This document shows, piece by piece, positions 1-64,000 of a DNA stretch of 64,000 nt. Below the pieces are notes generated by a model. That model ran no database searches, was not told where the DNA came from, and saw only the letters and a program-made list of their open reading frames with translations. Positions within the stretch are counted from its first letter, which is position 1; every line of letters begins with the position of its first letter. A program made the position numbers and the translations under genes. The DNA is from Streptomyces sp. TLI_235 (GTDB lineage Bacteria; Actinomycetota; Actinomycetes; Streptomycetales; Streptomycetaceae): NCBI GenBank assembly GCA_002300355.1, contig NSGV01000001.1:1-64000 (forward strand), written 5' to 3'.

Positions 1-226
1 GCAGCCACTGCGCGAACGGACCGACCGGGCTGAGACCGGAGTGCTCATCGATGCCGTGCACATGCAACGCGATGCCATAGCCGTTGAGCAACGTCATCAG
101 CTCCTCCAACGAGCCGTTGCGAACGAACATCGCAGGTCGCAGCCGCACGTGCTCAAGGACGTCATAGACATCCCGGCATTCGTCGATGGGCTTGGGCTTC
201 GGGCGGTCCCCGGGATCAGCTGACAC
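1..226 (-). CDS. Hypothetical protein, 3' end cut by window edge
   Basis: Reading leftward from a GTG at 224-226 gives an uninterrupted frame that leaves the window. The visible 75 residues include RPAMFVRNGSLEELMTLLNG and then a hydrophobic/charged stretch ending LSPVGPFAQWL. This resembles small conserved hypothetical proteins of Streptomyces of unknown function, but I recognise no catalytic motif. The ribosome binding site before the GTG is weak (GGTGGG). The gene lies just outside the ISL3-type element, so it may be the intact neighbour of the insertion. Function unknown. Confidence 0.55.
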   Translation of the reverse strand, partial: MSADPGDRPKPKPIDECRDVYDVLEHVRLRPAMFVRNGSLEELMTLLNGYGIALHVHGIDEHSGLSPVGPFAQWL

Positions 227-329
227 CAGCCCACCCTACGTTGACGAGCCCGACCGAGTGACTACTTGTCACACCGCGCAGGGAGATCAGGTGTCCGCCG
301 GAAAGGACCTGAAATGTCCGCCTACGAGG

Positions 330-337
330 ATCTCGGC
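330..337. repeat. Target-site duplication, left copy (ATCTCGGC)
   Basis: ATCTCGGC lies immediately outside the left inverted repeat of the ISL3-type element and is repeated exactly at 2003-2010. An 8-bp duplication is what ISL3-family transposition normally leaves. Confidence 0.9.
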
Positions 338-2002
338 GGCTCTGGCGTGACTTCCGTGAAAGCCGCCCGTGGTGATCTTCAGGACGCGAGGAGTACGCGC
401 TTGCGGAGAAGGTCGAGCTTGGCGCGTCCGAACATCTGCCTCTTGAGCATCTTGATCCGGTTGACGTGACCCTCGACGGGGCCGGAGTTCCAGCGGAGCG
501 TGAGGCCGGCCATGACAGCGTCCCAGTCCTTGCGCAAGCCGGTAGCGAAGCCTCGCAGCTCGGGCAGGGCGCTCGCCGCAGCGTCCGCGGTCCACTGTTC
601 GAGTTCCTCCTGGCCTCGCCGGTTCACGAGGATCGAGGCGAACCGGGCGACGAGGTCGCACGCGTCGGCCAGCTCACTGCAACGAATGCGTAGCTCCTTC
701 AGGAGGACTTGTTGGCTTTCGGATCGGTGGTCGGGGTGGGTGAGGATCAGCCCGGTCACCTCGCGGACCTTGGGGACCGGCGGTCGGGCGGTCGGCTTGG
801 TGTTCTCACGCAGCCGGTGCACGAACCGGCGGACGGTCCGCTCGCTGACGGTCAGGCCGCGTTCGGAGAGTTCACGGTGGAGCCGTAGTGCGCTGTGGCA
901 ACCCTCGTTGAAGCGGGCGATCAGGTAAGCGGCGTGGCCCTCCAAGCTGGTCTGCCGGCCGCCCAAGGGCCCCGTGCCGATCAGCTCGTCCGCAGTGGCG
1001 GCCCTCATGAACTTGCGCACCGTCTTCGGGTCCAGATGCAGCTCGGCGACGATCTGGCTGTGCCCCATGCCCCTGTCCATCAGCGCATGGACGGCGGCAT
1101 GGCGCACACGGGTGCGCCGGTCCCTCGATCCTTCGGGCAGTGCCACCTTCTCCTTGTCCGGCACGGAGGGGACCCACTGCGAGCGCAGGCGGGCGACCAG
1201 CCGCTCAGTCGCATCGCCGAGGTTCGCCCAGAGGTGGTACCTGTCCGCGACCTGCGTCGCGGTGCCGGCACCACGGGTCGCGCCCTCGGCGTAGTAGGCG
1301 GCGCGGTCACGGCAGATCACCTCGACACCGGGATGCTCGGTGAGCCAGTGGGCCAGGGCGTCGGCAGACCGCTCGGGCAGGACCTCGATGGGACGGCGGC
1401 TCTCGATGTCGATCAGGACGGTGCCGTAGTGGTGGCCCTTTCGCAGGGCGAAGTCATCGACGCCGAGCACGCGGACCCGCTCGGTGGCCGGGTCTGGCAG
1501 TGCGCGGATCAGGCGTATCAAGGCATCCCGGCCGATCCCGGCTGACAGGTGTCCGGCCAGGCGGGCTCCGGCCCGGCCGCCGAGGGCGAGGGCGACGGCC
1601 TCGCGAACCTTCCGCAGCGGCACTGTGCACCGCCCGTAACGGAACGTCAGGCCGGGGATCTGCTCCGCGAAGGTCCGCCGCCCGCAGTCATCGGCGTCGC
1701 AGAAGAACCGGCGGACCCGCAGGTGCAGCACCAGCTCCTGACCGGAGACCGCCGAGTCGCTCACTCGCCGCTCGTACCCACTGTGGACACGTCCCGACCA
1801 ACTACCGCAGCTCGGACACTCCGCGCCCGGCGTCCGCCCCCGGGCGTGCACCCGTACGGACCGGCCGACCGGCCTGATCAAGTCCACGCTCAGCAGCGCG
1901 AACTGGGGGAACAAGACGGCCAGAAGATCAGCGACAGACACCCATCATGATCGACAACTTTCAAGATCTACGGGCGGCTTTCACGAAACTCACGCCAGAG
2001 CC
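338..2002 (-). mobile_element. Complete ISL3-family insertion sequence, 1,665 bp
   Basis: The element is bounded by near-perfect terminal inverted repeats. The left end (338-370) and the reverse complement of the right end (1970-2002) agree at about 31 of 33 positions, both beginning GGCTCTGGCGTGA. The 8-bp sequence ATCTCGGC flanks both ends. It carries one transposase gene on the minus strand (379-1941). Intact repeats, an intact gene and an identical duplication suggest a recent, possibly still active insertion. Removing the element and one copy of the duplication rejoins a minus-strand frame that stops near 287 with the ligase-remnant side near 2010, so it landed in already degraded DNA. 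Confidence 0.93.
379..1941 (-). CDS. ISL3-family transposase
   Basis: A 520-residue DDE transposase, full length for the ISL3 family. An N-terminal zinc-ribbon-like region (CPSCGSWSG at about 40, then a further C..C pair in FCDADDCGRR) precedes a helix-turn-helix region. The catalytic core shows the first Asp in VLGVDDFALRKG, the second in VICRDRAAYY, and the Glu in the C-terminal PVEGHVNRIKMLKRQMFGRA, a hallmark of this family. The start is GTG at 1941, just inside the right inverted repeat. No frameshift or stop is present, so the enzyme looks functional. It would act on the 33-bp terminal repeats of its own element. Confidence 0.95.
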   Translation of the reverse strand: MSVADLLAVLFPQFALLSVDLIRPVGRSVRVHARGRTPGAECPSCGSWSGRVHSGYERRVSDSAVSGQELVLHLRVRRFFCDADDCGRRTFAEQIPGLTFRYGRCTVPLRKVREAVALALGGRAGARLAGHLSAGIGRDALIRLIRALPDPATERVRVLGVDDFALRKGHHYGTVLIDIESRRPIEVLPERSADALAHWLTEHPGVEVICRDRAAYYAEGATRGAGTATQVADRYHLWANLGDATERLVARLRSQWVPSVPDKEKVALPEGSRDRRTRVRHAAVHALMDRGMGHSQIVAELHLDPKTVRKFMRAATADELIGTGPLGGRQTSLEGHAAYLIARFNEGCHSALRLHRELSERGLTVSERTVRRFVHRLRENTKPTARPPVPKVREVTGLILTHPDHRSESQQVLLKELRIRCSELADACDLVARFASILVNRRGQEELEQWTADAAASALPELRGFATGLRKDWDAVMAGLTLRWNSGPVEGHVNRIKMLKRQMFGRAKLDLLRKRVLLAS

Positions 2003-2010
2003 ATCTCGGC
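2003..2010. repeat. Target-site duplication, right copy (ATCTCGGC)
   Basis: Exact second copy of the octamer at 330-337, directly outside the right inverted repeat of the ISL3-type element. Confidence 0.9.
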
Positions 2011-2303
2011 GTGTCCGTTGACAACGAAGAACACCTGCGTGCCGTGCTCCGCCCGGCCGGCCGGGGTGCGCAGCAGTTCCTCGAACACGATCGGCCAGCT
2101 CCGCCCTCCTGCGGCACGAACGCCACGCCCCCTGTCCATGACGATGCTTGGTGCGAGCTCGGCCGGGGGCCGACCAGCCGCGGGAACCTCCCGGTCAGGT
2201 CCGTCCCGCACCGCGACACCAGGTGCACGGCATGCCGCTCCCCGACCGTCGCCACCGCCGCCCGGAATCCGTCCCACTTCGGCGGATACAGCACACCGCC
2301 CAG
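2011..2303 (-). pseudogene. ATP-dependent DNA ligase remnant
   Basis: The minus strand encodes LYPPKWDGFRAAV, which matches the nucleotidyltransferase motif I of ATP-dependent DNA ligases (the K of KWDG accepts AMP). It is followed by SRCGTDLTGRFPRLV, matching the conserved R.G.DLT..FPE region. About 30 codons later the frame is lost; an FEELLRTPAGRAEHG-like continuation appears in another frame. The C-terminal part of the catalytic domain and the OB domain are missing, and an ISL3-type element lies immediately downstream. Only about 100 of a usual 300-plus residues can be traced, so the fragment cannot be functional. LigD/LigC-like ligases are common in Streptomyces, often in several copies. 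Confidence 0.7.
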
Positions 2304-2588
2304 GAGGCCGCCTCCTCCGCAGGGGCCGGACGACGGACGAGCCCCTCGGTCAGCCCCGTCCCAGTCACCAAGACGTGGTCTGACCAGTTGTCTTCTCGCT
2401 CGATGGAACCTCCCCGGCGCCTCCAGTCACGATCACGCTGTCCGGCTGCGGCGGCGACAACGGCCGCCGAAGCCGCTGCGGTCGGCCCCGTCATTGGCGA
2501 TGCGGAGACGCAGAGGGTTTCGTAACGCACGCGATTCATCGGTCGTCCGGCCGATCCCGTCGACCGCGACGCGCTCCATCGTGGCGGC
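2304..2588. other. Intergenic stretch, no gene recognised
   Basis: About 285 bases between the ligase remnant and the dioxygenase pseudogene. I see no coding pattern, RNA gene or clear hairpin. It may hold more decayed ligase sequence or the old dioxygenase promoter. Confidence 0.4.
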
Positions 2589-3368
2589 ATGACTGATACC
2601 CCCCACGAAGACCCCGCGGAGAAGGCCGGCGCCACTCGCAGGTCCGTCATCGCCACCCTGGGCGGCGCGGCCCTCGGCGTGGCCGCCCTCGGATTCCCGG
2701 CCTCGCAGGCGACAGCCGCCGCCGGAGGCAGCACACCGCAAACTGCCGCCGGACCCAGCGCTTCCTGTGTCCTGACGCCCGAACAGACCGAAGGTCCCTA
2801 CTACCTGGACCTGGAGACGGTCCGCAAGAACATCACCGAGGGCAGGACGGGCGTGCCGCTCACCCTCCGTGTGACGGTCGTCGACATCGCGACCTGCTAC
2901 CCGTTGCCCAACACGGCGGTCGACATCTGGCACTGCGACGCGCTCGGCGTCTACTCCGGCTATGTCGCGGGCGGCTCCACCCGGACACCACCTTCCTGCG
3001 GGGCGTGCAACTGACCGACTCTTCCGGCGTCGCAGAGTTCACCACCATCTACCCCGGCTGGTACGTCGGCCGCGCGCTCCACATCCACGTCAAGACCCAC
3101 GCCGGCGGCACCGTGTCCAACGGGACCTACCACGGAGGCCACGTCTCCCACACGGGCCAGCTCTACTTCCCCGAGACCTACAACACCAAAGTCGCCGCCC
3201 TGACCCCTACCGGAGCAACAGGGCCACCCGCACCCTCAACGCGAGGGACGGCATATACCGCAACGGCGGGTCCTCGACCCTGCTGGCCATCTCGCAGGCC
3301 AGCAGCGACCTCGGCAAGGGGTGACGGGCACCGTCGTCCTCGGTGTCGATCCCGCCGCAACGCCCTGA
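2589..3368 (+). pseudogene. Frameshifted Tat-exported intradiol ring-cleavage dioxygenase
   Basis: The N-terminus has a twin-arginine signal (TRRSVIATLGGAALGVAALG). The mature part begins CVLTPEQTEGPYYLDLETVR, and later shows VDIWHCDALGVYSGY, YPGWYVGRALHIHVK and HTGQLYFPE. These carry the Tyr and His iron ligands of catechol 1,2-/protocatechuate 3,4-dioxygenase relatives. The reading frame changes three times: near 2985-3000 (before TTFLRGVQLTD), near 3200 (before PYRSNRATRTLNARDG) and near 3318 (before VTGTVVLGVDP). Each shift equals one lost base, and together they restore the original frame. Every expected segment is present in order, so the damage is recent or reflects base-calling errors at short C/G runs. 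As read, the protein stops after about 140 residues, before the complete iron site. Confidence 0.88.
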
Positions 3369-3441
3369 CCACCTCCCGGTGGCGGCCGGGCGGGCGAGTC
3401 CGGAAGGTTTCGTCCCAGAAGCCCGCGGCCAGGAATCGGGG

Positions 3442-5916
3442 ATGACCCGGCATCGAACATGTGAGTCATGCGGAGCCGCGCTGGCCGCCGCACCACGCGG
3501 CGGCCGGCCGGCCCGGTACTGCTCCAACGCATGCCGGCAACGGGCGTTCAGACGGCATTCGACACACAGAGCCGCCGGGAAGGAACGGCCAATCGCACCG
3601 GATGCCTCCCCACCGCATCCGGGCCGTGGGCTGCCGCGAGCGCTCGACTCCTTCGTGGGGCGACGGCAGGAGCTGTCGCGTCTGCGCACCCTGCTGAGGA
3701 CGTCGCGTCTGCTCACGCTGACCGGTGCCGCCGGCGTCGGCAAGACACGGCTGGCACTGGAGTTCGCCAAGGGACTGCCCGAGCGTCAGGGGCAGGTGGA
3801 CCTGGTCGCACTCGATTCCCTGCACGACGGCGCCCCGCTCGCGCAGGCCGTGGCCACCGCGCTGGGCGTGAGCGAACGGGCCGGGCAATCCGGTGCCGAC
3901 GTGCTCGTCCGTGCGATCGGCGACACCCGCCGGCTGCTGATCATGGACAACTGCGAGCATCTGGCGGAGCCGTGTGCCCGGCTCGCCGCATCCTTGCTGA
4001 GCCACTGCCCCGGGCTGCGGATCCTGGCCACCAGCCGGGAGGCCCTGCGGGTACCCGGGGAGGCTGTGTTCCGGGTCGGCGAGCTGTCCGTGCCACCCGT
4101 CGGCACCGGGGACGATCCAACTGCCCTCCTGCGGTCCGACGCGGTCCGGCTGTTCGTCGAACGTGCCTCGAGCCGTGCACCGGGCTTCACACTCGGGCGC
4201 GACAACGGCGCGACCGTCGCGGAGATATGCCGCCGACTGGACGGGCTGACGCTCGCCGTCGAACTCGCGGCACGGCGCGTCGGCGCCCTTCCGTTGGGCG
4301 ACATCCTCGCGGGACTGGACGACCAGTTCTTACAGTTGTCGCTCCTGACCGACGGCAACCGGACCGGCCCCCGCCGCCACGACGGGCTGGCCGCGGCGAT
4401 CGACTGGAGCCATCGGCTCCTCGATCCGGAGGAACAGGCTGTCTTCCGGCGCCTGGCAGTGCTCGTCGGCGGATTCGACGCCGGGGCAGCCGAGGCGGTC
4501 TGCGCCGGTAGCGGCGTCGCGCCCCGCCACATCCTCCGCATTCTGTGCGCCCTTGAGGCCAAATCCCTGATCGTTCGGCTGCCGGGAGACACAGAGCCGG
4601 CGCGGTTCCGGCAGCTGAGTGCCATCCGCGCATACGCCATGGAACGCCTGGTCGCGGCCCGCGAGCTGCACACCGTCCGGCGGCGGGCCCTCACGTGGCT
4701 GAACGACCTCGCGGACTTGGTCGGCAACGAGGTGTTCGCCGACCAGACCGGCAGTCCGCTCATCGCCGAACGGGACAATCTCGCGGCGGCCCTCGCCGAC
4801 ACCGCCGACCGTGACGCTGCACCGTACAGGCGGCTGCCGTTGGAACTGGCCCGCGTGCACTACCAGCAGGAGCAGCCCTCGGCCGCCCGTTCACTGCTGG
4901 ACCGACTGCTCCAGGAGACCGATGAGCCGGCCCTCGGCGGCGCGGTGGCCGCGCTCGCCACGCGCGTGGCCTGCCAGCAGTCGGACTTGGCACAAGCTCT
5001 GCTCCTCGGCGAGCAAGCGGTGCGTCTGGAGCGCAAGCGTGGTCACCCCGCTGGACTCGCCAACGCACTGGACGCGAGGGCGGCGGCACGGCTGTGCCGC
5101 GGTGAATTCGCCGAGGCCGTCGTCGACCTGCGTGAGTGCCTGAACCTTGTCGAGGCGCTTTGCAGACCGTACGACACCGCATGGTGCACCCATCACCTGG
5201 CCTGGGCCCTGCTACAGGACGGCGCGGAGGCCGAGGCCGACGTGCTGATGGAGCGCTGTCTGCCAGTGCTGAGGGAACACGCGCATTGGAGCCGGGCGGC
5301 GGCCGCCCTGCACACCGCGGGAGCCGTGCGGCTGGCCCTCGGCCGTCTACGGAATGCCGAGGCCCTGTTCGTCGAAGTGCTGGGGATCGTCCCGAAGGCG
5401 AGTTTCCACGCGCTCTACCCCGTTGAGGGCCTGGCTCTCGTGGCTGCCGAAAGCGGCGACATGCGGCGAACCCTTTGTCTGTACGAGGCGAGCTTGCAGG
5501 CACGCCGTCGGCTGGACACCGAGCCGGAGGCCCCATGGCGACGGCGCGTGGAACAGGCCGCGGTTCGCGCGCGGACCCTGCTGTCGGCAGCCGCTCGGGA
5601 CGCGGCTCTCGATGGCGGCCGCCGGCTGCACGGGGACCGGCTCGTCGCATACGCCCTGCGGACCGGAGGCAGCGACCACCGTGCTGCGACGGACGCCACT
5701 GCGGCCGCCGCGGACCGGTCCCTTCTCACCGGACGGGAGTTCATGGTCGCCGAACTCGTCGCCGAGGGACTGACCAACCGCCAGATTGCGGAGCGGCTCG
5801 GGCTCTCGCCGCGTACCGTCGCCACCCATCTGGACAGGGTCCGGGACAAGTTGGGCCTTCGATCACGCACCCGGATCGCCCTGTGGGCGGCCGGCAGGAC
5901 CAGGGACGGTTCCTGA
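3442..5916 (+). CDS. ATPase/LuxR-family transcriptional regulator with zinc-finger-like N-terminus
   Basis: An 824-residue regulator starting at the ATG at 3442, with AGGA about 8 bases upstream. Residues 4-40 hold a four-cysteine motif (CESCGAAL, then YCSNACRQRAFRR), probably zinc-binding. The ATPase has Walker A GAAGVGKTRLALEF at about residue 100 and Walker B RRLLIMDNCEHL at about 170, followed by an NB-ARC/winged-helix region. A long helical, TPR-like middle (about 400-740) leads to a C-terminal LuxR helix-turn-helix (LTNRQIAERLGLSPRTVATH). Such proteins are ATP-dependent transcription activators in Streptomyces. The target is not evident from context; no adjacent operon is obviously controlled. 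Confidence 0.88.
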   Translation: MTRHRTCESCGAALAAAPRGGRPARYCSNACRQRAFRRHSTHRAAGKERPIAPDASPPHPGRGLPRALDSFVGRRQELSRLRTLLRTSRLLTLTGAAGVGKTRLALEFAKGLPERQGQVDLVALDSLHDGAPLAQAVATALGVSERAGQSGADVLVRAIGDTRRLLIMDNCEHLAEPCARLAASLLSHCPGLRILATSREALRVPGEAVFRVGELSVPPVGTGDDPTALLRSDAVRLFVERASSRAPGFTLGRDNGATVAEICRRLDGLTLAVELAARRVGALPLGDILAGLDDQFLQLSLLTDGNRTGPRRHDGLAAAIDWSHRLLDPEEQAVFRRLAVLVGGFDAGAAEAVCAGSGVAPRHILRILCALEAKSLIVRLPGDTEPARFRQLSAIRAYAMERLVAARELHTVRRRALTWLNDLADLVGNEVFADQTGSPLIAERDNLAAALADTADRDAAPYRRLPLELARVHYQQEQPSAARSLLDRLLQETDEPALGGAVAALATRVACQQSDLAQALLLGEQAVRLERKRGHPAGLANALDARAAARLCRGEFAEAVVDLRECLNLVEALCRPYDTAWCTHHLAWALLQDGAEAEADVLMERCLPVLREHAHWSRAAAALHTAGAVRLALGRLRNAEALFVEVLGIVPKASFHALYPVEGLALVAAESGDMRRTLCLYEASLQARRRLDTEPEAPWRRRVEQAAVRARTLLSAAARDAALDGGRRLHGDRLVAYALRTGGSDHRAATDATAAAADRSLLTGREFMVAELVAEGLTNRQIAERLGLSPRTVATHLDRVRDKLGLRSRTRIALWAAGRTRDGS

Positions 5917-6286
5917 CCGCACGGGGGCCCGCCGTGCCACCAGCCGGCCGCCGAGAAGGTCACTCCGTGCTTCCCCGGAGTACACCAGATGAAGGGTGGT
6001 AGGTGCGGTGGTGCAGCCGGTGCACCGCACGAAGCGCCCGGACCTCTCCCTGGGCCGACGTCACCACGGCCGCCGGCCCCGATATGCCCCACGCGGGCCC
6101 GGGGCGCAGCGGCGGGCAGCGGCAGGCCGGTCGACACACCCGTACACACCGGCCCGCTGCGCCGATCCCGGTATCCGCTTCGGTGCGCCGGCGGGCGCGC
6201 CGGACAGCGGGAAAACCGGTTTGGGCCCGGCGGGGCCGGCTGGTACCGTCTGGGCTGCCGTGAGACGACCGGAGGAGGTGACACCC
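5917..6286. other. Intergenic region upstream of the acetyltransferase leader
   Basis: A 370-base stretch with no convincing gene. Its right end probably holds the promoter for the downstream leader/acetyltransferase unit: a TACCGT hexamer near 6243 could be a -10 element. A strong ribosome binding site (GGAGGAGG, 6271-6278) closes the region. Confidence 0.4.
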
Positions 6287-6340
6287 GTGAAGGCTGTATT
6301 CGTGTGGGTGCTCCCCATCTCCGTTGCGGCGGGCGACTGA
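6287..6340 (+). CDS. Possible 17-residue leader peptide
   Basis: A near-perfect ribosome binding site (GGAGGAGG) precedes a GTG at 6287, which opens a very short frame reading MKAVFVWVLPISVAAGD before a TGA. A hairpin and the acetyltransferase start follow within 55 bases. The strong translation signal before so short a frame is unusual and suggests a leader peptide that could couple translation to downstream expression, as in antibiotic-inducible resistance genes. That role is inference; the peptide matches nothing I recognise. Confidence 0.35.
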   Translation: MKAVFVWVLPISVAAGD

Positions 6341-6352
6341 TCGAGGTGTCGC

Positions 6353-6380
6353 CGGGAGCGCCTGGTAGAAGGCACTCCCG
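6353..6380 (+). promoter_or_regulatory. Hairpin between leader peptide and acetyltransferase start
   Basis: CGGGAGCGCC and GGCACTCCCG pair with one mismatch around an 8-base loop (TGGTAGAA). The structure ends 13 bases before the acetyltransferase ATG and just before its AAAGG ribosome binding site. It could gate access to that site or act as an attenuator. Confidence 0.4.
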
Positions 6381-6393
6381 AAAGGCAACACCG

Positions 6394-7200
6394 ATGAATC
6401 CTCTGAATCCTGTGCACTCCACCCCGGCCGGGGACGACGATCGCGCGGTCCGGGTCTCCCGGATCTCCGAGACGCAGTGGCAGGCCGTCGCGGACGACCT
6501 GCCGGTCGGCAACGGCGACGCTGCGCGCCGGCCCGACGGCCCGCTGTTCGTCAGCATCGACGCGTGGCACGGCGCCGCGTTCGACCGTATCGCCGACGCC
6601 ATGCTGGCCGACCTGCCGGAACCGCTCCACACCTTGGTCGACGAAACCGATCACGACGCGGTGTCCGCATGGGAGCGGCTCGGCTTCGCCCCGGCCCGCC
6701 GTGAGTGGAACCACCTCGTGCCCACCGACCCGCGGATCACCGGACTCGGCCCGGTGCGGTGCCCGGAGGGCGTGACGATCCTCCCGGCCGGCTCCGCGGA
6801 GGAAGGGCCGCTGCGCGCCCTGGACCGCGTCGTCCGCGACGAGGTCGAGGCCACGCTCGGCTGGCGGACGATGCCGGCCGAGATCCTGCCCCGCCCTTCG
6901 GGGGACACCGTGGTCGACCCGTCGAAGTACGCGGTGGCGCAGGAGGCGGACCGGTATGTGGGCCTCGTCAGGGTGGCGCCGCTGCGGCTGCCGCGGATCG
7001 GGCTGATCGCCGTCCGGTCGGACCGGCAGCGCCGCGGCATCGGCCGGGCACTGCTGGCCCACGCACTCGGCGCACTGCACGAGGCCGGGACGGCCTGGGC
7101 CCGGGCCGAGGTGGACGAGTCCAACACGGCCGCCACCGCCCTCCTCGCGGGCATCGGCACCCGGCGCGAGGGCAGCACCCTGGAGTTCGTCCGCCGCTGA
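6394..7200 (+). CDS. GNAT-family N-acetyltransferase
   Basis: A 268-residue protein starting at the ATG at 6394, with AAAGG about 9 bases upstream. The C-terminal half has the GNAT core: VGLVRVAPLRLPRIGLIAV, then the acetyl-CoA pyrophosphate loop RSDRQRRGIGRALLAHALG (R-x-x-G-x-G/A), and DESNTAATALLAGIG near the end, where GNATs contact the cofactor. The N-terminal half looks like a second, degenerate GNAT fold (tandem GNAT). The substrate cannot be told from sequence. The upstream leader/hairpin hints at inducible control, and IF-1 lies 100 bases downstream. Confidence 0.82.
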   Translation: MNPLNPVHSTPAGDDDRAVRVSRISETQWQAVADDLPVGNGDAARRPDGPLFVSIDAWHGAAFDRIADAMLADLPEPLHTLVDETDHDAVSAWERLGFAPARREWNHLVPTDPRITGLGPVRCPEGVTILPAGSAEEGPLRALDRVVRDEVEATLGWRTMPAEILPRPSGDTVVDPSKYAVAQEADRYVGLVRVAPLRLPRIGLIAVRSDRQRRGIGRALLAHALGALHEAGTAWARAEVDESNTAATALLAGIGTRREGSTLEFVRR

Positions 7201-7300
7201 CCCGCGGCCGCACCGCAGGGCGCCGGCGACCGCCCGAACACGTCGCCCGCACCACCATCCATGCAGACCCGCACCACCACCCCCACAGAAGTGAGGATCC

Positions 7301-7525
7301 ATGACCAAAGCAGCAGGGGGCATAGAAGTCGAGGGCACCGTCGTCGAGTGCCTGCGCAACGCCACCTTCACCGTTCAGCTGGCGAACGGGCACAAGGTGC
7401 TCGCCCACATCAGCGGAAAGATCCGCAAGAACTACATCAAGATCCTCCCGGAGGACCGGGTGCTCGTGGAGCTCAGCCCCTACGACCTCACCCGCGGCCG
7501 CATCCGCTACCGCTACCGGTCATGA
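7301..7525 (+). CDS. infA: Translation initiation factor IF-1
   Basis: A 74-residue protein, the standard IF-1 length, with the OB-fold signature [20 protein letters not shown], then [20 protein letters not shown] and the C-terminal [15 protein letters not shown]. It binds the A-site of the 30S subunit during initiation. The start ATG at 7301 has GTGAGG upstream. It is not next to ribosomal-protein genes (rpmJ, rpsM), where the main streptomycete infA normally sits, so this is probably a second, paralogous copy. The strong hairpin at 7581-7613 would end its transcript. Confidence 0.93.
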
Positions 7526-7580
7526 CCTGACGGGCGGCCCATCCGCGACAGTGCGGCAAGCGGCCTGAGCGCGCCGAGCA

Positions 7581-7613
7581 GCGGCCTGCCGAACCAGAGG
7601 TTCGGCAGGCCGC
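7581..7613 (+). terminator. Strong hairpin terminator after infA
   Basis: A perfect 15-bp stem: GCGGCCTGCCGAACC (7581-7595) pairs with GGTTCGGCAGGCCGC (7599-7613) across a 3-base loop. It lies 55 bases after the infA stop. No U-tract follows, as is usual in Streptomyces. It could also act for minus-strand transcripts. Confidence 0.8.
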
Positions 7614-7960
7614 TGTCGGGGGTTCGGACCACCGGACGGACGAACCCCTCCACGACGCTGCGAACCACGCCCTGAGGTCCCGTTCGGTCCTCACCTCCTC
7701 GGCGGTCCGCATCCTCTCGTGCGGGGACCGACCGATCGGGTGAGGTTCCCGGTGCCGGGCGGAGTGTCCGGAGTGCCGCTGTGGACGAGTGAATAGCGTG
7801 GCCGGACGGGCCCGGGAGGTGACGGGACGTGGGGAGCGCCGCCGGACACGGGCCGGGCGGTCGCCCCGGACCGCCGACCCCGCCGGGCAGACTCGCCGCA
7901 GCTCGGCAGCGCCGGAGCCACCCTCGACACCCCCGCTCCTGCAGCAGCTCGGTGCCGGTC

Positions 7961-8212
7961 CGCACCCCGTCCGCAGGTGTGGCAAAGGATCCGGCGTCGG
8001 GCCGCAGCCACCAGGTGACGTCGACGGCCAGTACAAGCCGGTCGTCCACCGCGCGGGGCAGCGGCGCCGCCGAAGCCCATCGGCGTCCAGGCACCCACGG
8101 GCCAGCGCGTCGCAGCGCCCGCCGCGGCCTCGCCGGTGCTCGCCACCAGGGAGAGTTTCACCAGCGACCGGACGGGCCCGTCGGCGCAGAGCACCGCGTC
8201 GGCCGGTTCGAA
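7961..8212 (-). pseudogene. Degraded transposase fragment
   Basis: Three short conserved pieces of a Streptomyces DDE transposase appear in order but in different minus-strand frames: ADAVLCADGPVRSLVKLSL (near 8182-8212), DDRLVLAVDVTWWLRPDA (near 7994-8040) and LCHTCGRGAD (near 7961-7986). In intact relatives these form one continuous N-terminal catalytic region. Here they are separated by frameshifts, and the C-terminal two-thirds is absent. The remnant lies between infA and the protease inhibitor gene and marks this stretch as old insertion debris. Confidence 0.6.
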
Positions 8213-8411
8213 CGGAGCATCCCCTCGCCGGATCGAGCAAGGACATCGTCGCGGAAGGCGCGGCCGAGAGTCTGGAGTCGCGGTCACCGTCCCGGTGACG
8301 GTCGCGGTCCTTTTCGCCGCCCACCTGGAGATCCACTGGGGTAGGCGCAGCCGGCCGGGGCAGCGGACCGATCCGGTGCCCCGGATTGACACATGCGGGC
8401 GGCTGTCGGAT

Positions 8412-8717
8412 TCAGTCAGCGAACATGACGACGACGGCTCGCCGTTCGATCGGTTCGGGATCCCACTGGCGCCGGAGTCCGAAACTGAGCCGGAGGGGTT
8501 CTGTGCCAAACAGGTCGAGGCGGAATATTCGCATTCCACCGCCACCTGCCAGCCGCTCGGCAGAGCGGATTTCTTCAAATATCGATCCGGCTACGCTGGC
8601 GCGATCGTTTTCACCCTCGAGCTCCCATCGATATCCAGTTGTAGGCGATTCCGGTAGTACGATCTCAACCGATCCGTCGAACGCAGTTACTTCAGAGGTC
8701 GGTCCTTCGCGGGTCAT
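8412..8717 (-). CDS. Chagasin-like cysteine-protease inhibitor (I42 family)
   Basis: A 101-residue protein starting at the ATG at 8717, with GGAG about 7 bases upstream. It shows all three inhibitory-loop signatures of the chagasin/I42 family: SPTTGYRWEL near residue 25 (family NPTTG.W), a glycine loop LAGGGGMR near 57, and RRQWDPEP near 83 (family R.W). These loops block the active-site cleft of papain-like proteases. The length is typical for the mature inhibitor. There is no obvious signal peptide, so it probably stays in the cytoplasm. The next gene upstream on the same strand is a papain-like protease, its probable partner, though a hairpin between them suggests separate transcription. 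Confidence 0.82.
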   Translation of the reverse strand: MTREGPTSEVTAFDGSVEIVLPESPTTGYRWELEGENDRASVAGSIFEEIRSAERLAGGGGMRIFRLDLFGTEPLRLSFGLRRQWDPEPIERRAVVVMFAD

Positions 8718-9060
8718 CTTCTGTCTCCATCTGAGGCCTCATGCACCCTGCCTCCACTCGGGAGGTTCGCCGTGTTTCCGCATCATGAGACCGGTCGATC
8801 ACTCGGTGACATCGCGAGGTGACACTCCTGTTGCGCTGTCACTTCAGGCACCTCGGACCTCTGATGTCGCGCCATCCGAGAACACGGCGTCCCCTGCACC
8901 AAATGGCCCCTGGGGCTGCAGTCCTTTAGGGAAGCCTACATCCGGCACTGCAACGCGTGCTTGCCCAGGGACTTCGAGACGGGCATCTACCCGGGTCCAC
9001 CGGCCGAACGACCGGCCCTTCTTCGTGGCACTCGGTCAGCGTTGCGTCGCGGTCAGGCAT
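8718..9060. other. Intergenic region, no gene seen
   Basis: About 340 bases between the inhibitor start and the hairpin behind the protease. It must hold the inhibitor promoter. I see no further coding sequence or RNA gene. Confidence 0.45.
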
Positions 9061-9119
9061 GAGGGCCTTGCCGGTCACCGATATGGATGTCGCAATCCAT
9101 ACCGGGCCGGAAGGCCCTC
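9061..9119 (-). terminator. Large two-tier hairpin after the protease gene
   Basis: The outer arms GAGGGCCTT(G)CCGG and CCGGAAGGCCCTC pair with a single bulged base, and an inner TATGGAT/ATCCATA stem sits within. It begins 65 bases beyond the protease stop on the minus strand, as expected for its terminator. Confidence 0.65.
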
Positions 9120-9183
9120 ACTCATTTTCAAGACCTCAGACCCGGGATCCAAAATCGGTGGAGCACCTGGCCACAAGGCCGGA

Positions 9184-11100
9184 TCACTGATACCAGAAGT
9201 TGTCTCTGACGGTTCCGTTGATGCCGGTCCACCACAGTTCCATGCTGTTGGGGATACGGGACACCGCCGAGACACCGCCGGTGAGCGAAGCGCTCCCCTC
9301 GGGAGCCAGCTCATAGTGCTGCCACTGGCCGCCGTCGTACCAGTACGCGGCCTGCAGCGAGCCGTTCGTGCCGGTCCACCACAGCTCCATGCTGTTGGGG
9401 ATGCGCGACACCGCCGAGATACCACCGGTCAGCGAGGCCGATCCGGCACCCGCCAGCTCGTAGCGCTGCCACTGGCCGCCGTCGTACCAGTACGCGGCCT
9501 GCACCGAGCCGTTCGCACCGGTCCACCACAGCTCCATGCTGTTGGGAATACGAGACACCGCCGAGACACCGCCGGTGAGCGAAGCGCTCCCCTCGGGAGC
9601 CAGCTCGTAGCGCTGCCACTGGCCGCCGTCGTACCAGTACGCGGCCTGCACCGAGCCGTTCGCACCGGTCCACCACAGCTCCATGCTGTTGGGGATGCGC
9701 GACACCGCCGAGATACCACCGGTCAGCGAGGCCGATCCGGCACCCGCCAGCTCGTAGCGCTGCCACTGGCCGCCGTCGTACCAGTACGCGGCCTGCACCG
9801 AGCCGTTCGCACCGGTCCACCACAGCTCCATGCTGTTGGGGATACGGGACACCGCCGAGATGCCACCGGTGAGCGAAGCGCTCCCCTCGGGAGCCAGCTC
9901 ATAGCGCTGCCACTGGCCGCCCTCGTACCAGTACGCGGCCTGCACCGAACCGTTCGCACCGACCCACCACAGCTCCATGCTGCCAGGAATGCGGGACACC
10001 GCCGAAATACCACCGGTCGGCGAAGCACTCCCCTCGGGAGCCAGCTCATAGCGCTCCCACTGACCGCCCTCGTACCAGTACGCGGCCTGCACCGAACCGT
10101 TCGCACCGACCCACCACAGCTCCATGCTTCCTGCGATGCGGGACACCGCCGCGATACCACCGGTCAGCGAGGCCGATCCGGCACCCGCCAGCTCGAAGCC
10201 CTTCCAGCCGCCCGGAACCAGGACTCCCTCGATTCCGAACATCGGGAAGCGATTGAGTGAGCCGTCCGGGTCGCGGTCGCTGCTTGTTTCATCGATACCG
10301 CACTCGCCGTATCCGATCCGGAAGAACCCGTTGTCCCCCCAATTCGGGCCCCACGAGTTCTTTGCGATCCAACAGCGATCGGCGTCCGAATATCCCACAA
10401 TCTCGACGCAGTGGTAGCCGGCGTGGTCGCCCGTCAGGTGCCGATAGACTTCGCCGTGAAGAGGGAAGAAGTCATCGTAGACATGAAAAACAGCGCACAC
10501 GGGTCCACGGGACGCCAGCCACTGCTTCCGCTCTGCCATGGATGTCAACGTCGAGAATCCGCTGGGCCTGTACAGCTGCTGGTCACGGTTGGGGTGCACC
10601 CGGCAGCTCGGGTTGTCTGCGGCGTCGAACGCACTGGCGTAGGGGAAAAGCGCCTCTGTCGTGATGCCGCGGCGCTGTGCCTCACTAATGGCATCCGACG
10701 GCCACCAGCCCCCGCAGCTAGTCCCGTGCGAAGAACAGAAGTGAAGGTCGGCCTCGCTTAAGTCGACCACCTCGCCTGCCGCGATGGATACCAGCGACTC
10801 GGTGGTTGCACATACGCAGAAGGACACACACGAGCCGCAGTTGAGTTGATCCTTGACCGGGGAGACATGGTTTCGCCCGCCGACATTGCGCCAGTCAAAG
10901 GCAGAAGGAAGACCCGCGATCGCGGTAGTAGCACGTGGACGCGCGGCGATCTCGGCCAAGGCCTGCCGGTCGATTACCACGCCGAGCAGCTGCCTCCTGC
11001 TGTCGTCATCGAGGGATGTGATGTTGTTCTCGGCCACAGTCCAATTGGCACTTGATCCCTTGATCAGATTCCGCAGCTCTTTCAGATCAGGCACAGGCAT
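9184..11100 (-). CDS. Papain-like (C1) cysteine protease with seven-repeat beta-propeller C-terminus
   Basis: A 638-residue protein. The ATG at 11100 is chosen because AGGGAG lies 7 bases upstream. A short N-terminal propeptide-like region is followed by the C1 domain (about 65-300): nucleophile Cys91 in PVKDQLNCGSC with the oxyanion Gln before it, His230 in GYHCVEIVGY, and Asn248 in IAKNSWGPNWGDNGFF. Ser/Val replaces the usual Trp after the Cys. The last 340 residues are seven copies of a 49-residue repeat, each with SMELWW, GANGS and QAAYWY, and a split first/last unit. This predicts a closed seven-bladed propeller like fucose-type lectins, so probably glycan binding. No signal peptide is evident. 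A chagasin-like inhibitor gene follows downstream. Confidence 0.9.
   Translation of the reverse strand: MPVPDLKELRNLIKGSSANWTVAENNITSLDDDSRRQLLGVVIDRQALAEIAARPRATTAIAGLPSAFDWRNVGGRNHVSPVKDQLNCGSCVSFCVCATTESLVSIAAGEVVDLSEADLHFCSSHGTSCGGWWPSDAISEAQRRGITTEALFPYASAFDAADNPSCRVHPNRDQQLYRPSGFSTLTSMAERKQWLASRGPVCAVFHVYDDFFPLHGEVYRHLTGDHAGYHCVEIVGYSDADRCWIAKNSWGPNWGDNGFFRIGYGECGIDETSSDRDPDGSLNRFPMFGIEGVLVPGGWKGFELAGAGSASLTGGIAAVSRIAGSMELWWVGANGSVQAAYWYEGGQWERYELAPEGSASPTGGISAVSRIPGSMELWWVGANGSVQAAYWYEGGQWQRYELAPEGSASLTGGISAVSRIPNSMELWWTGANGSVQAAYWYDGGQWQRYELAGAGSASLTGGISAVSRIPNSMELWWTGANGSVQAAYWYDGGQWQRYELAPEGSASLTGGVSAVSRIPNSMELWWTGANGSVQAAYWYDGGQWQRYELAGAGSASLTGGISAVSRIPNSMELWWTGTNGSLQAAYWYDGGQWQHYELAPEGSASLTGGVSAVSRIPNSMELWWTGINGTVRDNFWYQ
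9187..10209 (-). repeat. 147-bp tandem repeats encoding the propeller blades
   Basis: Six full 147-bp (49-codon) units, a partial seventh and a 24-codon lead-in form the 3' half of the protease gene. Central units are nearly identical at DNA level and alternate between two versions (APEGSAS and AGAGSAS). This points to recent duplication or gene conversion and makes the array prone to copy-number change and misassembly. Confidence 0.9.
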
Positions 11101-11332
11101 GGAGACTCCCTGGAGATCGATCATTTCCCGATACAGTCGAGTACCGGATGGGCGTGAAGCAGTGGTTCAACGCCCCGTTGGGCCGCTCGGCATCCCAGCC
11201 GTGAGATCGGGCCAGGCCCTGACAAAGAGGTCCGCAGACGACCCACTGGCCATGCTCAGCCGCGCAACGATCCCACGCCGCCTGGTTAGCCCAAGCAGGG
11301 CAGCGGCAGTTACGACAAATGATCTCTTTCAT
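11087..11332 (-). CDS. Small cysteine-rich hypothetical protein
   Basis: An 81-residue frame from the ATG at 11332, with GGGAG about 8 bases upstream. It opens MKEIICRNCRCPAW and has five more cysteines (DRCAAEH, VVCGPLC, NHCFTP, HACA), a pattern that could bind zinc. Its stop lies 14 bases inside the protease start, so the two would be translationally coupled. G/C at third positions is lower than in neighbours, like the start of the protease gene, suggesting they arrived together. I do not recognise the family; it could be a chance frame. Confidence 0.4.
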   Translation of the reverse strand: MKEIICRNCRCPAWANQAAWDRCAAEHGQWVVCGPLCQGLARSHGWDAERPNGALNHCFTPIRYSTVSGNDRSPGSLHACA

Positions 11333-11553
11333 CCTGGATTCTCCCAGCTCAGGAGAGTGTGGACGGCGCCAGTGGTCCGGCCGATCCGGTTGGTCGAGCA
11401 CCGGGACCGCCGGGACTCGAGTCGGGCGGGTGCTCCCTCACCGGGGGTCGACGACGCCTTTGTACCTGTGTCCTCGACGTGGCCGCTACGGCGCTTCCGT
11501 CCACGCCTCGTCGTCGGCCATGCGGAACGCGGCACTGCCCTGCATCGCTCGGA

Positions 11554-12825
11554 TCACAGCTCTCGACGCGATCGGGCGAGCCGTTCCGTCAGGAACTCCC
11601 GCTCGGCACGGTTCTCGGTCAGCTCCAGCGCCCGGCGGTAGGCGATCGAGGCCTCTTCCGGGCGGCCGAGGCGGTGCAGCAGGTCCGCCTTGATCGCGGG
11701 CAGGTACTGGTAGCGCGCGAGCCGGCCGTCCTTCTCCAACTCCGCGACCTCTTCCAGGGCCTGCGCCGGCCCGGAGACCATCGACACGGCCACCGTGCGG
11801 TTCAGCGCCACGACCGGTGAGGGCCACACCGACATCAGCGCGTCGTACAGGGTCACGATCTGCGGCCAGTCCGTCCGGTCGAAGGACGGTGCCTCGGCGT
11901 AGAGGGAGGCGATCGCCGCCTGCAGGACGTAGCGGCCCGGTCGCCCGCCGTGCAGCCCGTCCACGATCAGGTCGTGCGCCTCGGCCAGTGCCGAGCGGTC
12001 CCAGAGCGATCGGTCCTGGCCCTCCAGTCGCAGCAGGCGACCGTCGGCGTCGACCCGGGTGGCGCGCCGGGCGTCGGTGACCAGCAGCAGGGCGAGCAGC
12101 CCCCGCACCTCCCGCTCGTCGGGCATCAGTTCACGCAGCATCCGGGCGAGCCGCAGCGACTCGTCCACCAGGTCGTTTCGCACCAGCGATGCGCCGGACG
12201 GCGCGGTGTGCCCGGCGGTGAACAGCAGATGGATCACCCCGAGCACCGCGCGCAGTCGATCCGGCAGCTCGGCCGCCCCCGGTATCCGGAAGGGGATCCG
12301 CGCGGCCGAGATCTTCTTCTTCGCCCGGGTCATCCGGGCGGCCATCGTCGGCTCCGACACCAGGAGCGTCCGAGCGATGTCGGCGGTCGTCACCCCGCAC
12401 ACCAGCCGCAGCGTGAGCGCCACCTGCGCCTCCTGCGCCAACGCCGGATGGCAGCACATGAAGATCAGCCGCAGCCGCTCGTCCGGCACCACGTCCTCCG
12501 GGTCGCCGTCGGCCGGTTCGTCGTCGACCTCGTCGGTCTCCGTCTCCTCGGGCTCCACCAGCAACGGGAGTTTCGAGCGGAGGGTCTGCTCGCGCCGCAC
12601 CGCGTCCATCGCGCGGCGCTTGGCCGCGGTGACGAGCCAGGCCTCCGGATTGTTCGGGATCCCGTCGCCGGCCCAGCCCGCCAGGGCCGCGGCATAGGCC
12701 TCCTGCACGCACTCCTCGGCCAGGTCCAGGTCCCGCGCGACGCGCGCCGTCGCGGCGAGCACCAGGGCCCAGCCGCAACGGTGCGCGTCCGCGACCGCCG
12801 CCTCGACGTCTGCCGGGGGCGTCAC
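11554..12825 (-). CDS. ECF sigma factor, ECF42-type with C-terminal TPR-like extension
   Basis: A 423-residue protein. Region 2 is near residues 10-85 (ECVQEAYAAALAGW, then AWLVTAAKRRAMDAVRRE); region 4 is near 120-190 (LRLVCGVTTADIARTLLVSE, then MAARMTRAKKKI). Unlike ordinary 180-200-residue ECF factors it has a further 230 residues with helical repeats, as in the ECF42 group. The GTG start overlaps the stop of the upstream YCII gene by four bases (GTGA), so the two are coupled. The group is characteristically linked to DGPF/YCII proteins rather than a classical anti-sigma factor. Confidence 0.9.
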   Translation of the reverse strand: MTPPADVEAAVADAHRCGWALVLAATARVARDLDLAEECVQEAYAAALAGWAGDGIPNNPEAWLVTAAKRRAMDAVRREQTLRSKLPLLVEPEETETDEVDDEPADGDPEDVVPDERLRLIFMCCHPALAQEAQVALTLRLVCGVTTADIARTLLVSEPTMAARMTRAKKKISAARIPFRIPGAAELPDRLRAVLGVIHLLFTAGHTAPSGASLVRNDLVDESLRLARMLRELMPDEREVRGLLALLLVTDARRATRVDADGRLLRLEGQDRSLWDRSALAEAHDLIVDGLHGGRPGRYVLQAAIASLYAEAPSFDRTDWPQIVTLYDALMSVWPSPVVALNRTVAVSMVSGPAQALEEVAELEKDGRLARYQYLPAIKADLLHRLGRPEEASIAYRRALELTENRAEREFLTERLARSRREL

Positions 12826-13184
12826 GCCGCGCCGCGCCGATCCGCGACGAAGCCGCCTTCGAGGGGCCGCACCTCGACCCCGCCGCCCTGCTGCGTGGCG
12901 GGATTGGCCCGAGCGATCTCCAGAGCGGCGTCCAGGTCGGGCGCCTCGATGACGGCGAAGCCCGCGATGACCTCCTTCGCGTCGACGAACGGGCCGTCCG
13001 TCACCACGTCGCCACGGATCGAGGTCGCGGTGTCGGCGGCCGGCTGCAGCGCGAAAGCCGCAACCAGGGCGCCGGACTTCACCATGTCCTCGAAGTGGCG
13101 GTCATGGGCCTCACGTGCTCCGGGGACGGCCTCGGCCTCCTCGCCGGAGGCCTTCGCGTAGATGAGGATCGCGTACTGGGCCAT
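12822..13184 (-). CDS. YCII-related (DGPF) protein
   Basis: A 120-residue YCII-fold protein with the diagnostic VVTDGPFVDAKEVIAGFAVI segment and a C-terminal GGGVEVRPLE strand. The ATG at 13184 has GGAAGGA upstream. Family members are small dimeric proteins of mostly unknown chemistry. In ECF42 loci they sit directly upstream of the sigma gene and are usually part of its regulon. Here the stop overlaps the sigma start. Confidence 0.9.
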   Translation of the reverse strand: MAQYAILIYAKASGEEAEAVPGAREAHDRHFEDMVKSGALVAAFALQPAADTATSIRGDVVTDGPFVDAKEVIAGFAVIEAPDLDAALEIARANPATQQGGGVEVRPLEGGFVADRRGAA

Positions 13185-13298
13185 GGTGGCCGTCCTTCCA
13201 GGTGGCTGTTGTTGTCCGACATCCTTACGTCGAACGGCCGACGCCGATTCGACAGCCCTCCGCGGGATTTCTTCGGCCGGTACCCCGCCGACCTGTCG

Positions 13299-13862
13299 TC
13301 ACGCCTGGTGCAGGGCGGCGGCGACCAGGCCTTCGATCGCCTCGTGCGGTACGTCGCCGCCGCTCACCAGTCGGTCGAAGACCAGTCCGTCGATGCAGGT
13401 CAGCAGGGTATGGGTGCGGCTCTCGGGATCGGCCACGCCGTGGGTGGCGAGGAAGAGCCAGACGGCCTCGCGGCCCGCGTTGTCGCGGGGGACGAGGATC
13501 TCCCGCAGTTCCGGGTCGCGCACGCTCTCGACGGCGCAGGCGTGGCGGGCGAGCGAGCGGCGGCGGCCCTCGCCGGTGAGGCGTCGTTCGGTGAGCAGGG
13601 CGATGCCGGCCACCAGTTCTCCGGCGGTGCGGATGGGCGGGAACTGCTCGGCCGTCGCCTGCAGTTCGGCCTGGTCGAGGTGGACGAGGCGTGTGACGAG
13701 TCCGGTGAGCAGCGCGGCACGGGTGCGGAAGTACGCCGACGTGGTGCCGATCGGCACGGCCGCACGGCGGTCGACCGCGCGGTGGGTGAGGCCGCGGATC
13801 CCTTCGTCGGCGAGTACGTCGAGTGCCGCGTCCGCGAGGAGGGTGCGCCGGTCCGTCGTCAT
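13299..13862 (-). CDS. TetR-family transcriptional repressor
   Basis: A 187-residue TetR protein. The N-terminal helix-turn-helix is in IRGLTHRAVDRRAAVPIGTT and SAYFRTRAALL; the rest is a helical ligand-binding/dimer domain. It is divergent from an FAD monooxygenase gene 74 bases away. Two palindromes (13871-13884 and 13903-13920) lie in the gap, one right at its own start, so it very likely represses both itself and the monooxygenase until an inducer binds. Confidence 0.92.
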   Translation of the reverse strand: MTTDRRTLLADAALDVLADEGIRGLTHRAVDRRAAVPIGTTSAYFRTRAALLTGLVTRLVHLDQAELQATAEQFPPIRTAGELVAGIALLTERRLTGEGRRRSLARHACAVESVRDPELREILVPRDNAGREAVWLFLATHGVADPESRTHTLLTCIDGLVFDRLVSGGDVPHEAIEGLVAAALHQA

Positions 13863-13870
13863 GGCTCCTT

Positions 13871-13884
13871 TCTACACCTGTAGA
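13871..13884. promoter_or_regulatory. TetR operator 1
   Basis: Perfect palindrome TCTACACCTGTAGA, 9 bases before the repressor start codon. It shares the TCTACA..TGTAGA core with operator 2. Confidence 0.8.
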
Positions 13885-13902
13885 GGTTCGGCTAGGGTCG
13901 GC

Positions 13903-13920
13903 CTTCTACAGATGTAGAAG
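13903..13920. promoter_or_regulatory. TetR operator 2
   Basis: Perfect 18-bp palindrome CTTCTACAGATGTAGAAG, 15 bases before the monooxygenase start. Its centre is 34 bases from the centre of operator 1, close to three helical turns, so both could be bound on one DNA face. Confidence 0.82.
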
Positions 13921-13935
13921 AACTGGGGGTTCGGC

Positions 13936-15093
13936 ATGGGCGGCACGGCAGTGGTCGTCGGTGGTGGCATCGGCGGGCTGGCCGCCGCGATCGGTCTGCG
14001 CCGTATCGGCTGGGAGGTGACGGTCGTCGAGCGCGCGTCCGTGCTCGACGACGCGGGCGCGGGCATCTCGCTCGCCGCGAACGGTCTGCGGGCGCTCGAC
14101 GAACTCGGGGTGGGCGGGCCGGTCCGGGCGGCCTCGCGGGGCCAGTACAGCGGCGGCACCCGCACACCGCGGGGCGGTTGGCTGGCCCGGATGGACGGCG
14201 CGGCGCTGGAGCGGGCGGTGGGCACGCCGATCACGGGCATCCCGCGGGCCACCCTGCACCGGCTGCTCCGCGAGGCGCTGCCCGCCGATTCCCTGCTGAT
14301 CGGCGTGGAGGCCGGACCGGTCCGGCAGCTCGGCCCCGGGACGGTCCGGGTCGACTGCGGCGGCACGGCCCTGGACGCGGACCTGGTGGTGGCGGCCGAC
14401 GGCATCGGCAGCAGGGTTCGCGGCCTGCTCTTCCCGTACCACCCGGGCCCTGTCCACAGCGGCTCGGCGGTGCTGCGCGCCGTCACCCAGCGGCCGGTCG
14501 ACCTGCGCACCGACTTCGAGCTGACCTGGGGTCACGGCGCCGAGTTCGGCCACATCGCCTTCCGGGACGGGCGGGCCGAGTGGCACGCCGTCCTCGGTCT
14601 GCCCGCCGGGACGCGGTTCGCCGACCCGCTGGCCGAACTGCGCAGGCGGTTCCACGGCTGGCACGACCCGATCCCCGCCCTGCTCGACGCGACCCGGCCC
14701 GGCTCGGTGCTGCACCACGACGTCCGCGAACTCCGCGCACCGCTCCCCACGTTCACGGTGGGCCGGATCGCGCTGCTCGGTGACGCGGCGCACGCCATGA
14801 CCCCCGACCTGGGGCAGGGCGCCTGCCAGGCGCTGGAGGACGCCGTCACCCTGGCCGCCGTGCTCGCCGGCGAGCGCACCGTCGAGGCCGCGCTCGCCCG
14901 GTACGACACCGAGCGCCGGCCGCGCAGCCAGGCGGTCGCGCGGGCCGCCCGGCAGGCCGGGCGGATGGGCCACCAGCTCTCCCGCCCGCCGGCGGTCGCC
15001 CTGCGGAACGCGGCGATGCGGCTGACACCCTCCCGGGCCGCCGTGCGCATGATCCTCCGTCACCACGACTGGGTGCCGCCCCGGCTGGGCTGA
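13936..15093 (+). CDS. FAD-dependent aromatic-ring monooxygenase-like protein
   Basis: A 385-residue group A flavoprotein hydroxylase. It has the N-terminal dinucleotide fold VVVGGGIGGLAAAIGL, the DG motif VVAADGIGSRVR near residue 155, and the GD motif IALLGDAAHAMTPDLGQGA near 278. These hydroxylate or epoxidise aromatic or polyketide substrates with NAD(P)H and oxygen. The ATG has a GGGGG ribosome binding site. Control by the divergent TetR gene suggests induction by its substrate or a related compound. Confidence 0.9.
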   Translation: MGGTAVVVGGGIGGLAAAIGLRRIGWEVTVVERASVLDDAGAGISLAANGLRALDELGVGGPVRAASRGQYSGGTRTPRGGWLARMDGAALERAVGTPITGIPRATLHRLLREALPADSLLIGVEAGPVRQLGPGTVRVDCGGTALDADLVVAADGIGSRVRGLLFPYHPGPVHSGSAVLRAVTQRPVDLRTDFELTWGHGAEFGHIAFRDGRAEWHAVLGLPAGTRFADPLAELRRRFHGWHDPIPALLDATRPGSVLHHDVRELRAPLPTFTVGRIALLGDAAHAMTPDLGQGACQALEDAVTLAAVLAGERTVEAALARYDTERRPRSQAVARAARQAGRMGHQLSRPPAVALRNAAMRLTPSRAAVRMILRHHDWVPPRLG

Positions 15094-15213
15094 CCCGGCC
15101 GACCAGGGCGGCAGCCTGATCTGCGTGCCGTCCGTGTACGCCCGGGCGCAGATCGATCACAGCACGCGCAATTCCTTCCCGGCACCGCCATCTGGCCCCC
15201 TACAGTATGCGCC

Positions 15214-17715
15214 GTGACCCAGGACGACGCGGAACTCATCGCCGGCCGCTACGAGCTGATCGAACGGATCGGGCAGGGCGGCATGGGCCGTGTCTGGCGC
15301 GGGACGGACCGGCACCTGTTCGGTCGGGAGGTCGCCGTCAAGGAGATCCTCTTCCCGCCCGGGCTGGAGGACAACGAGCGCGCCATGCTGCTCCGCCGGT
15401 TCACCGGTGAGGCGCGGGCCGCGGTGATCCTGAACCACCCCGGCATCATCACCATCCACGACGTGGTCGAGCACAACGGCTCGCCGGCCATCGTCATGGA
15501 GTTCGTCCGCGGCCGCTCCCTCGCCGCGGAGATCCGCGAGCTGGGTCGGCTGCCGGTGCGGCGGGTCGCCGAGATCGGTGCGGCGATGCTCGGCGCGCTC
15601 GCCGAGGCGCACGGCGCCGGGATCGTGCACCGCGACATCAAGCCGGACAACGTCCTGCTGACGAAGGACCGGGTCGTCCTCACCGACTTCGGCATCGCGC
15701 ACCTCGCGGACGCGACCACCAAGCTGAGCCACAGCGGCACCGTCATCGGTACCCCGCACTACATGCCTCCCGAGCAGCTGGAGGGGAAGCGGCCGACCGC
15801 CGCCAACGACCTGTGGGCGCTCGGAGCCACGCTCTACCACGCGGTGGAGGGCCGGACGCCCTTCGAAGCCGAGGGCCTGCACGCCCTCGCCATCGCCATC
15901 TTCACCCAGCCGCACCGGCCGCCGGTCGTGGCCGGCCCGCTCGGCCCGGTGCTGGAGGCGCTGCTCGCCAAGGACCCGGCGGAGCGGGCGACCGTCGCGC
16001 GGGCCGAGGAGCTGCTGGCGGCGGTACTGCGGGGTGGCGACACCACGGCGGCGGCCGGGCCCGTGCCCGATCCGGCGCCGCCCGTACGGCGGACACCCAC
16101 GGCACCGGAGTCCGTCCCCGGGCCGGCGGACCGTCAGCTGCCGCCCCCGTCCCACGAGGTGCCGGCGGCCGAGTCCGTCGAAGAGGTCCCCGAGGAGCCT
16201 GCGGACGGACCTGCCGGGGAGTCCGCCGCCGGGCCGGCCGTCCCCGCCCCGGCGCCGCCGAGCACTCCCCCGGCCGTGCCCCCGCACCCGCCGCAGGGCC
16301 GCCCGGTGCCGGACAACCCGTACGCCACTCCCCCGGCTGCCGAGCTCCCGCGGCAGGCCACCGACGGGGGGCCCGCCGACGGGATGCCGACCGAGACCCC
16401 GGAGGCGTACCGCTTCGAGGAGTCGCCGGCTGGGCGGCCGGTGCGGCGGTCGGCCGGCCGGAAGGCCACGGTGCTGGCGGTGGCGCTGGCGACCCTGGCC
16501 GTCGGCGGCATCCTCGCCTGGACCCTCACCCGGGACTCCGGCCGCGGCAGCGGCGGCAACAGTGCCGACGGCGGCCGCTCGTCGAACGACTCCGCCACCA
16601 CCACGGTGGTGATCGGCGTGGACGCGCCGCTCACCGGCAGCCTCGCGAGCTTCGGCGCCGGGATCAGGAACTCGGCCGACCTCGCCGTCAGGACGGCGAA
16701 CCGGCGCACGTACGTGCCCGGTGTCACCTTCGAGCTGAAGGCGCTGGACGACCAGGCCCAGCCGCAGACGGGTCAGCAGAACGCCGATGCGTTCGTCGCC
16801 GACAGCCGGGTGCTCGGCGTGGTCGGCCCGCTGAACTCGAGCGTCGCGCAGTCGATGCTGCCCACGTTGTCGACGGCCGGGCTGGTCGACGTCTCGCCGG
16901 CCAACACCAACCCCGTGCTCACGCTGGGCAGCGACTGGCTGAAGGGCGTGAAGGCGCGCCCGTGCTCCGTCTACTACCGCACCACCACCACCGACGCCCT
17001 GCAGGGGCCGTTCGCCGCCCGGTACCTCGTCAAGGTCGCGAAGAAGACGAAGTTCTTCGTGATCGACGACAAGAAGACCTACGGCGCCGGCCTCGCCGAC
17101 GGGTTCACCGGCGAGGTCGCCGCGCTCGGCGGCACGGTCGTCGGCTCGGAGCACGTGGACCCGGGCGGCCACGACTACGGCACCCTGGCGGCGAAGATCC
17201 GCGCCAGCGGCGCCGAGGCGGTGTACTACGGCGGCGAGTACCCGGACGCGGCCCCGCTCTCCCAGCAGCTCAAGGAGGGCGGCGAAACGGTGCCGCTGAT
17301 GGGCGGCGACGGCATCTTCGACACCGAGTACACCCGCCTGAACACCCGGGCCGAGGGCGACCTGGCCACCTCGGTGGGCGCCCCGACGACCGAGCTCAGC
17401 GGCGGGAACGCCTTCCTGGCCGACTACCGGGCCGCCGGGTTCCCGGAGGAGGCCGGACAGTACGGCGCCTACGCGTACGACGCGGCCTGGGCCGTCATCG
17501 AGGCGGTCAAGTCCGCGGTGGAGGCGAACGGCGGCACCCTGCCGTCCGACGCCCGGTCCAAGGTGGTGGGTGCCATGGCGGGCGTCTCCTTCGACGGCAT
17601 GACCGGACCGGTAGCCTTCGACGACTACGGCGACACGAAGAACCGGCAGCTCACCGTCTACACGGTGCAGGGCGGTGCCTGGCACTCCGTCAAGACCGAC
17701 ACCTACCTGCCCTGA
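15214..17715 (+). CDS. Ser/Thr protein kinase fused to a periplasmic-type ligand-binding domain
   Basis: An 833-residue membrane protein with a GTG start. Residues about 10-270 form a Hanks-type kinase: IGQGGMGRVW glycine loop, VAVKEIL lysine, HRDIKPDNVLL catalytic loop, DFGIAHL and GTPHYMPPEQL activation segment. A Pro/Glu-rich linker leads to one membrane helix (about 418-440). The outside part (about 465-833) is a branched-chain-amino-acid-type binding protein (VVIGVDAPLTGSLASFG; VGPLNSSVAQ; AVYYGGEYPD). It should sense an external ligand and signal inside by phosphorylation. The layout is known in Streptomyces; ligand and targets are unknown. Its 3' end overlaps the convergent serine hydrolase gene by 13 bases. 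Confidence 0.93.
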   Translation: MTQDDAELIAGRYELIERIGQGGMGRVWRGTDRHLFGREVAVKEILFPPGLEDNERAMLLRRFTGEARAAVILNHPGIITIHDVVEHNGSPAIVMEFVRGRSLAAEIRELGRLPVRRVAEIGAAMLGALAEAHGAGIVHRDIKPDNVLLTKDRVVLTDFGIAHLADATTKLSHSGTVIGTPHYMPPEQLEGKRPTAANDLWALGATLYHAVEGRTPFEAEGLHALAIAIFTQPHRPPVVAGPLGPVLEALLAKDPAERATVARAEELLAAVLRGGDTTAAAGPVPDPAPPVRRTPTAPESVPGPADRQLPPPSHEVPAAESVEEVPEEPADGPAGESAAGPAVPAPAPPSTPPAVPPHPPQGRPVPDNPYATPPAAELPRQATDGGPADGMPTETPEAYRFEESPAGRPVRRSAGRKATVLAVALATLAVGGILAWTLTRDSGRGSGGNSADGGRSSNDSATTTVVIGVDAPLTGSLASFGAGIRNSADLAVRTANRRTYVPGVTFELKALDDQAQPQTGQQNADAFVADSRVLGVVGPLNSSVAQSMLPTLSTAGLVDVSPANTNPVLTLGSDWLKGVKARPCSVYYRTTTTDALQGPFAARYLVKVAKKTKFFVIDDKKTYGAGLADGFTGEVAALGGTVVGSEHVDPGGHDYGTLAAKIRASGAEAVYYGGEYPDAAPLSQQLKEGGETVPLMGGDGIFDTEYTRLNTRAEGDLATSVGAPTTELSGGNAFLADYRAAGFPEEAGQYGAYAYDAAWAVIEAVKSAVEANGGTLPSDARSKVVGAMAGVSFDGMTGPVAFDDYGDTKNRQLTVYTVQGGAWHSVKTDTYLP

Positions 17716-18749
17716 CCCGCCGCCCGGTCCTGCAGGGCGCGCAGCAGGGCCGCGGCGGGCGCGTCCACCGACCCGCTGGTGTTGCCGAGCACGGCGACGG
17801 CGACCCCGGTCTCCGGGTCGAAGCCGGTGTACGAGGCGAAGCCGCCCGTCCCGCCGTTGTGCCAGATCTGCAGCCGGCCGCCCTGGCGGGGGTGCAGCCG
17901 GTGCGCCATCCAGCCGAGGTGGGCCCAGGAGATCGGGCTGGTGCGGTGTTCCACCTGCCGGGTGAGGGCGATCGCCTCGGCGAGGCCGCCGGGGGCCCCG
18001 CCCAGCTGGGCGCGGAGGAAGGCGGCGAGGTCGGCGGCGGTGGACCGCAGGGCGCCGGCGCCGGCCAGGTCGGCGAGGTGCCAGGGCGCGGCCGGGCGGC
18101 GGCGTGCCGTGTGGCCGCCGGCGAGCCGGCCGGACGCCTCCGGGCCGGGGGTGACGGCGGTGTCGGCGAGCCCGAGCGGCCGGCAGACCTCGCGGCGGAC
18201 GAGCTCGCCGTAGTCGGTGCCCGCCCGCCGGGCGAGGGCGAGGCCGAGCAGCCCGACGCCGAGGTTGGAGTACCGGAAGGTGCGGCCGGGCACCGAGCGC
18301 AGCTTCGTCCGGGCGAGCCCGGCGAGCAGCCGCTCGGCGGTGCACCCGGCGTAGGGGTCGGCGGCGCGGGGGTTGAGCAGGGCGGGCAGCAGCATGCCCC
18401 GGGGCAGGCGCGGCAGGCCCGAGGTGTGGGTGGCCAGCTGCTGCAGGGTGATCGGCCGGCCGTCCCGCTCGGGGACGGTGCGGCCGGGCAGCAGCTCGGC
18501 GAGCGGCTCGTCCAGGGCGGCGGCGCCGGCGAGCACGGTGCGGGCCAGTACGAGCGAGGTGAAGACCTTGGTGACCGAGCCGATCTCGAAGACGGTGTCC
18601 GGCCCTGGTGCGCCCTGGACCGCACCGCCGGCCCCTCCGGCGCTGTGGATCTCCACCGAGCCGTCCGCGATGCCGACCACCACGGCGCCGACCTGCCGCT
18701 CCACCAGCCGGTCTGCGGTCCGCCGGACGAGGTCCCCGAGCTCTGCCAT
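17703..18749 (-). CDS. Serine hydrolase, class C beta-lactamase-like
   Basis: A 348-residue protein starting at the ATG at 18749 (MAELGDLVRR). The active-site motifs are FEIGSVTKVFTS (SxxK), FRYSNLGVGLLG (YxN) and IWHNGGTGGF (HxG in place of KTG). This is the pattern of esterases/D-aminopeptidases of the beta-lactamase/transpeptidase fold. There is no signal peptide, so a cytoplasmic esterase or amidase is more likely than a cell-wall enzyme. Substrate unknown. It converges on the kinase gene. Confidence 0.88.
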   Translation of the reverse strand: MAELGDLVRRTADRLVERQVGAVVVGIADGSVEIHSAGGAGGAVQGAPGPDTVFEIGSVTKVFTSLVLARTVLAGAAALDEPLAELLPGRTVPERDGRPITLQQLATHTSGLPRLPRGMLLPALLNPRAADPYAGCTAERLLAGLARTKLRSVPGRTFRYSNLGVGLLGLALARRAGTDYGELVRREVCRPLGLADTAVTPGPEASGRLAGGHTARRRPAAPWHLADLAGAGALRSTAADLAAFLRAQLGGAPGGLAEAIALTRQVEHRTSPISWAHLGWMAHRLHPRQGGRLQIWHNGGTGGFASYTGFDPETGVAVAVLGNTSGSVDAPAAALLRALQDRAAGQGR

Positions 18750-19032
18750 GTCCGCCACCCTATGCGGGGGCCGTCCGCCCACCGGTCCGCCGGTATGAGG
18801 AAGCTCACCCTCCCCCGTCGTCCGCCAGGCGTACACCTTCGGGCTGATCCGGCCCGCGGGCCGCTCCGACGATGGACGGACCCGCCGCGACGCCCTGAGG
18901 GATCCTCACCTCTGCGCCCCGGCGGGTGGCCTGACGGACCGCCGCCCGACGGGACGACAGCCCCGACACTTCGCCCACGGAGCACCCGGCCGCGACGGCG
19001 TCTCGCCTGTTGAACAGGTGTGCACGGCACTC
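18750..19032. other. Intergenic region, no gene seen
   Basis: Upstream region shared by the leftward hydrolase and the rightward DUF6400-like gene. No coding pattern is evident. The promoter at its right end is listed separately. Confidence 0.4.
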
Positions 19033-19061
19033 TTGACACGGAAGAAAGGGTTACCTAAGTT
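19033..19061 (+). promoter_or_regulatory. Housekeeping-type promoter
   Basis: TTGACA (19033-19038), a 17-base spacer and TAAGTT (19056-19061) match the vegetative sigma consensus closely. The start codon at 19070 is only 8 bases past the -10, so the transcript would be leaderless or nearly so. Confidence 0.7.
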
Positions 19062-19069
19062 CTGCTGGC

Positions 19070-19345
19070 ATGTCTCCGCAGTCTTCGCACCACACCGAGG
19101 ACGCCGACCGCTCCGAGCCGTCGGTGGCCTTCGTCTTCGACATCACCGCCGACGAGATCCGCCGCCGGTCGCTGGCCGCCGCCTCCCTCGGCCCCACCCG
19201 GGACATCGCCGAGGAGGAGCGCCGCGAGGCCGAGGCCTACGCCCTGCTGTACTCCGGCCTCGACACCGAGCAGCAGCGCCTCTACGACGACCTGGTCACG
19301 GCGGGGGTCCTGCCCATGGAGGAGCGGGCCGATGCTGCCCATTGA
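19070..19345 (+). CDS. Small conserved hypothetical protein, DUF6400-like
   Basis: A 91-residue acidic protein with FVFDITADEIRRRSLAAASL near the middle and EAYALLYSGLDTEQQRLYDD near the end. It resembles small streptomycete proteins I recall as DUF6400, but I cannot confirm that assignment. No catalytic motif or membrane segment. The next gene starts 14 bases before its stop, so they are translationally coupled, and a strong promoter lies directly upstream. Confidence 0.7.
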   Translation: MSPQSSHHTEDADRSEPSVAFVFDITADEIRRRSLAAASLGPTRDIAEEERREAEAYALLYSGLDTEQQRLYDDLVTAGVLPMEERADAAH

Positions 19346-19655
19346 CCCGCAGGCCGACATCGGTCGCCGCGCGTGGATCGCCTGCCCCAAGTGCGACGAC
19401 GCCCGCGACTGCGTGCCCTGCGGGGAGCGCCGCTCCTGCTCCGAGCACTGGCGCTACCTGATCTCCAACACCGGGAGCCTGCTCCACCTGCAGTGCCCCG
19501 CGTGCACCCACGTGTGGGACCACGAGACGGGCTTCGGCGCGACCCGCTCCGCGCTCGGCCAGGTGCCCGGTCCGCGCCGGTCGGAGCCGGCCTCCGGCGT
19601 CCTGCCGGAGGAGGATCCCGGGGCGGCCGGCCGGCAGCCGTCCGACACACCGTGA
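19332..19655 (+). CDS. Small zinc-ribbon-like hypothetical protein
   Basis: A 107-residue protein with paired cysteines in WIACPKCDDARDCVPCGERR, a further SCSEHWRY, and LQCPACTHVW. This is the spacing of zinc ribbons and related knuckles. It overlaps the upstream gene by 14 bases and probably acts with it. Function unknown; zinc binding is inferred from the cysteines only. Confidence 0.7.
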   Translation: MLPIDPQADIGRRAWIACPKCDDARDCVPCGERRSCSEHWRYLISNTGSLLHLQCPACTHVWDHETGFGATRSALGQVPGPRRSEPASGVLPEEDPGAAGRQPSDTP

Positions 19656-19680
19656 TCCACCGCGCTCTAGACTGCGCGGC

Positions 19681-20082
19681 ATGAACGCCACGCCGGATGA
19701 CCGGCTCGAACGCCTCGTCCGCCTCGCCTCCGGCAGCTACCTGCTGGTGACCACGTACAAGAAGGACGGCACGACCGTGCCCACCCCGGTCTGGGTGGTG
19801 CGTGACGGCGACGCCCTGGGCATCTGGACGGTCGCCGACTCCTGGAAGGTCCGCCGCATCCGCAACCGGGCCGACGTGCTGGTCGGCCCGTGCGACGTCC
19901 GCGGCCGGCCGACCGGCGAGCAGGTGCCCGGCTCCGCCGAGATCTGCGGCCGGGAGAAGACCGCCGCCTACCGCACCCTGCTGCGCCAGAAGTACGGCCT
20001 GCTCGGCGTGCTCACCCTGCTCGGCAGCAAGGTGCGCCGCGGCGACCGCGGCACCGTCGGCATCCGGATCACGCTGACCTGA
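19681..20082 (+). CDS. PPOX-class F420-dependent oxidoreductase
   Basis: A 133-residue split-barrel flavin/deazaflavin-binding protein: SGSYLLVTTYKKDGTTVPTP, PVWVVRDGDALGIWTVADSW and VRRIRNRADVLVGPCDVRGR are characteristic of the small PPOX family in actinobacteria. It probably reduces an organic substrate with F420H2. A perfect hairpin ends the transcript 33 bases after the stop. Confidence 0.85.
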   Translation: MNATPDDRLERLVRLASGSYLLVTTYKKDGTTVPTPVWVVRDGDALGIWTVADSWKVRRIRNRADVLVGPCDVRGRPTGEQVPGSAEICGREKTAAYRTLLRQKYGLLGVLTLLGSKVRRGDRGTVGIRITLT

Positions 20083-20115
20083 GCCGCACCGCCCCGAGCC
20101 GGGCGGCGGCACGCC

Positions 20116-20152
20116 GGAGGGGGTGACCGGGCGGCTCCCGGTCACCCCCTCC
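20116..20152. terminator. Bidirectional terminator between PPOX gene and gap
   Basis: A perfect 16-bp stem (GGAGGGGGTGACCGGG pairs with CCCGGTCACCCCCTCC) across a 5-base loop, between two convergent genes. It should serve both. Confidence 0.85.
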
Positions 20153-20183
20153 GCGGCATCGGCCGCCCGTCGGGCCTGCGAAC

Positions 20184-21182
20184 TCAGTCGCGGGCGAGCA
20201 GCTCCAGGGTGTCGATCACCCGGTTGGAGAAGCCCCACTCGTTGTCGTACCAGGCGACCACCTTGACGTGCTTGCCGTCCACGCGGGTGAGCGCGGCGTC
20301 GAAGATCGACGAGGCGGGCTGGCCCGTGATGTCGCCGGAGACCAGCGGCTCGTCCGAGTAGTCGAGGATGCCCTTGAGCTTGCCGTCGGCGGCGGCGCGG
20401 TAGGCGGCGAGCACCTCCTCGCGGGTGACCTCGCGGGAGACCGTGGTGTTCAGCTCCACGATGGAGCCGACCGGGACGGGCACCCGGATCGAGTCGCCCG
20501 ACAGCTTGCCGTCGAGCTGCGGCAGGACGAGGCCGATCGCCTTGGCGGCACCGGTGGTGGTGGGCACGATGTTCACACCGGCGGCGCGGGCACGGCGCAT
20601 GTCGCGGTGCGGGCCGTCCTGGAGGTTCTGCTCCTGGGTGTAGGCGTGCACGGTGGTCATGAAGCCGTGCTCGATGCCGGCCAGCTCGTCCAGCACGGCC
20701 GCCAGCGGGGCCAGCGCGTTGGTGGTGCACGAGGCGTTCGAGACGATGACGTGCTCGGCGGGGTCGTAGGCCTCGGTGTTCACGCCGTAGGCCAGCGTGA
20801 CGTCGGCACCGTCGGAGGGGGCGCTCACCAGGACGCGCTTGGCACCGGCCTTGATGTGCGCGCGGGCGGCGTCCGCCGCGGTGAACCGGCCGGTGGACTC
20901 CAGGACGATGTCGACACCGAGCTCCGCCCACGGCAGGTCGGCCGGCTCGCGCTCCGCGAGGACCTTGATCCGGCGGCCGTCGACCACCAGGTCGGTGCCG
21001 TCGATCTCGACCGGGCGGCCGAGCCGGCCCAGCGCACTGTCGTACTTGAGCAGGTGCGCGAGGGACTCGGGAGCGGTGAGGTCGTTGATGGCGACGATCT
21101 CGAGCTTGCTGTCGCGCTCCAGCAGCGCACGCAGGGTGTTGCGCCCGATGCGGCCGAATCCGTTGACGGCGATGCGAGTCAT
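20184..21182 (-). CDS. gap: Glyceraldehyde-3-phosphate dehydrogenase
   Basis: A 332-residue GAPDH with the NAD-binding start MTRIAVNGFGRIGRNTLRAL, catalytic Cys152 in VSNASCTTNALAPL, and WYDNEWGFSNRVIDTLELL at the end. It oxidises glyceraldehyde 3-phosphate in glycolysis. The ATG at 21182 has AAAGGA upstream. It is not followed by pgk and tpi, unlike the main glycolytic gap of streptomycetes, so it may be a secondary copy. Confidence 0.95.
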   Translation of the reverse strand: MTRIAVNGFGRIGRNTLRALLERDSKLEIVAINDLTAPESLAHLLKYDSALGRLGRPVEIDGTDLVVDGRRIKVLAEREPADLPWAELGVDIVLESTGRFTAADAARAHIKAGAKRVLVSAPSDGADVTLAYGVNTEAYDPAEHVIVSNASCTTNALAPLAAVLDELAGIEHGFMTTVHAYTQEQNLQDGPHRDMRRARAAGVNIVPTTTGAAKAIGLVLPQLDGKLSGDSIRVPVPVGSIVELNTTVSREVTREEVLAAYRAAADGKLKGILDYSDEPLVSGDITGQPASSIFDAALTRVDGKHVKVVAWYDNEWGFSNRVIDTLELLARD

Positions 21183-21351
21183 GGAGAGTCCTTTCGTTTC
21201 GTCCCGCCGTCCATGCTCGGCTTCCGGACGCCGCACGGACAGTGGCTCGGATGCCAGCGCACGCAAGGATCTCGCCAGAAGGTTCGCCAGCGACCGCAAG
21301 GATCCCGCCACGTCCGTCGCGCGGACGGCCTCAGGCCGAGAAGCGGACGCC

Positions 21352-22299
21352 TCAGGCCGAGAAGGTGTGCCGGTACTCGGTCGGCGAGGTACCGAGGATC
21401 CGCTGGAAGTGCAGCCGCAGGTTGGCGCCGGTGCCGAGGCCGACCCGGTCGGCGATCTGCTCCACCCCCAGGTCGGTGCGCTCCAGCAGCTCGCGGGCGA
21501 GGTCGACGCGGGCCCGCAGCACCCACTGCATCGGCGTGTAGCCGGTGTCCTCCACGAAGCGGCGCGAGAAGGTCCGTGCCGAGACCCGCGCGTTGCGGGC
21601 CAGCGCCTCCAGGGTCAGCGGTTCGGCGAGGTGCGCCAGCGCCCACTCGCGGGTGCTGGCGAACACGTCCCCGAGCGGCTCGGGGACGCTCCGCGGCACG
21701 TACTGGGCCTGCCCGCCGCTGCGGTACGGCGCCGCCACCAGCCGGCGCGCCACGTGGTTGGAGAGCCCGACGCCGTGGTCGCGTCGCACCAGGTGCAGGC
21801 AGAGGTCGATGCCGGAGGCGGCGCCCGCCGAGGTGAGCACGTCGCCCTCGTCCACGAACAGCACGTTCTCGTCCACCCGCACCAGCGGATGCCGCGCGGC
21901 CAGTGCCTTGCTGTAGTGCCAGTGGGTGGTGGCCCGTTTGCCGTCGAGCAGGCCGGTCGCCGCCAGCGCGAACGCGCCGGTCGAGATCGCCGCGAGCCTG
22001 GTGCCCCGTGCGTGGGCGGCCGTCAGCGCGGCGACGACCTCGGCCGGCGCCTCGGTGGTGGCCGGCTCCCGGTAGCCGGGGATGAAGACCGTGTCCGCCT
22101 GCTCGAACGCCTCCAGGCCGTCCGCCACGTGGTACGAGAGGCCGTCCCCGCCGGTGACCAGCCCGGGCGCGGCGCCGCAGACCCGCACCTCGTACGGCAT
22201 GCTCGGACGGTTGGAGAACACCTGCGCGGGGATCCCCACGTCGAGCGGCTTCGCCCCCTCCAGCACCAGCACGGCGACATGGTGGTTCTTCCGGCCCAT
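21352..22299 (-). CDS. GlxA-family AraC-type regulator with DJ-1/PfpI domain
   Basis: A 315-residue protein starting at the ATG at 22299 (GAGGAG upstream). Residues about 5-185 are a class I amidotransferase/DJ-1-like domain (VAVLVLEGAKPLDVGIPAQV; AAISTGAFALAATGLLDGKR, where Thr-Gly-Ala replaces the catalytic Cys context). The C-terminal 100 residues are an AraC helix-turn-helix pair (LARNARVSARTFSRRF and VGLGTGANLRLHFQRILG). Such proteins usually activate catabolic genes. The aldo/keto reductase gene is just upstream on the same strand. Confidence 0.9.
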   Translation of the reverse strand: MGRKNHHVAVLVLEGAKPLDVGIPAQVFSNRPSMPYEVRVCGAAPGLVTGGDGLSYHVADGLEAFEQADTVFIPGYREPATTEAPAEVVAALTAAHARGTRLAAISTGAFALAATGLLDGKRATTHWHYSKALAARHPLVRVDENVLFVDEGDVLTSAGAASGIDLCLHLVRRDHGVGLSNHVARRLVAAPYRSGGQAQYVPRSVPEPLGDVFASTREWALAHLAEPLTLEALARNARVSARTFSRRFVEDTGYTPMQWVLRARVDLARELLERTDLGVEQIADRVGLGTGANLRLHFQRILGTSPTEYRHTFSA

Positions 22300-22416
22300 C
22301 GGAACTCCTCGTGCACACTCCGCGGCCACCGGTCGTCCGCTCCCCCGCCGGTGGCCCGAACACCAGCTGTCGCAAGCATCCTGCCACCCCCGTCCGCGGG
22401 CGGGGCCCGGCACGGC

Positions 22417-23325
22417 TCAGTCCGCCCGCCGGTGGAGGGCGTCGAGGACGGCCAGGTCGTCGGCGGTGAGGCGCAGGGCCGCCGCGGCCACGTTGGCGGT
22501 GAGGTGGTCCGGGTCGCCGGTGCCGGGGATGGCGAGGACGTGCGGTCCGCGGTGCAGAGTCCAGGCGATCCGCACCTGGGCGGGGCTCGCGCCCTGCCGA
22601 CGGGCCACGGCCAGGACCTCCGGCGGCTCCTCGCCGGTGGCCCCGCCCTGGCGGCCGGCGCCGGCGATCGCGTAGAAGGGGACGAAGGCGATTCCCAGGT
22701 CGCCGCAGGCGCGGAGCAGGGCGGCCTGGTCGGGCGGGCCGCCGATGCCGTACGGGTTCTGCACGCAGACCACCGGCGCGATCGCCGTGGCCTCGGCGAG
22801 GTGGGCGGCGGTCACGTTGGACAGGCCCAGGTGGCGGACGAGCCCGGCCTCGCGGAGTTCGGCGAGGGCGCCGAAGCGCTCGGCGATCGGGTCGGTGCCG
22901 ACGATCCGCAGGTTCACCACGTCCAGGTGGTCGCGGCCGAGTTGGCGAAGGTTCTGCTCGACCTGGCCGCGCAGCTGTTCCGGGCCGGCGTGCTTCTGCC
23001 AGTGGCCGGAGAGGTCGCGTCCGGGGCCGACCTTGGTGGTGATCACGAGGCCGTCCGGGTAGGGCGCCAGGGCGGTGTTGATCAGCTCGTTGGCCGAGCG
23101 GAGCGGCGAGAAGTAGAAGGCGGCGGTGTCGATGTGGTCGACGCCGAGGTCGACGGCGCGGCGCAGCACGGCGATCGCCTGCGCGCGGTCGCGCGGCACG
23201 GCGCCGGGGACGAGGGCGGCGCCGGTCTGCGGCAGGCGCATGGCGCCGAGGCCGAGGCGGTTGACCGTCAGGTCGCCGAGGGTCCAGGTGCCCGCCGCGG
23301 CCGCGGTGATGGTCTGTGAGGTCAT
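22417..23325 (-). CDS. Aldo/keto reductase
   Basis: A 302-residue NADPH-dependent aldo/keto reductase. Asp and Tyr lie in VDHIDTAAFYFSPLRSANEL, Lys in GLVITTKVGPGRDL, and HLDVVNLR follows in the barrel. The NADP phosphate site is near the C-terminal end (HVLAIPGTGDPDHL). The ATG at 23325 is preferred over 23334 because GGAGG lies 9 bases before it. It is divergent from an ArsR-type regulator with a palindromic operator between them. Confidence 0.9.
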   Translation of the reverse strand: MTSQTITAAAAGTWTLGDLTVNRLGLGAMRLPQTGAALVPGAVPRDRAQAIAVLRRAVDLGVDHIDTAAFYFSPLRSANELINTALAPYPDGLVITTKVGPGRDLSGHWQKHAGPEQLRGQVEQNLRQLGRDHLDVVNLRIVGTDPIAERFGALAELREAGLVRHLGLSNVTAAHLAEATAIAPVVCVQNPYGIGGPPDQAALLRACGDLGIAFVPFYAIAGAGRQGGATGEEPPEVLAVARRQGASPAQVRIAWTLHRGPHVLAIPGTGDPDHLTANVAAAALRLTADDLAVLDALHRRAD

Positions 23326-23364
23326 GCCGGGCATCCTCCGCGGGGCCGTAGAGTGGCCGCCATT

Positions 23365-23384
23365 GATTCGGGCATAGCCGAATC
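23365..23384. promoter_or_regulatory. Palindromic operator between reductase and ArsR-type gene
   Basis: GATTCGG (23365-23371) and CCGAATC (23378-23384) are exact inverted repeats with a 6-base spacer, in the short gap between two divergent starts. It is the likely binding site of the adjacent ArsR-type protein. Confidence 0.75.
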
Positions 23385-23401
23385 CGGGGGTGGGGGTGCG
23401 G

Positions 23402-24385
23402 GTGGCGGAGGGCCTGGTCTTCTCGGTACGGGATCTGGCGCACATGCGGTTCGCCGTGTCGCCGATGTGGGAGGTCGGGCCGAGCCTTCGGCTGCTGCGC
23501 TCGGGGGTGGACCATCCGGTGCACCGGCGCTGGGTGGAGCAGGTGCGGCCCCGGCTGGCGGCCGTGGGCCTGGGGCGGCTCGCCGAGCTGGTCCCGCCGT
23601 CGGGCTACGTCCCGGACTTCCTCAACCCGACGCCCGTCGCGCCCTCCGCCGACCTGGCCGCGGAACTCGACGCCATCCTGGCCACCCCGGCGGAGCGGGT
23701 CCGCCGGGACCTGGACCGGCTGCGGCGCGAGCAGCACGGGCTCGGCCCGCGCGCCGAGGCGCTGTACGCCCGGCCGGAGGCCCGGCTGGCCGGGGTCGCC
23801 GAGGAGATCCGGCTGTACTGGGAGCTGGCGCTGGCCCCGTACTGGGCGCGGATCCGCGCCGTGCTGGACGCCGACGTGGCGCACCGGGCGCGGCAGGTCG
23901 CGGAGCGCGGCGCGGCACACCTGCTGGGCGGCCTGCACGCCTCGGTCCTCTGGGACGAGGACACCCTGCGGTTGCTGCGGCGCCCGGGTGCCCTCTCCCG
24001 GCCCACGGCCGGGCAGGGGCTGCTGCTGATCCCCTCGGTCTTCACCGGGCCGACTCCGTTCACCCGGGTGACCCCGCCGGACCCGCCGCAACTCGCCTAT
24101 CCCGCACGGGGGATCGGGCACCTATGGGAGACCGCGCCCGGCGCCGGCAGCGAGGCCCTCGCCGCCGTCCTGGGCCGCACCCGCACCCGTCTGCTGGTCG
24201 AGCTGGACACCCCCGCCTCGACCACCGAGCTGGCCCACCGCACGGGTATCTCCCCCGCCGCGGTCTCCGAGAACCTCTCCGCCCTCCGCGACGCCGGGCT
24301 GGCCACCGCCCACCGCGCGGGCCGCTCCGTCCTCTACGCCCGCACCGCCACCGCCGACGCCCTCCTCACCGCTGCGACGGGCTGA
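23402..24385 (+). CDS. ArsR-type winged-helix regulator with N-terminal DUF5937-like domain
   Basis: About 327 residues. The first 220 residues resemble the DUF5937-like effector domain found in front of actinobacterial ArsR proteins (FSVRDLAHMRFAVSPMWEVG). The C-terminal 90 residues are a winged helix: TRLLVELDTPASTTELAHRT, GISPAAVSENLSALRDAGLA and HRAGRSVLYARTATADAL. No metal-binding cysteines are present, so it is not a metal sensor. Three in-phase GTG codons (23390, 23396, 23402) are possible starts; 23402 is chosen for its G-rich ribosome binding site. It probably controls the divergent reductase. Confidence 0.82.
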   Translation: MAEGLVFSVRDLAHMRFAVSPMWEVGPSLRLLRSGVDHPVHRRWVEQVRPRLAAVGLGRLAELVPPSGYVPDFLNPTPVAPSADLAAELDAILATPAERVRRDLDRLRREQHGLGPRAEALYARPEARLAGVAEEIRLYWELALAPYWARIRAVLDADVAHRARQVAERGAAHLLGGLHASVLWDEDTLRLLRRPGALSRPTAGQGLLLIPSVFTGPTPFTRVTPPDPPQLAYPARGIGHLWETAPGAGSEALAAVLGRTRTRLLVELDTPASTTELAHRTGISPAAVSENLSALRDAGLATAHRAGRSVLYARTATADALLTAATG

Positions 24386-24528
24386 GGCGGCACGGCCGCC
24401 GCGCTGCTGTGAGGCCGGTCGCGACGGCCGGCCCGCCGGCCCGCCGTCAAGGGACGGCCAGCCACCGGGCGCTCCCCGCACCGGATCCGGCGCTTTCTCG
24501 CCGCTCGCGGCCCGGCACGGGCCTGCGC

Positions 24529-26111
24529 TCAGCCCCGGACGGACAGGAAGATCGGATTGGTGAGCGCCGCCATCGGCCCGAACGGCAGCTCGGGGCCCAT
24601 GGAGTTGCCCTTGCCGGGGCTGCCGTCCGCCCGGGGGTGCCGCACCTCGGCCCGCACATAGCCGGCCAGGGAGGCGGTGGTCCGCCACCGCGCGGTGCCG
24701 GCGCCCGAGGCGGGCAGCGACTCCTGGTGCAGCTGGCCCTCGTCGGTGAGCAACCGGACGGTGCCGCCGGGCACCCCGGAGACCGCGAGCCGGATGTCGA
24801 CCGGGTGTCGGCGGCCACCGTCAGCCGTTCCCCGACACCGGCCGCGCGGCCGCCCCCGGCGGCGGTGAACTCCAGCCCGACCGCGGCGGATTCGGCGATC
24901 CAGCTGCGGCCGGCCCGGAGCCCCGCCAGGATGTGGTGGCGGGTCAGGTCGTCGGCCAGCACGACGGTGTGCGGGGAGCCGATCACCTGCGGCTCGCTGT
25001 GCGCGTCGCTGTTGCCGATCGCCGGCAGCCACGTCGGGTCGCCGCGCCGGGCGCCCTCGGCGAGCCGGGCGTCCCAGCCGTCGACCGCGGACTCGTCGTC
25101 GTAGGTCCACGGCCCGTTCCACACCTCGACCGCGTCGGCGTCCTCGTAGCCGAACTTCCACGGGCAACCGATGTACGGGCAGTGCGGGTGCGCCGGCACC
25201 ACCAGGCCGCCCGCCTGCCGGACCTGGCCGGCGAACCGCCGGTGCGCCCCGTCGCGGGCCCGGTACCGCCAGTCGATCCACTGCCCGGGCGGCAGGCCGA
25301 GTGCCAGCCAGTGACCGTTGCGGGTGGTGACCTCCTCCCCCGCGACCACCAGCAGGTCCGGGCCGGCCAGCGGGCCCCAGACGCCGTGCGAGGACGAGGT
25401 GTTGTGGTCGGTCGAGACGATGAAGTCCAGCCCGGCGGCCCGGGCACCCGCGGCGACCTCGGCGGGCTGCCGGCGGCCGTCCGAGTGGACGGTGTGCAGG
25501 TGGCAGTCGCCGCGGTACCAGGCGCGGCCCCGGCCGCGGGCCCGCTCGGCGGGATGGGCGGGCGTGAACGCCGCCCCGTCCGGCCCGAACCGCAGGGTGA
25601 CTTCGACGCGGTACTCCATGCCCTGCGGCGCCACCTGGTACGGCCCGAGCACCACGTGCCAGGTGCCCGGCCGCACCGGCCCCGGCAGGTAGCCGGGCGT
25701 GGCCTCCGAGCGGCTGATCGCGAAGGAGCTGCGGAAGCCGCCCGACCAGCCGCGGAAGCCCCGCCCGCCGAGCCCGGTGCCGCGCTCGTCGAAGATGCCG
25801 ATGTCGCAGGAGTTGCCCGGGGTGCCGGCCGGCACCGGCGGCCGGTCGTAGCCGTACGCGACGGCGATCTCCCGCACCCCCTCCGGGACCTCGACCGGCA
25901 GGTACACGAAGTCGGCCGCGCCGGTGGCGAGCCGTCCGGTGACGACCAGGGTCTGCTCACCGGTGTCCGCACTCGTGCCCTCGCCGTCCGACGCCGCCCG
26001 CCCGGCGAACACCAGCGGCGCGAGCACCGCGGCGCCCGCCGCCGCGCTCAGCACACCGCGCCGGGGGACGGCCGCCCGCCCGCCCCCGGTCTCCTGCCCC
26101 TGCTGTGCCAC
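24529..26111 (-). pseudogene. Tat-exported PHP-domain metallohydrolase (CehA/McbA-like), one frameshift
   Basis: Starts at the GTG at 26111 with GGAGGA upstream. A Tat signal (PRRGVLSAAAGAAVLAPLVF) is followed by a beta-rich domain and then the PHP metal site: YRGDCHLHTVHSDG near residue 205, FIVSTDHNTSSSHG, VVAGEEVTT, VVPAHPHCPYIG and AIGNSDAHSEPQ. The frame then breaks near 24803, within an ACCCGGTC context, where one base appears missing. The remaining 90 residues (VDIRLAVSGVPGGTVRLLTD onward) are intact in the next frame. All metal ligands lie before the break, so a truncated product might fold. The break may be a sequence error. Confidence 0.85.
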
Positions 26112-26300
26112 GACCGTCCTCCGTCCGCCGAGGGTCCGTACCGGACACCTACCCGTCCGGGTGAACGCCGGGGACGACCGGACGAGCCGGCGGACCACCG
26201 CCGGATGACGATTCCGCGCGCCCGGGCCCGCCGGAGCGACTGCCGGACCGGTCAGGAACGGAGAAGCACCTGCCGGAGAGCCGGGGCTAGCGTGGCGGCC

Positions 26301-26711
26301 ATGGACATCACCATTCACTGGACCTTCCTCCCGCACACCGACCCGGACGCCTCCGTGGCCTTCTACCGCGACCTCCTCGGCTTCGAGGTCCGCAACGACG
26401 TCGGCAACGGCGCGATGCGCTGGATCACGGTCGGCCCGGCCGGGCAGCCCGGCATGTCGGTCGTCCTGGAGCCGCCCGGCATGGACCCCGGTATCACCGA
26501 GGACGAGCGCCGCACGATCACCGAGATGATGGCCAAGGGCACCTACGCCCGCATCACCCTCGCCACCTCCGACCTCGACGGTGTCTTCGACCGGCTGAAG
26601 TCCGGCGGCGCCGAGCTCGTCCAGGAGCCGACCGAGCAGCCCTACGGCCTCCGCGACTGCGCCTTCCGCGACCCGGCGGGCAACCTGGTCCGCTTCAACG
26701 AGGTCCGCTGA
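26301..26711 (+). CDS. VOC-family (glyoxalase/bleomycin-resistance-like) protein
   Basis: A 136-residue vicinal-oxygen-chelate protein: an N-terminal beta-alpha-beta unit with DPDASVAFYRDLLGFEV and a C-terminal one ending CAFRDPAGNLVRFNEV, where the final Glu is a usual metal ligand. The substrate cannot be deduced. A TAGCGT hexamer lies 7 bases before the ATG, so the message is probably leaderless. Confidence 0.88.
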   Translation: MDITIHWTFLPHTDPDASVAFYRDLLGFEVRNDVGNGAMRWITVGPAGQPGMSVVLEPPGMDPGITEDERRTITEMMAKGTYARITLATSDLDGVFDRLKSGGAELVQEPTEQPYGLRDCAFRDPAGNLVRFNEVR

Positions 26712-26831
26712 GGCAGCCTGCGAGCGAGCCGGGGAAAGAGCACCGGGCACCCGGCCCGAAGGTGATTGGATCGGGTCGGCCGACGACGGCGGGGACGGCT
26801 CCGGCGGTCCCCGCCCGACAGAGGGAGAGAC

Positions 26832-29234
<2,403 letters not shown>

Positions 29235-29320
29235 CCGGGCGGCGGCCGGTACGGCCGGACGGCAGCGGCCGGTACGGGTGGAGGACGGTAGGGGTGGACG
29301 GCCCGGCGGGCCGCGCCGGG

Positions 29321-30064
29321 TCAGTCGGCGAGGCCGAGCGGGTCGTCCACCCGGTCGAGGAGTTCGGGGCCGTTCGACCGGACGCTGTTCACCGCGGTGG
29401 ACACCGCCCGCACCGTCAGGTCGCCGCCCGCCGGGGTGTGCAGCAGGTGGTGCAGGTCGGCGGGGTCGGAACGGTCGGGGTCGAGCCAGGCGTCCAGATC
29501 GGCCGGGCCGATGGTCAGCGGCATCCGGTCGTGGACGCGGCCCGCGCTGTCGGTGGCGTCGGTGGTGATGACGGTGGTCGTGGTCAGCCACGCCGCGGGG
29601 TCGTCGTCCGGGACGGAGCGGTCACGCCAGAACTCGTACAGGCCGGCCATCAGCATCACCGAGCCGGTGCTGAGGTAGTACGGCTGCTTGAAGGCCTTCC
29701 GTCCGGCGGTGGCTCCGACCGGCCGCCACTCGAAGTAGCCGTCCGCCGGGATGACGCAGCGGCGGGCGGCGAACGCCTTGCGGAAGGCCGGCTTCTCGTG
29801 GACCGTCTCCGACCTGGCGTTGATCATCCGGGCGCCGCCGGCCGGGTCCTTCGACCAGGACGGGATGAGGCCCCAGCGCAGCGGCCGCAGCTGCCGCACC
29901 ACCTCGCCGGTCTCCCGGTCGACCCGCTCCAGCACCGCGGGCACCGGGTCGGTGGGTGCCACGTTCCAGCTCGGGGCGAGCGCCTCGGCCGGGTCCCAGC
30001 GCATCTCGCCGAGCAACCCGACCAGGTCGGTGGGTGTGGTGGTGGAGACGAAGCGGCCGCACAT
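29321..30064 (-). CDS. SOS response-associated peptidase, YedK/HMCES type
   Basis: A 247-residue SRAP protein. The start is the ATG at 30064 because Cys2 (MCGRFV) must be N-terminal after Met removal. It also has APSWNVAPTDPVPAV, PLRWGLIPSWSKDP, MINARSETVHEKPAFRKAF, RRCVIPADGYFEW and VHDRMPLTI (catalytic His). The family crosslinks to and protects abasic sites in single-stranded DNA. Confidence 0.95.
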   Translation of the reverse strand: MCGRFVSTTTPTDLVGLLGEMRWDPAEALAPSWNVAPTDPVPAVLERVDRETGEVVRQLRPLRWGLIPSWSKDPAGGARMINARSETVHEKPAFRKAFAARRCVIPADGYFEWRPVGATAGRKAFKQPYYLSTGSVMLMAGLYEFWRDRSVPDDDPAAWLTTTTVITTDATDSAGRVHDRMPLTIGPADLDAWLDPDRSDPADLHHLLHTPAGGDLTVRAVSTAVNSVRSNGPELLDRVDDPLGLAD

Positions 30065-30158
30065 GCGTCCACCCTGCCACGCCGCTGCCGCCGAGGTGGG
30101 CAGCCCGGCCGAAGTCGGCCGCGGAGCCCGCATGTGGTCGCCCCCTGCCGGCGGCCCG

Positions 30159-30941
30159 TCAGACGAGGGAGGCCAGGTCGATGACGGTGTAGCCGCGGTC
30201 CTCGACGGCGTCGATCACGGCGGGCAGGGCGCGGGAGTCCACGTTGGGGCCGGAGGTGTCGGTGGCGCCGAGGTGCATCTGGAGGATCGTGCCGGGCCCG
30301 ATCGCCCGGACGGCCCGGTCGACGGCGTCCTCGACGGTGATGCCGCCGCCCTCGCCGAGGTAGCCGCGGGTGTCGTCGGTGAACTCGATGTCGGCGAAGC
30401 CGAGCGCGTTGACCTGGGCGACGGCGTCCGCGCTGGTCTCGCTGTAGGGGAAGCGGTAGAAGGGCAGCGGGTCGGTGCCGGTGGCCTCGCGGATCGCCCG
30501 GTCGGCGCGCTCCACCTGCTCGCGCAGTCCGGCCGCGTCGAGGTCGGCGAGTGCCGGGTGGTCGTACGAGTGGCTGGCGACGCCGTGCTCGGCGGCGAGC
30601 GCCTCGGCCGCCTCCGGGTTCGCCTCGGCGAACTGGCCGGTCAGGAAGAAGGTGGCGGGTGTGTCGCGGCTGCGCAGTTCGTCGAGGACGGCGTCGATGC
30701 CGTCGTCGTTCCAGGCGGCGTTGAAGGTGAGGGCGACGACCGGGTCGTCGGTGGGGATCCGCCGGATCTCCTCGCCGAACAGGTCGGACAGCCCGCGGCG
30801 GCGCGGCGAAAGGCCGGCCGACGCGGCGGGGTCGGGTGCGCGGAACCGCCGGAGGTCCGCCGCGCCGCCGAGCGGGAGGGCGAGGGCGGCGCCGGCCGCG
30901 AGGAAGGACCGCCGCCCGAGGCGTCGCTGATGGAGTGTCAT
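30159..30941 (-). CDS. Tat-exported polysaccharide deacetylase
   Basis: A 260-residue NodB-homology protein. A Tat signal (LGRRSFLAAGAALALPLGG) is followed by VVALTFNAAWNDDGIDAVLD (metal/catalytic Asp in DDG), HGVASHSYDHPALADL (H-x3-H metal ligands), FYRFPYSETS and TILQMHLGATD. It probably removes N-acetyl groups from peptidoglycan, chitin or a similar polymer outside the cell. The start is the ATG at 30941. Confidence 0.92.
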   Translation of the reverse strand: MTLHQRRLGRRSFLAAGAALALPLGGAADLRRFRAPDPAASAGLSPRRRGLSDLFGEEIRRIPTDDPVVALTFNAAWNDDGIDAVLDELRSRDTPATFFLTGQFAEANPEAAEALAAEHGVASHSYDHPALADLDAAGLREQVERADRAIREATGTDPLPFYRFPYSETSADAVAQVNALGFADIEFTDDTRGYLGEGGGITVEDAVDRAVRAIGPGTILQMHLGATDTSGPNVDSRALPAVIDAVEDRGYTVIDLASLV

Positions 30942-31158
30942 CAGCGCAGTATCCGGTCGGCCCCGCGCCGGCCCCGGGACGACACACCGGCACCGTGCGG
31001 AGCTCCGCCGGCGGGTACGACACGCGGTGGCCGCCGTCCCGGGCGGGGCGTGACTCGACGCGCGGCGGATGGTAGGCCGGAGGGTGCGGGGAGCAGAGCG
31101 GCTTCCCCGACCGGGCGGCGGCCGCCGCCCGGGTCCGGCGGCAGACGGGATGGCGGCC

Positions 31159-31602
31159 ATGCCTCTCCAGGGCGAGTACGAGCCGAGTCCGGAGCAGTGG
31201 GTGCGGGACCAGGTGGAGCTGTACGAGAGCTCGGGCGGCAAGGAGGGCACGACGCTGCGGGGCATGCCGGTGGTCCTCCTCTCCACGCTCGGCGCGCGCA
31301 GCGGCAAGGTCCGGAAGACCCCGCTGATGCGGGTGGAACACGACGGCCGGTACGCGGTGGTGGCCTCGATGGGCGGTGCGCCGCGGCACCCGGTCTGGTA
31401 CCACAACGTGGTGGCGAACCCGCTGGTCGAGCTGCAGGACGGGCCGGTCCGGCAGGACATGGCCGCCCGGGAGCTCAGCGGCACGGAGAAGGCCGAGTGG
31501 TGGGACCGCGCGGTGGCGGCCTTCCCGGACTACGCGGCGTACCAGCAGCGGACGGATCGGGAGATCCCGGTGTTCGTGCTGGAGCCGGTGGGCGCCCGCT
31601 GA
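31159..31602 (+). CDS. Deazaflavin (F420)-dependent nitroreductase-family protein
   Basis: A 147-residue DDN-like split-barrel protein: [40 protein letters not shown] and [19 protein letters not shown] are the family core, with the F420-binding GA.SGK.R.TPL segment complete. Two ATGs (31150, 31159) are possible; 31159 has a GGATGG 6 bases upstream. It converges on the YdcF-like gene with a 7-base gap. Confidence 0.9.
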
Positions 31603-31609
31603 TCCGGGT

Positions 31610-32614
31610 TCACGGCCGCCAGCCGGCCGTGGCGCCGAGGACGACCAGCAGCAGCACCGCCCCCGCGTTGGTCCGCGGGTAGCAGAGCAGCAGAGCGCCG
31701 AACTCCCGCAGCACGGCGCCGGGCCAGTAGGCCCCGGCGGTCGGGGCACCCACGACCTGCCCGGGCACGCCGGCCCGGCGGGCCTCGACGGCGGTGCGCA
31801 GCACATGGAAGTTGCTGGTGACGACGGTGCAGCGGTAGTCCGGGCGGCGGGCGCGCATCAGCCGGCCGCTGAACCGCAGGTTCTCCGCGGTGTTGCGGGA
31901 GCGGTCCTCCCGCAACACCGAGGCGGCGGGGACGCCCCGTTCGGCGGCGTACCGGGCCATCGCCTCCGCCTCGCTGAGCTGCTCGTCGCCGCCCTTGCCG
32001 CCGGAGACCACGAGCACGGGCGCAGGTCTGCCGTCGGCCTGCTCGGCGCGGAGTCCGAGCGCGCGGTCGAGCCGGGCGGCGAGCAGTGGGGACACCCGGT
32101 CGTCGTCGTCCAGCCCGGCGCCGAGCGCGACCACGAAGTCGACCTCGCGGGGCGGTGGGATCCGGCCGTACAGGGCGGAGTACCCGAGGAAGCAGAGCAG
32201 CAGGAAGGCGAGGTACCCGGCCACCAGCAGGGCGCTCGCGGCGGCCGCGTGCAGCGGCCGGGAGTCGACCCGGGCCGCCGTCCACAGCAGGCCGATCAGG
32301 CAGATGCCGGCGAGCCCGGCGAGCAGCGGCAGCAGGAACACCGGACGTCGGCCCTCCCGGCGCACCATCAGCACCCCGTTGCCGACCAGCAGCACGGCAA
32401 CGGCCAGCGCGGCGAGCACGGCGGCCACCGGCAGGGCGTCGGCGACGCCCCGGGCCGTGCCCGACGGCATCCGGTCCAGGTCCCCGAGCAGCCCGGCCGC
32501 GGCGGCCGCCGCCGCGAGGCCCAGCAGCACCGCGTTGCTGAGCCGCCGCAGGTCGCGCGCGGCACCGATCCCGAACAGGGCCAGCAGAACGGCGGCGAGC
32601 AGATAGGCGACCAT
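31610..32614 (-). CDS. YdcF-like (DUF218) membrane protein
   Basis: A 334-residue protein with four or five N-terminal membrane helices in the first 155 residues and a cytoplasmic or external DUF218 domain after: DFVVALGAGLDDDDRVSP, VLVVSGGKGGDEQLSEAEAM, LREDRSRNTAENLRFSGRLM and CTVVTSNFHVLRTAVEARRA. A last hydrophobic segment ends the protein. The family may act on envelope glycans or lipids, but no activity is settled. Confidence 0.88.
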   Translation of the reverse strand: MVAYLLAAVLLALFGIGAARDLRRLSNAVLLGLAAAAAAAGLLGDLDRMPSGTARGVADALPVAAVLAALAVAVLLVGNGVLMVRREGRRPVFLLPLLAGLAGICLIGLLWTAARVDSRPLHAAAASALLVAGYLAFLLLCFLGYSALYGRIPPPREVDFVVALGAGLDDDDRVSPLLAARLDRALGLRAEQADGRPAPVLVVSGGKGGDEQLSEAEAMARYAAERGVPAASVLREDRSRNTAENLRFSGRLMRARRPDYRCTVVTSNFHVLRTAVEARRAGVPGQVVGAPTAGAYWPGAVLREFGALLLCYPRTNAGAVLLLVVLGATAGWRP

Positions 32615-32720
32615 GCGGCGATCGTAGGCGCTGCCGCGGCCGGCCCGGCACGCCGCCACCGGCCGCTCGACGCCTACGGGGCCGGGAATCAGGACTTGCG
32701 CCGCGCCCTGAAGACACGCC

Positions 32721-33929
32721 CTACCGGGCCACCGGCAGGCTGTACTCGGGCAGTTCGATGTCGCCCGCCTTCGCGAACTGGGCGGCGAGGAGCTGCCGCA
32801 TGGGCCAGCGGTTCATCGACCGCATCGACATCGCCCGCAGGCGGATCGCCAGTGCGCTGTTCGGGGCGAATCCGCCTGCGCCGCCGGGCGGGAGTTCCTG
32901 CGCCTTGGCGACGTACGGGCGCATGACTCGGCCGTAGGCCCGGAAGGCGGCGATGGGGTCGCCGTGCGCGGCGGCGAGCTCGCCGGCCAGGACGTAGGCG
33001 CCGACCAGGGCGAGGCTGGTGCCGAGGCCGGTGAGGGGTGACGGGCTGTAGCCCGCGTCGCCGAGCAGGGCGACCCGGCCGCGGGACCAGCCGTCCAGGT
33101 GGACCTGGCCGAGGGAGTCGAGGTGGAAGTCGGTGGAACGGTGCATGGCGTCGACCAGCCGGGGCGTCTCCCAGCCGACGCCGGCGAAGCGGCGGGCGAC
33201 GGCCGCCTTCTGGGCGGCGATGTCCCTGCGGTCGAAGGTGAGCGGTGGCGAGCGGAAGGCGAGTCCGGCCTTGACCTCGCCGGGCAGTCGGCCCGGGCGG
33301 GCGGAGGCGACCAGCCCGCCGGGGGCGTTGTGCATCAGGTACCAGCCGTCGAGGTCCAGGTCGGTCTCGGCGGTGAACCAGGCGAGCTGGACGTCCAGCG
33401 GCCGGACGCAGGACGCCTCGGGGCCGAAGGCGAGGCCTCGGACCACGGAGTGCAGTCCGTCGGCGCCGATCACCGCGGCGAACCGCCGGGTGCCGGCCCG
33501 CTCGAAGTCGACGGTGACGCCGTCGCCGTCCTGCGCGAGGGCGGTGACGGTGTCGTCGAAGAGGTACTCGGTGTAGGGCGCGGTGGACTCGTGGAGCAGG
33601 CCGGCGAGGTCGCCGCGGAGGATCTCGATCTCGGAGACGATGCCCTCGCCGCCGAAGGCGTCGGCGGGCAGCCGGGAGGTGATCCGGCCGGCGGCGTCGA
33701 CGGTCGCGATGCCCTTCTGGTCGAGGCTCAGCTCGCGGGCCCGGGCCATCAGGCCCATGCGGGTGATGACGGTGCGTCCGGCGCCGCGCAGGTCGACGGT
33801 CTGGCCGCCCGGCCGTGGGGCCGGGGCGCGTTCGACGACGGTCGCGGTGAAGCCGGCCGCGTGCAGCCAGTGTGCGAGGGCCGGGCCGGCGATGCCGCCG
33901 CCGGAGATCAGGATGTCGGTGTTCCCCAT
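32721..33929 (-). CDS. FAD-dependent monooxygenase
   Basis: A 402-residue group A flavin monooxygenase: DILISGGGIAGPALAHWLHA dinucleotide fold, VIGADGLHSVVRGLAFG (DG motif), and VALLGDAGYSPSPLTGLGTS (GD motif). It resembles TetX-like and polyketide-tailoring hydroxylases; the substrate is unknown. The ATG at 33929 faces the divergent GntR-TetR fusion gene, and the 180-base gap holds two identical 12-bp sites. Confidence 0.92.
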   Translation of the reverse strand: MGNTDILISGGGIAGPALAHWLHAAGFTATVVERAPAPRPGGQTVDLRGAGRTVITRMGLMARARELSLDQKGIATVDAAGRITSRLPADAFGGEGIVSEIEILRGDLAGLLHESTAPYTEYLFDDTVTALAQDGDGVTVDFERAGTRRFAAVIGADGLHSVVRGLAFGPEASCVRPLDVQLAWFTAETDLDLDGWYLMHNAPGGLVASARPGRLPGEVKAGLAFRSPPLTFDRRDIAAQKAAVARRFAGVGWETPRLVDAMHRSTDFHLDSLGQVHLDGWSRGRVALLGDAGYSPSPLTGLGTSLALVGAYVLAGELAAAHGDPIAAFRAYGRVMRPYVAKAQELPPGGAGGFAPNSALAIRLRAMSMRSMNRWPMRQLLAAQFAKAGDIELPEYSLPVAR

Positions 33930-34003
33930 GGCTCCGAATGTACGCTGTACGCATCCGTCGACGCAAGCCGTAAATCCCCTGCACACAAGGGGGATTGACG
34001 GTA

Positions 34004-34015
34004 GTGCACTAGTGC
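34004..34015. promoter_or_regulatory. Putative operator copy 1, GTGCACTAGTGC
   Basis: A 12-bp sequence containing the palindrome GCACTAGTGC, repeated exactly 81 bases away at 34085-34096, in the gap between the monooxygenase and its divergent regulator. Confidence 0.7.
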
Positions 34016-34084
34016 TCCTGGCGCTGGTGCACCACCGCCGGGGCCCTCCGGGGCCGGTGTGGCTAGGCTGACGGACAGAGCAAG

Positions 34085-34096
34085 GTGCACTAGTGC
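34085..34096. promoter_or_regulatory. Putative operator copy 2, GTGCACTAGTGC
   Basis: Exact second copy, ending 12 bases before the regulator's GTG start and abutting its GGAGGGG ribosome binding site, as expected for autorepression. Confidence 0.72.
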
Positions 34097-34108
34097 GGAG
34101 GGGATGCC

Positions 34109-35107
34109 GTGGACCGGACCGACGGAGCGCGCTACCGCCGGATCGTCGAGGAACTGCGCGGCCGGATCGCGCGGGGCGAGCTGGCCCCGGGCGACCGGGT
34201 GCCGTCCACCCGGGAGATCACCCGGCAGTGGGGGGTGGCGATGGCGACCGCGACCAAGGTGCTCACCGAGCTCCGCCACGCCGGGCTGGTCCGTGCCGTC
34301 CCGGGCGTCGGCACGGTGGTCGCGGGTCGGGAACGGCCGCCCGCCGGCCGTCCACCCGCAGGCCACACCCCCGCAGGCCGTCCGGCCGCCGCGCGCGAGG
34401 GCGGGGCCGCGGCCCCTCCCCGCCGGGCCGGCCAGGAGTCCGCCCTCGCGGCGGACCGGATCGTGGCCGCCGCGGTGGCGATCGCCGACGCCGAGGGCCT
34501 CGCCGCGCTCTCCATGCGGCGGGTCGCGGCCGACCTCGGGGTCGCCCCGATGTCGCTGTACCGGCACGTCGCGGACAAGGACGACCTGCTGCTGCGGATG
34601 ATGGACGCCGTCTTCGCCGGCTGCTCCTTCCCCGAGGAACACCCGGAGGGCTGGCGCGAACCGCTCGCGCTGGCCGCCCGGATGCTCTGGGCGGCCTTCC
34701 GCGCGCACCCCTGGCTGGCACCGGCACTCTCCATGACCCGTCCCCAGCTCGCCGTCAACGCCCTGCCGTTCACCGAATGGGTGCTCACCGCACTGGACGA
34801 CCGCGGCCTCGACCCGTGGACGGTCTTCACCACCCATCTGACACTGCTCACCTACGTACGCGGCATCGCGATGAACGTCGAGAGCGAGAGCGCGGCGGAG
34901 GCGGACAGCGGCCTCGACGCCGAGGAGTGGATGGAAACCCAGGAACCGGCGCTGCGCGCGGTGTTGGCCGGCGGCCGGTTCCCGCTGCTGGCGCGGTACA
35001 CCGTCGACGGGTACGACTTCGACCTGGACCGCCTCTTCGAGTTCGGCCTGGAACGCCTGCTCGACGGCATCGCCGTGCTGCTCGGCGAGACCCCGCCCCG
35101 GCCCTGA
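34109..35107 (+). CDS. GntR-TetR fusion transcriptional regulator
   Basis: A 332-residue protein with two different DNA-binding domains. Residues 5-75 are a GntR winged helix (YRRIVEELRGRIARGELAPG; VPSTREITRQWGVAMATATK; LVRAVPGVGTVV). After a Pro/Ala linker, residues 112-165 are a TetR helix-turn-helix (IADAEGLAALSMRRVAADLG; MSLYRHVADKDDLLLRMMD), followed by a TetR-type C-terminal domain (DPWTVFTTHLTLLTYVRGIA). It starts at GTG with GGAGGGG upstream. It probably represses itself and the divergent monooxygenase. The cupin gene on the other strand runs 256 bases into its 3' end as read. Confidence 0.9.
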   Translation: MDRTDGARYRRIVEELRGRIARGELAPGDRVPSTREITRQWGVAMATATKVLTELRHAGLVRAVPGVGTVVAGRERPPAGRPPAGHTPAGRPAAAREGGAAAPPRRAGQESALAADRIVAAAVAIADAEGLAALSMRRVAADLGVAPMSLYRHVADKDDLLLRMMDAVFAGCSFPEEHPEGWREPLALAARMLWAAFRAHPWLAPALSMTRPQLAVNALPFTEWVLTALDDRGLDPWTVFTTHLTLLTYVRGIAMNVESESAAEADSGLDAEEWMETQEPALRAVLAGGRFPLLARYTVDGYDFDLDRLFEFGLERLLDGIAVLLGETPPRP

Positions 35108-35640
35108 GAAGTGTTGGGTAATTGATCAACTGCGTGGCGTGGTGCACTGGCGGTGATCTTCGCGGCCGAGGTGTCCGCGAAGATCACCGGGAAGCGCTGC
35201 AGCAGGTCGTCCACCCGGCCGAGGGTCATGTCGGCGTAGTCGAACCCCGGCACCACCGCCTCGCTGATCAGCCCGTCGTCGCCGGAGACCAGGTGGGAGG
35301 CCTTCCAGACGCCGCCGGGGACGGCCAGGGCAAGGAGCTGGCCCCGGGCCGGCTCCTGGCCGAGCACGGCGCTCTCCGAGCGGCCGTCCGGGTGGAGCAG
35401 GTGGTGGGTGATCGGGTCGCCGTGGTGGTGGAAGTGCAGGATGTCGGACTGGTTGAGGTGCCAGTGCCCGACCGGCGACCAGCGGGTCAGCAGGTAGTGG
35501 ATGGAGGTGACGGTGTGGCGATCGCCGCCCGGCGTGGGGACCTGTGCGCGGTGGTCGGCCTGGAACGTCCGCAGGAAGTACCCTCCCTCGACGTGCGGTT
35601 CCAGGCCCAGCCACTCGATCCACTGCTGCGCCGTCGGCAT
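34852..35640 (-). CDS. Cupin superfamily (DUF985-like) protein with abnormal 3' extension
   Basis: From the ATG at 35640 (GAGGAGG upstream) the first 160 residues form a cupin: IEWLGLEPHVEGGYFLRTFQ, TSIHYLLTRWSPVGHWHLNQ, DILHFHHHGDPITHHLLHPD, VVPGFDYADMTLGRVDDLLQ, RFPVIFADTSAAKIT. Family members normally stop about here. This frame instead runs another 95 codons, antisense to the regulator gene, with Ser/Arg-rich low-complexity content. The extension looks non-native, so a lost stop or a small indel near 35150-35180 is likely. Cupin_5 proteins are often called sugar-epimerase-like, but activity is unproven. Confidence 0.75.
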   Translation of the reverse strand: MPTAQQWIEWLGLEPHVEGGYFLRTFQADHRAQVPTPGGDRHTVTSIHYLLTRWSPVGHWHLNQSDILHFHHHGDPITHHLLHPDGRSESAVLGQEPARGQLLALAVPGGVWKASHLVSGDDGLISEAVVPGFDYADMTLGRVDDLLQRFPVIFADTSAAKITASAPRHAVDQLPNTSQGRGGVSPSSTAMPSSRRSRPNSKRRSRSKSYPSTVYRASSGNRPPANTARSAGSWVSIHSSASRPLSASAALSLSTFIAMPRT

Positions 35641-35695
35641 GGCACCCTCCTCGCCCGGTGCTCCGATTCGCGCCCCCGCGCAGGGGCGTGCGCCG

Positions 35696-36154
35696 TCAGC
35701 TGATGGACTCCACCGTTGCGCTCGCGGAGCCCTCGGGGGTGTCGTAGTGGACGGTCTCGCCGGGGCGGCGGCCGAGGAGCGCGCGGCCCAGGGGGCTGTC
35801 GGCGGTGACCGAGGTCTGCGCCAGCTCCCTGGCCACCTCGCCGATCTGGACCGTCTCGGTGGTGCCGTCGGCGAAGCGGACGGTGACGGTGCTGCCCACG
35901 CCGACCGCGTCGGTGCGGGGCCGGCCGGCGATGTCCGCCTGGTGGAGGCGGGCGGTGATCTCGGCGATCCGGGTGTCGAGGCGGGCCACCTCGCTGGCGC
36001 GCTGGAGTTCGTCGGCCTGGTCGGCCCGGTCCCCCGTCGAGTCGGTGACCTGGAGGGTCTCGGCGACGCTCTCGCGCTCCGCCTGCAGATCGCCGAGCTC
36101 CTGCGCGAGCGCCCGGCGTGCCTCCGGACTGATCGGTTCGGGTTCACCGTTCAT
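35696..36154 (-). CDS. GreA/GreB-family transcription elongation factor-like protein
   Basis: A 152-residue protein with an N-terminal coiled coil (ARRALAQELGDLQAERESVA; ARLDTRIAEITARLHQADIA) and a C-terminal FKBP-like domain (VGVGSTVTVRFADGTTETVQ; SPLGRALLGRRPGETVHY). It is the Gre layout. Coil-tip acidic residues (TGDRADQADE) are present in altered form, so it may bind RNA polymerase rather than stimulate cleavage. The gene follows the encapsulin gene with a 35-base gap. Confidence 0.88.
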   Translation of the reverse strand: MNGEPEPISPEARRALAQELGDLQAERESVAETLQVTDSTGDRADQADELQRASEVARLDTRIAEITARLHQADIAGRPRTDAVGVGSTVTVRFADGTTETVQIGEVARELAQTSVTADSPLGRALLGRRPGETVHYDTPEGSASATVESIS

Positions 36155-36189
36155 TGCTGCTCCTGTGGTGGTGGCGGCCCGGACGAGGG

Positions 36190-37005
36190 TCACGCGGTCA
36201 TCGCCACGACGGCCTCGTCGGTGTAGGTGAGGAAGGTCAGGGTCTGACGGAAGTACAGCTCGATCTGCGCCGCGTCGTGGGCCGTGTACCCGATCGCAAG
36301 ATCCTCGCCGAGCCGCAGTTCGTAGTCCCCGCCGCGGGTGGACAGCAGGAAGGCGCCCTCCAGCGCCGGCGCCCAGAGCAGGCGGCCCTCGAGCATGCGG
36401 TCGATGTGGGCCGCCACCGGATAGCCGTGGTCGGAGGTCTCGCTGACCGCGGTGTACGCGTCGGCGCCCAGCAGCAGCGCGTACGGGCCACCGACGCCGG
36501 CCAGGCGCAGCGTCGACAGGGCGTGGCTGACGGCGTCCGGGTAGTCGTACGGCTCGGCCGGCAGCGTGAGCACCGGGTGGGGGCTGCGGCTGCGCAGGCC
36601 GTCGATGCCCGCGGCGGCGTAGCCGTCGAAGACGGCCCGGTCCTCGGCGAAGGCCATCGCCCGTGCCGCGTCCTTGACGGGCTGCCAGTCGGAGTCCTTG
36701 GAGCCGCGTTCGACGTCGTCGACAGCGTCCCGCGCGACCTTGAACGGCACCCGCAGTTCGACCAGCGGCTGAGCCCGGCGCAGCCGGGCCTCGACCCCGG
36801 GTGCGGGGGCCTCGACGGCGGTGAGGTGTCCGGTGCCGACCGCGGCGAGCCCGGGCCCGTCCGGTCCGGTGACGTCCACGGCGCGCCGGCCGGCGACGTG
36901 GCGTTCGAAGGTGCGGCGGGCCTCCTCCTCGATCTCGGACCATGCGGCGGGCGTGATCGGGGCGAGCTCGCGGTGCAGGTTTTTCATGCCGTCGGTCGAG
37001 GTCAT
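36190..37005 (-). CDS. Family 1 encapsulin shell protein
   Basis: A 271-residue HK97-fold shell protein: MKNLHRELAPITPAAWSEIE at the N-terminus (cargo-binding helix), EIEEEARRTFERHVAGRRAV, PFKVARDAVDDVERGSKDSD, FAEDRAVFDGYAAAGIDGLR, SDHGYPVAAHIDRMLEGRLL and IGYTAHDAAQIELYFRQTLT. It self-assembles into a protein nanocompartment. The start is taken as the ATG at 37005, with AAAGGAG 10 bases upstream; a GTG at 37014 overlapping the peroxidase stop is possible but too close to that site. It forms an operon with the DyP peroxidase, its expected cargo. Confidence 0.95.
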   Translation of the reverse strand: MTSTDGMKNLHRELAPITPAAWSEIEEEARRTFERHVAGRRAVDVTGPDGPGLAAVGTGHLTAVEAPAPGVEARLRRAQPLVELRVPFKVARDAVDDVERGSKDSDWQPVKDAARAMAFAEDRAVFDGYAAAGIDGLRSRSPHPVLTLPAEPYDYPDAVSHALSTLRLAGVGGPYALLLGADAYTAVSETSDHGYPVAAHIDRMLEGRLLWAPALEGAFLLSTRGGDYELRLGEDLAIGYTAHDAAQIELYFRQTLTFLTYTDEAVVAMTA

Positions 37006-37010
37006 GGCGG

Positions 37011-38054
37011 TCACGCTCCTTTGAGGCTGCCGATGCCGAGGGACCCTTCGGCCACGGAGGCCGTGGAGGTGGCGGAGGCCGTGGAGGTGGAGGAGGCCGC
37101 GGAGGTGGCCGCGGCTGCCGTGGCGGAGGGCAGCGCTGGCAGGTCGTCCAGGAAGTCGGCGCTGGGCACGTGGAAGAGGCAGCCGGTGACCGCCGTCGAG
37201 AAGTCGAGGATGCGGTCGTGCAGTCCGGGCGGGTTCCCGAGGAACATGTTCCGCAGCATCTGCTCGGTCACCTCCGGAGTTCGCGCGTACCCGATGAAGT
37301 AGGTCCCGAACTCGCCGTTCGCGACGTTCCCGAAGGGCATGTTCTCGCGCACGATCTTCCGCTCGTCGCCGTTCTCGTCGGTGACGGTGTTGAGGGCGAC
37401 GTGCGAGTTCGCGGGCTTGACCTCGTCCGGCAGTTCGACGTTGGCCAGCTTGGTGCGCCCGATGGCCTGCTCCTGCTCGTGCTCGGGCAGCGCGTTCCAG
37501 GCGGCGAGGTCGTGGACGTACTTCTGGACCACCACGTAGCTCCCGCCGGCGAAGTCCGGGTCCTCGTCGCCGATGAAGACGGCGTCGACGGCGGCCCGCC
37601 CGTCGGGGTTCTCGGTGCCGTCGACGAAGCCGAGCAGGTCGCGCTCGTCGAAGTAGGTGAACCCGTGCACCTCGTCGACCACGGTGCCCGCGCCGACCAG
37701 GCGCTCGCCGATCATCCGGGCCAGTTCGAAGCAGAGGTCGGTGCGGGCGGCCCGCAGGTGGAAGAGGAGGTCGCCGGGGGTGGCGGGCGCGCGGTGCCGC
37801 GGTCCCGACAGAGGTACGAAGGGGTGCAGGTCGCGCGGGCGCGGGCCGTCGAAGAGCCGGTCCCAGACCGTGGACCCGATGCCCGCGACGCAGCTGAGCC
37901 CGGCGCCCGGGTCACGGAAGCCGACCGACCGGCGTAAGCCCGCGAGGTCCTGGAGGAGGTCCCGGACGGCAGGCTCGCCGCCCGGTCCGACGGTGGCCAC
38001 GAGGAACATCGCGGCCCTGGCCGGCGGGGCGATCACTGGCTGCGGTTCGACCAC
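37011..38054 (-). CDS. DyP-type peroxidase with encapsulin-targeting tail
   Basis: A 347-residue heme peroxidase. The GTG at 38054 is chosen for the AGGAGG 8 bases upstream. It shows the DyP signature LLGFVDGTENPDG (distal Asp) and the proximal heme His in KPANSHVALNTV, followed by IVRENMPFGNVANGEFGTYF and VPSADFLDDLPALP. The C-terminus is a Ser/Thr/Ala linker and then EGSLGIGSLKGA, the conserved cargo-loading peptide of encapsulated DyPs. It oxidises bulky substrates with hydrogen peroxide inside the shell. Its stop lies 6 bases before the encapsulin ATG. Confidence 0.96.
   Translation of the reverse strand: MVEPQPVIAPPARAAMFLVATVGPGGEPAVRDLLQDLAGLRRSVGFRDPGAGLSCVAGIGSTVWDRLFDGPRPRDLHPFVPLSGPRHRAPATPGDLLFHLRAARTDLCFELARMIGERLVGAGTVVDEVHGFTYFDERDLLGFVDGTENPDGRAAVDAVFIGDEDPDFAGGSYVVVQKYVHDLAAWNALPEHEQEQAIGRTKLANVELPDEVKPANSHVALNTVTDENGDERKIVRENMPFGNVANGEFGTYFIGYARTPEVTEQMLRNMFLGNPPGLHDRILDFSTAVTGCLFHVPSADFLDDLPALPSATAAAATSAASSTSTASATSTASVAEGSLGIGSLKGA
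37056..37109 (-). repeat. Three 18-bp tandem repeats encoding the DyP tail linker
   Basis: Units 37056-37073, 37074-37091 and 37092-37109 differ by only one to three bases. They encode the Ser/Thr/Ala linker between the DyP fold and the targeting peptide, so linker length may vary between strains. Confidence 0.85.
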
Positions 38055-38235
38055 GGAGCATGCCTCCTGGCTGCACGGCTGCGGCGGTACGCCCACAGGA
38101 ACCGGGATGAAAGGCTGCACGAGGAAGCCTAGACCGCGAGCGGCGGCCGCGCCGCGCAGCGTCACGGCCCGTGGCGGCACTCGTGCCGGTCGCCACGGGC
38201 CGTCGGGGCCGGTCCGGTCGGGGCCAGCCCGGAGG

Positions 38236-38871
38236 TCAGCCGGTGACGATTCCCGTGACGAGGTTGATGGTGGTGGCCAGGATGCTCGTCCCGAACAGGT
38301 AGGAGAGCAGGCAGTGGCGCAGCACGACCGCGCGGATGGCCGAGGTGGTGACGCTGGTGTCGGACACCTGGTAGGTCATGCCGAGGTTGTAGCTGAAGTA
38401 GAGGAAGTCCTTGTAGCAGGGCGGCTCGTCGGAGTTGAAGTCGATCCCTCCCGTCGGGGGTGAGAGGTACAGCTCCGCGTATCGGGCGGCGTACATCAGG
38501 TGCAGGGACGCCCAGCCCATGAAGACGCCGCCGAGCGCGGTCGCCGCGGCGCTGTGGCTGTCGCCGGAGTTGCCGAGCAGGAGCAGCAGCACGATGCCGG
38601 TGAGTCCGCCGACGGCCGCCGCGACGACGACGAACTCCTCCAGGACGGGCCGGAAGTCCTCGCGCCGGGCGTTGCGGCGGGTGGCTGCGGCGTCCATGGG
38701 CCACAGCACGATCCAGCCGGCCACGACGAAGAAGGTCTGGGCCGCGGTGATACCGGCGAGGACGCCCAGCGACAGGTCGCGCAGCAGCCAGACGACGATG
38801 CCCACCGCCGCTCCCGCGATCAGCGCTCCGTTCAGTCGCGGCAGGGCCGTCCGCAGTGACCACGGGTTCAT
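38236..38871 (-). CDS. DUF1345 integral membrane protein
   Basis: A 211-residue protein with about five membrane helices. It carries the DUF1345 signatures [56 protein letters not shown] and [20 protein letters not shown], characteristic of small membrane proteins of unknown function across bacteria. Confidence 0.9.
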
Positions 38872-38877
38872 GGGCCC

Positions 38878-39569
38878 TCACAGTAGCGGCCCCGCCGCGC
38901 CCGGTGGCCGACCGCTCTCCCTCCGGCGCGCGGCGCACCCCTGCCGCAGGCGGTCGCGGGCCGCCGACGCCGGGGGCGGCGAGTACCGCCAGCAGCCGGC
39001 TCCGGCCGGGTGCCCGGTCGGTCTCGGGTTGCTGCCGCCTGGACGGTCGGGGTCCGCCGGCGCCCGGCAGCTGCCAGTGCACACAGGGCTGAGCGCGCCA
39101 CAGCAGCGGTTCGGCGCCGGTGAGCCCGGTCCGCCGGTGAGCCCGGTCCGCGCGACCCCGGCCGGGTCGTCCCACCACTCGACCGGCCAGCTGTCCGCGA
39201 CCGACTCCAGGACGTCCACCCAGTGCTCACCGTCCCGGATATGGGCCCGCAGGGCCTCCCGGGCCGCGAACCGACCCGAGGACGGCGAGCAGTTCCAGCA
39301 CCCGGGTGGCCCGCTCGCAGGCGTCCTCGTCGCCGCCGAGCAGTGCCGCCACCGGTGCGGTCGGCAGCTCCAGGTCCCGTACCAGCCGGGCCAGATACAG
39401 GTGGCGGTCGTCCACCCTGCGGGTCCCATCGCCGGTCGTGCCGGACGCTGTCGTACACCAGCTCACCGACCGCAGCCCGTCCCTCCGCCACGGCCCGCAG
39501 TGCCCCCAGACCCCGTCCGCGTTCCAGCAGCCCGCGCACGGTGTCCACCGGCGCGTACGTCCACGGCAC
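38878..39569 (-). pseudogene. Frameshifted HEAT-like hypothetical protein
   Basis: Starting at the GTG at 39569, three collinear pieces are read in successive frames: PWTYAPVDTVRGLLERGRGL to the HDRRWD region; then DDRHLYLARLVRDLELPTAP and ERATRVLELLAVLG; then AREALRAHIRDGEHWVDVLE and WPVEWWDDPAG. The breaks look like one extra G in a GGG near 39418 and one extra T near 39270. Undoing both gives one continuous helical-repeat protein of about 230 residues, similar to streptomycete hypothetical proteins. Function unknown. It starts 5 bases after the truncated Clp gene ends, suggesting a deletion joined them. Confidence 0.65.
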
Positions 39570-39573
39570 GTCC

Positions 39574-41674
<2,101 letters not shown>

Positions 41675-41745
41675 GGCCGGGGCGGCGTTCGCTCGGTGTC
41701 CCGGCTCCGACGCCGGGTCAGGCACACGCCTGGACGCGAACCTCG

Positions 41746-41955
41746 TCAGACTCCGGCAGGACCCGCCGCGGAGAAGGTGAGACCCCCGGCGGACAGCGGA
41801 CGGCGTTCGGGCGTGGCCTCCGGCTCCTGGCCGGGCGGCGGCAGGAAGAGGGCGCGGTCGACGGCGGGCAGCGGCCGGCGGTCCGGCGCGACCGGCGCGT
41901 CGGTGTCCGGCGCGGAGAACACGGGCAGGCCCAGCGGGCGGCGATCATCGTTCAC
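41746..41955 (-). CDS. Small Pro/Arg-rich hypothetical protein
   Basis: A 69-residue frame from the GTG at 41955, reading NDDRRPLGLPVFSAPDTDAP, then PDRRPLPAVDRALFLPPPGQ and ending GGLTFSAAGPAGV. Three related DRRPL/ERRPL phrases recur, so it may be a genuine repeat-containing peptide. No clear ribosome binding site and no family recognised. It lies just upstream of the Clp pseudogene. Confidence 0.35.
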   Translation of the reverse strand: MNDDRRPLGLPVFSAPDTDAPVAPDRRPLPAVDRALFLPPPGQEPEATPERRPLSAGGLTFSAAGPAGV

Positions 41956-42081
41956 GAGTGGCAGCCTGGCCCATCGGCGGCGCGGCAGGCAACGCGATTG
42001 CCGGCCGGCCCCGCGCAGATGCTGTGAAGAAGCCCCGGGCTCCGCGTGGCTCGGGACCATCCGCGGCGCACCCGGCGGCGC

Positions 42082-42705
42082 TCAGATCAGGCCCGCGCGG
42101 ACGGCGCGGGCCACGGCGTGGGCACGGTTGCGGGCCTGGAGACGGGCCATCAGGTCGTAGACGACGTTCTTCACTGTGTGTTCGGAGCAGGAGAGGGCGG
42201 CGGCGATCGCCACGTTGCCGTGACCCTCGGCGATCAGGGTGAGGACCGCGGTCTGGCGGGCGGTCAGCGGGGAGGGCGCGGCGGCGGGCCGCGGGGCGGC
42301 GGCCGGGCCGCCGATCAGGCGGGCCAGCACCTCGTACGGCATCCGCCCGTCGCCGCGCCCGGCCGAACGGACGGCGGCCGCCAGCCGGACCGGGGTGGCC
42401 TGCGGCGCGGGCAGCAGCACCCGGGCGCCGAGCCGCACCGCGCGCCGCACCCCCTCGGGCGGGAAGCTGTCGGCGACGACCATCAGCCGGTAGCCGCCGC
42501 CACAGAAGTCCGGCGGACAGGCTTCGAGTGCCTCGTCGACCGTGCCGGCGGCGGCCAGCAGGACGGCTCCGGGCCGCCGGTCGGGCTCCGGTACCAGGTC
42601 GATGCCGGCCCGTCGCAGCGCGGCCGCGACGCTGTCCCGCACTCCGCCGTCCGCCGCGTTCAGGTGCACCCGCAGCCGTTCCGCGACGGCCGTCCCCGCG
42701 CTCAC
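42082..42705 (-). CDS. LuxR-type regulator with degenerate receiver (second of pair)
   Basis: A 207-residue protein. The C-terminal helix-turn-helix is clear (PLTARQTAVLTLIAEGHGNV, AIAAALSCSEHTVKNVVYDL, RLQARNRAHAVARAVRAGLI). The N-terminal half looks like a receiver fold, but the usual acidic pocket, phospho-Asp and switch residues are not recognisable. It probably does not work by phosphorylation. Its GTG overlaps the stop of the preceding LuxR gene (GTGA), so they are coupled and may form heterodimers. They lie downstream of the lanthipeptide genes, now separated by an IS110-type element. Confidence 0.85.
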   Translation of the reverse strand: MSAGTAVAERLRVHLNAADGGVRDSVAAALRRAGIDLVPEPDRRPGAVLLAAAGTVDEALEACPPDFCGGGYRLMVVADSFPPEGVRRAVRLGARVLLPAPQATPVRLAAAVRSAGRGDGRMPYEVLARLIGGPAAAPRPAAAPSPLTARQTAVLTLIAEGHGNVAIAAALSCSEHTVKNVVYDLMARLQARNRAHAVARAVRAGLI

Positions 42706-43325
42706 AGCAGGCCCGCCCGGAGCGCGTAGGCGACCGCGTGGGCGCGGTTGCGCAGCCGGAGGCGCTGCGTGATGTCGTGCAGGACGCCGGCCACGGTGCG
42801 GGCCGAGTAGGAGAGTTCGCGGGCGATCTCGTCGGTGTCCCGGCCGTCGGCGACCAGCCGCAGGACGTCGCGCTCGCGGTTGCTGAGGCCGGTGCCGGGC
42901 CAGGAGGCGGGGGCGCCGAAGGGCGGGCCGGCGCCGGCGGCCTGTTCGAGCAGGCCGTCGAGCAGGTCGGGGGGCACGGTGCAGTCGCCCCCGGCGGCGG
43001 CGAGCACGGTACGGGCCAGCCGGGCGGCTCCGGCCTCGTGCCGGCGCAGTAGTCCGCGGGCGCCGGCGGCGATGGCGTGCATCGCCTCGGCCGGGGCGAG
43101 CTCGGCGGCGACCAGCACCACCTCCGGGCGGTGCCGGGCGGCCCGGACCGTCCGTACGGTGTGCAGCACCTGCTCGGTCACCCCGTCGACGATCACGACC
43201 GTGACCCGGGCGGCCTCCTCGGCCGGCACGACGCAGACGTCCGGGCAGCCGTGCAGTGCGCTCCTGACGCCGGCCTCCGGCAGTGGGTCCAGCGCGACGA
43301 CGTTGACGCGCAGCGGCTCCCCCAT
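42702..43325 (-). CDS. LuxR-type regulator with receiver-like domain (first of pair)
   Basis: A 207-residue protein from the ATG at 43325 (GAGGAGG upstream). An N-terminal receiver-like domain (LRVNVVALDPLPEAGVRSAL; VTVVIVDGVTEQVLHTVRTV; EVVLVAAELAPAEAMHAIAA; GARGLLRRHEAG) keeps a possible central Asp in VIVDG but lacks the conserved Lys. The C-terminal LuxR helix-turn-helix is intact (GLSNRERDVLRLVADGRDTD; ELSYSARTVAGVLHDIT). No sensor kinase is adjacent. It is coupled by a 4-base overlap to the next LuxR gene and shares the NRAHAVA.ALRAGL ending with it, indicating duplication. Confidence 0.87.
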   Translation of the reverse strand: MGEPLRVNVVALDPLPEAGVRSALHGCPDVCVVPAEEAARVTVVIVDGVTEQVLHTVRTVRAARHRPEVVLVAAELAPAEAMHAIAAGARGLLRRHEAGAARLARTVLAAAGGDCTVPPDLLDGLLEQAAGAGPPFGAPASWPGTGLSNRERDVLRLVADGRDTDEIARELSYSARTVAGVLHDITQRLRLRNRAHAVAYALRAGLL

Positions 43326-43648
43326 CCAGGTCCTCCTCGGTCGGGCGGATGCACCGGGCGTATGCGCACCTCTCTGCCGAGCAGTATTCAGCGGCCCGCG
43401 CACCCCGCACATGGGTGCCGGGCCCCCATATTCCGCCCCCATGGTCCTCACACCTTTCCCCAGCGCGCCCGCGCAGCTCCCCCGGTGCGGGACGGCGGCG
43501 CTCAGCCGGCTCTACCTTCTTGACCGGGTTGATCGGGCCGTTCGTAGGTTTGGGTCGCCCAGGGGTGCTGGGTGTGGCTATCAGCCGGCTGCCGTCTCGT
43601 GGCTTCCCTCGCTTCGCCGCCCGGCACCCCACGACGACTCGGCCGCCG
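43326..43648. other. Intergenic region with a 10-bp direct repeat
   Basis: Between the LuxR start and the IS110-type element. It should hold the LuxR-pair promoter unless that was upstream of the insertion. TCAGCCGGCT occurs exactly at 43502-43511 and 43581-43590. No gene is seen. Confidence 0.45.
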
Positions 43649-43696
43649 ATTAGGAAGTGCGAGCAAGTCGCTGAGTAGAGCAATGCCGGCGAGGTC

Positions 43697-43720
43697 GTCC
43701 GTGGTGTCAACAGCACGGAC
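43697..43720 (+). ncRNA. Hairpin in the IS110-type non-coding end, possible bridge/seek RNA segment
   Basis: GTCCGTGGTGT and ACAGCACGGAC pair at 10 of 11 positions, 18 bases before the transposase ATG. IS110-family transposases are guided by a structured RNA encoded in the element's non-coding end. This hairpin lies where such an RNA would be. The guide loops cannot be assigned from one copy, and the non-coding end is short. Confidence 0.35.
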
Positions 43721-43738
43721 ACGCACGTCAGGAGCGCG

Positions 43739-44935
43739 ATGAGCCGGATATGGGCGGGGATCGACAGCGGCAAGGGCCACCACCACGGCCTGGCCCTGGA
43801 CGCCGAGGGCAAGACCCTGCTGTCGCGGCGGGTGGCCAACGACGAGCCCGAGCTGCTGCAACTGGTCGGCGATGTCCTCGCCCTGGCCGACGGCCGTGAG
43901 GTGACCTGGGCGATCGACATGACCGGCGGGGAGCCGGCCCTGCTGCTGAGTCTGCTGATCGCCCACGGGCAGGACGTCCTCTACCTGCCCGGCCGCCTGG
44001 TGAATCGGGCCGCCGACGGCTACCGCGGCGAGGGCAAGACCGACGCCCGCGACGCCTACGTGATCGCCGACCAGGCCAGGATGCGCCGCGACCTGCAACC
44101 GATCCGGCCCGGCGACGAGGCCGCGATCGAGCTCAGGCTGCTGACCGGCCGGCGCGCCGACCTGGTCGAGGACCGCACCCGCACGGTCAACCGCCTGCGC
44201 GGCACCCTGCTGAGCATGTTCCCGGCCCTGGAGCGGGCTCTGGACGTGACCAACGTCGGCCCGCTCAAGCTGCTGACCGGCTACCGGACCCCGGCCGCGA
44301 TCCGCCGCGCCGCGGTCACGAGGCTGTCCAAATGGCTGGCCAATCGCAAGGTCCGGAACGCGAGAGCTCTCGCCGAGACGGCAGTTGAGGCTGCTGAGCG
44401 GCAGTACACCTCCATTCCCGGGGAGAAGACCATCGCCAGGCTGGTCCATACCCTGGCCGAGGGGGTGATGACCCTCAACGAGCACATCGCCGAGATCGAC
44501 AAGCTCATCGAGGGCCGGTTTCGCGAGCACGAACTCGCCGAGATAGTCGAGAGCGTCCCGGGCATCGGCACCGTCCTCGGCGCCGAGTTCCTGGCCGGCG
44601 TCGGCGGCAGCCTGGACGGCTTCGCGTCCCCTGACGCCCTGGCAGCCTTCGCCGGCGTTGCCCCCGCGCCACGGGACTCGGGCAAGGTCAGCGGCGACCT
44701 CCATCGTCCGAGCGTCTACCACCGCAGGCTCCAGCGCGTCTTCTACACCTCCGCGTTGGTCAGCATCCGTTGCGACCCGAACTCACGGACGTTCTACGAC
44801 CGCAAGCGCGCGGAAGGCAAGCGGCACGTCCAAGCCGTGATGGCCCTGGCCCGCCGACGCGTCAACGTCCTGTGGGCCCTGATCCGTGACCGGCGGTGCT
44901 ACCAGGTCGCACCGCCAGTCACCGAAGCCGCGTGA
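43739..44935 (+). CDS. IS110-family transposase (RuvC-like plus Tnp20 domains)
   Basis: A 398-residue protein. The N-terminal RuvC-like domain begins IWAGIDSGKGHHHGLALDAE (first Asp), with AIDMTGGEPALL and GEGKTDARDAYVIADQAR (DARDA motif). The C-terminal Tnp20 domain has ESVPGIGTVLGAEFLAGVGG, DALAAFAGVAPAPRDSGK (with the conserved Ser downstream), YHRRLQRVFYTSALVSIRCD and RKRAEGKRHVQAVMALARRR. It is full length and uninterrupted, so likely active. It would act as an RNA-guided recombinase like other family members. Confidence 0.95.
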   Translation: MSRIWAGIDSGKGHHHGLALDAEGKTLLSRRVANDEPELLQLVGDVLALADGREVTWAIDMTGGEPALLLSLLIAHGQDVLYLPGRLVNRAADGYRGEGKTDARDAYVIADQARMRRDLQPIRPGDEAAIELRLLTGRRADLVEDRTRTVNRLRGTLLSMFPALERALDVTNVGPLKLLTGYRTPAAIRRAAVTRLSKWLANRKVRNARALAETAVEAAERQYTSIPGEKTIARLVHTLAEGVMTLNEHIAEIDKLIEGRFREHELAEIVESVPGIGTVLGAEFLAGVGGSLDGFASPDALAAFAGVAPAPRDSGKVSGDLHRPSVYHRRLQRVFYTSALVSIRCDPNSRTFYDRKRAEGKRHVQAVMALARRRVNVLWALIRDRRCYQVAPPVTEAA

Positions 44936-44943
44936 CAACGACA

Positions 44944-47904
44944 TTAGGAAGCGACGGCGAGTGCGAGGGCGAGGTCTCGCAGGCCGTCGCGGCCGGGCCG
45001 GCCGGTCTTCCGGATCAGCCCGGCGACGTGCTTCTCCACGGTGCGCGGGGAGATGGAGAGCCGGCGGGCGATCTCCTGGTTGCCGGGCCGTTCGGCGAGC
45101 AGGACGAGGACCTCGAACTCGCGCAGCGTCACCCCGAGCACCCGCAGGTCGGCGGGGACCTGGTCGCGGCCGGTGCGGCGCTGCGCGACCCCGGCGCCGG
45201 CCCGCCGGAGCAGTCCGCGGCAGGCGCCGGCCACCGCCGGCACGTCCAGGCCGTGGAAGTACTCCTCGGCGGTGCGCAGCCACGTGGTGGGGTCGCCCCA
45301 GCCGTCGGCGAGCGCGGCCTCGGCGGCCAGGCGCAGGCCGAGGTGGTAGCCGGTCGGGAAGAGGTCGGCGGCGTCCCGCCGGACCTCGTCGACGGTGCGG
45401 GCGGCCCGGTCGGCGTGGCCCTCGCGGCCGAGCAGCACGGCGTCGGCGAGCCGCAGGAACTGCCGGTTCCAGGCGAGTTCGGCGGCGGGCGCGGTGGCGC
45501 AGGCCGCCAGACGGGCCCGGTCGGCGCGGCCGGCGACGGTGTCGAGCAGCGGGCGCAGCCCGTAGCGGCCGGAGAGGTAGAAGACGCTGGGGTGGTCGTC
45601 CTCCCAGGCGGCCGCGGCGGCGAGTTCGGCCTCGGCGCCGGCCCGGTCCTCCTCCAGCAGGGCGCAGACCGCCCGGCAGAGGCCGAACAGGACGGGGGTG
45701 AGGAAGGACGCCTCCTCGCCGCCGGCCCGGTCGAAGCGCTGCAGTTCGCGTTCCATGTCGCGGCGGCGGCCGCGGTGCGCGGCGAGGGTGGCGGCGGTGA
45801 GCAGCAGGTACCGGTGGGTGGCGAGGTTGCGGAGCCGGGCGGAGGCGTCGAGGCTGCGGTCGACGATCGCGGTGGCGGCGGCGTGGTCGCCGCGCAGGAC
45901 GGCCTGCATGGCGAGCAGGCCGTCGGTGGTCTGGGTCTGCAGCAGGGCGCCGAGGCCGCCGGCGATGTCCCGGGCCTGTTCGAGGCGGCGTGAACTCCCG
46001 GTCCGCATGAAGGCGTTGACCCCGAGCCGGACGAGGGCCTCGACCCGCCAGACCGGCAGGGCGTGCTGCTCGGCGACAGCGAGCATCCGCTCCAGGCAGG
46101 CGTCGGCGTGGTCGAAGCCGCGTTCGCGGCCCAGCAGCGCGAGCAGCTGCCAGGCCTGGCAGGCGACGACGGGCAGGGGTGCCCGCTCCGCGGTCTCGGC
46201 GGCCTCCCGGGCGAGGCGTTCGGCCTGTTCGGGGGGCGGCAGCTGACCGTCCGGGCCGGGCAGCAGGGTGAGGTGGCCCTCGACGACGGCGAGGGCGGCG
46301 CGCTGGTCGGCCGGCGGCGTCGCGGCGGCCGAGGGTCCGGCGGCCGGGGCGGGGTCGGTGAGCAGGGCCCGGGCGGCGGCGAGTTGGGCGAGCGAGTCGG
46401 CGCGCCGTTCGGCCATGACGGCCTCCCAGGCGAGCCGGGTGTGCAGGGCGATCCGGCGGTCGGTACCGAGGGCGGAGGGCAGCGCGAGGTCCGGGGAGTC
46501 GGCGACGGCGAGGGCCCGGTCGAGCTGGCCGGCCTCGGCGAGGGCCAGGGCGAGCGACTCGGCGACGCCGGTGCGGTCGGGCGGGGCGGCGAGCCGGTGG
46601 GCGTGCTCCAGCAGTGCGACGGCGGAGGCGCTGGCACCGCTCTCGCGGGCCCGCCGGCCGGCCTCGGCGTAGCGGAGGGCGGCGGCGGCCGGGTCGCCGG
46701 CGGCGGCGAGCAGCCGGGCGACCAGGCGGCACTGCTCGTCGTCGCCGAGGCCGGGGTCGGCGGCCTCCAGCGCGGCGGCCGCGGACCGGGCGAGGGCCGC
46801 GCGTTCGGCGGGCGGGAGGGTGGCGAGGACGGCCTCGCCGGTGAGGGCGTGGCGGAAGGCGTACTGGTCGTGCCGGGTGCCGTCGGGCCGGACGAAGCCC
46901 GCCTCGGTGGCGGCGCGCAGCCCGGCGAAGAGTTCGGGTTCGGCGCTGCCGGTGGCCGTCCGCAGGGTGGTGAGGGAGAACCGGGTGCCCAGCGCGGCCG
47001 CGGCCTGCAGCAGGCCGCGGACGGGCGGGTCGAGGACGGCGAGCCGGTGGCCGTAGGCCTGGACGACGGCGTCCGGGACGCTCGCGGCGGGCTCGCCGAC
47101 CAGCTGCCAGCCGTCCGGGCCGCGCAGCAGGGCGCCGGAGCGGACCAGGTCGGCGAGCAGTTCCTCGACCAGGTACGGGTTGCCCTCGCCGCCGCCGTAC
47201 AGCCGGGCGGCCAGGTCGTCGGGGACGCCCGCGGGTGTGGTCTCCAGGCAGCCCGCCGCGATCGCGCGGACGTCGGCGGCCTCCAGCGGTCCGAGCGCGA
47301 CCACGGAGGCGACCCGGCGGCGGGCGGCCGACCGGGCGAGGTCGAGTGCCGGGCCGGTCTCCGGGCGCAGGGTCACCACCAGCAGGACGGGCAGGTCGGC
47401 CAGGTTGTCCACCAGGTAGTCGAGGACGGCGAGGGTTTCCGAGTCGGCGGCGTGGAGGTCCTCCAGCAGCACGGCGCAGCCGGTGCCGCGGCCGAGGACG
47501 GCGAGCAGCCGCAGGACGGCCTCGGCGAGTTCGACGACGCTCTCCGGGTAGCCGGGCCCGCCGGGGTCGCGCCACTCGGGGACGAGTCTGGCCAGCGCGG
47601 GCCGGTAGGGGGCGAGTTCCGGGCCGGTCGGCAGGCCGGCGCCGCGGGAGAGCGAGGACAGCGCCTCGATCAGGGGACGGAAGGGCGCGGTGAGGCCGGT
47701 GGCCCCGGCCCGGCCGCGCAGCACCGGGACGCCGAGCGCGCCGGCCAGGGCGGCGCACTCGGCGACCAGGCGGGACTTGCCGATCCCGGCCTCGCCCAGC
47801 AGGACGAGGCCGCGGCCGGCGCCCTTCCGGGCGTCCGTCAGCAGCTGCCGGGCGAGGTCGAGTTCGGCGTGCCGGCCGACGGTGGTCGGAGAGCTGATGC
47901 GCAT
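44944..47904 (-). CDS. LAL-type LuxR regulator (large ATP-binding)
   Basis: A 986-residue regulator starting at the ATG at 47904. The N-terminal ATPase has Walker A VLLGEAGIGKSRLVAECAAL near residue 35 and Walker B region TGCAVLLEDLHAADSETLAV near 145. A long helical middle follows. The C-terminal LuxR helix-turn-helix reads LREFEVLVLLAERPGNQEIA, RRLSISPRTVEKHVAGLIRK. LAL proteins often act as pathway-specific activators of secondary metabolism. Here the gene lies 29 bases downstream of the candidate lanthipeptide precursor, so it is the probable activator of that cluster. Its TAA stop lies in the ATTAGGAAG copy at the IS110-type boundary. Confidence 0.9.
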   Translation of the reverse strand: MRISSPTTVGRHAELDLARQLLTDARKGAGRGLVLLGEAGIGKSRLVAECAALAGALGVPVLRGRAGATGLTAPFRPLIEALSSLSRGAGLPTGPELAPYRPALARLVPEWRDPGGPGYPESVVELAEAVLRLLAVLGRGTGCAVLLEDLHAADSETLAVLDYLVDNLADLPVLLVVTLRPETGPALDLARSAARRRVASVVALGPLEAADVRAIAAGCLETTPAGVPDDLAARLYGGGEGNPYLVEELLADLVRSGALLRGPDGWQLVGEPAASVPDAVVQAYGHRLAVLDPPVRGLLQAAAALGTRFSLTTLRTATGSAEPELFAGLRAATEAGFVRPDGTRHDQYAFRHALTGEAVLATLPPAERAALARSAAAALEAADPGLGDDEQCRLVARLLAAAGDPAAAALRYAEAGRRARESGASASAVALLEHAHRLAAPPDRTGVAESLALALAEAGQLDRALAVADSPDLALPSALGTDRRIALHTRLAWEAVMAERRADSLAQLAAARALLTDPAPAAGPSAAATPPADQRAALAVVEGHLTLLPGPDGQLPPPEQAERLAREAAETAERAPLPVVACQAWQLLALLGRERGFDHADACLERMLAVAEQHALPVWRVEALVRLGVNAFMRTGSSRRLEQARDIAGGLGALLQTQTTDGLLAMQAVLRGDHAAATAIVDRSLDASARLRNLATHRYLLLTAATLAAHRGRRRDMERELQRFDRAGGEEASFLTPVLFGLCRAVCALLEEDRAGAEAELAAAAAWEDDHPSVFYLSGRYGLRPLLDTVAGRADRARLAACATAPAAELAWNRQFLRLADAVLLGREGHADRAARTVDEVRRDAADLFPTGYHLGLRLAAEAALADGWGDPTTWLRTAEEYFHGLDVPAVAGACRGLLRRAGAGVAQRRTGRDQVPADLRVLGVTLREFEVLVLLAERPGNQEIARRLSISPRTVEKHVAGLIRKTGRPGRDGLRDLALALAVAS

Positions 47905-47933
47905 GGGATGTCGGTTCGGTACGGGCGGTGCGG

Positions 47934-48128
47934 TCAGAACGGGAGGGTCTGGGTGGTGAACGGCGCGGTGGTGTCGTTCAGCGCCAGGCTCTGCCCGGAC
48001 AGCAGCTCGGCGCGGCGGCCGAGGCCGGCACCGAACGTCAGCCGGATCTCGTCGGCCGGGTGGTCGGCTGCGGGTTCGGGGCGGGTGGCGGGGCGGTGCT
48101 GGGGGCGGGTGCGGTCGGTGGTGTGCAT
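47934..48128 (-). CDS. Candidate class II lanthipeptide precursor, cysteine-free
   Basis: A 64-residue peptide from the ATG at 48128, with GGAAGGGA upstream, between the lanM gene (68 bases) and the LAL gene (29 bases), all on one strand. The leader-like half is charged (HRPATRPEPAADHPADEIRL). The C-terminal end LALNDTTAPFTTQTLPF is rich in Thr. It contains no cysteine, so it could not form lanthionine rings. If it is the LanM substrate, the product would carry dehydrated Thr/Ser only. No GG-type cleavage site is obvious (FGAGLGRR is the closest). Position and composition support a precursor; chemistry is inference. Confidence 0.6.
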   Translation of the reverse strand: MHTTDRTRPQHRPATRPEPAADHPADEIRLTFGAGLGRRAELLSGQSLALNDTTAPFTTQTLPF

Positions 48129-48196
48129 GGCTGTGCGGTTCCCTTCCTGAGGTGTGCGCCGGGTCCCGGGTGCGGGACGGTCCGGCGTTCGGTGGG

Positions 48197-51181
48197 TCAG
48201 CCCGTCCGTGGCGGCTCCAGGAGCAGCACCGACGGGATGCGGTCGGCGAAGCCCAGTCGCAGCAGCCCGTGGCCGATGCCGGCCAGGCCGTTCAGCAGGC
48301 TCGGGCAGGGGACGGCGCCGGGTGTGCCGCAGACCGGCCCGTCCCGGTCGAGGTCTCCGAGGAGCAGATCGGTGCGCCGGGCCAGGACGGCGACGGCCTC
48401 CGACACGGCGGCTGCGGGGGCTGCTTCGGCGGCGGCTGCTTCGGTGGTCGCGGTGGCGAGGACGTCGAGCACCCCGAGCTCGCCGTGGCAGAGACTGTGG
48501 TCGGTCGGCGGGCGTGTCCGGGCCAGTGCCCGCACCGCGGCCGCCGCGTCATCGCCCGGTCGGCCCCGGGCGGCGGCGACGAGCCCGGCCAGGCCGTGGC
48601 ACCAGCGGGCGTCGCCGTCCTGGACGGCCCAGGCGTCGAGGGAGCCCGGCAGCCCGCCCGGCCGGACAGCTGACGTGGCGTCGGACCGTCCCGGCGCGCC
48701 GCGCAGGCGGTCGAGGGCCCAGGTGACACCGGCGCGCCCGAGGGCGAGGCCGGTCCCGGCCGGTGGCGTGGCCACGGCCAGCCGCGCCGCGCAGGCTTCG
48801 GCGGCGTGGAGTGCGGCGGGTGCCCCGGTGGCCTCGTGGACGGCGAGGAGGGCGGCGAGGCCGCCGGCGGTGCCGTCGAGGACCGCGGCACCGCTCTCGG
48901 CGGCGGCCGCGGCGGCGGTCAGCTCGACGGCGGCGGGAAGGAGGGCGCGCAGGTCGGCGTCGTCGAGCTCGGCGGCGAGGTGGGCGAGGGCGTAGCTGAT
49001 GCCCCCGAGGCCGGCGAAGGCGCCGGAGCCGACGGCGCCGAGGTCCTCGGGGGCGCCCGCGAGGCGGTCGAGCAGCGTGGGCAGCGGCCGCAGCGCGCGG
49101 TGGGCGGCCTCGGCGTAGCGGGTGTCACCGGTGATCCGGGCCAGCTGTGCCAGGAAGAGCGCGACCCCGGTGTAGCCCGTGCCCAGGTCGGCGCCGAGCG
49201 GCTGCAGCCGCCAGTACCGCTCCCCGAGTACCCCGAGCCCCAGCCAGTTGGTGCGCCCGCCGCCGGTCAGGCCGAGGTCGAGCACCCGCTCCCCCACGGC
49301 CCGCGCCGCGTCCAGCAGCCGCCCCGGGTCGATCGGCCGACGGCCTGACGCCTCACCCTGGGCACCACCCGGGCGGTGGGGGTCAGGGCGATGGGGGTCA
49401 GGGCGATGCGGGTCCGCGGTCGAGCGGGCGGCCATGGCGGCGCGGATGGTCCACTCCTGACGGGTGGTGCCCGCCGTGTCGAGGGCGCGGACCCTGGTGA
49501 GGACGCGGTCCAGGGCGGTCCGGTCGAGGGCGGCGGGGATGCGGTGGCCGGTGGCGTTCCAGACGTCGACCGTGCCGGGGCGGGTGGTGAAGAAGGGGAC
49601 GTCGCCGGCGCGCAGGTCGGCGAGTTCGTCGGCGAGGAGCAGGGGGTGGGCGGGGCCGCCGAGGTCCTCGGTGCGCAGCAACTCGAGGACCCGGTCGCGG
49701 TCGGCGGCGTGCCGGAGCAGGTCGGGGTGGGTGGATTCGTCGAGCAGCAGCGCGTAGACGCGGGTGGCGCGGGCCACCAGGCGGGTCTCGTCGGCGGCGA
49801 AGCGGCGGAGCGGTCCGTGCGGTCCGGTGAGGTGCTCGCTGTGCCGGGCGAGGGTGTGGTGGGCGGCGCGGAAGCCGGCGACCAGGTCCTCGGTGTGGCG
49901 GGCGGGGTCGGCGGGGGTGCCGTGCAGGTGGGGCCGGTTGGCGGCGCCGGGGAGGACGGCGGCGCGGCGGACGAGCCGCATCCGGTCGGTGCCGGGCTCG
50001 GCCCAGTCGACGGCCCGGGCGGGACCGGGGGCGCCGGCGTCGCCGCCGAGGCCGGAGGCGTCGACGGCGGTGGTCTCACCGACCATCAGGACGGGCAGCA
50101 GGCCGATGCGGTGGACGGAGGCGTCCAGGGCCGCCCGGGCGGGGTCGTCGCCGGCGTCCGCCGGGGCGGGCGGATGGAAGAGCGTCTCCACGTCGACGGG
50201 GACGGGCTGGTCCCGGCAGGCGATCAGGTTCTCGCAGTGCAGGTCGGTGGCGTCCACGGCGTGCAGCAGCGCGAGCAGGGCGCCCTGGCGGCGGTAGAAG
50301 CGGCGGACCTCCTCCTCGCTGCGGCAGTCGGCGGGGGCGATGTGCTCCGTCCAGCCGTACCGCCCGCGGTCGAGGACGGCGGGGACGCGCAGGCCGGGCG
50401 AGCCGGGGGTGGTGTCGAACCAGCGGACGAGCTCGCCGAAGTGCCGGTCGACGGCGAGCGGCCGCGGCTTGTAGACCACCCGGGCGCCGTCGGCGAAGCG
50501 GAGGACGGCGACACTTCGGCCGCGCCGGTGCCGGTCCCCGGCGGCGGTGTCGATGCGGGTCAGCGGGCCGGGGTCGGTGCCGCCGAGCAGGGTGGATGTG
50601 ATCGCCGCCCGGTCGGCGGCGAATCGGTCGAGCAGTTCGGTGAGGGCGGCGCCGGCGTGCAGCGCGGCCTGGCCGAGCAGGCGGCCGAGCACGGGGTAGC
50701 GGGTGACGAGGGCGTGGGCGCCGCTGCGGCCGGCGGTGAGGGCGACGAAGTCGTCGAAGCGTTCGGCGGAGGTGGCGCCGGCGAGCCGGCCGGCGTCCCG
50801 GGCGCTGTGCAGTTCCAGCACGAGGGTTCGGGCGGCGATCCGGGTGAGCGTGTCGGTGAGGGTGGCGGTGAACCGGGCGCGGACGGCGGGCAGGTCGACG
50901 CGGGCGGCGGGCGGCGGGGCCGGCAGGCGGGCGGCGGCCGACTCGGCGAACCGGGCGAGGACGGGGGCCAGCGCTCCCATGCCGGGCGGTGCGGCGACGG
51001 TCGGCCCTCCCGCTCCGTGCGGCCGGTGGTACCGGGGCGCGGCGGTGAGCGCCGCGTCGACGAAGACCGCCCAGTCCGGGGCTGGGCCGCCGGACGGCTC
51101 GGCGGCCGAGACCGCTCGCCGCCACCAACCGCCCTCACCGGCGGCGGCCTTGCCGGCCGCCGTGGTCCGACCACCGCTCAC
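48197..51181 (-). CDS. lanM: Class II lanthipeptide synthetase (LanM)
   Basis: A 994-residue bifunctional LanM. The kinase-like dehydratase half has VVYKPRPLAVDRHFGELVRW near residue 235, TDLHCENLIACRDQPVPVDV near 315 and DVETLFHPP. It phosphorylates and eliminates Ser/Thr hydroxyls. The LanC-like cyclase half (about 640-994) keeps all zinc ligands: WCHGLAGLVAA near 860 and SLCHGELGVLDV near 898, with GGRTNWLGLGVLGERYWRLQ earlier. So ring formation should be possible. It starts at GTG 51181. No LanT transporter or leader protease gene is nearby. The adjacent downstream small peptide is the only evident substrate and lacks cysteine. Confidence 0.94.
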   Translation of the reverse strand: MSGGRTTAAGKAAAGEGGWWRRAVSAAEPSGGPAPDWAVFVDAALTAAPRYHRPHGAGGPTVAAPPGMGALAPVLARFAESAAARLPAPPPAARVDLPAVRARFTATLTDTLTRIAARTLVLELHSARDAGRLAGATSAERFDDFVALTAGRSGAHALVTRYPVLGRLLGQAALHAGAALTELLDRFAADRAAITSTLLGGTDPGPLTRIDTAAGDRHRRGRSVAVLRFADGARVVYKPRPLAVDRHFGELVRWFDTTPGSPGLRVPAVLDRGRYGWTEHIAPADCRSEEEVRRFYRRQGALLALLHAVDATDLHCENLIACRDQPVPVDVETLFHPPAPADAGDDPARAALDASVHRIGLLPVLMVGETTAVDASGLGGDAGAPGPARAVDWAEPGTDRMRLVRRAAVLPGAANRPHLHGTPADPARHTEDLVAGFRAAHHTLARHSEHLTGPHGPLRRFAADETRLVARATRVYALLLDESTHPDLLRHAADRDRVLELLRTEDLGGPAHPLLLADELADLRAGDVPFFTTRPGTVDVWNATGHRIPAALDRTALDRVLTRVRALDTAGTTRQEWTIRAAMAARSTADPHRPDPHRPDPHRPGGAQGEASGRRPIDPGRLLDAARAVGERVLDLGLTGGGRTNWLGLGVLGERYWRLQPLGADLGTGYTGVALFLAQLARITGDTRYAEAAHRALRPLPTLLDRLAGAPEDLGAVGSGAFAGLGGISYALAHLAAELDDADLRALLPAAVELTAAAAAAESGAAVLDGTAGGLAALLAVHEATGAPAALHAAEACAARLAVATPPAGTGLALGRAGVTWALDRLRGAPGRSDATSAVRPGGLPGSLDAWAVQDGDARWCHGLAGLVAAARGRPGDDAAAAVRALARTRPPTDHSLCHGELGVLDVLATATTEAAAAEAAPAAAVSEAVAVLARRTDLLLGDLDRDGPVCGTPGAVPCPSLLNGLAGIGHGLLRLGFADRIPSVLLLEPPRTG

Positions 51182-51399
51182 GACGTGAGCCTGTCATTTC
51201 ACGAGTCCGCCAGACAAGAGTGCTATTCGGCCACTCTCTTCACCGGATTTCTACACGTACGGCACCCAGAGCGATCGGCCCGGTCGTCGGAATCTGGGTG
51301 CCCCCGGCGGGAATCCGGGGGCCGATCGGACCTTTCGATGGCATGTTTTCAGCCACGCGAGGCCGGCCGGCACCCGTCGGACAGGCTGGCGGGCCGGGG
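51182..51399. other. Upstream region of lanM, with a possible tiny frame
   Basis: About 220 bases of lower GC between lanM and kdpE; it must hold the lanM promoter. A minus-strand 34-codon frame (51240-51344) begins MPSKGPIGPRIPAGGTQIP and ends VRVEIR, with no clear ribosome binding site. It also lacks Cys and is probably chance, but its Gly/Pro/Thr content and position before lanM make it worth a look. Confidence 0.3.
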
Positions 51400-52083
<684 letters not shown>

Positions 52084-52172
52084 GGATGTGCGCCGCCTTT
52101 CTGCGGTTGCCTCGGCGATCGCCTCTGCGGCTGCCGCTGCGGTGGCCCCGGCCGTTGCCGGGGTGGTCGTGG

Positions 52173-54728
52173 TCACGGCGTGCTCGCCGAGGGCGCGGGG
52201 GCCTTGTGGGCGGTGCGGGCGGCGGCGGGCAGGGCGACCACCATGGTGAGGCCGCCGCCGGGGGTGTCCTCGGCGGTGAGCCGGCCGCCCATGGCCTCGG
52301 CGAAACCGCGGGCGACGGCGAGGCCGAGGCCGACGCCGTTGCCGCGCGGGGCGTCGCCGTGGCGCTGGAACGGCGCGAAGATCCGCTCCCGGGCCTCCTC
52401 CGGGACGCCCGGGCCGCGGTCGACGACGCGCAGTTCGACGCGGTCGCCGCCGGGCAGCCGGAGGGCGTCGGCGCGGACGGTGACCTGGAGGTCGGGCGGG
52501 CTGTACTTGACGGCGTTCTCCACCAGGTTGGCGACGACCCGTTCGAGCAGTCCGGCGTCGGCGCGGACCAGCGGCAGGTCCTCGGGGACGTCGAGCCGGA
52601 CCGTCCCGGCCGGCACGCCGGCGAGGGCGAGCGGGACGACCTCGTCCAGGTCGACGTCGCGCTGCAGCGGGTTGACGCTGCCGGTCTGCAGCCGGCTCAT
52701 GTCGAGCAGGTTGTTGATCAGCTGGTTCAGCCGGTCGGCGCCCTCCTCGATGCCTTCGAGGAGTTCGGCCTCGTCCTCGGGGCTCCAGGCGACGTCCTCG
52801 GAGCGCAGCGAGGTGACGGCGGCCTTGATGCCGGCGAGCGGGGTGCGCAGGTCGTGCGAGACGGCGGCGAGCAGGGCGGTGCGGATGCGGTTGGAGTCGG
52901 CGAGCCGGCGGGCCTCGGCGGCCTCCTCGGCGAGCCGCTTCCGCTCCAGGACGGCGACGGCCTGGGCGGCGAAGGCGCCGAGCACCCGGCGGTCGCCGGC
53001 GGGCAGCACCCGGCCGGTGAGGACGAGGGCGAGCCGGTCGCCGACGGGCACCTCGACGGTGGCGTCCTCGGGGCGGCCGGCCGGGCGGTGGCCGACCGCG
53101 GCGCGGGTCTGCCAGGGGCCGCGGTCGCCCGGGCGCTCCAGCAGCGCGACGGACTCCATCTGGAAGGTCTCCCGGACGCGTTCCAGCAGGTCCTCCGGCC
53201 CGTCCTGGCCGCGCAGCGCGCTGCCCGCGAGGAAGGCCAGGGTCTCGGCCTCGGCCCGGCTGCGGGCGGCCTGCTGGGACCGGCGGGCGGCGAGGTCGAC
53301 GACCGAGGCGACGGCGATGCCGACGCCGACGAAGACGCCGAGGGCGAGGATGTTGGCCCGGTCGGTGATGGTGAAGGTGTGCGTCGGCGGGGCGAAGTAG
53401 TAGTTCAGCAGCAGGCTGCCGACCAGGGCGGAGGCGATCGCCGGGAAGACGCCGCCGACCAGGGCCGCGCCCACCGTGAGGGTGAGGAAGAGCAGGACGG
53501 CGGTGGGCAGGCCGACGCCCGGGCCGAGGGCGAGCAGCAGCAGGGTGAGCAGCACCGGGCCGATGCAGCCGAGCAGCCAGCCCGCGACGGTGCGCAGCCG
53601 GCCGAGTTTGACGGGCAGTCGGCCGGGCAGGCCGGGGCGGCCGCGGGCGGCGTGCTCGTGGGTGACGACGTGCACGTCGACGTCGCCGGACTCGCGGATG
53701 ACGGTGGCTCCGACGCAGGGGCCGAGCAGCGAGCGCCAGGCGCGGCGGCGGCTGATGCCGACGACGAGCTGGGTGGCGTTGACGCCGCGGGCGAAGTCGA
53801 GCAGGCCGGCGGGGACGTCCTCGGCGAGCACCGCGTGGTAGGTGCCGCCGAGCTCCTCGACCAGGCGGCGCTGGGCGGCGAGTTCGCCGGGCGCGGCGAG
53901 CACGCCCGGGCCTTCGGGGCGGACGATGTGGACGGCGAGCAGTTCGCTGCCGGAGCCCCGGGCGGCGATCCGGGCGGCGCGGCGGATCAGCGTGCCGCCC
54001 TCGGGGCCGCCGGTGAGGCCGACGACGATCCGCTCGCGGGCCTGCCAGGTGGCGGCGATGCCCTGTTCGGTGCGGTAGCGCTGGAGGTACTCGTCGACCC
54101 GGTCGGCCGTCCAGAGCAGGGCGAGTTCGCGCAGGGCGGTGAGGTTCCCGGGGCGGAAGTAGTGGGAGAGGGCGGCGTCGGCCCGGTCGGGCGGGTAGAC
54201 GTTGCCGTGGGCGAGGCGGCGGCGCAGCGCCTGCGGCGACATGTCGACCAGTTCGATCTGGTCGGCGCGGCGGACGACCTCGTCGGGCACGGTCTCGCGC
54301 TGGCGGACGCCGGTGATGCCCTCGACGACGTCGCCGAGCGACTCCAGGTGCTGGATGTTGACGGTGGAGACGACGTCGATGCCGGCGGCGAGCAGCACCT
54401 CGACGTCCTCCCAGCGCTTGGCGTGCCGGCCGCCGGGGACGTTGGTGTGGGCGAGCTCGTCGACCAGGGCGACCTCGGGGCGGCGGGCGAGCACCGCGTC
54501 GAGGTCCATCTCGGTGAAGCGGGCGCCGCGGTACTCGACGGGGCGGCGGGGGACGGTCTCCAGGCCGGCCACGAGTTCGGCGGTGCGGGCGCGGCCGTGG
54601 TCCTCGACGAGGGCGATCACCACGTCGGTGCCGCGGGCGGCCCTGCGGTGGGCCTCGCCGAGCATGGCGTACGTCTTCCCGACCCCGGGGGCCGCCCCGA
54701 GGTAGATCCGAAGCCTGCCGCGTGCCAT
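52173..54728 (-). CDS. kdpD: KdpD-type sensor histidine kinase
   Basis: An 851-residue KdpD. The N-terminal KdpD/Usp half has Walker-type YLGAAPGVGKTYAMLGEAHR and VALVDELAHTNVPGGRHAKR, then a universal-stress-like region. Four membrane helices follow (about 380-480). The kinase core has LAAVSHDLRTPLAGIKAAVT (phospho-His), VVANLVENAVKYSPPDLQVT (N box) and GNGVGLGLAVARGFAEAMGG (G box). It senses K+ and turgor and phosphorylates KdpE. The ATG at 54728 is the conventional start (MARGRLRIYLG). Confidence 0.95.
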   Translation of the reverse strand: MARGRLRIYLGAAPGVGKTYAMLGEAHRRAARGTDVVIALVEDHGRARTAELVAGLETVPRRPVEYRGARFTEMDLDAVLARRPEVALVDELAHTNVPGGRHAKRWEDVEVLLAAGIDVVSTVNIQHLESLGDVVEGITGVRQRETVPDEVVRRADQIELVDMSPQALRRRLAHGNVYPPDRADAALSHYFRPGNLTALRELALLWTADRVDEYLQRYRTEQGIAATWQARERIVVGLTGGPEGGTLIRRAARIAARGSGSELLAVHIVRPEGPGVLAAPGELAAQRRLVEELGGTYHAVLAEDVPAGLLDFARGVNATQLVVGISRRRAWRSLLGPCVGATVIRESGDVDVHVVTHEHAARGRPGLPGRLPVKLGRLRTVAGWLLGCIGPVLLTLLLLALGPGVGLPTAVLLFLTLTVGAALVGGVFPAIASALVGSLLLNYYFAPPTHTFTITDRANILALGVFVGVGIAVASVVDLAARRSQQAARSRAEAETLAFLAGSALRGQDGPEDLLERVRETFQMESVALLERPGDRGPWQTRAAVGHRPAGRPEDATVEVPVGDRLALVLTGRVLPAGDRRVLGAFAAQAVAVLERKRLAEEAAEARRLADSNRIRTALLAAVSHDLRTPLAGIKAAVTSLRSEDVAWSPEDEAELLEGIEEGADRLNQLINNLLDMSRLQTGSVNPLQRDVDLDEVVPLALAGVPAGTVRLDVPEDLPLVRADAGLLERVVANLVENAVKYSPPDLQVTVRADALRLPGGDRVELRVVDRGPGVPEEARERIFAPFQRHGDAPRGNGVGLGLAVARGFAEAMGGRLTAEDTPGGGLTMVVALPAAARTAHKAPAPSASTP

Positions 54729-55247
54729 GTGCACCATTCTCGTTCCGCTGCCGCGCCCGACACTGCTTCGGACGCCTGTTCGCGCCACCGAGCCTAGATC
54801 CACACCCGGGCGAGGTGCCCCGTTTGTCCGCTTCGTGGGGAGGATCCTGGCGCTTTCTTGACACAGAGGGCGCACCGGGGCGAGCAATTGCATATGACTT
54901 GCAAGAAGGAAAGTAGTGCATCAGGATGATGAGCGCGAGGTCGGCCGGTCGGCCGTCCGGGGCGCCCTGCGTCCTTCCTGGCCGACGATCGTCTTCCCAA
55001 CCGGCGCCCGCCGGGACGCGGCCGACCCCGCGCGTGACGCCGTGCGCCCGAGGACCGCCGGCCGGCGGGACCCGCGGGTGGGTTGGGCCCGCCGGCCGGC
55101 GCTCGCACGCCACGGGGACCTCGCCGGAGTGCAGGTTGCGGATCCGGAAGGCGGCGCCGGGGGCCGCCCAGGACGTGCCGTCCGGACCGGCGGTCGGGAA
55201 GGCATAGATCCGCAGCCGGGCGGCGGCCAGTCTGACGATCAGTCAAT
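54729..55247. other. Intergenic region with a possible gene fragment
   Basis: 519 bases upstream of kdpD. Around 55080-55240 the minus strand reads a plausible protein-like stretch (LRIYAFPTAGPDGTSWAAPG, AFRIRNLHSGEVPV) that has no start codon after an upstream stop and fades into Pro/Gly/Arg low complexity. It may be the tail of a lost gene. No kdpFABC sequence is seen. The left part should hold the kdpD promoter. Confidence 0.4.
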
Positions 55248-56237
55248 TCATGACGTGAAGCGGAACTCGGTGCTGCTGCGGAAGACCTCGCCGGGTCGCA
55301 GCACGGTGCTCGGGTACTCCGGGCGGTTGGGCGAGTCCGGCAGATGCTGGGTCTCCAGGCAGATTCCGGCGTGCCGTGGCAGCGGCCTCCCGTCGGTGCC
55401 GGGCAGGGTGCCGTCCAGGTTGTTGCCGGTGTACACCTGCACGCCGGGCTCGGTCGTCCAGACCTCCATCCGGCGGCCGGCGGCGGGCTCGGAGAGGGTC
55501 GCCGCGTGCCGCAGCTCTCCTGGCCCGCCAGGGCGCAGCAGCCAGCAGTGGTCGAGCCCGCCCGCGGCGCGGACCTGCGGGTGGTCGGCGGCGATCCGCT
55601 CGCCGAGCCGTGCGGGCCGTCCGAAGTCGAAGGGGGTGCCGGCGACCGGCTCGGCGGGCCCGTGCGGGATGCCCCGGTCGGTGACCGGCAGGTAGTGGTC
55701 GGCGGACAGCTCCAGCACGTGGTCGTGGACGGTGCCGTGGCCGGCCAGGTTGAAGTAGGCGTGGTTGGTCGGGTTGACCACGGTGGGCCTGTCGGTGACG
55801 GCCCGGTAGTCGATCGCCAGCGTGCCCGGCTCCGTCAGGCGGTAGCTGGCGGTGAGGTCGAGGGCGCCGGGGAAGCCCATGTCGCCGTGCGGACTGTGCA
55901 GGCGCAGTTCGACCCCGGTGCCGTCCTCGGTCGGCACGGCCTGCCAGACCCGCCGGTGGAAGCCGTCCGGCCCGCCGTGCAGCGCGTGGCCGCGGTCGTT
56001 CACCGGGACGCGGTGGTCCGTCCCGTCCAGGGTGAAGCGGCCGTGCGCGATGCGGTTGGCGTACCGGCCGACGACCGGCCCGAGGTAGGGGCGGTCGCCG
56101 GCCCTGGCGTGCAGCGAGGGCAGGCCGAGCACCACCGGCCCCGGCGACGCGCGCGGGGCGGGGGCGGTCAGCGCGGCACCGAGGGTGAGCACGGTGGCGT
56201 GCAGGCCGCCGGGGGCCGTCAGGGTCCAGGCGTGCAC
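55248..56237 (-). CDS. galM: Aldose 1-epimerase (galactose mutarotase)
   Basis: A mutarotase of at least 329 residues: GPVVGRYANRIAHGRFTLDG, NDRGHALHGGPDGFHRRVWQ (His), PTVVNPTNHAYFNLAGHG (catalytic His in NPTNHAYF), GGLDHCWLLR and GICLETQHLPDSPNRPEYPS (catalytic Glu). The first in-frame start is the GTG at 56237, but protein similarity clearly extends upstream (TVRRSAYGTTPDGRAVHAW) to an ATG at 56307 with GGAGCGAGG before it. That ATG is out of frame only because of a run of seven C; six would restore it. The true start is therefore probably 56307. It belongs to the sugar transport operon. Confidence 0.88.
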   Translation of the reverse strand: MHAWTLTAPGGLHATVLTLGAALTAPAPRASPGPVVLGLPSLHARAGDRPYLGPVVGRYANRIAHGRFTLDGTDHRVPVNDRGHALHGGPDGFHRRVWQAVPTEDGTGVELRLHSPHGDMGFPGALDLTASYRLTEPGTLAIDYRAVTDRPTVVNPTNHAYFNLAGHGTVHDHVLELSADHYLPVTDRGIPHGPAEPVAGTPFDFGRPARLGERIAADHPQVRAAGGLDHCWLLRPGGPGELRHAATLSEPAAGRRMEVWTTEPGVQVYTGNNLDGTLPGTDGRPLPRHAGICLETQHLPDSPNRPEYPSTVLRPGEVFRSSTEFRFTS

Positions 56238-56351
56238 CGCCCGGCCGTCGGGGGTCGTGCCGTACGCGCTGCGCCGGACGGTGGGGGGCCGGACGGTGGG
56301 GGGGCATGCCTCGCTCCTGCGGCGGACGGGCGGACGGGCGGGCCGGTGTGC

Positions 56352-57365
56352 TCACCGGGGCCGCCCGGCGGTGGATTCGCGCACGACCAGGCGGTGGCCG
56401 GGGCGGGCCCGACGCGGTTCGGTCGCGGCGGCGCCGGCCAGCCGGTCGACCAGGCAGTCGACGGCGAGCCGGGCGATGGCCTCCTTGTCGGGGGCGATGG
56501 TGGTGAGCGGGGTGTGGGCGAAGCGGCTCTCGTCGATGTCGTCGAAGCCGACCACGGCGACGTCCTCCGGCACCCGCAGCCCGCGGTCGGCGAGGGTGCG
56601 CAGCGCGCCGACCGCGATGGTGTCGTTGTAGGCGAACACGGCATCCGGCTGCGGGCCGCGGTCCAGCAGGGCGGCCATGGCGCGGGCACCGTCCTCCCGG
56701 CCGTAGGCCTCGGTGGCGACGACCAGGGCGTCGTCGGCGGGCAGGCCGGCCTCGGCCAGCTCCTCCCGCCAGCCGCGCAGCCGCAGGTGGGCGGGGCTCC
56801 GGGCGCTCTCCTGGCGGGCGCCGAGGAAGGCGATCCGGCGCCGGCCGGTGTCGATCAGGTGCCGGACGGCGAGTCTCGCGGCGGCGATGTTGTCGATCGC
56901 GATGTGGTCGTACGGCGCGTCGTACTCGCGCTCGCCGAGCAGCACCAGCGGGGAGGTGTCGGTGCGGGCGAGCAGGTCCTCCGACTCGAGCTCGATCGGG
57001 CTGAGGATCAGCCCGTCCATGACGTGCGCCCGGAAGCCCTGGCAGACGAGCAGTTCCTGGTCGCGGCGGCCGCCGGTGTGGTCGAGCAGGACGGTGTAGT
57101 CGTGCCGGGCGGCGGCGTCGATGACCGCGCCGGCGAGCTCGGCGAAGTACGGGTTGCCGAGCTCCGGCACGGCCAGGGCGATGATCCCGGTACGGCCCTT
57201 GCGCAGGTGGCGCGCGGTCAGGTTGGGCCGGTAGCCGAGCTCGTCGATCGCACGCTGCACGCGTTCGCGCATCGCCGGGGTGACGTGCTGGTAGCCGTTC
57301 ACCACATTGGAGACGGTCTTGATCGACACTCCGGCGCGCTGCGCGACGTCCTTCAGACTGACCAC
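56352..57365 (-). CDS. LacI-family transcriptional repressor
   Basis: A 337-residue LacI protein: N-terminal helix-turn-helix MVSLKDVAQRAGVSIKTVSN and hinge HVTPAMRERVQRAIDELGYR, then the sugar-binding core (GIIALAVPELGNPYFAELAG; DAVFAYNDTIAVGALRTLAD; VAVVGFDDIDESRFAHTPLT). GTG start at 57365. It lies inside the sugar operon between the second permease and the epimerase. It probably binds the operator near 62407-62422 and releases it on sugar binding. Confidence 0.93.
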   Translation of the reverse strand: MVSLKDVAQRAGVSIKTVSNVVNGYQHVTPAMRERVQRAIDELGYRPNLTARHLRKGRTGIIALAVPELGNPYFAELAGAVIDAAARHDYTVLLDHTGGRRDQELLVCQGFRAHVMDGLILSPIELESEDLLARTDTSPLVLLGEREYDAPYDHIAIDNIAAARLAVRHLIDTGRRRIAFLGARQESARSPAHLRLRGWREELAEAGLPADDALVVATEAYGREDGARAMAALLDRGPQPDAVFAYNDTIAVGALRTLADRGLRVPEDVAVVGFDDIDESRFAHTPLTTIAPDKEAIARLAVDCLVDRLAGAAATEPRRARPGHRLVVRESTAGRPR

Positions 57366-57402
57366 GGTGTTCCCTCTCGGCCGACTCTTTGTCGGGTCAT
57401 TT

Positions 57403-58452
57403 CTACGGGGTGGGACGCGAGCGGAAGAGGTACCGCTGCGCGAGGACGACCACGATCAGGAAACCGCCGCTGACCACGGACTGGTAGGAGGAGTTCAGCG
57501 AGCCGATCTGGTTGATCAGATTCTGGATGACGGCGAGGAGCAGGACACCCCACAGCGTGCCGCCGACCGTGCCGGCGCCGCCGGTCAGCAGGGTGCCGCC
57601 GATCACCACCGCGGCGATCGCGTCGAGCTCCATGCCGACGCCGACGATGGTGACCCCGGAGGACAGCCGGGCGGCGTTCAGCGCCCCGGCGAGCCCGGCG
57701 AGCAGGCCGCTCAGCAGGTAGACCAGCACCCGGGTGCGGGCCACCGACAGCCCCATCAGGGTGGCGGCGTCGCTGCTGCCGCCGATCGCGAACACGCTCT
57801 GGCCGAACGGCGTGCGCTGGAGCAGCACCCCGCCGAGGCCGAACAGGGCCAGCGCGATCAGCACCGGGTGGCCGAAGCCCCACACGGTGCCCTGGCCGAG
57901 TTCGGCGAACGCGGAGCCCCGGGGCACCAGGTAGGTGGTGGCGCCCTCGTGGGTGACGGCGAGCAGCAGGCCGCGGGCGGCGAGCAGGGTGGCCAGGGTG
58001 ACGATGAACGGCGCCATCCCGGCGCGGGCGACCAGCAGGCCATTGATCGCGCCGATCGTGCCGCAGACCGCGAGCGGCAGCAGCAGCGCCGGGACGACCC
58101 CCCACTGCGAGGCCCAGGCGGCCAGCACGCCGCCGAGCGCGAAGACCGAGCCGACCGACAGGTCGATGCCGCCGGTGAGGATCACCAGCGTCATGCCGAG
58201 CGCGACGATCGCGAGGAAGGAGGTCTGCACGGTGATGCCGCGGGCGTTGTCCAGCGTTCCGAAGGACGGGAACAGCACGGAGGAGACCAGCACCAGCAGG
58301 GCGAGCACGGCCGGGACGGCCTGCCGCTGGAGACGGCCGAGCAGCCGGCCGGGGAGGGCCCCCGGGCCGGGGGCGGGACGGGTGGTGGCGGCGGGGGCGG
58401 GGCCGGCGGGAACGACGGCCGGCGCGGACGGCAGCAGAACGGGCTTCTTCAT
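57403..58452 (-). CDS. yjfF: Sugar ABC transporter permease (YjfF-like)
   Basis: A 349-residue RbsC-family permease with about nine membrane helices after a Pro/Ala-rich N-terminus. Signature segments are IVALGMTLVILTGGIDLSVG, GLLVARAGMAPFIVTLATLL and DAIAAVVIGGTLLTGGAGTV (EAA-like loop). Its ATG overlaps the preceding permease stop by four bases. With its partner it forms the membrane channel for a galactofuranose/galactose-type sugar. Confidence 0.9.
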   Translation of the reverse strand: MKKPVLLPSAPAVVPAGPAPAATTRPAPGPGALPGRLLGRLQRQAVPAVLALLVLVSSVLFPSFGTLDNARGITVQTSFLAIVALGMTLVILTGGIDLSVGSVFALGGVLAAWASQWGVVPALLLPLAVCGTIGAINGLLVARAGMAPFIVTLATLLAARGLLLAVTHEGATTYLVPRGSAFAELGQGTVWGFGHPVLIALALFGLGGVLLQRTPFGQSVFAIGGSSDAATLMGLSVARTRVLVYLLSGLLAGLAGALNAARLSSGVTIVGVGMELDAIAAVVIGGTLLTGGAGTVGGTLWGVLLLAVIQNLINQIGSLNSSYQSVVSGGFLIVVVLAQRYLFRSRPTP

Positions 58453-59417
58453 CGGGACCGACGCTCCCGGGCGGCGTACACGGCGGCCAGGATGATAGCC
58501 GCCTGGGCGATCTGGGCGGTGGAGTCGGGCAGGTCGTGCTTGACGAGGGTGGCGCGCAGCAGCTGCATCAGCAGGGCACCGGTGACGGTGCCGAGGACGC
58601 GGACGGAGCCGCCGGTCAGCGGGGTGCCGCCGACCACCACCGCGGTGATGGCGGAGAGCTCCATCAGGGTGCCGAGCGCGGAGGGGTCGCTGGCGGTGAG
58701 CCGGGCGGTGGCCAGCACGCCGGCGAGGGCGGCGAACACCCCGCAGAGCACGTACACCCCGGTCAGCACCCGACGCACGGGCAGGCCGGCCAGGGCGGCG
58801 GCGGTGCGGTTGCCGCCGATCGCGACCAGCCGGCGGCCGAAGGTGGTGCGGTGCACGAGGCCGGCGACGAGCAGGGCGAGCGCCGCGGCGATCAGCACCG
58901 TCCACGGCACGCCGAGCAGGCTGTCGGCGCCGAGGGCGAGCAGGTCGGGGTTGGCGATCTGCTTGAGCTGCCCGTCGGCGACGACCAGCGCGAGGCCGCG
59001 GCCGCCGACGAACAGCGCCAGGGTGGCGACGATCGGCTGCAGTCCGACCACGGAGACCAGCGTGCCGTTGACCAGGCCGACGGCGACGCCGGCCAGCAGG
59101 GCGATCAGCAGCGCGGGCAGCAGCCCGTAGCCGAGGTAGAGCGGCAGCAGGGCGCCGGCCAGCGCCATGGTGGAGCCGACCGACAGGTCGACGCCCTCGG
59201 TGCCGATGACCAGGGCCATGCCGAGCGCGACGATCACCACGGGGGCGACCTGGACGAGCTGGGTGCGCAGGTTGTCGACGGTCAGGAAGTGCTCGGTGAA
59301 GAGCGCGTTGAACAGCAGCAGGACGGCGACCGCGAGGTACACGCCGTACTTCTGCAGCCGGGCGGCGTCCGGCAGCCGCAGCGCGGCGGGGCGCCCGGCG
59401 AGGGCGGGCTGGGTCAT
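58449..59417 (-). CDS. ytfT: Sugar ABC transporter permease (YtfT-like)
   Basis: A 322-residue RbsC-family permease: VIVALGMALVIGTEGVDLSV, GTLVSVVGLQPIVATLALFV and LSAITAVVVGGTPLTGGSVR. About nine membrane helices. It overlaps both neighbours by four bases, indicating tight coupling with the ATPase and second permease. Confidence 0.9.
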   Translation of the reverse strand: MTQPALAGRPAALRLPDAARLQKYGVYLAVAVLLLFNALFTEHFLTVDNLRTQLVQVAPVVIVALGMALVIGTEGVDLSVGSTMALAGALLPLYLGYGLLPALLIALLAGVAVGLVNGTLVSVVGLQPIVATLALFVGGRGLALVVADGQLKQIANPDLLALGADSLLGVPWTVLIAAALALLVAGLVHRTTFGRRLVAIGGNRTAAALAGLPVRRVLTGVYVLCGVFAALAGVLATARLTASDPSALGTLMELSAITAVVVGGTPLTGGSVRVLGTVTGALLMQLLRATLVKHDLPDSTAQIAQAAIILAAVYAARERRSR

Positions 59418-61054
59418 CGCTTCTCCTCGTGGGCCGGTGGTACCGGGGCGGCTGGCCCGGCGGCCGGGCGGGATGCGGGCGCGGCGGCCGATGCGGGCGC
59501 GGCCCGGTCGGCGAGCAGGGCGAGCAGCTCGGACTCGGTGACGTGCTCGCCGGTGAGTTCGCCCGCGACGGCACCGGCGTGCAGCACGGTGATCCGGTCG
59601 GCGCCCTCGACGAGCTCCTCGATGTCGGAGGAGATCAGCAGCACGGCCAGCCCCTCCCGGGCGAGTTCGTCGATCAGCACCTGCACCTCGGCCTTGGCGC
59701 CGACGTCGATGCCGCGGGTCGGCTCGTCGAGCAGCAGCACCCGGGGTTCCAGACAGAGCCAGCGGGCGAGCAGCACCTTCTGCTGGTTGCCGCCGGAGAG
59801 TTCGCCGACCTTCTGCTCGGGGCTGGAGGCCTTGATCCGCAGCCGCTTCATGAAGACCTCGACCAGCCGGTCCTGGCGGCGCCGGGAGACCAGGCCGAAG
59901 CGGGAGAGCCGGGGCATCGCGGCGAGCACGATGTTCTCCCGGACGGACAGCTCGGGAACGATCCCCTCGGCCTTGCGGTCCTCCGGCAGCAGGCTGATGC
60001 CCGCCCGGATCGCGGCCGCCGGGGAGCGCCGGCCGAGCCGCCGGCCGGCCACCTCGACGCTGCCGGAGTCCAGCGGCAGCGCGCCGGCCAGCGCCTTGGC
60101 GGTCTCGCTGCGGCCGGATCCCAGCAGGCCGCCGAGGCCGACCACCTCGCCGGGGCGCAGCTCCAGGCAGACGCCGTGCAGCTGGTGGCGCCTGGTCAGC
60201 CCGCGGGCGGTGAGCACGGGTTCGCGGTCGGCGTGGTGGCTCTCGCCGAAGCCGGTGACGCCGTGCCGGCGGACCTCGGCGACGTCCCGGCCGAGCATCA
60301 TCGAGACCAGGTCGAGGCGGTCCAGGGCGGCCAGCTCGCCGGTGTGCACCGGGCGGCCGTCGCGCAGCACGGTGACCCGGTCGCACAGCCGGTAGAGCTC
60401 GTCCATCCGGTGGCTGACGTAGAGGACGGCGATGCCCTGGGCGTGCAGCTCGCCGACCACCCGGAAGAGCGTCTCCACCTCGCGCGGCTCCAGGGCGGAG
60501 GTGGGCTCGTCCATCACCACCACGCGGGCGTCCACGGACACCGCCCGGGCGAGGGCGACCATCTGCTGCGCGCCGATGCCGAGGCTGTTCAGTGGGCGGC
60601 GCGGGTCGACGAAGACGCCGAGTCCGGCCATCAACCCGGCGCTCTCGGCGTGCATCCGGGCGAAGTCGATCAGGCCGAACCGGGTGCGCGGCTCGCGGCC
60701 GAGGAAGACGTTGCGGGCCACGCTCATCAGCGGGACGAGGTTGACCTCCTGGTAGATCGTCGACACCCCGGCCTGCTGGGCGTCGAACGGCCGGTGCAGC
60801 GTGACGGGGCGCCCGGCGATCCGCAGCTCGCCGGCGTCCGGGCGGTGCACGCCGGTGAGGACCTTGATCAGGGTGGACTTCCCGGCGCCGTTCTCCCCCA
60901 CCAGGGCGTGGATCTCGCCCGGGCGCAGGGTGAGCGAGACGTCGTCGAGGGCGACGACGCCGGGGAAGCGCTTGGTCACGCCGACGGCCTCCAGCGCGGG
61001 CGGCGGCGCGGTGCCGTCCACGGGCGGGACGGCCACCGGGTCGGGTGGGGCCAT
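59414..61054 (-). CDS. ytfR: Sugar ABC transporter ATP-binding protein, two-domain (YtfR-like)
   Basis: A 546-residue fused ATPase. The first module has LVGENGAGKSTLIKVLTGVH and signature LGIGAQQMVALARA with VVVMDEPTSALEPREVETLF. The second module has a degenerate Walker A (GLGGLLGSGRSETAKALAGA) and signature LSGGNQQKVLLARWLCLEPR with VLLLDEPTRGIDVGAKAEVQ. This is the RbsA/MglA/YtfR layout. ATG at 61054 with GGAGGT upstream. It energises sugar uptake with the two permeases. Confidence 0.94.
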   Translation of the reverse strand: MAPPDPVAVPPVDGTAPPPALEAVGVTKRFPGVVALDDVSLTLRPGEIHALVGENGAGKSTLIKVLTGVHRPDAGELRIAGRPVTLHRPFDAQQAGVSTIYQEVNLVPLMSVARNVFLGREPRTRFGLIDFARMHAESAGLMAGLGVFVDPRRPLNSLGIGAQQMVALARAVSVDARVVVMDEPTSALEPREVETLFRVVGELHAQGIAVLYVSHRMDELYRLCDRVTVLRDGRPVHTGELAALDRLDLVSMMLGRDVAEVRRHGVTGFGESHHADREPVLTARGLTRRHQLHGVCLELRPGEVVGLGGLLGSGRSETAKALAGALPLDSGSVEVAGRRLGRRSPAAAIRAGISLLPEDRKAEGIVPELSVRENIVLAAMPRLSRFGLVSRRRQDRLVEVFMKRLRIKASSPEQKVGELSGGNQQKVLLARWLCLEPRVLLLDEPTRGIDVGAKAEVQVLIDELAREGLAVLLISSDIEELVEGADRITVLHAGAVAGELTGEHVTESELLALLADRAAPASAAAPASRPAAGPAAPVPPAHEEKR

Positions 61055-61105
61055 GGGTGGGACCTCCGGGGGCAGCGGTGCGGGGGGTGAGAGGGGACGG
61101 TCCGG

Positions 61106-61123
61106 GGCGCCCGGCCGGGCGCC
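61106..61123. promoter_or_regulatory. Perfect palindrome between binding-protein and ATPase genes
   Basis: The 18-bp sequence GGCGCCCGGCCGGGCGCC is self-complementary and lies 8 bases past the binding-protein stop. Such structures commonly let the binding protein be made in excess over the membrane parts by stabilising or partly ending the upstream message. Confidence 0.65.
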
Positions 61124-61130
61124 GCCGGGG

Positions 61131-62219
61131 TCAGTACGCGCCGGAGACCGAGGCGGCGGCGTTGCCCGGGTCGTAGGCGCGGTCGGTGATGATCACGCTG
61201 TCGGCGACGGGCGCGCCGGAGAGGAACTTCTGCAGGGTCTCGAAGGCCAGCGGGCCGAACCGCGGGTTGGACTCGATGACGCCGTTGCAGTCGCCGGCGG
61301 CGAGCGCCTGGACGGCGTTGCGGGTGCCGTCGATGGAGACGATCTTGACGTCCTTGCCGGGCTTGCGGCCGGCGCTCTTCAGAGCGGTGACGGCGCCCAG
61401 GCCCATCTCGTCGTTCTCCGCGTAGACGGCGGTGATCTCCGGCTTGGACTGGATCAGCTGCTCCATCACCTGCTGGCCCTTGTCCCGGGCGAACTCGCCG
61501 GTCTGCTGGGCGACGATCTCCATGCCCGGGGCCTTGGCCTTCAGCTGGTCGACGAAGCCGTTGGTGCGGTCGGTGGTGACGTTGTTGCCGGACGAGCCGA
61601 GCAGGATCGCGACCTTGCCGCTGCCGCCGGTGGCCTGGATCAGCGCGTCGGCGGCCCGCTTGCCCTGCTCGACGAAGTTCGAGCCGATGAAGGTCAGGTA
61701 GTCCTTGCAGGCGGTGGCGTTGACCTTGCGGTCGACGGTGATCACCGGGACGTGCTTGGCGGCCGCGGCGTCGAGGGCCGGCTGCAGGCCGTCGGAGTTC
61801 AGCGGGGCGACGACGAGCAGCTGCGCGCCCTGGTTGAGCATGTCCTGGATGTCACTGATCTGCTTGGACAGCTGGGACTGCGCGTTGGTGGTGAGCAGCT
61901 TCCTGACGCCGAGCTTGGCGGCCTCGTCCTTGATGGACTGGGTCTCGGCGATGCGGAAGGGGTTGGCCTCCTTCTCCGACTGGGAGAAGCCGACCACGGC
62001 GTCCTTGAGGTCGATCTTGGGGGTGCCGGTGCCCTGCAGGGTGCAGCCGGCGCCGGCGGCCGGGGCGGAGCCGGCCGCGCTGGTCGCGGCCCGGGCCGCC
62101 TGCCCGTCGCCGGAGCCGGCGGACGGGGTCTCCTCCTTGGCGCAGCCGGTGAGGACGAGGGCGGCGGAGGCGAGCAGCGCGGCGGAGGCGAGCAGGCGGG
62201 ATCTGCGGATGCTGGTCAT
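61131..62219 (-). CDS. ytfQ: Sugar ABC transporter substrate-binding lipoprotein (YtfQ-like)
   Basis: A 362-residue type I periplasmic binding protein. Lipoprotein signal LLASAALVLTGCAKE (lipobox Cys26). The binding core reads AVVGFSQSEKEANPFRIAET, LLTTNAQSQLSKQISDIQDM, LLVVAPLNSDGLQPALDAAA, TAVYAENDEMGLGAVTALKS and VKIVSIDGTRNAVQALAAGD. FSQ.EKENPFR-like and NAQ..LSKQ segments are typical of YtfQ, the galactofuranose-binding protein. First gene of the operon; the LacI-like site lies about 190 bases upstream. Confidence 0.93.
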   Translation of the reverse strand: MTSIRRSRLLASAALLASAALVLTGCAKEETPSAGSGDGQAARAATSAAGSAPAAGAGCTLQGTGTPKIDLKDAVVGFSQSEKEANPFRIAETQSIKDEAAKLGVRKLLTTNAQSQLSKQISDIQDMLNQGAQLLVVAPLNSDGLQPALDAAAAKHVPVITVDRKVNATACKDYLTFIGSNFVEQGKRAADALIQATGGSGKVAILLGSSGNNVTTDRTNGFVDQLKAKAPGMEIVAQQTGEFARDKGQQVMEQLIQSKPEITAVYAENDEMGLGAVTALKSAGRKPGKDVKIVSIDGTRNAVQALAAGDCNGVIESNPRFGPLAFETLQKFLSGAPVADSVIITDRAYDPGNAAASVSGAY

Positions 62220-62406
62220 GCGAGGACGCTCCTTGACGGGTGGGGCGGCACCGGGCCGTGGCGGTTCCGGGCGCGCCGTGGCGGTCCGGGGCGCACCCGG
62301 GCACGCCGGGACGCACCGGTGGCGGCCGGATCGGGGAGGCGGGGGGAAGCTTCGCTGACGTGCGGGAAGAGCGGCCCGCGGTGGAGATCGCGCTCTCCAG
62401 AGGGCG

Positions 62407-62422
62407 TTTACAACGTTATACA
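62407..62422. promoter_or_regulatory. LacI-type operator candidate
   Basis: TTTACAACGTTATACA lies in an otherwise very GC-rich gap and is an imperfect palindrome centred on AACGTT. This is the layout of LacI/PurR operators. It is upstream of the sugar-transport operon that encodes a LacI repressor. Confidence 0.65.
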
Positions 62423-62640
62423 ACCGGCGCCGCAAGGCCGACAAGAGTCGCGGCACGCATGGTCGAAACCGGCATCGACGCCGTGCCCGGCCGAACTGAC
62501 GGACCGGCACCTGGGGCGTCCGGCATCCGCCGCGGCCGCCGTCCGGGCCGCTGCACTCCCCGTCACCTGGAGTGCAGCGAGGGAAAGGTCACACTGGATT
62601 GATCTGCTGCCGACCTGCTAACGGGCACTAACCTGCACAC

Positions 62641-64000
62641 ATGACGGTCCAGCCTGAAGGGCTTCCCCTGGCCGCCGAGTTCCCGGATGCGACCCGCGAG
62701 CAGTGGCAGCGCCTCGTCGAAGGCGTGCTGCGCAAGTCGGGTGTGCAGGACGCGAGCGGCGTGCAGGCGGAGGAAGCGCTCACCACGAAGCTCCAGGACG
62801 GGCTCAGCGCCCGCCCGCTGTACACCGCCGAGGACGCCCCGGCGGACGCCGGCCTCCCCGGCTTCGCGCCGTATCTGCGGGGTGGTCGGCCGAACGGCTC
62901 GGCCGTCTCCGGCTGGGACGTACGGCAGCGGCACGCCGACCCGGACACCGTCCGGGCCAACGAGGCGATCCTCGCGGACCTCGAGAACGGCGTCACCTCG
63001 CTCTGGCTGACCGTCGGCGAGGGCGGCCTGCCCATCGCCTCGCTGCCCGCCGCACTGCAGGGCGTCTACCTCGACCTGGCCTCGGTCGTGCTCGACGCGG
63101 GCGCCGAATTCCGGCCCGCCGCCGAGCAGTTGTTCGCACTGCTGGCCGAGCGCGCGGTCCCCGCGGACGTCGCCTCCGGCAACCTCGGCGCCGACCCGCT
63201 CGGCCTGCTCGCCCGCACCGGCGACGACACCGCCACCACCACGCAGCTCGCCGAGTCCGCCGACCTCGCCGCGCACTGCGGCCGCACCTACCCGAACCTG
63301 CGTGCCCTGGCCGTCGACGCCCTCGTCTTCCACGACGCCGGCGCCTCGGCCGCCCAGGAGCTCGGCTGCTCGATGGCCGCCGGCGTCGCCTACCTGCGCG
63401 CGCTGACCGCCGCCGGCCTGAGCGTCGACGAGGCCGCCGGCCAGCTGGAGTTCCGCTACGCGGCCACCGAGGACCAGTTCCTCGGCATCGCCAAGTTCCG
63501 TGCCGCGCGCCGCCTGTGGGCCCGCGTCGCCGAGGTCTCCGGGGTGACCGGCCCGGCCGCCGCGCAGCGCCAGCACGCCGTCACCTCCTCGGTGATGATG
63601 ACCGCCCGCGACCCGTGGGTGAACATGCTGCGGACCACCGTCGCCTGCCTGGCCGCCGGCGTCGGCGGCGCGGACGCCGTCACGGTGCAGCCCTTCGACG
63701 CCGCGGCCGGCCTGCCGGACGCCTTCGCCCGCCGGATCGCCCGCAACACCCAGTCGATCCTGCTGGAGGAGTCGAACCTGGCGAAGGTCATCGACCCGGC
63801 CGGCGGCTCCTGGTACGTCGAGACGCTCACCGACGAGCTGGCACAGGCCGCCTGGGCCTGGTTCCAGGAGATCGAGCGGGCCGGCGGCCTGCGCGAGGCC
63901 CTCGCCTCCGGCCTGGTCGGCGAGCGGATCGCCGCGACCTGGGCCGAGCGCACCGCCAGGCTCGCCAAGCGACGCGAGCCGGTCACCGGCGTCAGCGAGT
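62641..64000 (+). CDS. mutA: Methylmalonyl-CoA mutase small subunit (MutA), 3' end beyond window
   Basis: From the ATG at 62641 an open frame of more than 450 codons reaches the window end. It reads LPLAAEFPDATREQWQRLVE, then the mutase barrel segments PLYTAEDAPADAGLPGFAPY, SGWDVRQRHADPDTVRANEA, SMAAGVAYLRALTAAGLSVD, TSSVMMTARDPWVNMLRTTV and LEESNLAKVIDPAGGSWYVE. This matches the smaller, non-catalytic beta subunit of the B12-dependent heterodimer that interconverts methylmalonyl-CoA and succinyl-CoA. The large subunit gene mutB is expected just to the right. The enzyme supplies polyketide precursors in Streptomyces. Confidence 0.95.
   Translation, partial: MTVQPEGLPLAAEFPDATREQWQRLVEGVLRKSGVQDASGVQAEEALTTKLQDGLSARPLYTAEDAPADAGLPGFAPYLRGGRPNGSAVSGWDVRQRHADPDTVRANEAILADLENGVTSLWLTVGEGGLPIASLPAALQGVYLDLASVVLDAGAEFRPAAEQLFALLAERAVPADVASGNLGADPLGLLARTGDDTATTTQLAESADLAAHCGRTYPNLRALAVDALVFHDAGASAAQELGCSMAAGVAYLRALTAAGLSVDEAAGQLEFRYAATEDQFLGIAKFRAARRLWARVAEVSGVTGPAAAQRQHAVTSSVMMTARDPWVNMLRTTVACLAAGVGGADAVTVQPFDAAAGLPDAFARRIARNTQSILLEESNLAKVIDPAGGSWYVETLTDELAQAAWAWFQEIERAGGLREALASGLVGERIAATWAERTARLAKRREPVTGVSE

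What the first reader, a model, noticed from the sequence alone, without database searches (positions are those of the whole stretch)
47934..51181. LanM lanthipeptide locus whose only visible precursor has no cysteine
LanM keeps its kinase-like dehydratase motifs and all three zinc ligands of the cyclase. The adjacent 64-residue peptide has Thr-rich ends (DTTAPFTTQT) but no Cys, so lanthionine cannot form within it. Either the product carries only dehydroamino acids, the thiol comes from elsewhere, or the true precursor is elsewhere. No transporter or protease gene is visible. This would be an unusual class II architecture.
Basis: partly seen in the sequence, partly recalled or inferred. Interest (0 to 1): 0.75.

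Follow-up and report, generated by a model that had tools for sequence, protein, structure and literature searches.

The report
Lanthipeptide enzymes with cysteine-free substrates
A soil actinobacterium carries an enzyme of the kind that makes ring-shaped lanthipeptides, but its partner peptide has no cysteine to close a ring, and neither do most of the peptides found beside related enzymes, so the product is likely an open chain of dehydrated residues from a family that would have largely given up ring closure.

Summary
A 994-aa LanM (48197-51181, minus) is followed by a 64-aa Cys-free peptide (47934-48128), which is a real, conserved gene. I read 67 such peptides: 65 of 67 lie between a LanM and a large AAA/LuxR regulator, same order and strand; 50 of 67 cores have no Cys, Cys being at background (1.2% against 1.0%) while Ser+Thr is about three-fold enriched. 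No second precursor with this leader was found in the genome. The LanMs keep kinase and phosphate-elimination residues, and 64 of 69 keep all three zinc ligands, but the cyclase's acid histidine (CylM His835) is present in only 7 of 69 (Leu814 in the window), against 22 of 24 LanMs outside the clade. The sister clade keeps it and has four-Cys precursors. Best reading: a LanM lineage that works as a dehydratase and is predicted to make lanthionine-free, dehydrobutyrine-rich peptides. Chemistry and role are untested. Against it: the zinc site persists, 17 of 67 cores have Cys, and Cys and the histidine do not track each other within the family. A 2024 survey mentions Cys-free peptides in one sentence; my searches found no description of this family.

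The parts
48197..51181 (-). lanM: class II lanthipeptide synthetase, 994 aa (kinase-like dehydratase + LanC-like domain)
   Evidence: TIGR03897 669 bits, PF13575 419 bits, PF05147 86 bits; predicted fold (mean pLDDT 88.8) matches LicM2 6st5 and CylM 5dzt best
47934..48128 (-). precursor peptide gene, 64 aa, no Cys
   Evidence: profile family A1, found between LanM and regulator in 65 of 67 loci
47994..48128 (-). leader, residues 1-45; family consensus with H23 P24 I28 L30 R39 L42 invariant in 21 of 21 rows (the end of the leader is inferred)
   Evidence: The window has Asp at position 26, where 90% or more of the rows have Gly
47937..47993 (-). inferred core, residues 46-64 (QSLALNDTTAPFTTQTLPF): six Ser/Thr, no Cys, Lys or His; Thr59 (47952-47954) invariant in 21 of 21 rows
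   Evidence: 61 of 67 cores have T-x-[S/T] against a shuffled mean of 39.7 (maximum 52 in 500 shuffles)
44944..47904 (-). large AAA_16 + C-terminal LuxR (GerE) regulator of LAL type, 986 aa
   Evidence: PF13191 and PF00196 over cut-off; the third gene of the conserved block
48740..48742 (-). codon of Leu814, at the place of the cyclase acid (CylM His835, NisC His212)
   Evidence: role of that His from PMC9934072 (passages)
48599..48601 (-). codon of zinc ligand Cys861
48485..48490 (-). codons of zinc ligands Cys898 and His899

Best explanation
This is a conserved three-gene block (LanM, Cys-free precursor, LuxR-type regulator) whose LanM keeps its dehydratase residues but lacks the cyclase's acid histidine, so it likely dehydrates Ser/Thr of the precursor and would release a lanthionine-free peptide rich in dehydrobutyrine. 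Shown: the gene order in 65 of 67 loci, the absence of Cys in 50 of 67 cores, selection on the peptide, the intact kinase and elimination residues, and the missing acid histidine in 62 of 69 LanMs. Inferred, step by step: the LanM would bind the leader (WKxP...R......HPAGEIxL...GRRAxLL), phosphorylate and eliminate Ser/Thr of the core (up to six in the window), and form no ring in the window peptide because it contains no thiol at all. Inferred with less support: the product is sensed by, or made under control of, the adjacent AAA/LuxR regulator; how it is trimmed or exported is unknown.
For: Peptide family: 67 peptides; 65 of 67 in order LanM-peptide-regulator on one strand; 7 invariant columns in 21 rows, one of them core Thr59; pN/pS 0.39 in cores and 0.53 in leaders over 12 pairs; Cys 1.2% of core residues against 1.0% background; Ser+Thr 27.0% against 9.4%; background from frames picked by my own simple gene finder; T-x-[S/T] in 61 of 67. 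Dehydratase: columns of CylM D252, H254, D347, H349, N352, D364, R506 keep the residue in 67-68 of 69, K274 is K in 60 and R in 7, T512 is T in 63 and S in 5 (roles from PMC4550811, passages). Cyclase: acid His in 7 of 69 against 22 of 24 LanMs outside the clade; the column is confirmed on LicM2, CylM and LANCL2; PMC9934072 says that replacing this His harmed catalysis in NisC, SpaC, LctM, ProcM, LanCL1 and LanCL2 (passages). Sister LanMs with the His have four-Cys precursors directly downstream. Two more clade members, L171 and L177, have lost the zinc ligands as well and have Cys-free cores. No second precursor or second full LanM over cut-off in the genome.
Against: 64 of 69 LanMs keep all three zinc ligands, which is odd for a cyclase without a job. 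17 of 67 cores have one or two Cys, and the distant members L051 and L052 have a Cys pair. Within the family, Cys and the acid His do not track each other: six of the seven His-keeping loci have Cys-free cores, and 16 of the 17 loci with Cys lack the His. So loss of Cys did not simply follow loss of the His. Two LanMs outside the clade, L195 and L196, also lack the His. Position 862, next to the first zinc ligand, is still His in the window. No activity was measured.
Confidence: 0.62

Rival explanations
1. The LanM still uses its zinc site to add a thiol from outside the peptide (a small-molecule thiol such as mycothiol, or Cys of another peptide) to the dehydrated residues, as human LanCL enzymes add glutathione.
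For: All three zinc ligands are kept in 64 of 69 LanMs although most cores have no Cys; LanCL1 carries out the intermolecular version (PMC9934072, passages). A class III synthetase, whose precursors do have Cys, lies near 29 of 70 loci.
Against: The acid histidine that such additions also use is gone in 62 of 69. The window's genome has no class III synthetase over cut-off (best 70 bits against 575), so a class III partner cannot explain the window. PMC9934072 reports that HalM2 and NisC do not bind glutathione (passage). Mycothiol is recalled, not tested.
Confidence: 0.15
2. The true substrate is a Cys-bearing peptide elsewhere in the genome and the Cys-free peptide is a partner, regulator or decoy.
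For: Prochlorosin-type LanMs act on scattered substrates, some without Cys (one sentence in PMC11251773). Leaders other than this family's were not searched for exhaustively.
Against: The leader profile has one hit in the genome (next E 0.07); TIGR03898 has none over cut-off (best 15.2 bits against 23.5); the Cys-free peptide sits beside the LanM in 65 of 67 loci and its core, not only its leader, is constrained.
Confidence: 0.1
3. The LanM only phosphorylates, or is a structural relic, and the peptide is a plain ribosomal signal for the LuxR-type regulator.
For: The regulator is always the next gene where it was found, and LanM and regulator distances go together (Spearman 0.93 over 63 loci, as expected for linked genes).
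Against: Elimination residues (CylM R506, T512) are kept in 68 of 69 and 63 of 69 (plus 5 Ser); cores are Ser/Thr-rich.
Confidence: 0.08

Closest known systems
Class II lanthipeptide synthetases of the LicM2 / CylM kind
   Same: Same two-domain protein, same kinase and elimination residues and zinc ligands; LicM2 is the best solved match by sequence (272 bits) and by fold
   Different: Acid histidine of the cyclase absent (Leu814); precursor without Cys
Mersacidin/lichenicidin-family precursors (TIGR03898)
   Same: 4 of 21 family peptides match weakly (best E 0.002); a canonical precursor in L179 has a similar leader (VWEDPEYR...ENPAGSIEL)
   Different: The window peptide itself does not match; the GG-ending leader is replaced by GRRAxLL; core without Cys
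Prochlorosin systems (ProcM)
   Same: Class II; some substrates lack Cys (PMC11251773, passage)
   Different: Zinc site here is Cys-Cys-His, not the Cys-Cys-Cys that PMC11251773 gives for that type; one precursor beside each LanM rather than many scattered ones
Subfamily C clusters of PMC11251773 (Streptomyces, type II + type III synthetases)
   Same: [quoted passage not shown] 29 of 70 of my loci have a class III-like synthetase nearby
   Different: Whether they are the same loci could not be settled: their CxSxxS motif did not turn up in the nearby class III precursors I listed. The paper's passages do not mention the regulator or the missing histidine, and I did not see its supplement
Linaridins (recalled, no call)
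   Same: Peptides with dehydrobutyrine and no lanthionine would be a similar product
   Different: Linaridins are recalled to use unrelated enzymes

Membership tests
Class II lanthipeptide synthetase (LanM) | DUF4135 dehydratase plus LanC-like domain in one protein | tested here: met
Class II lanthipeptide synthetase (LanM) | Kinase and phosphate-elimination residues | tested here: met
   against the CylM residues in PMC4550811
Class II lanthipeptide synthetase (LanM) | Three zinc ligands of the cyclase | tested here: met
   Cys861, Cys898, His899 in the window; 64 of 69 in the family
Class II lanthipeptide synthetase (LanM) | Acid histidine of the cyclase | tested here: not met
   Leu814 in the window; His in 7 of 69 of the family, 22 of 24 outside it
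Lanthipeptide (product) | Cys in the core for a lanthionine | tested here: not met
   No Cys in the whole window peptide; 50 of 67 cores without Cys
Lanthipeptide (product) | Measured dehydration and thioether formation | not testable with these tools
   Needs mass spectrometry
Mersacidin/lichenicidin precursor family (TIGR03898) | Score over the curated cut-off | tested here: not met
   No match for the window peptide; 4 of 21 relatives match weakly, best E 0.002
Prochlorosin type | Cys-Cys-Cys zinc site and many scattered precursors | tested here: not met
   Cys-Cys-His; one leader-profile hit in the genome
Linaridin | Linaridin enzymes | not tested
   Family recalled only; no search made

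The most novel reading that the evidence does not exclude
A widespread actinobacterial class of ribosomal peptides in which class II lanthipeptide synthetases have abandoned lanthionine and make linear, electrophilic dehydrobutyrine peptides that never leave the cell and act as the private ligand of the co-encoded AAA/LuxR switch.
Probability: 0.18. Interest if true: 0.88.

Novelty: new variant of a known kind. Interest (0 to 1): 0.7.

Why it matters
Lanthipeptides are defined by the thioether ring. A lineage that keeps the dehydration half of the enzyme, loses the ring-closing acid and lets Cys in its substrates drift at background would show what these enzymes do without rings, and would give a natural source of stand-alone class II dehydratases. 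Mining that expects Cys in the core would be likely to pass over these precursors: of 28 database homologues of the profile, none that carries a name is called more than 'hypothetical protein'. It also poses a clean open question: why the zinc site is kept when the acid histidine and the thiol are gone.

Tried and rejected
A class III partner supplying the thiol: class III-like synthetases (one of them, in L084, confirmed over cut-off) lie near 29 of 70 loci, but only 2 of 20 control loci; rejected for the window because its genome has none over cut-off. It remains open elsewhere in the family; the two positive controls belong to the sister clade.

A hidden Cys-bearing precursor: searched with the leader profile and TIGR03898 in the whole genome, and by reading frames between LanM and regulator; none found.

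A conserved transporter: neighbour clustering shows no gene besides LanM and regulator in more than 31 of 70 loci. The commonest others are a class III-like synthetase (31 loci by clustering, 29 by tblastn) and an AfsR/SARP-like regulator (25 by clustering, 24 by tblastn; one example matches NF053617 below its cut-off). An MFS-type transporter occurs in 7 loci by clustering and 2 by tblastn. Most clusters were named by eye, not scanned, and my gene finder is crude. Genes further than 8-10 kb away were not seen.

Coupling of Cys loss to histidine loss within the family: looked for and not found. On the tree, the Cys state changes at least 14 times and the histidine state at least 5 times (quick tree, triad clade support 86, long branches flagged).

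Rows dropped or unscorable: L129 and L136 were left out of the tree. L127 reads out of register in the cyclase and counts as lacking the ligands in the 64 of 69. The start of the L044 peptide is set by alignment, not by a start codon. Three of the 24 outside LanMs (L157, L158, L175) were not in the tree and count as outside by identity (33-37% to the window's LanM) and because no regulator was found beside them. The 67 peptides were found with a profile built from 21 of them, so the set leans to that leader; L053, L171 and L177 carry more divergent peptides and are not in the 67, and L051 and L052 are not either. Loci of weak profile hits such as G040 and G002 were not examined. Control precursors were listed with a filter that demanded a Cys near the C-terminus.

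Literature: nine searches, eight of them aimed at Cys-free class II systems; only passages were read, in PMC7268733, PMC11251773, PMC4550811, PMC9934072, PMC10880069, PMC7794033 and PMC9576775. Subscription papers, and supplements, were not seen.

Full report
What is there. On the minus strand of the window three genes follow each other: lanM (51181..48197), a 64-aa peptide (48128..47934) and a 986-aa AAA_16 + LuxR regulator (47904..44944). Gaps are 68 and 29 bases. Just beyond the regulator lies an IS110-type transposase on the other strand (43739..44935); the regulator is full length (986 aa; median of the family 988).

Is the peptide real? A search with the peptide alone found 29 of 150 relatives with a match at E 0.01. 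Twenty of these loci, fetched with flanks, all had a LanM and a like regulator, with a peptide between them. An alignment of 21 peptides (A1) has seven invariant columns, H23 P24 I28 L30 R39 L42 and, in the core, T59. As a profile it matches 29 of 70 genomes of the genus, 60 of 297 of the family and 4 of 394 drawn from the class, the window's own genome counted in each. Reading 67 of these peptides, 65 have both neighbours in the order LanM, peptide, regulator on one strand; L092 has no LanM hit, and neither has L136, which lies on a contig of 8 kb. Over 12 close pairs pN/pS is 0.47 for the whole peptide, 0.53 for leaders and 0.39 for cores. The nearest database relative is 95% identical with the same end DTTAPFTTQTLPF. 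Named homologues come from Kitasatospora, Streptomyces and Actinospica and are called hypothetical protein; one of them, from Kitasatospora, lies on a contig of the same length (81224) as a genome of the window's genus, so the window is probably from a Kitasatospora (inferred).

How Cys-free is the family? No Cys in 50 of 67 cores and in 48 of 67 whole peptides. At the background rate of 1.0% about 14.5 cores would hold a Cys by chance; 17 do. In other words, Cys is neither kept nor avoided, whereas Ser+Thr make up 27.0% of core residues against 9.4% in the background, and T-x-[S/T] occurs in 61 of 67 cores against a mean of 39.7 in shuffles of the same cores (maximum 52). Close relatives differ by Cys: L048 reads YCTLTSPFPTCSVTG where L042 reads YTITSPFPTSSVTG. 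Among 17 further database homologues read, by my count 5 have Cys in the core; some of these are the same sequences as in the 67. The inferred core of the window peptide has no Cys, Lys or His; 35 of 67 cores have none of the three.

The enzyme. The dehydratase residues are kept almost without exception (roles in CylM from PMC4550811, passages). The three zinc ligands are kept together in 64 of 69. But in the motif GF[AS]HGxxG the His is missing in 62 of 69, replaced by Asp, Thr, Ala, Glu, Ser and others; the window has GLALGRAG with Leu814. A profile alignment to solved structures puts this column on His835 of CylM and on the corresponding His of LicM2 and LANCL2. PMC9934072 identifies that His as the active-site acid and reports harm on its replacement in six enzymes (passages); it also reports that the residue after the first zinc ligand varies between enzymes and matters less, and that position is still His in the window and varied in the family. 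Of 27 comparison LanMs, 22 have the His; of the five without, the tree puts three (L171, L177, L187) inside the clade, so it is 22 of 24 outside. The predicted structure (mean pLDDT 88.8) is a complete LanM fold with LicM2 and CylM as best matches.

Evolution. In a tree of the dehydratase parts (91 rows) the clade (70 rows, SH-aLRT 86) is sister to four LanMs with the His (support of the joint group 96). Next to these four lie precursors with four Cys in the core, such as ...SFSCCDTTLCSDCSIH, directly downstream of lanM (found with a filter that asked for Cys). The distant members from Crossiella and Salinispora have a Cys pair and no acid His. The seven LanMs that keep the His (L031-L037) go with Cys-free cores in six cases. 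So the two losses are a feature of the family, not a strict pair. L171 and L177, found through their LanM and not through the peptide, have lost the zinc ligands too, with Cys-free cores; L084, L091, L107 and L111 have lost one or more ligands.

Surroundings. Class III-like synthetases lie within the fetched stretch in 29 of 70 loci, against 2 of 20 control loci, both of the sister clade; one was confirmed over its cut-off, and where precursors could be listed beside them they have Cys in labionin-like motifs. The window's genome has no class III synthetase over cut-off and only one full LanM over cut-off, so the block stands alone there.

Mechanism. The likeliest course is: leader recognised by LanM, Ser/Thr of the core phosphorylated and eliminated, no ring, a linear peptide with dehydrobutyrines. 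Shown are the anatomy, the selection and the residues kept and lost; dehydration itself, trimming, export and the link to the regulator are inferred. What I cannot explain is the persistent zinc site: it may be structural, or it may still hold a thiol from outside.

Novelty. [quoted passage not shown] Whether these are the same loci I could not settle. My eight searches on the point, in an open-licence library only, found no account of the regulator-linked family, its Cys drift or the missing histidine.

Noticed in passing
window genome G000:C1:1724484-1726421 (-): A second LanM-like frame (1389 aa open) matches only the dehydratase part of TIGR03897 (166 and 132 bits, under the cut-off); many genomes of the genus and family have such a partial match, about profile positions 90-730. 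It may be another LanM-like family with a lost or divergent cyclase.
   Followed up: no
29 of 70 loci, e.g. L084:1665-4400, L121, L131: Class III-like lanthipeptide synthetases near the block, in at least two different arrangements, with Cys-bearing labionin-like precursors in some.
   Followed up: partly
window:43739-44935 (+): An IS110-type transposase ends eight bases from the end of the regulator gene, tail to tail.
   Followed up: no
window genome G000:C1:853426-853821 (L141:460-1938): A stand-alone LanC-like frame (493 aa) with GLAHG, WCYG and LCHG motifs, probably of a class I system.
   Followed up: no
G158:C35 and G196:C2: In two genomes a member of the Cys-free family and a canonical four-Cys LanM lie about 13-16 kb apart.
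   Followed up: no
L195, L196: Two LanMs outside the clade also lack the cyclase acid histidine (Arg and Asn). My precursor search beside them, which asked for Cys, gave no convincing precursor.
   Followed up: no
window:51400-54893 (-): kdpD and a kdpE-like response regulator gene lie upstream of lanM on the same strand.
   Followed up: no
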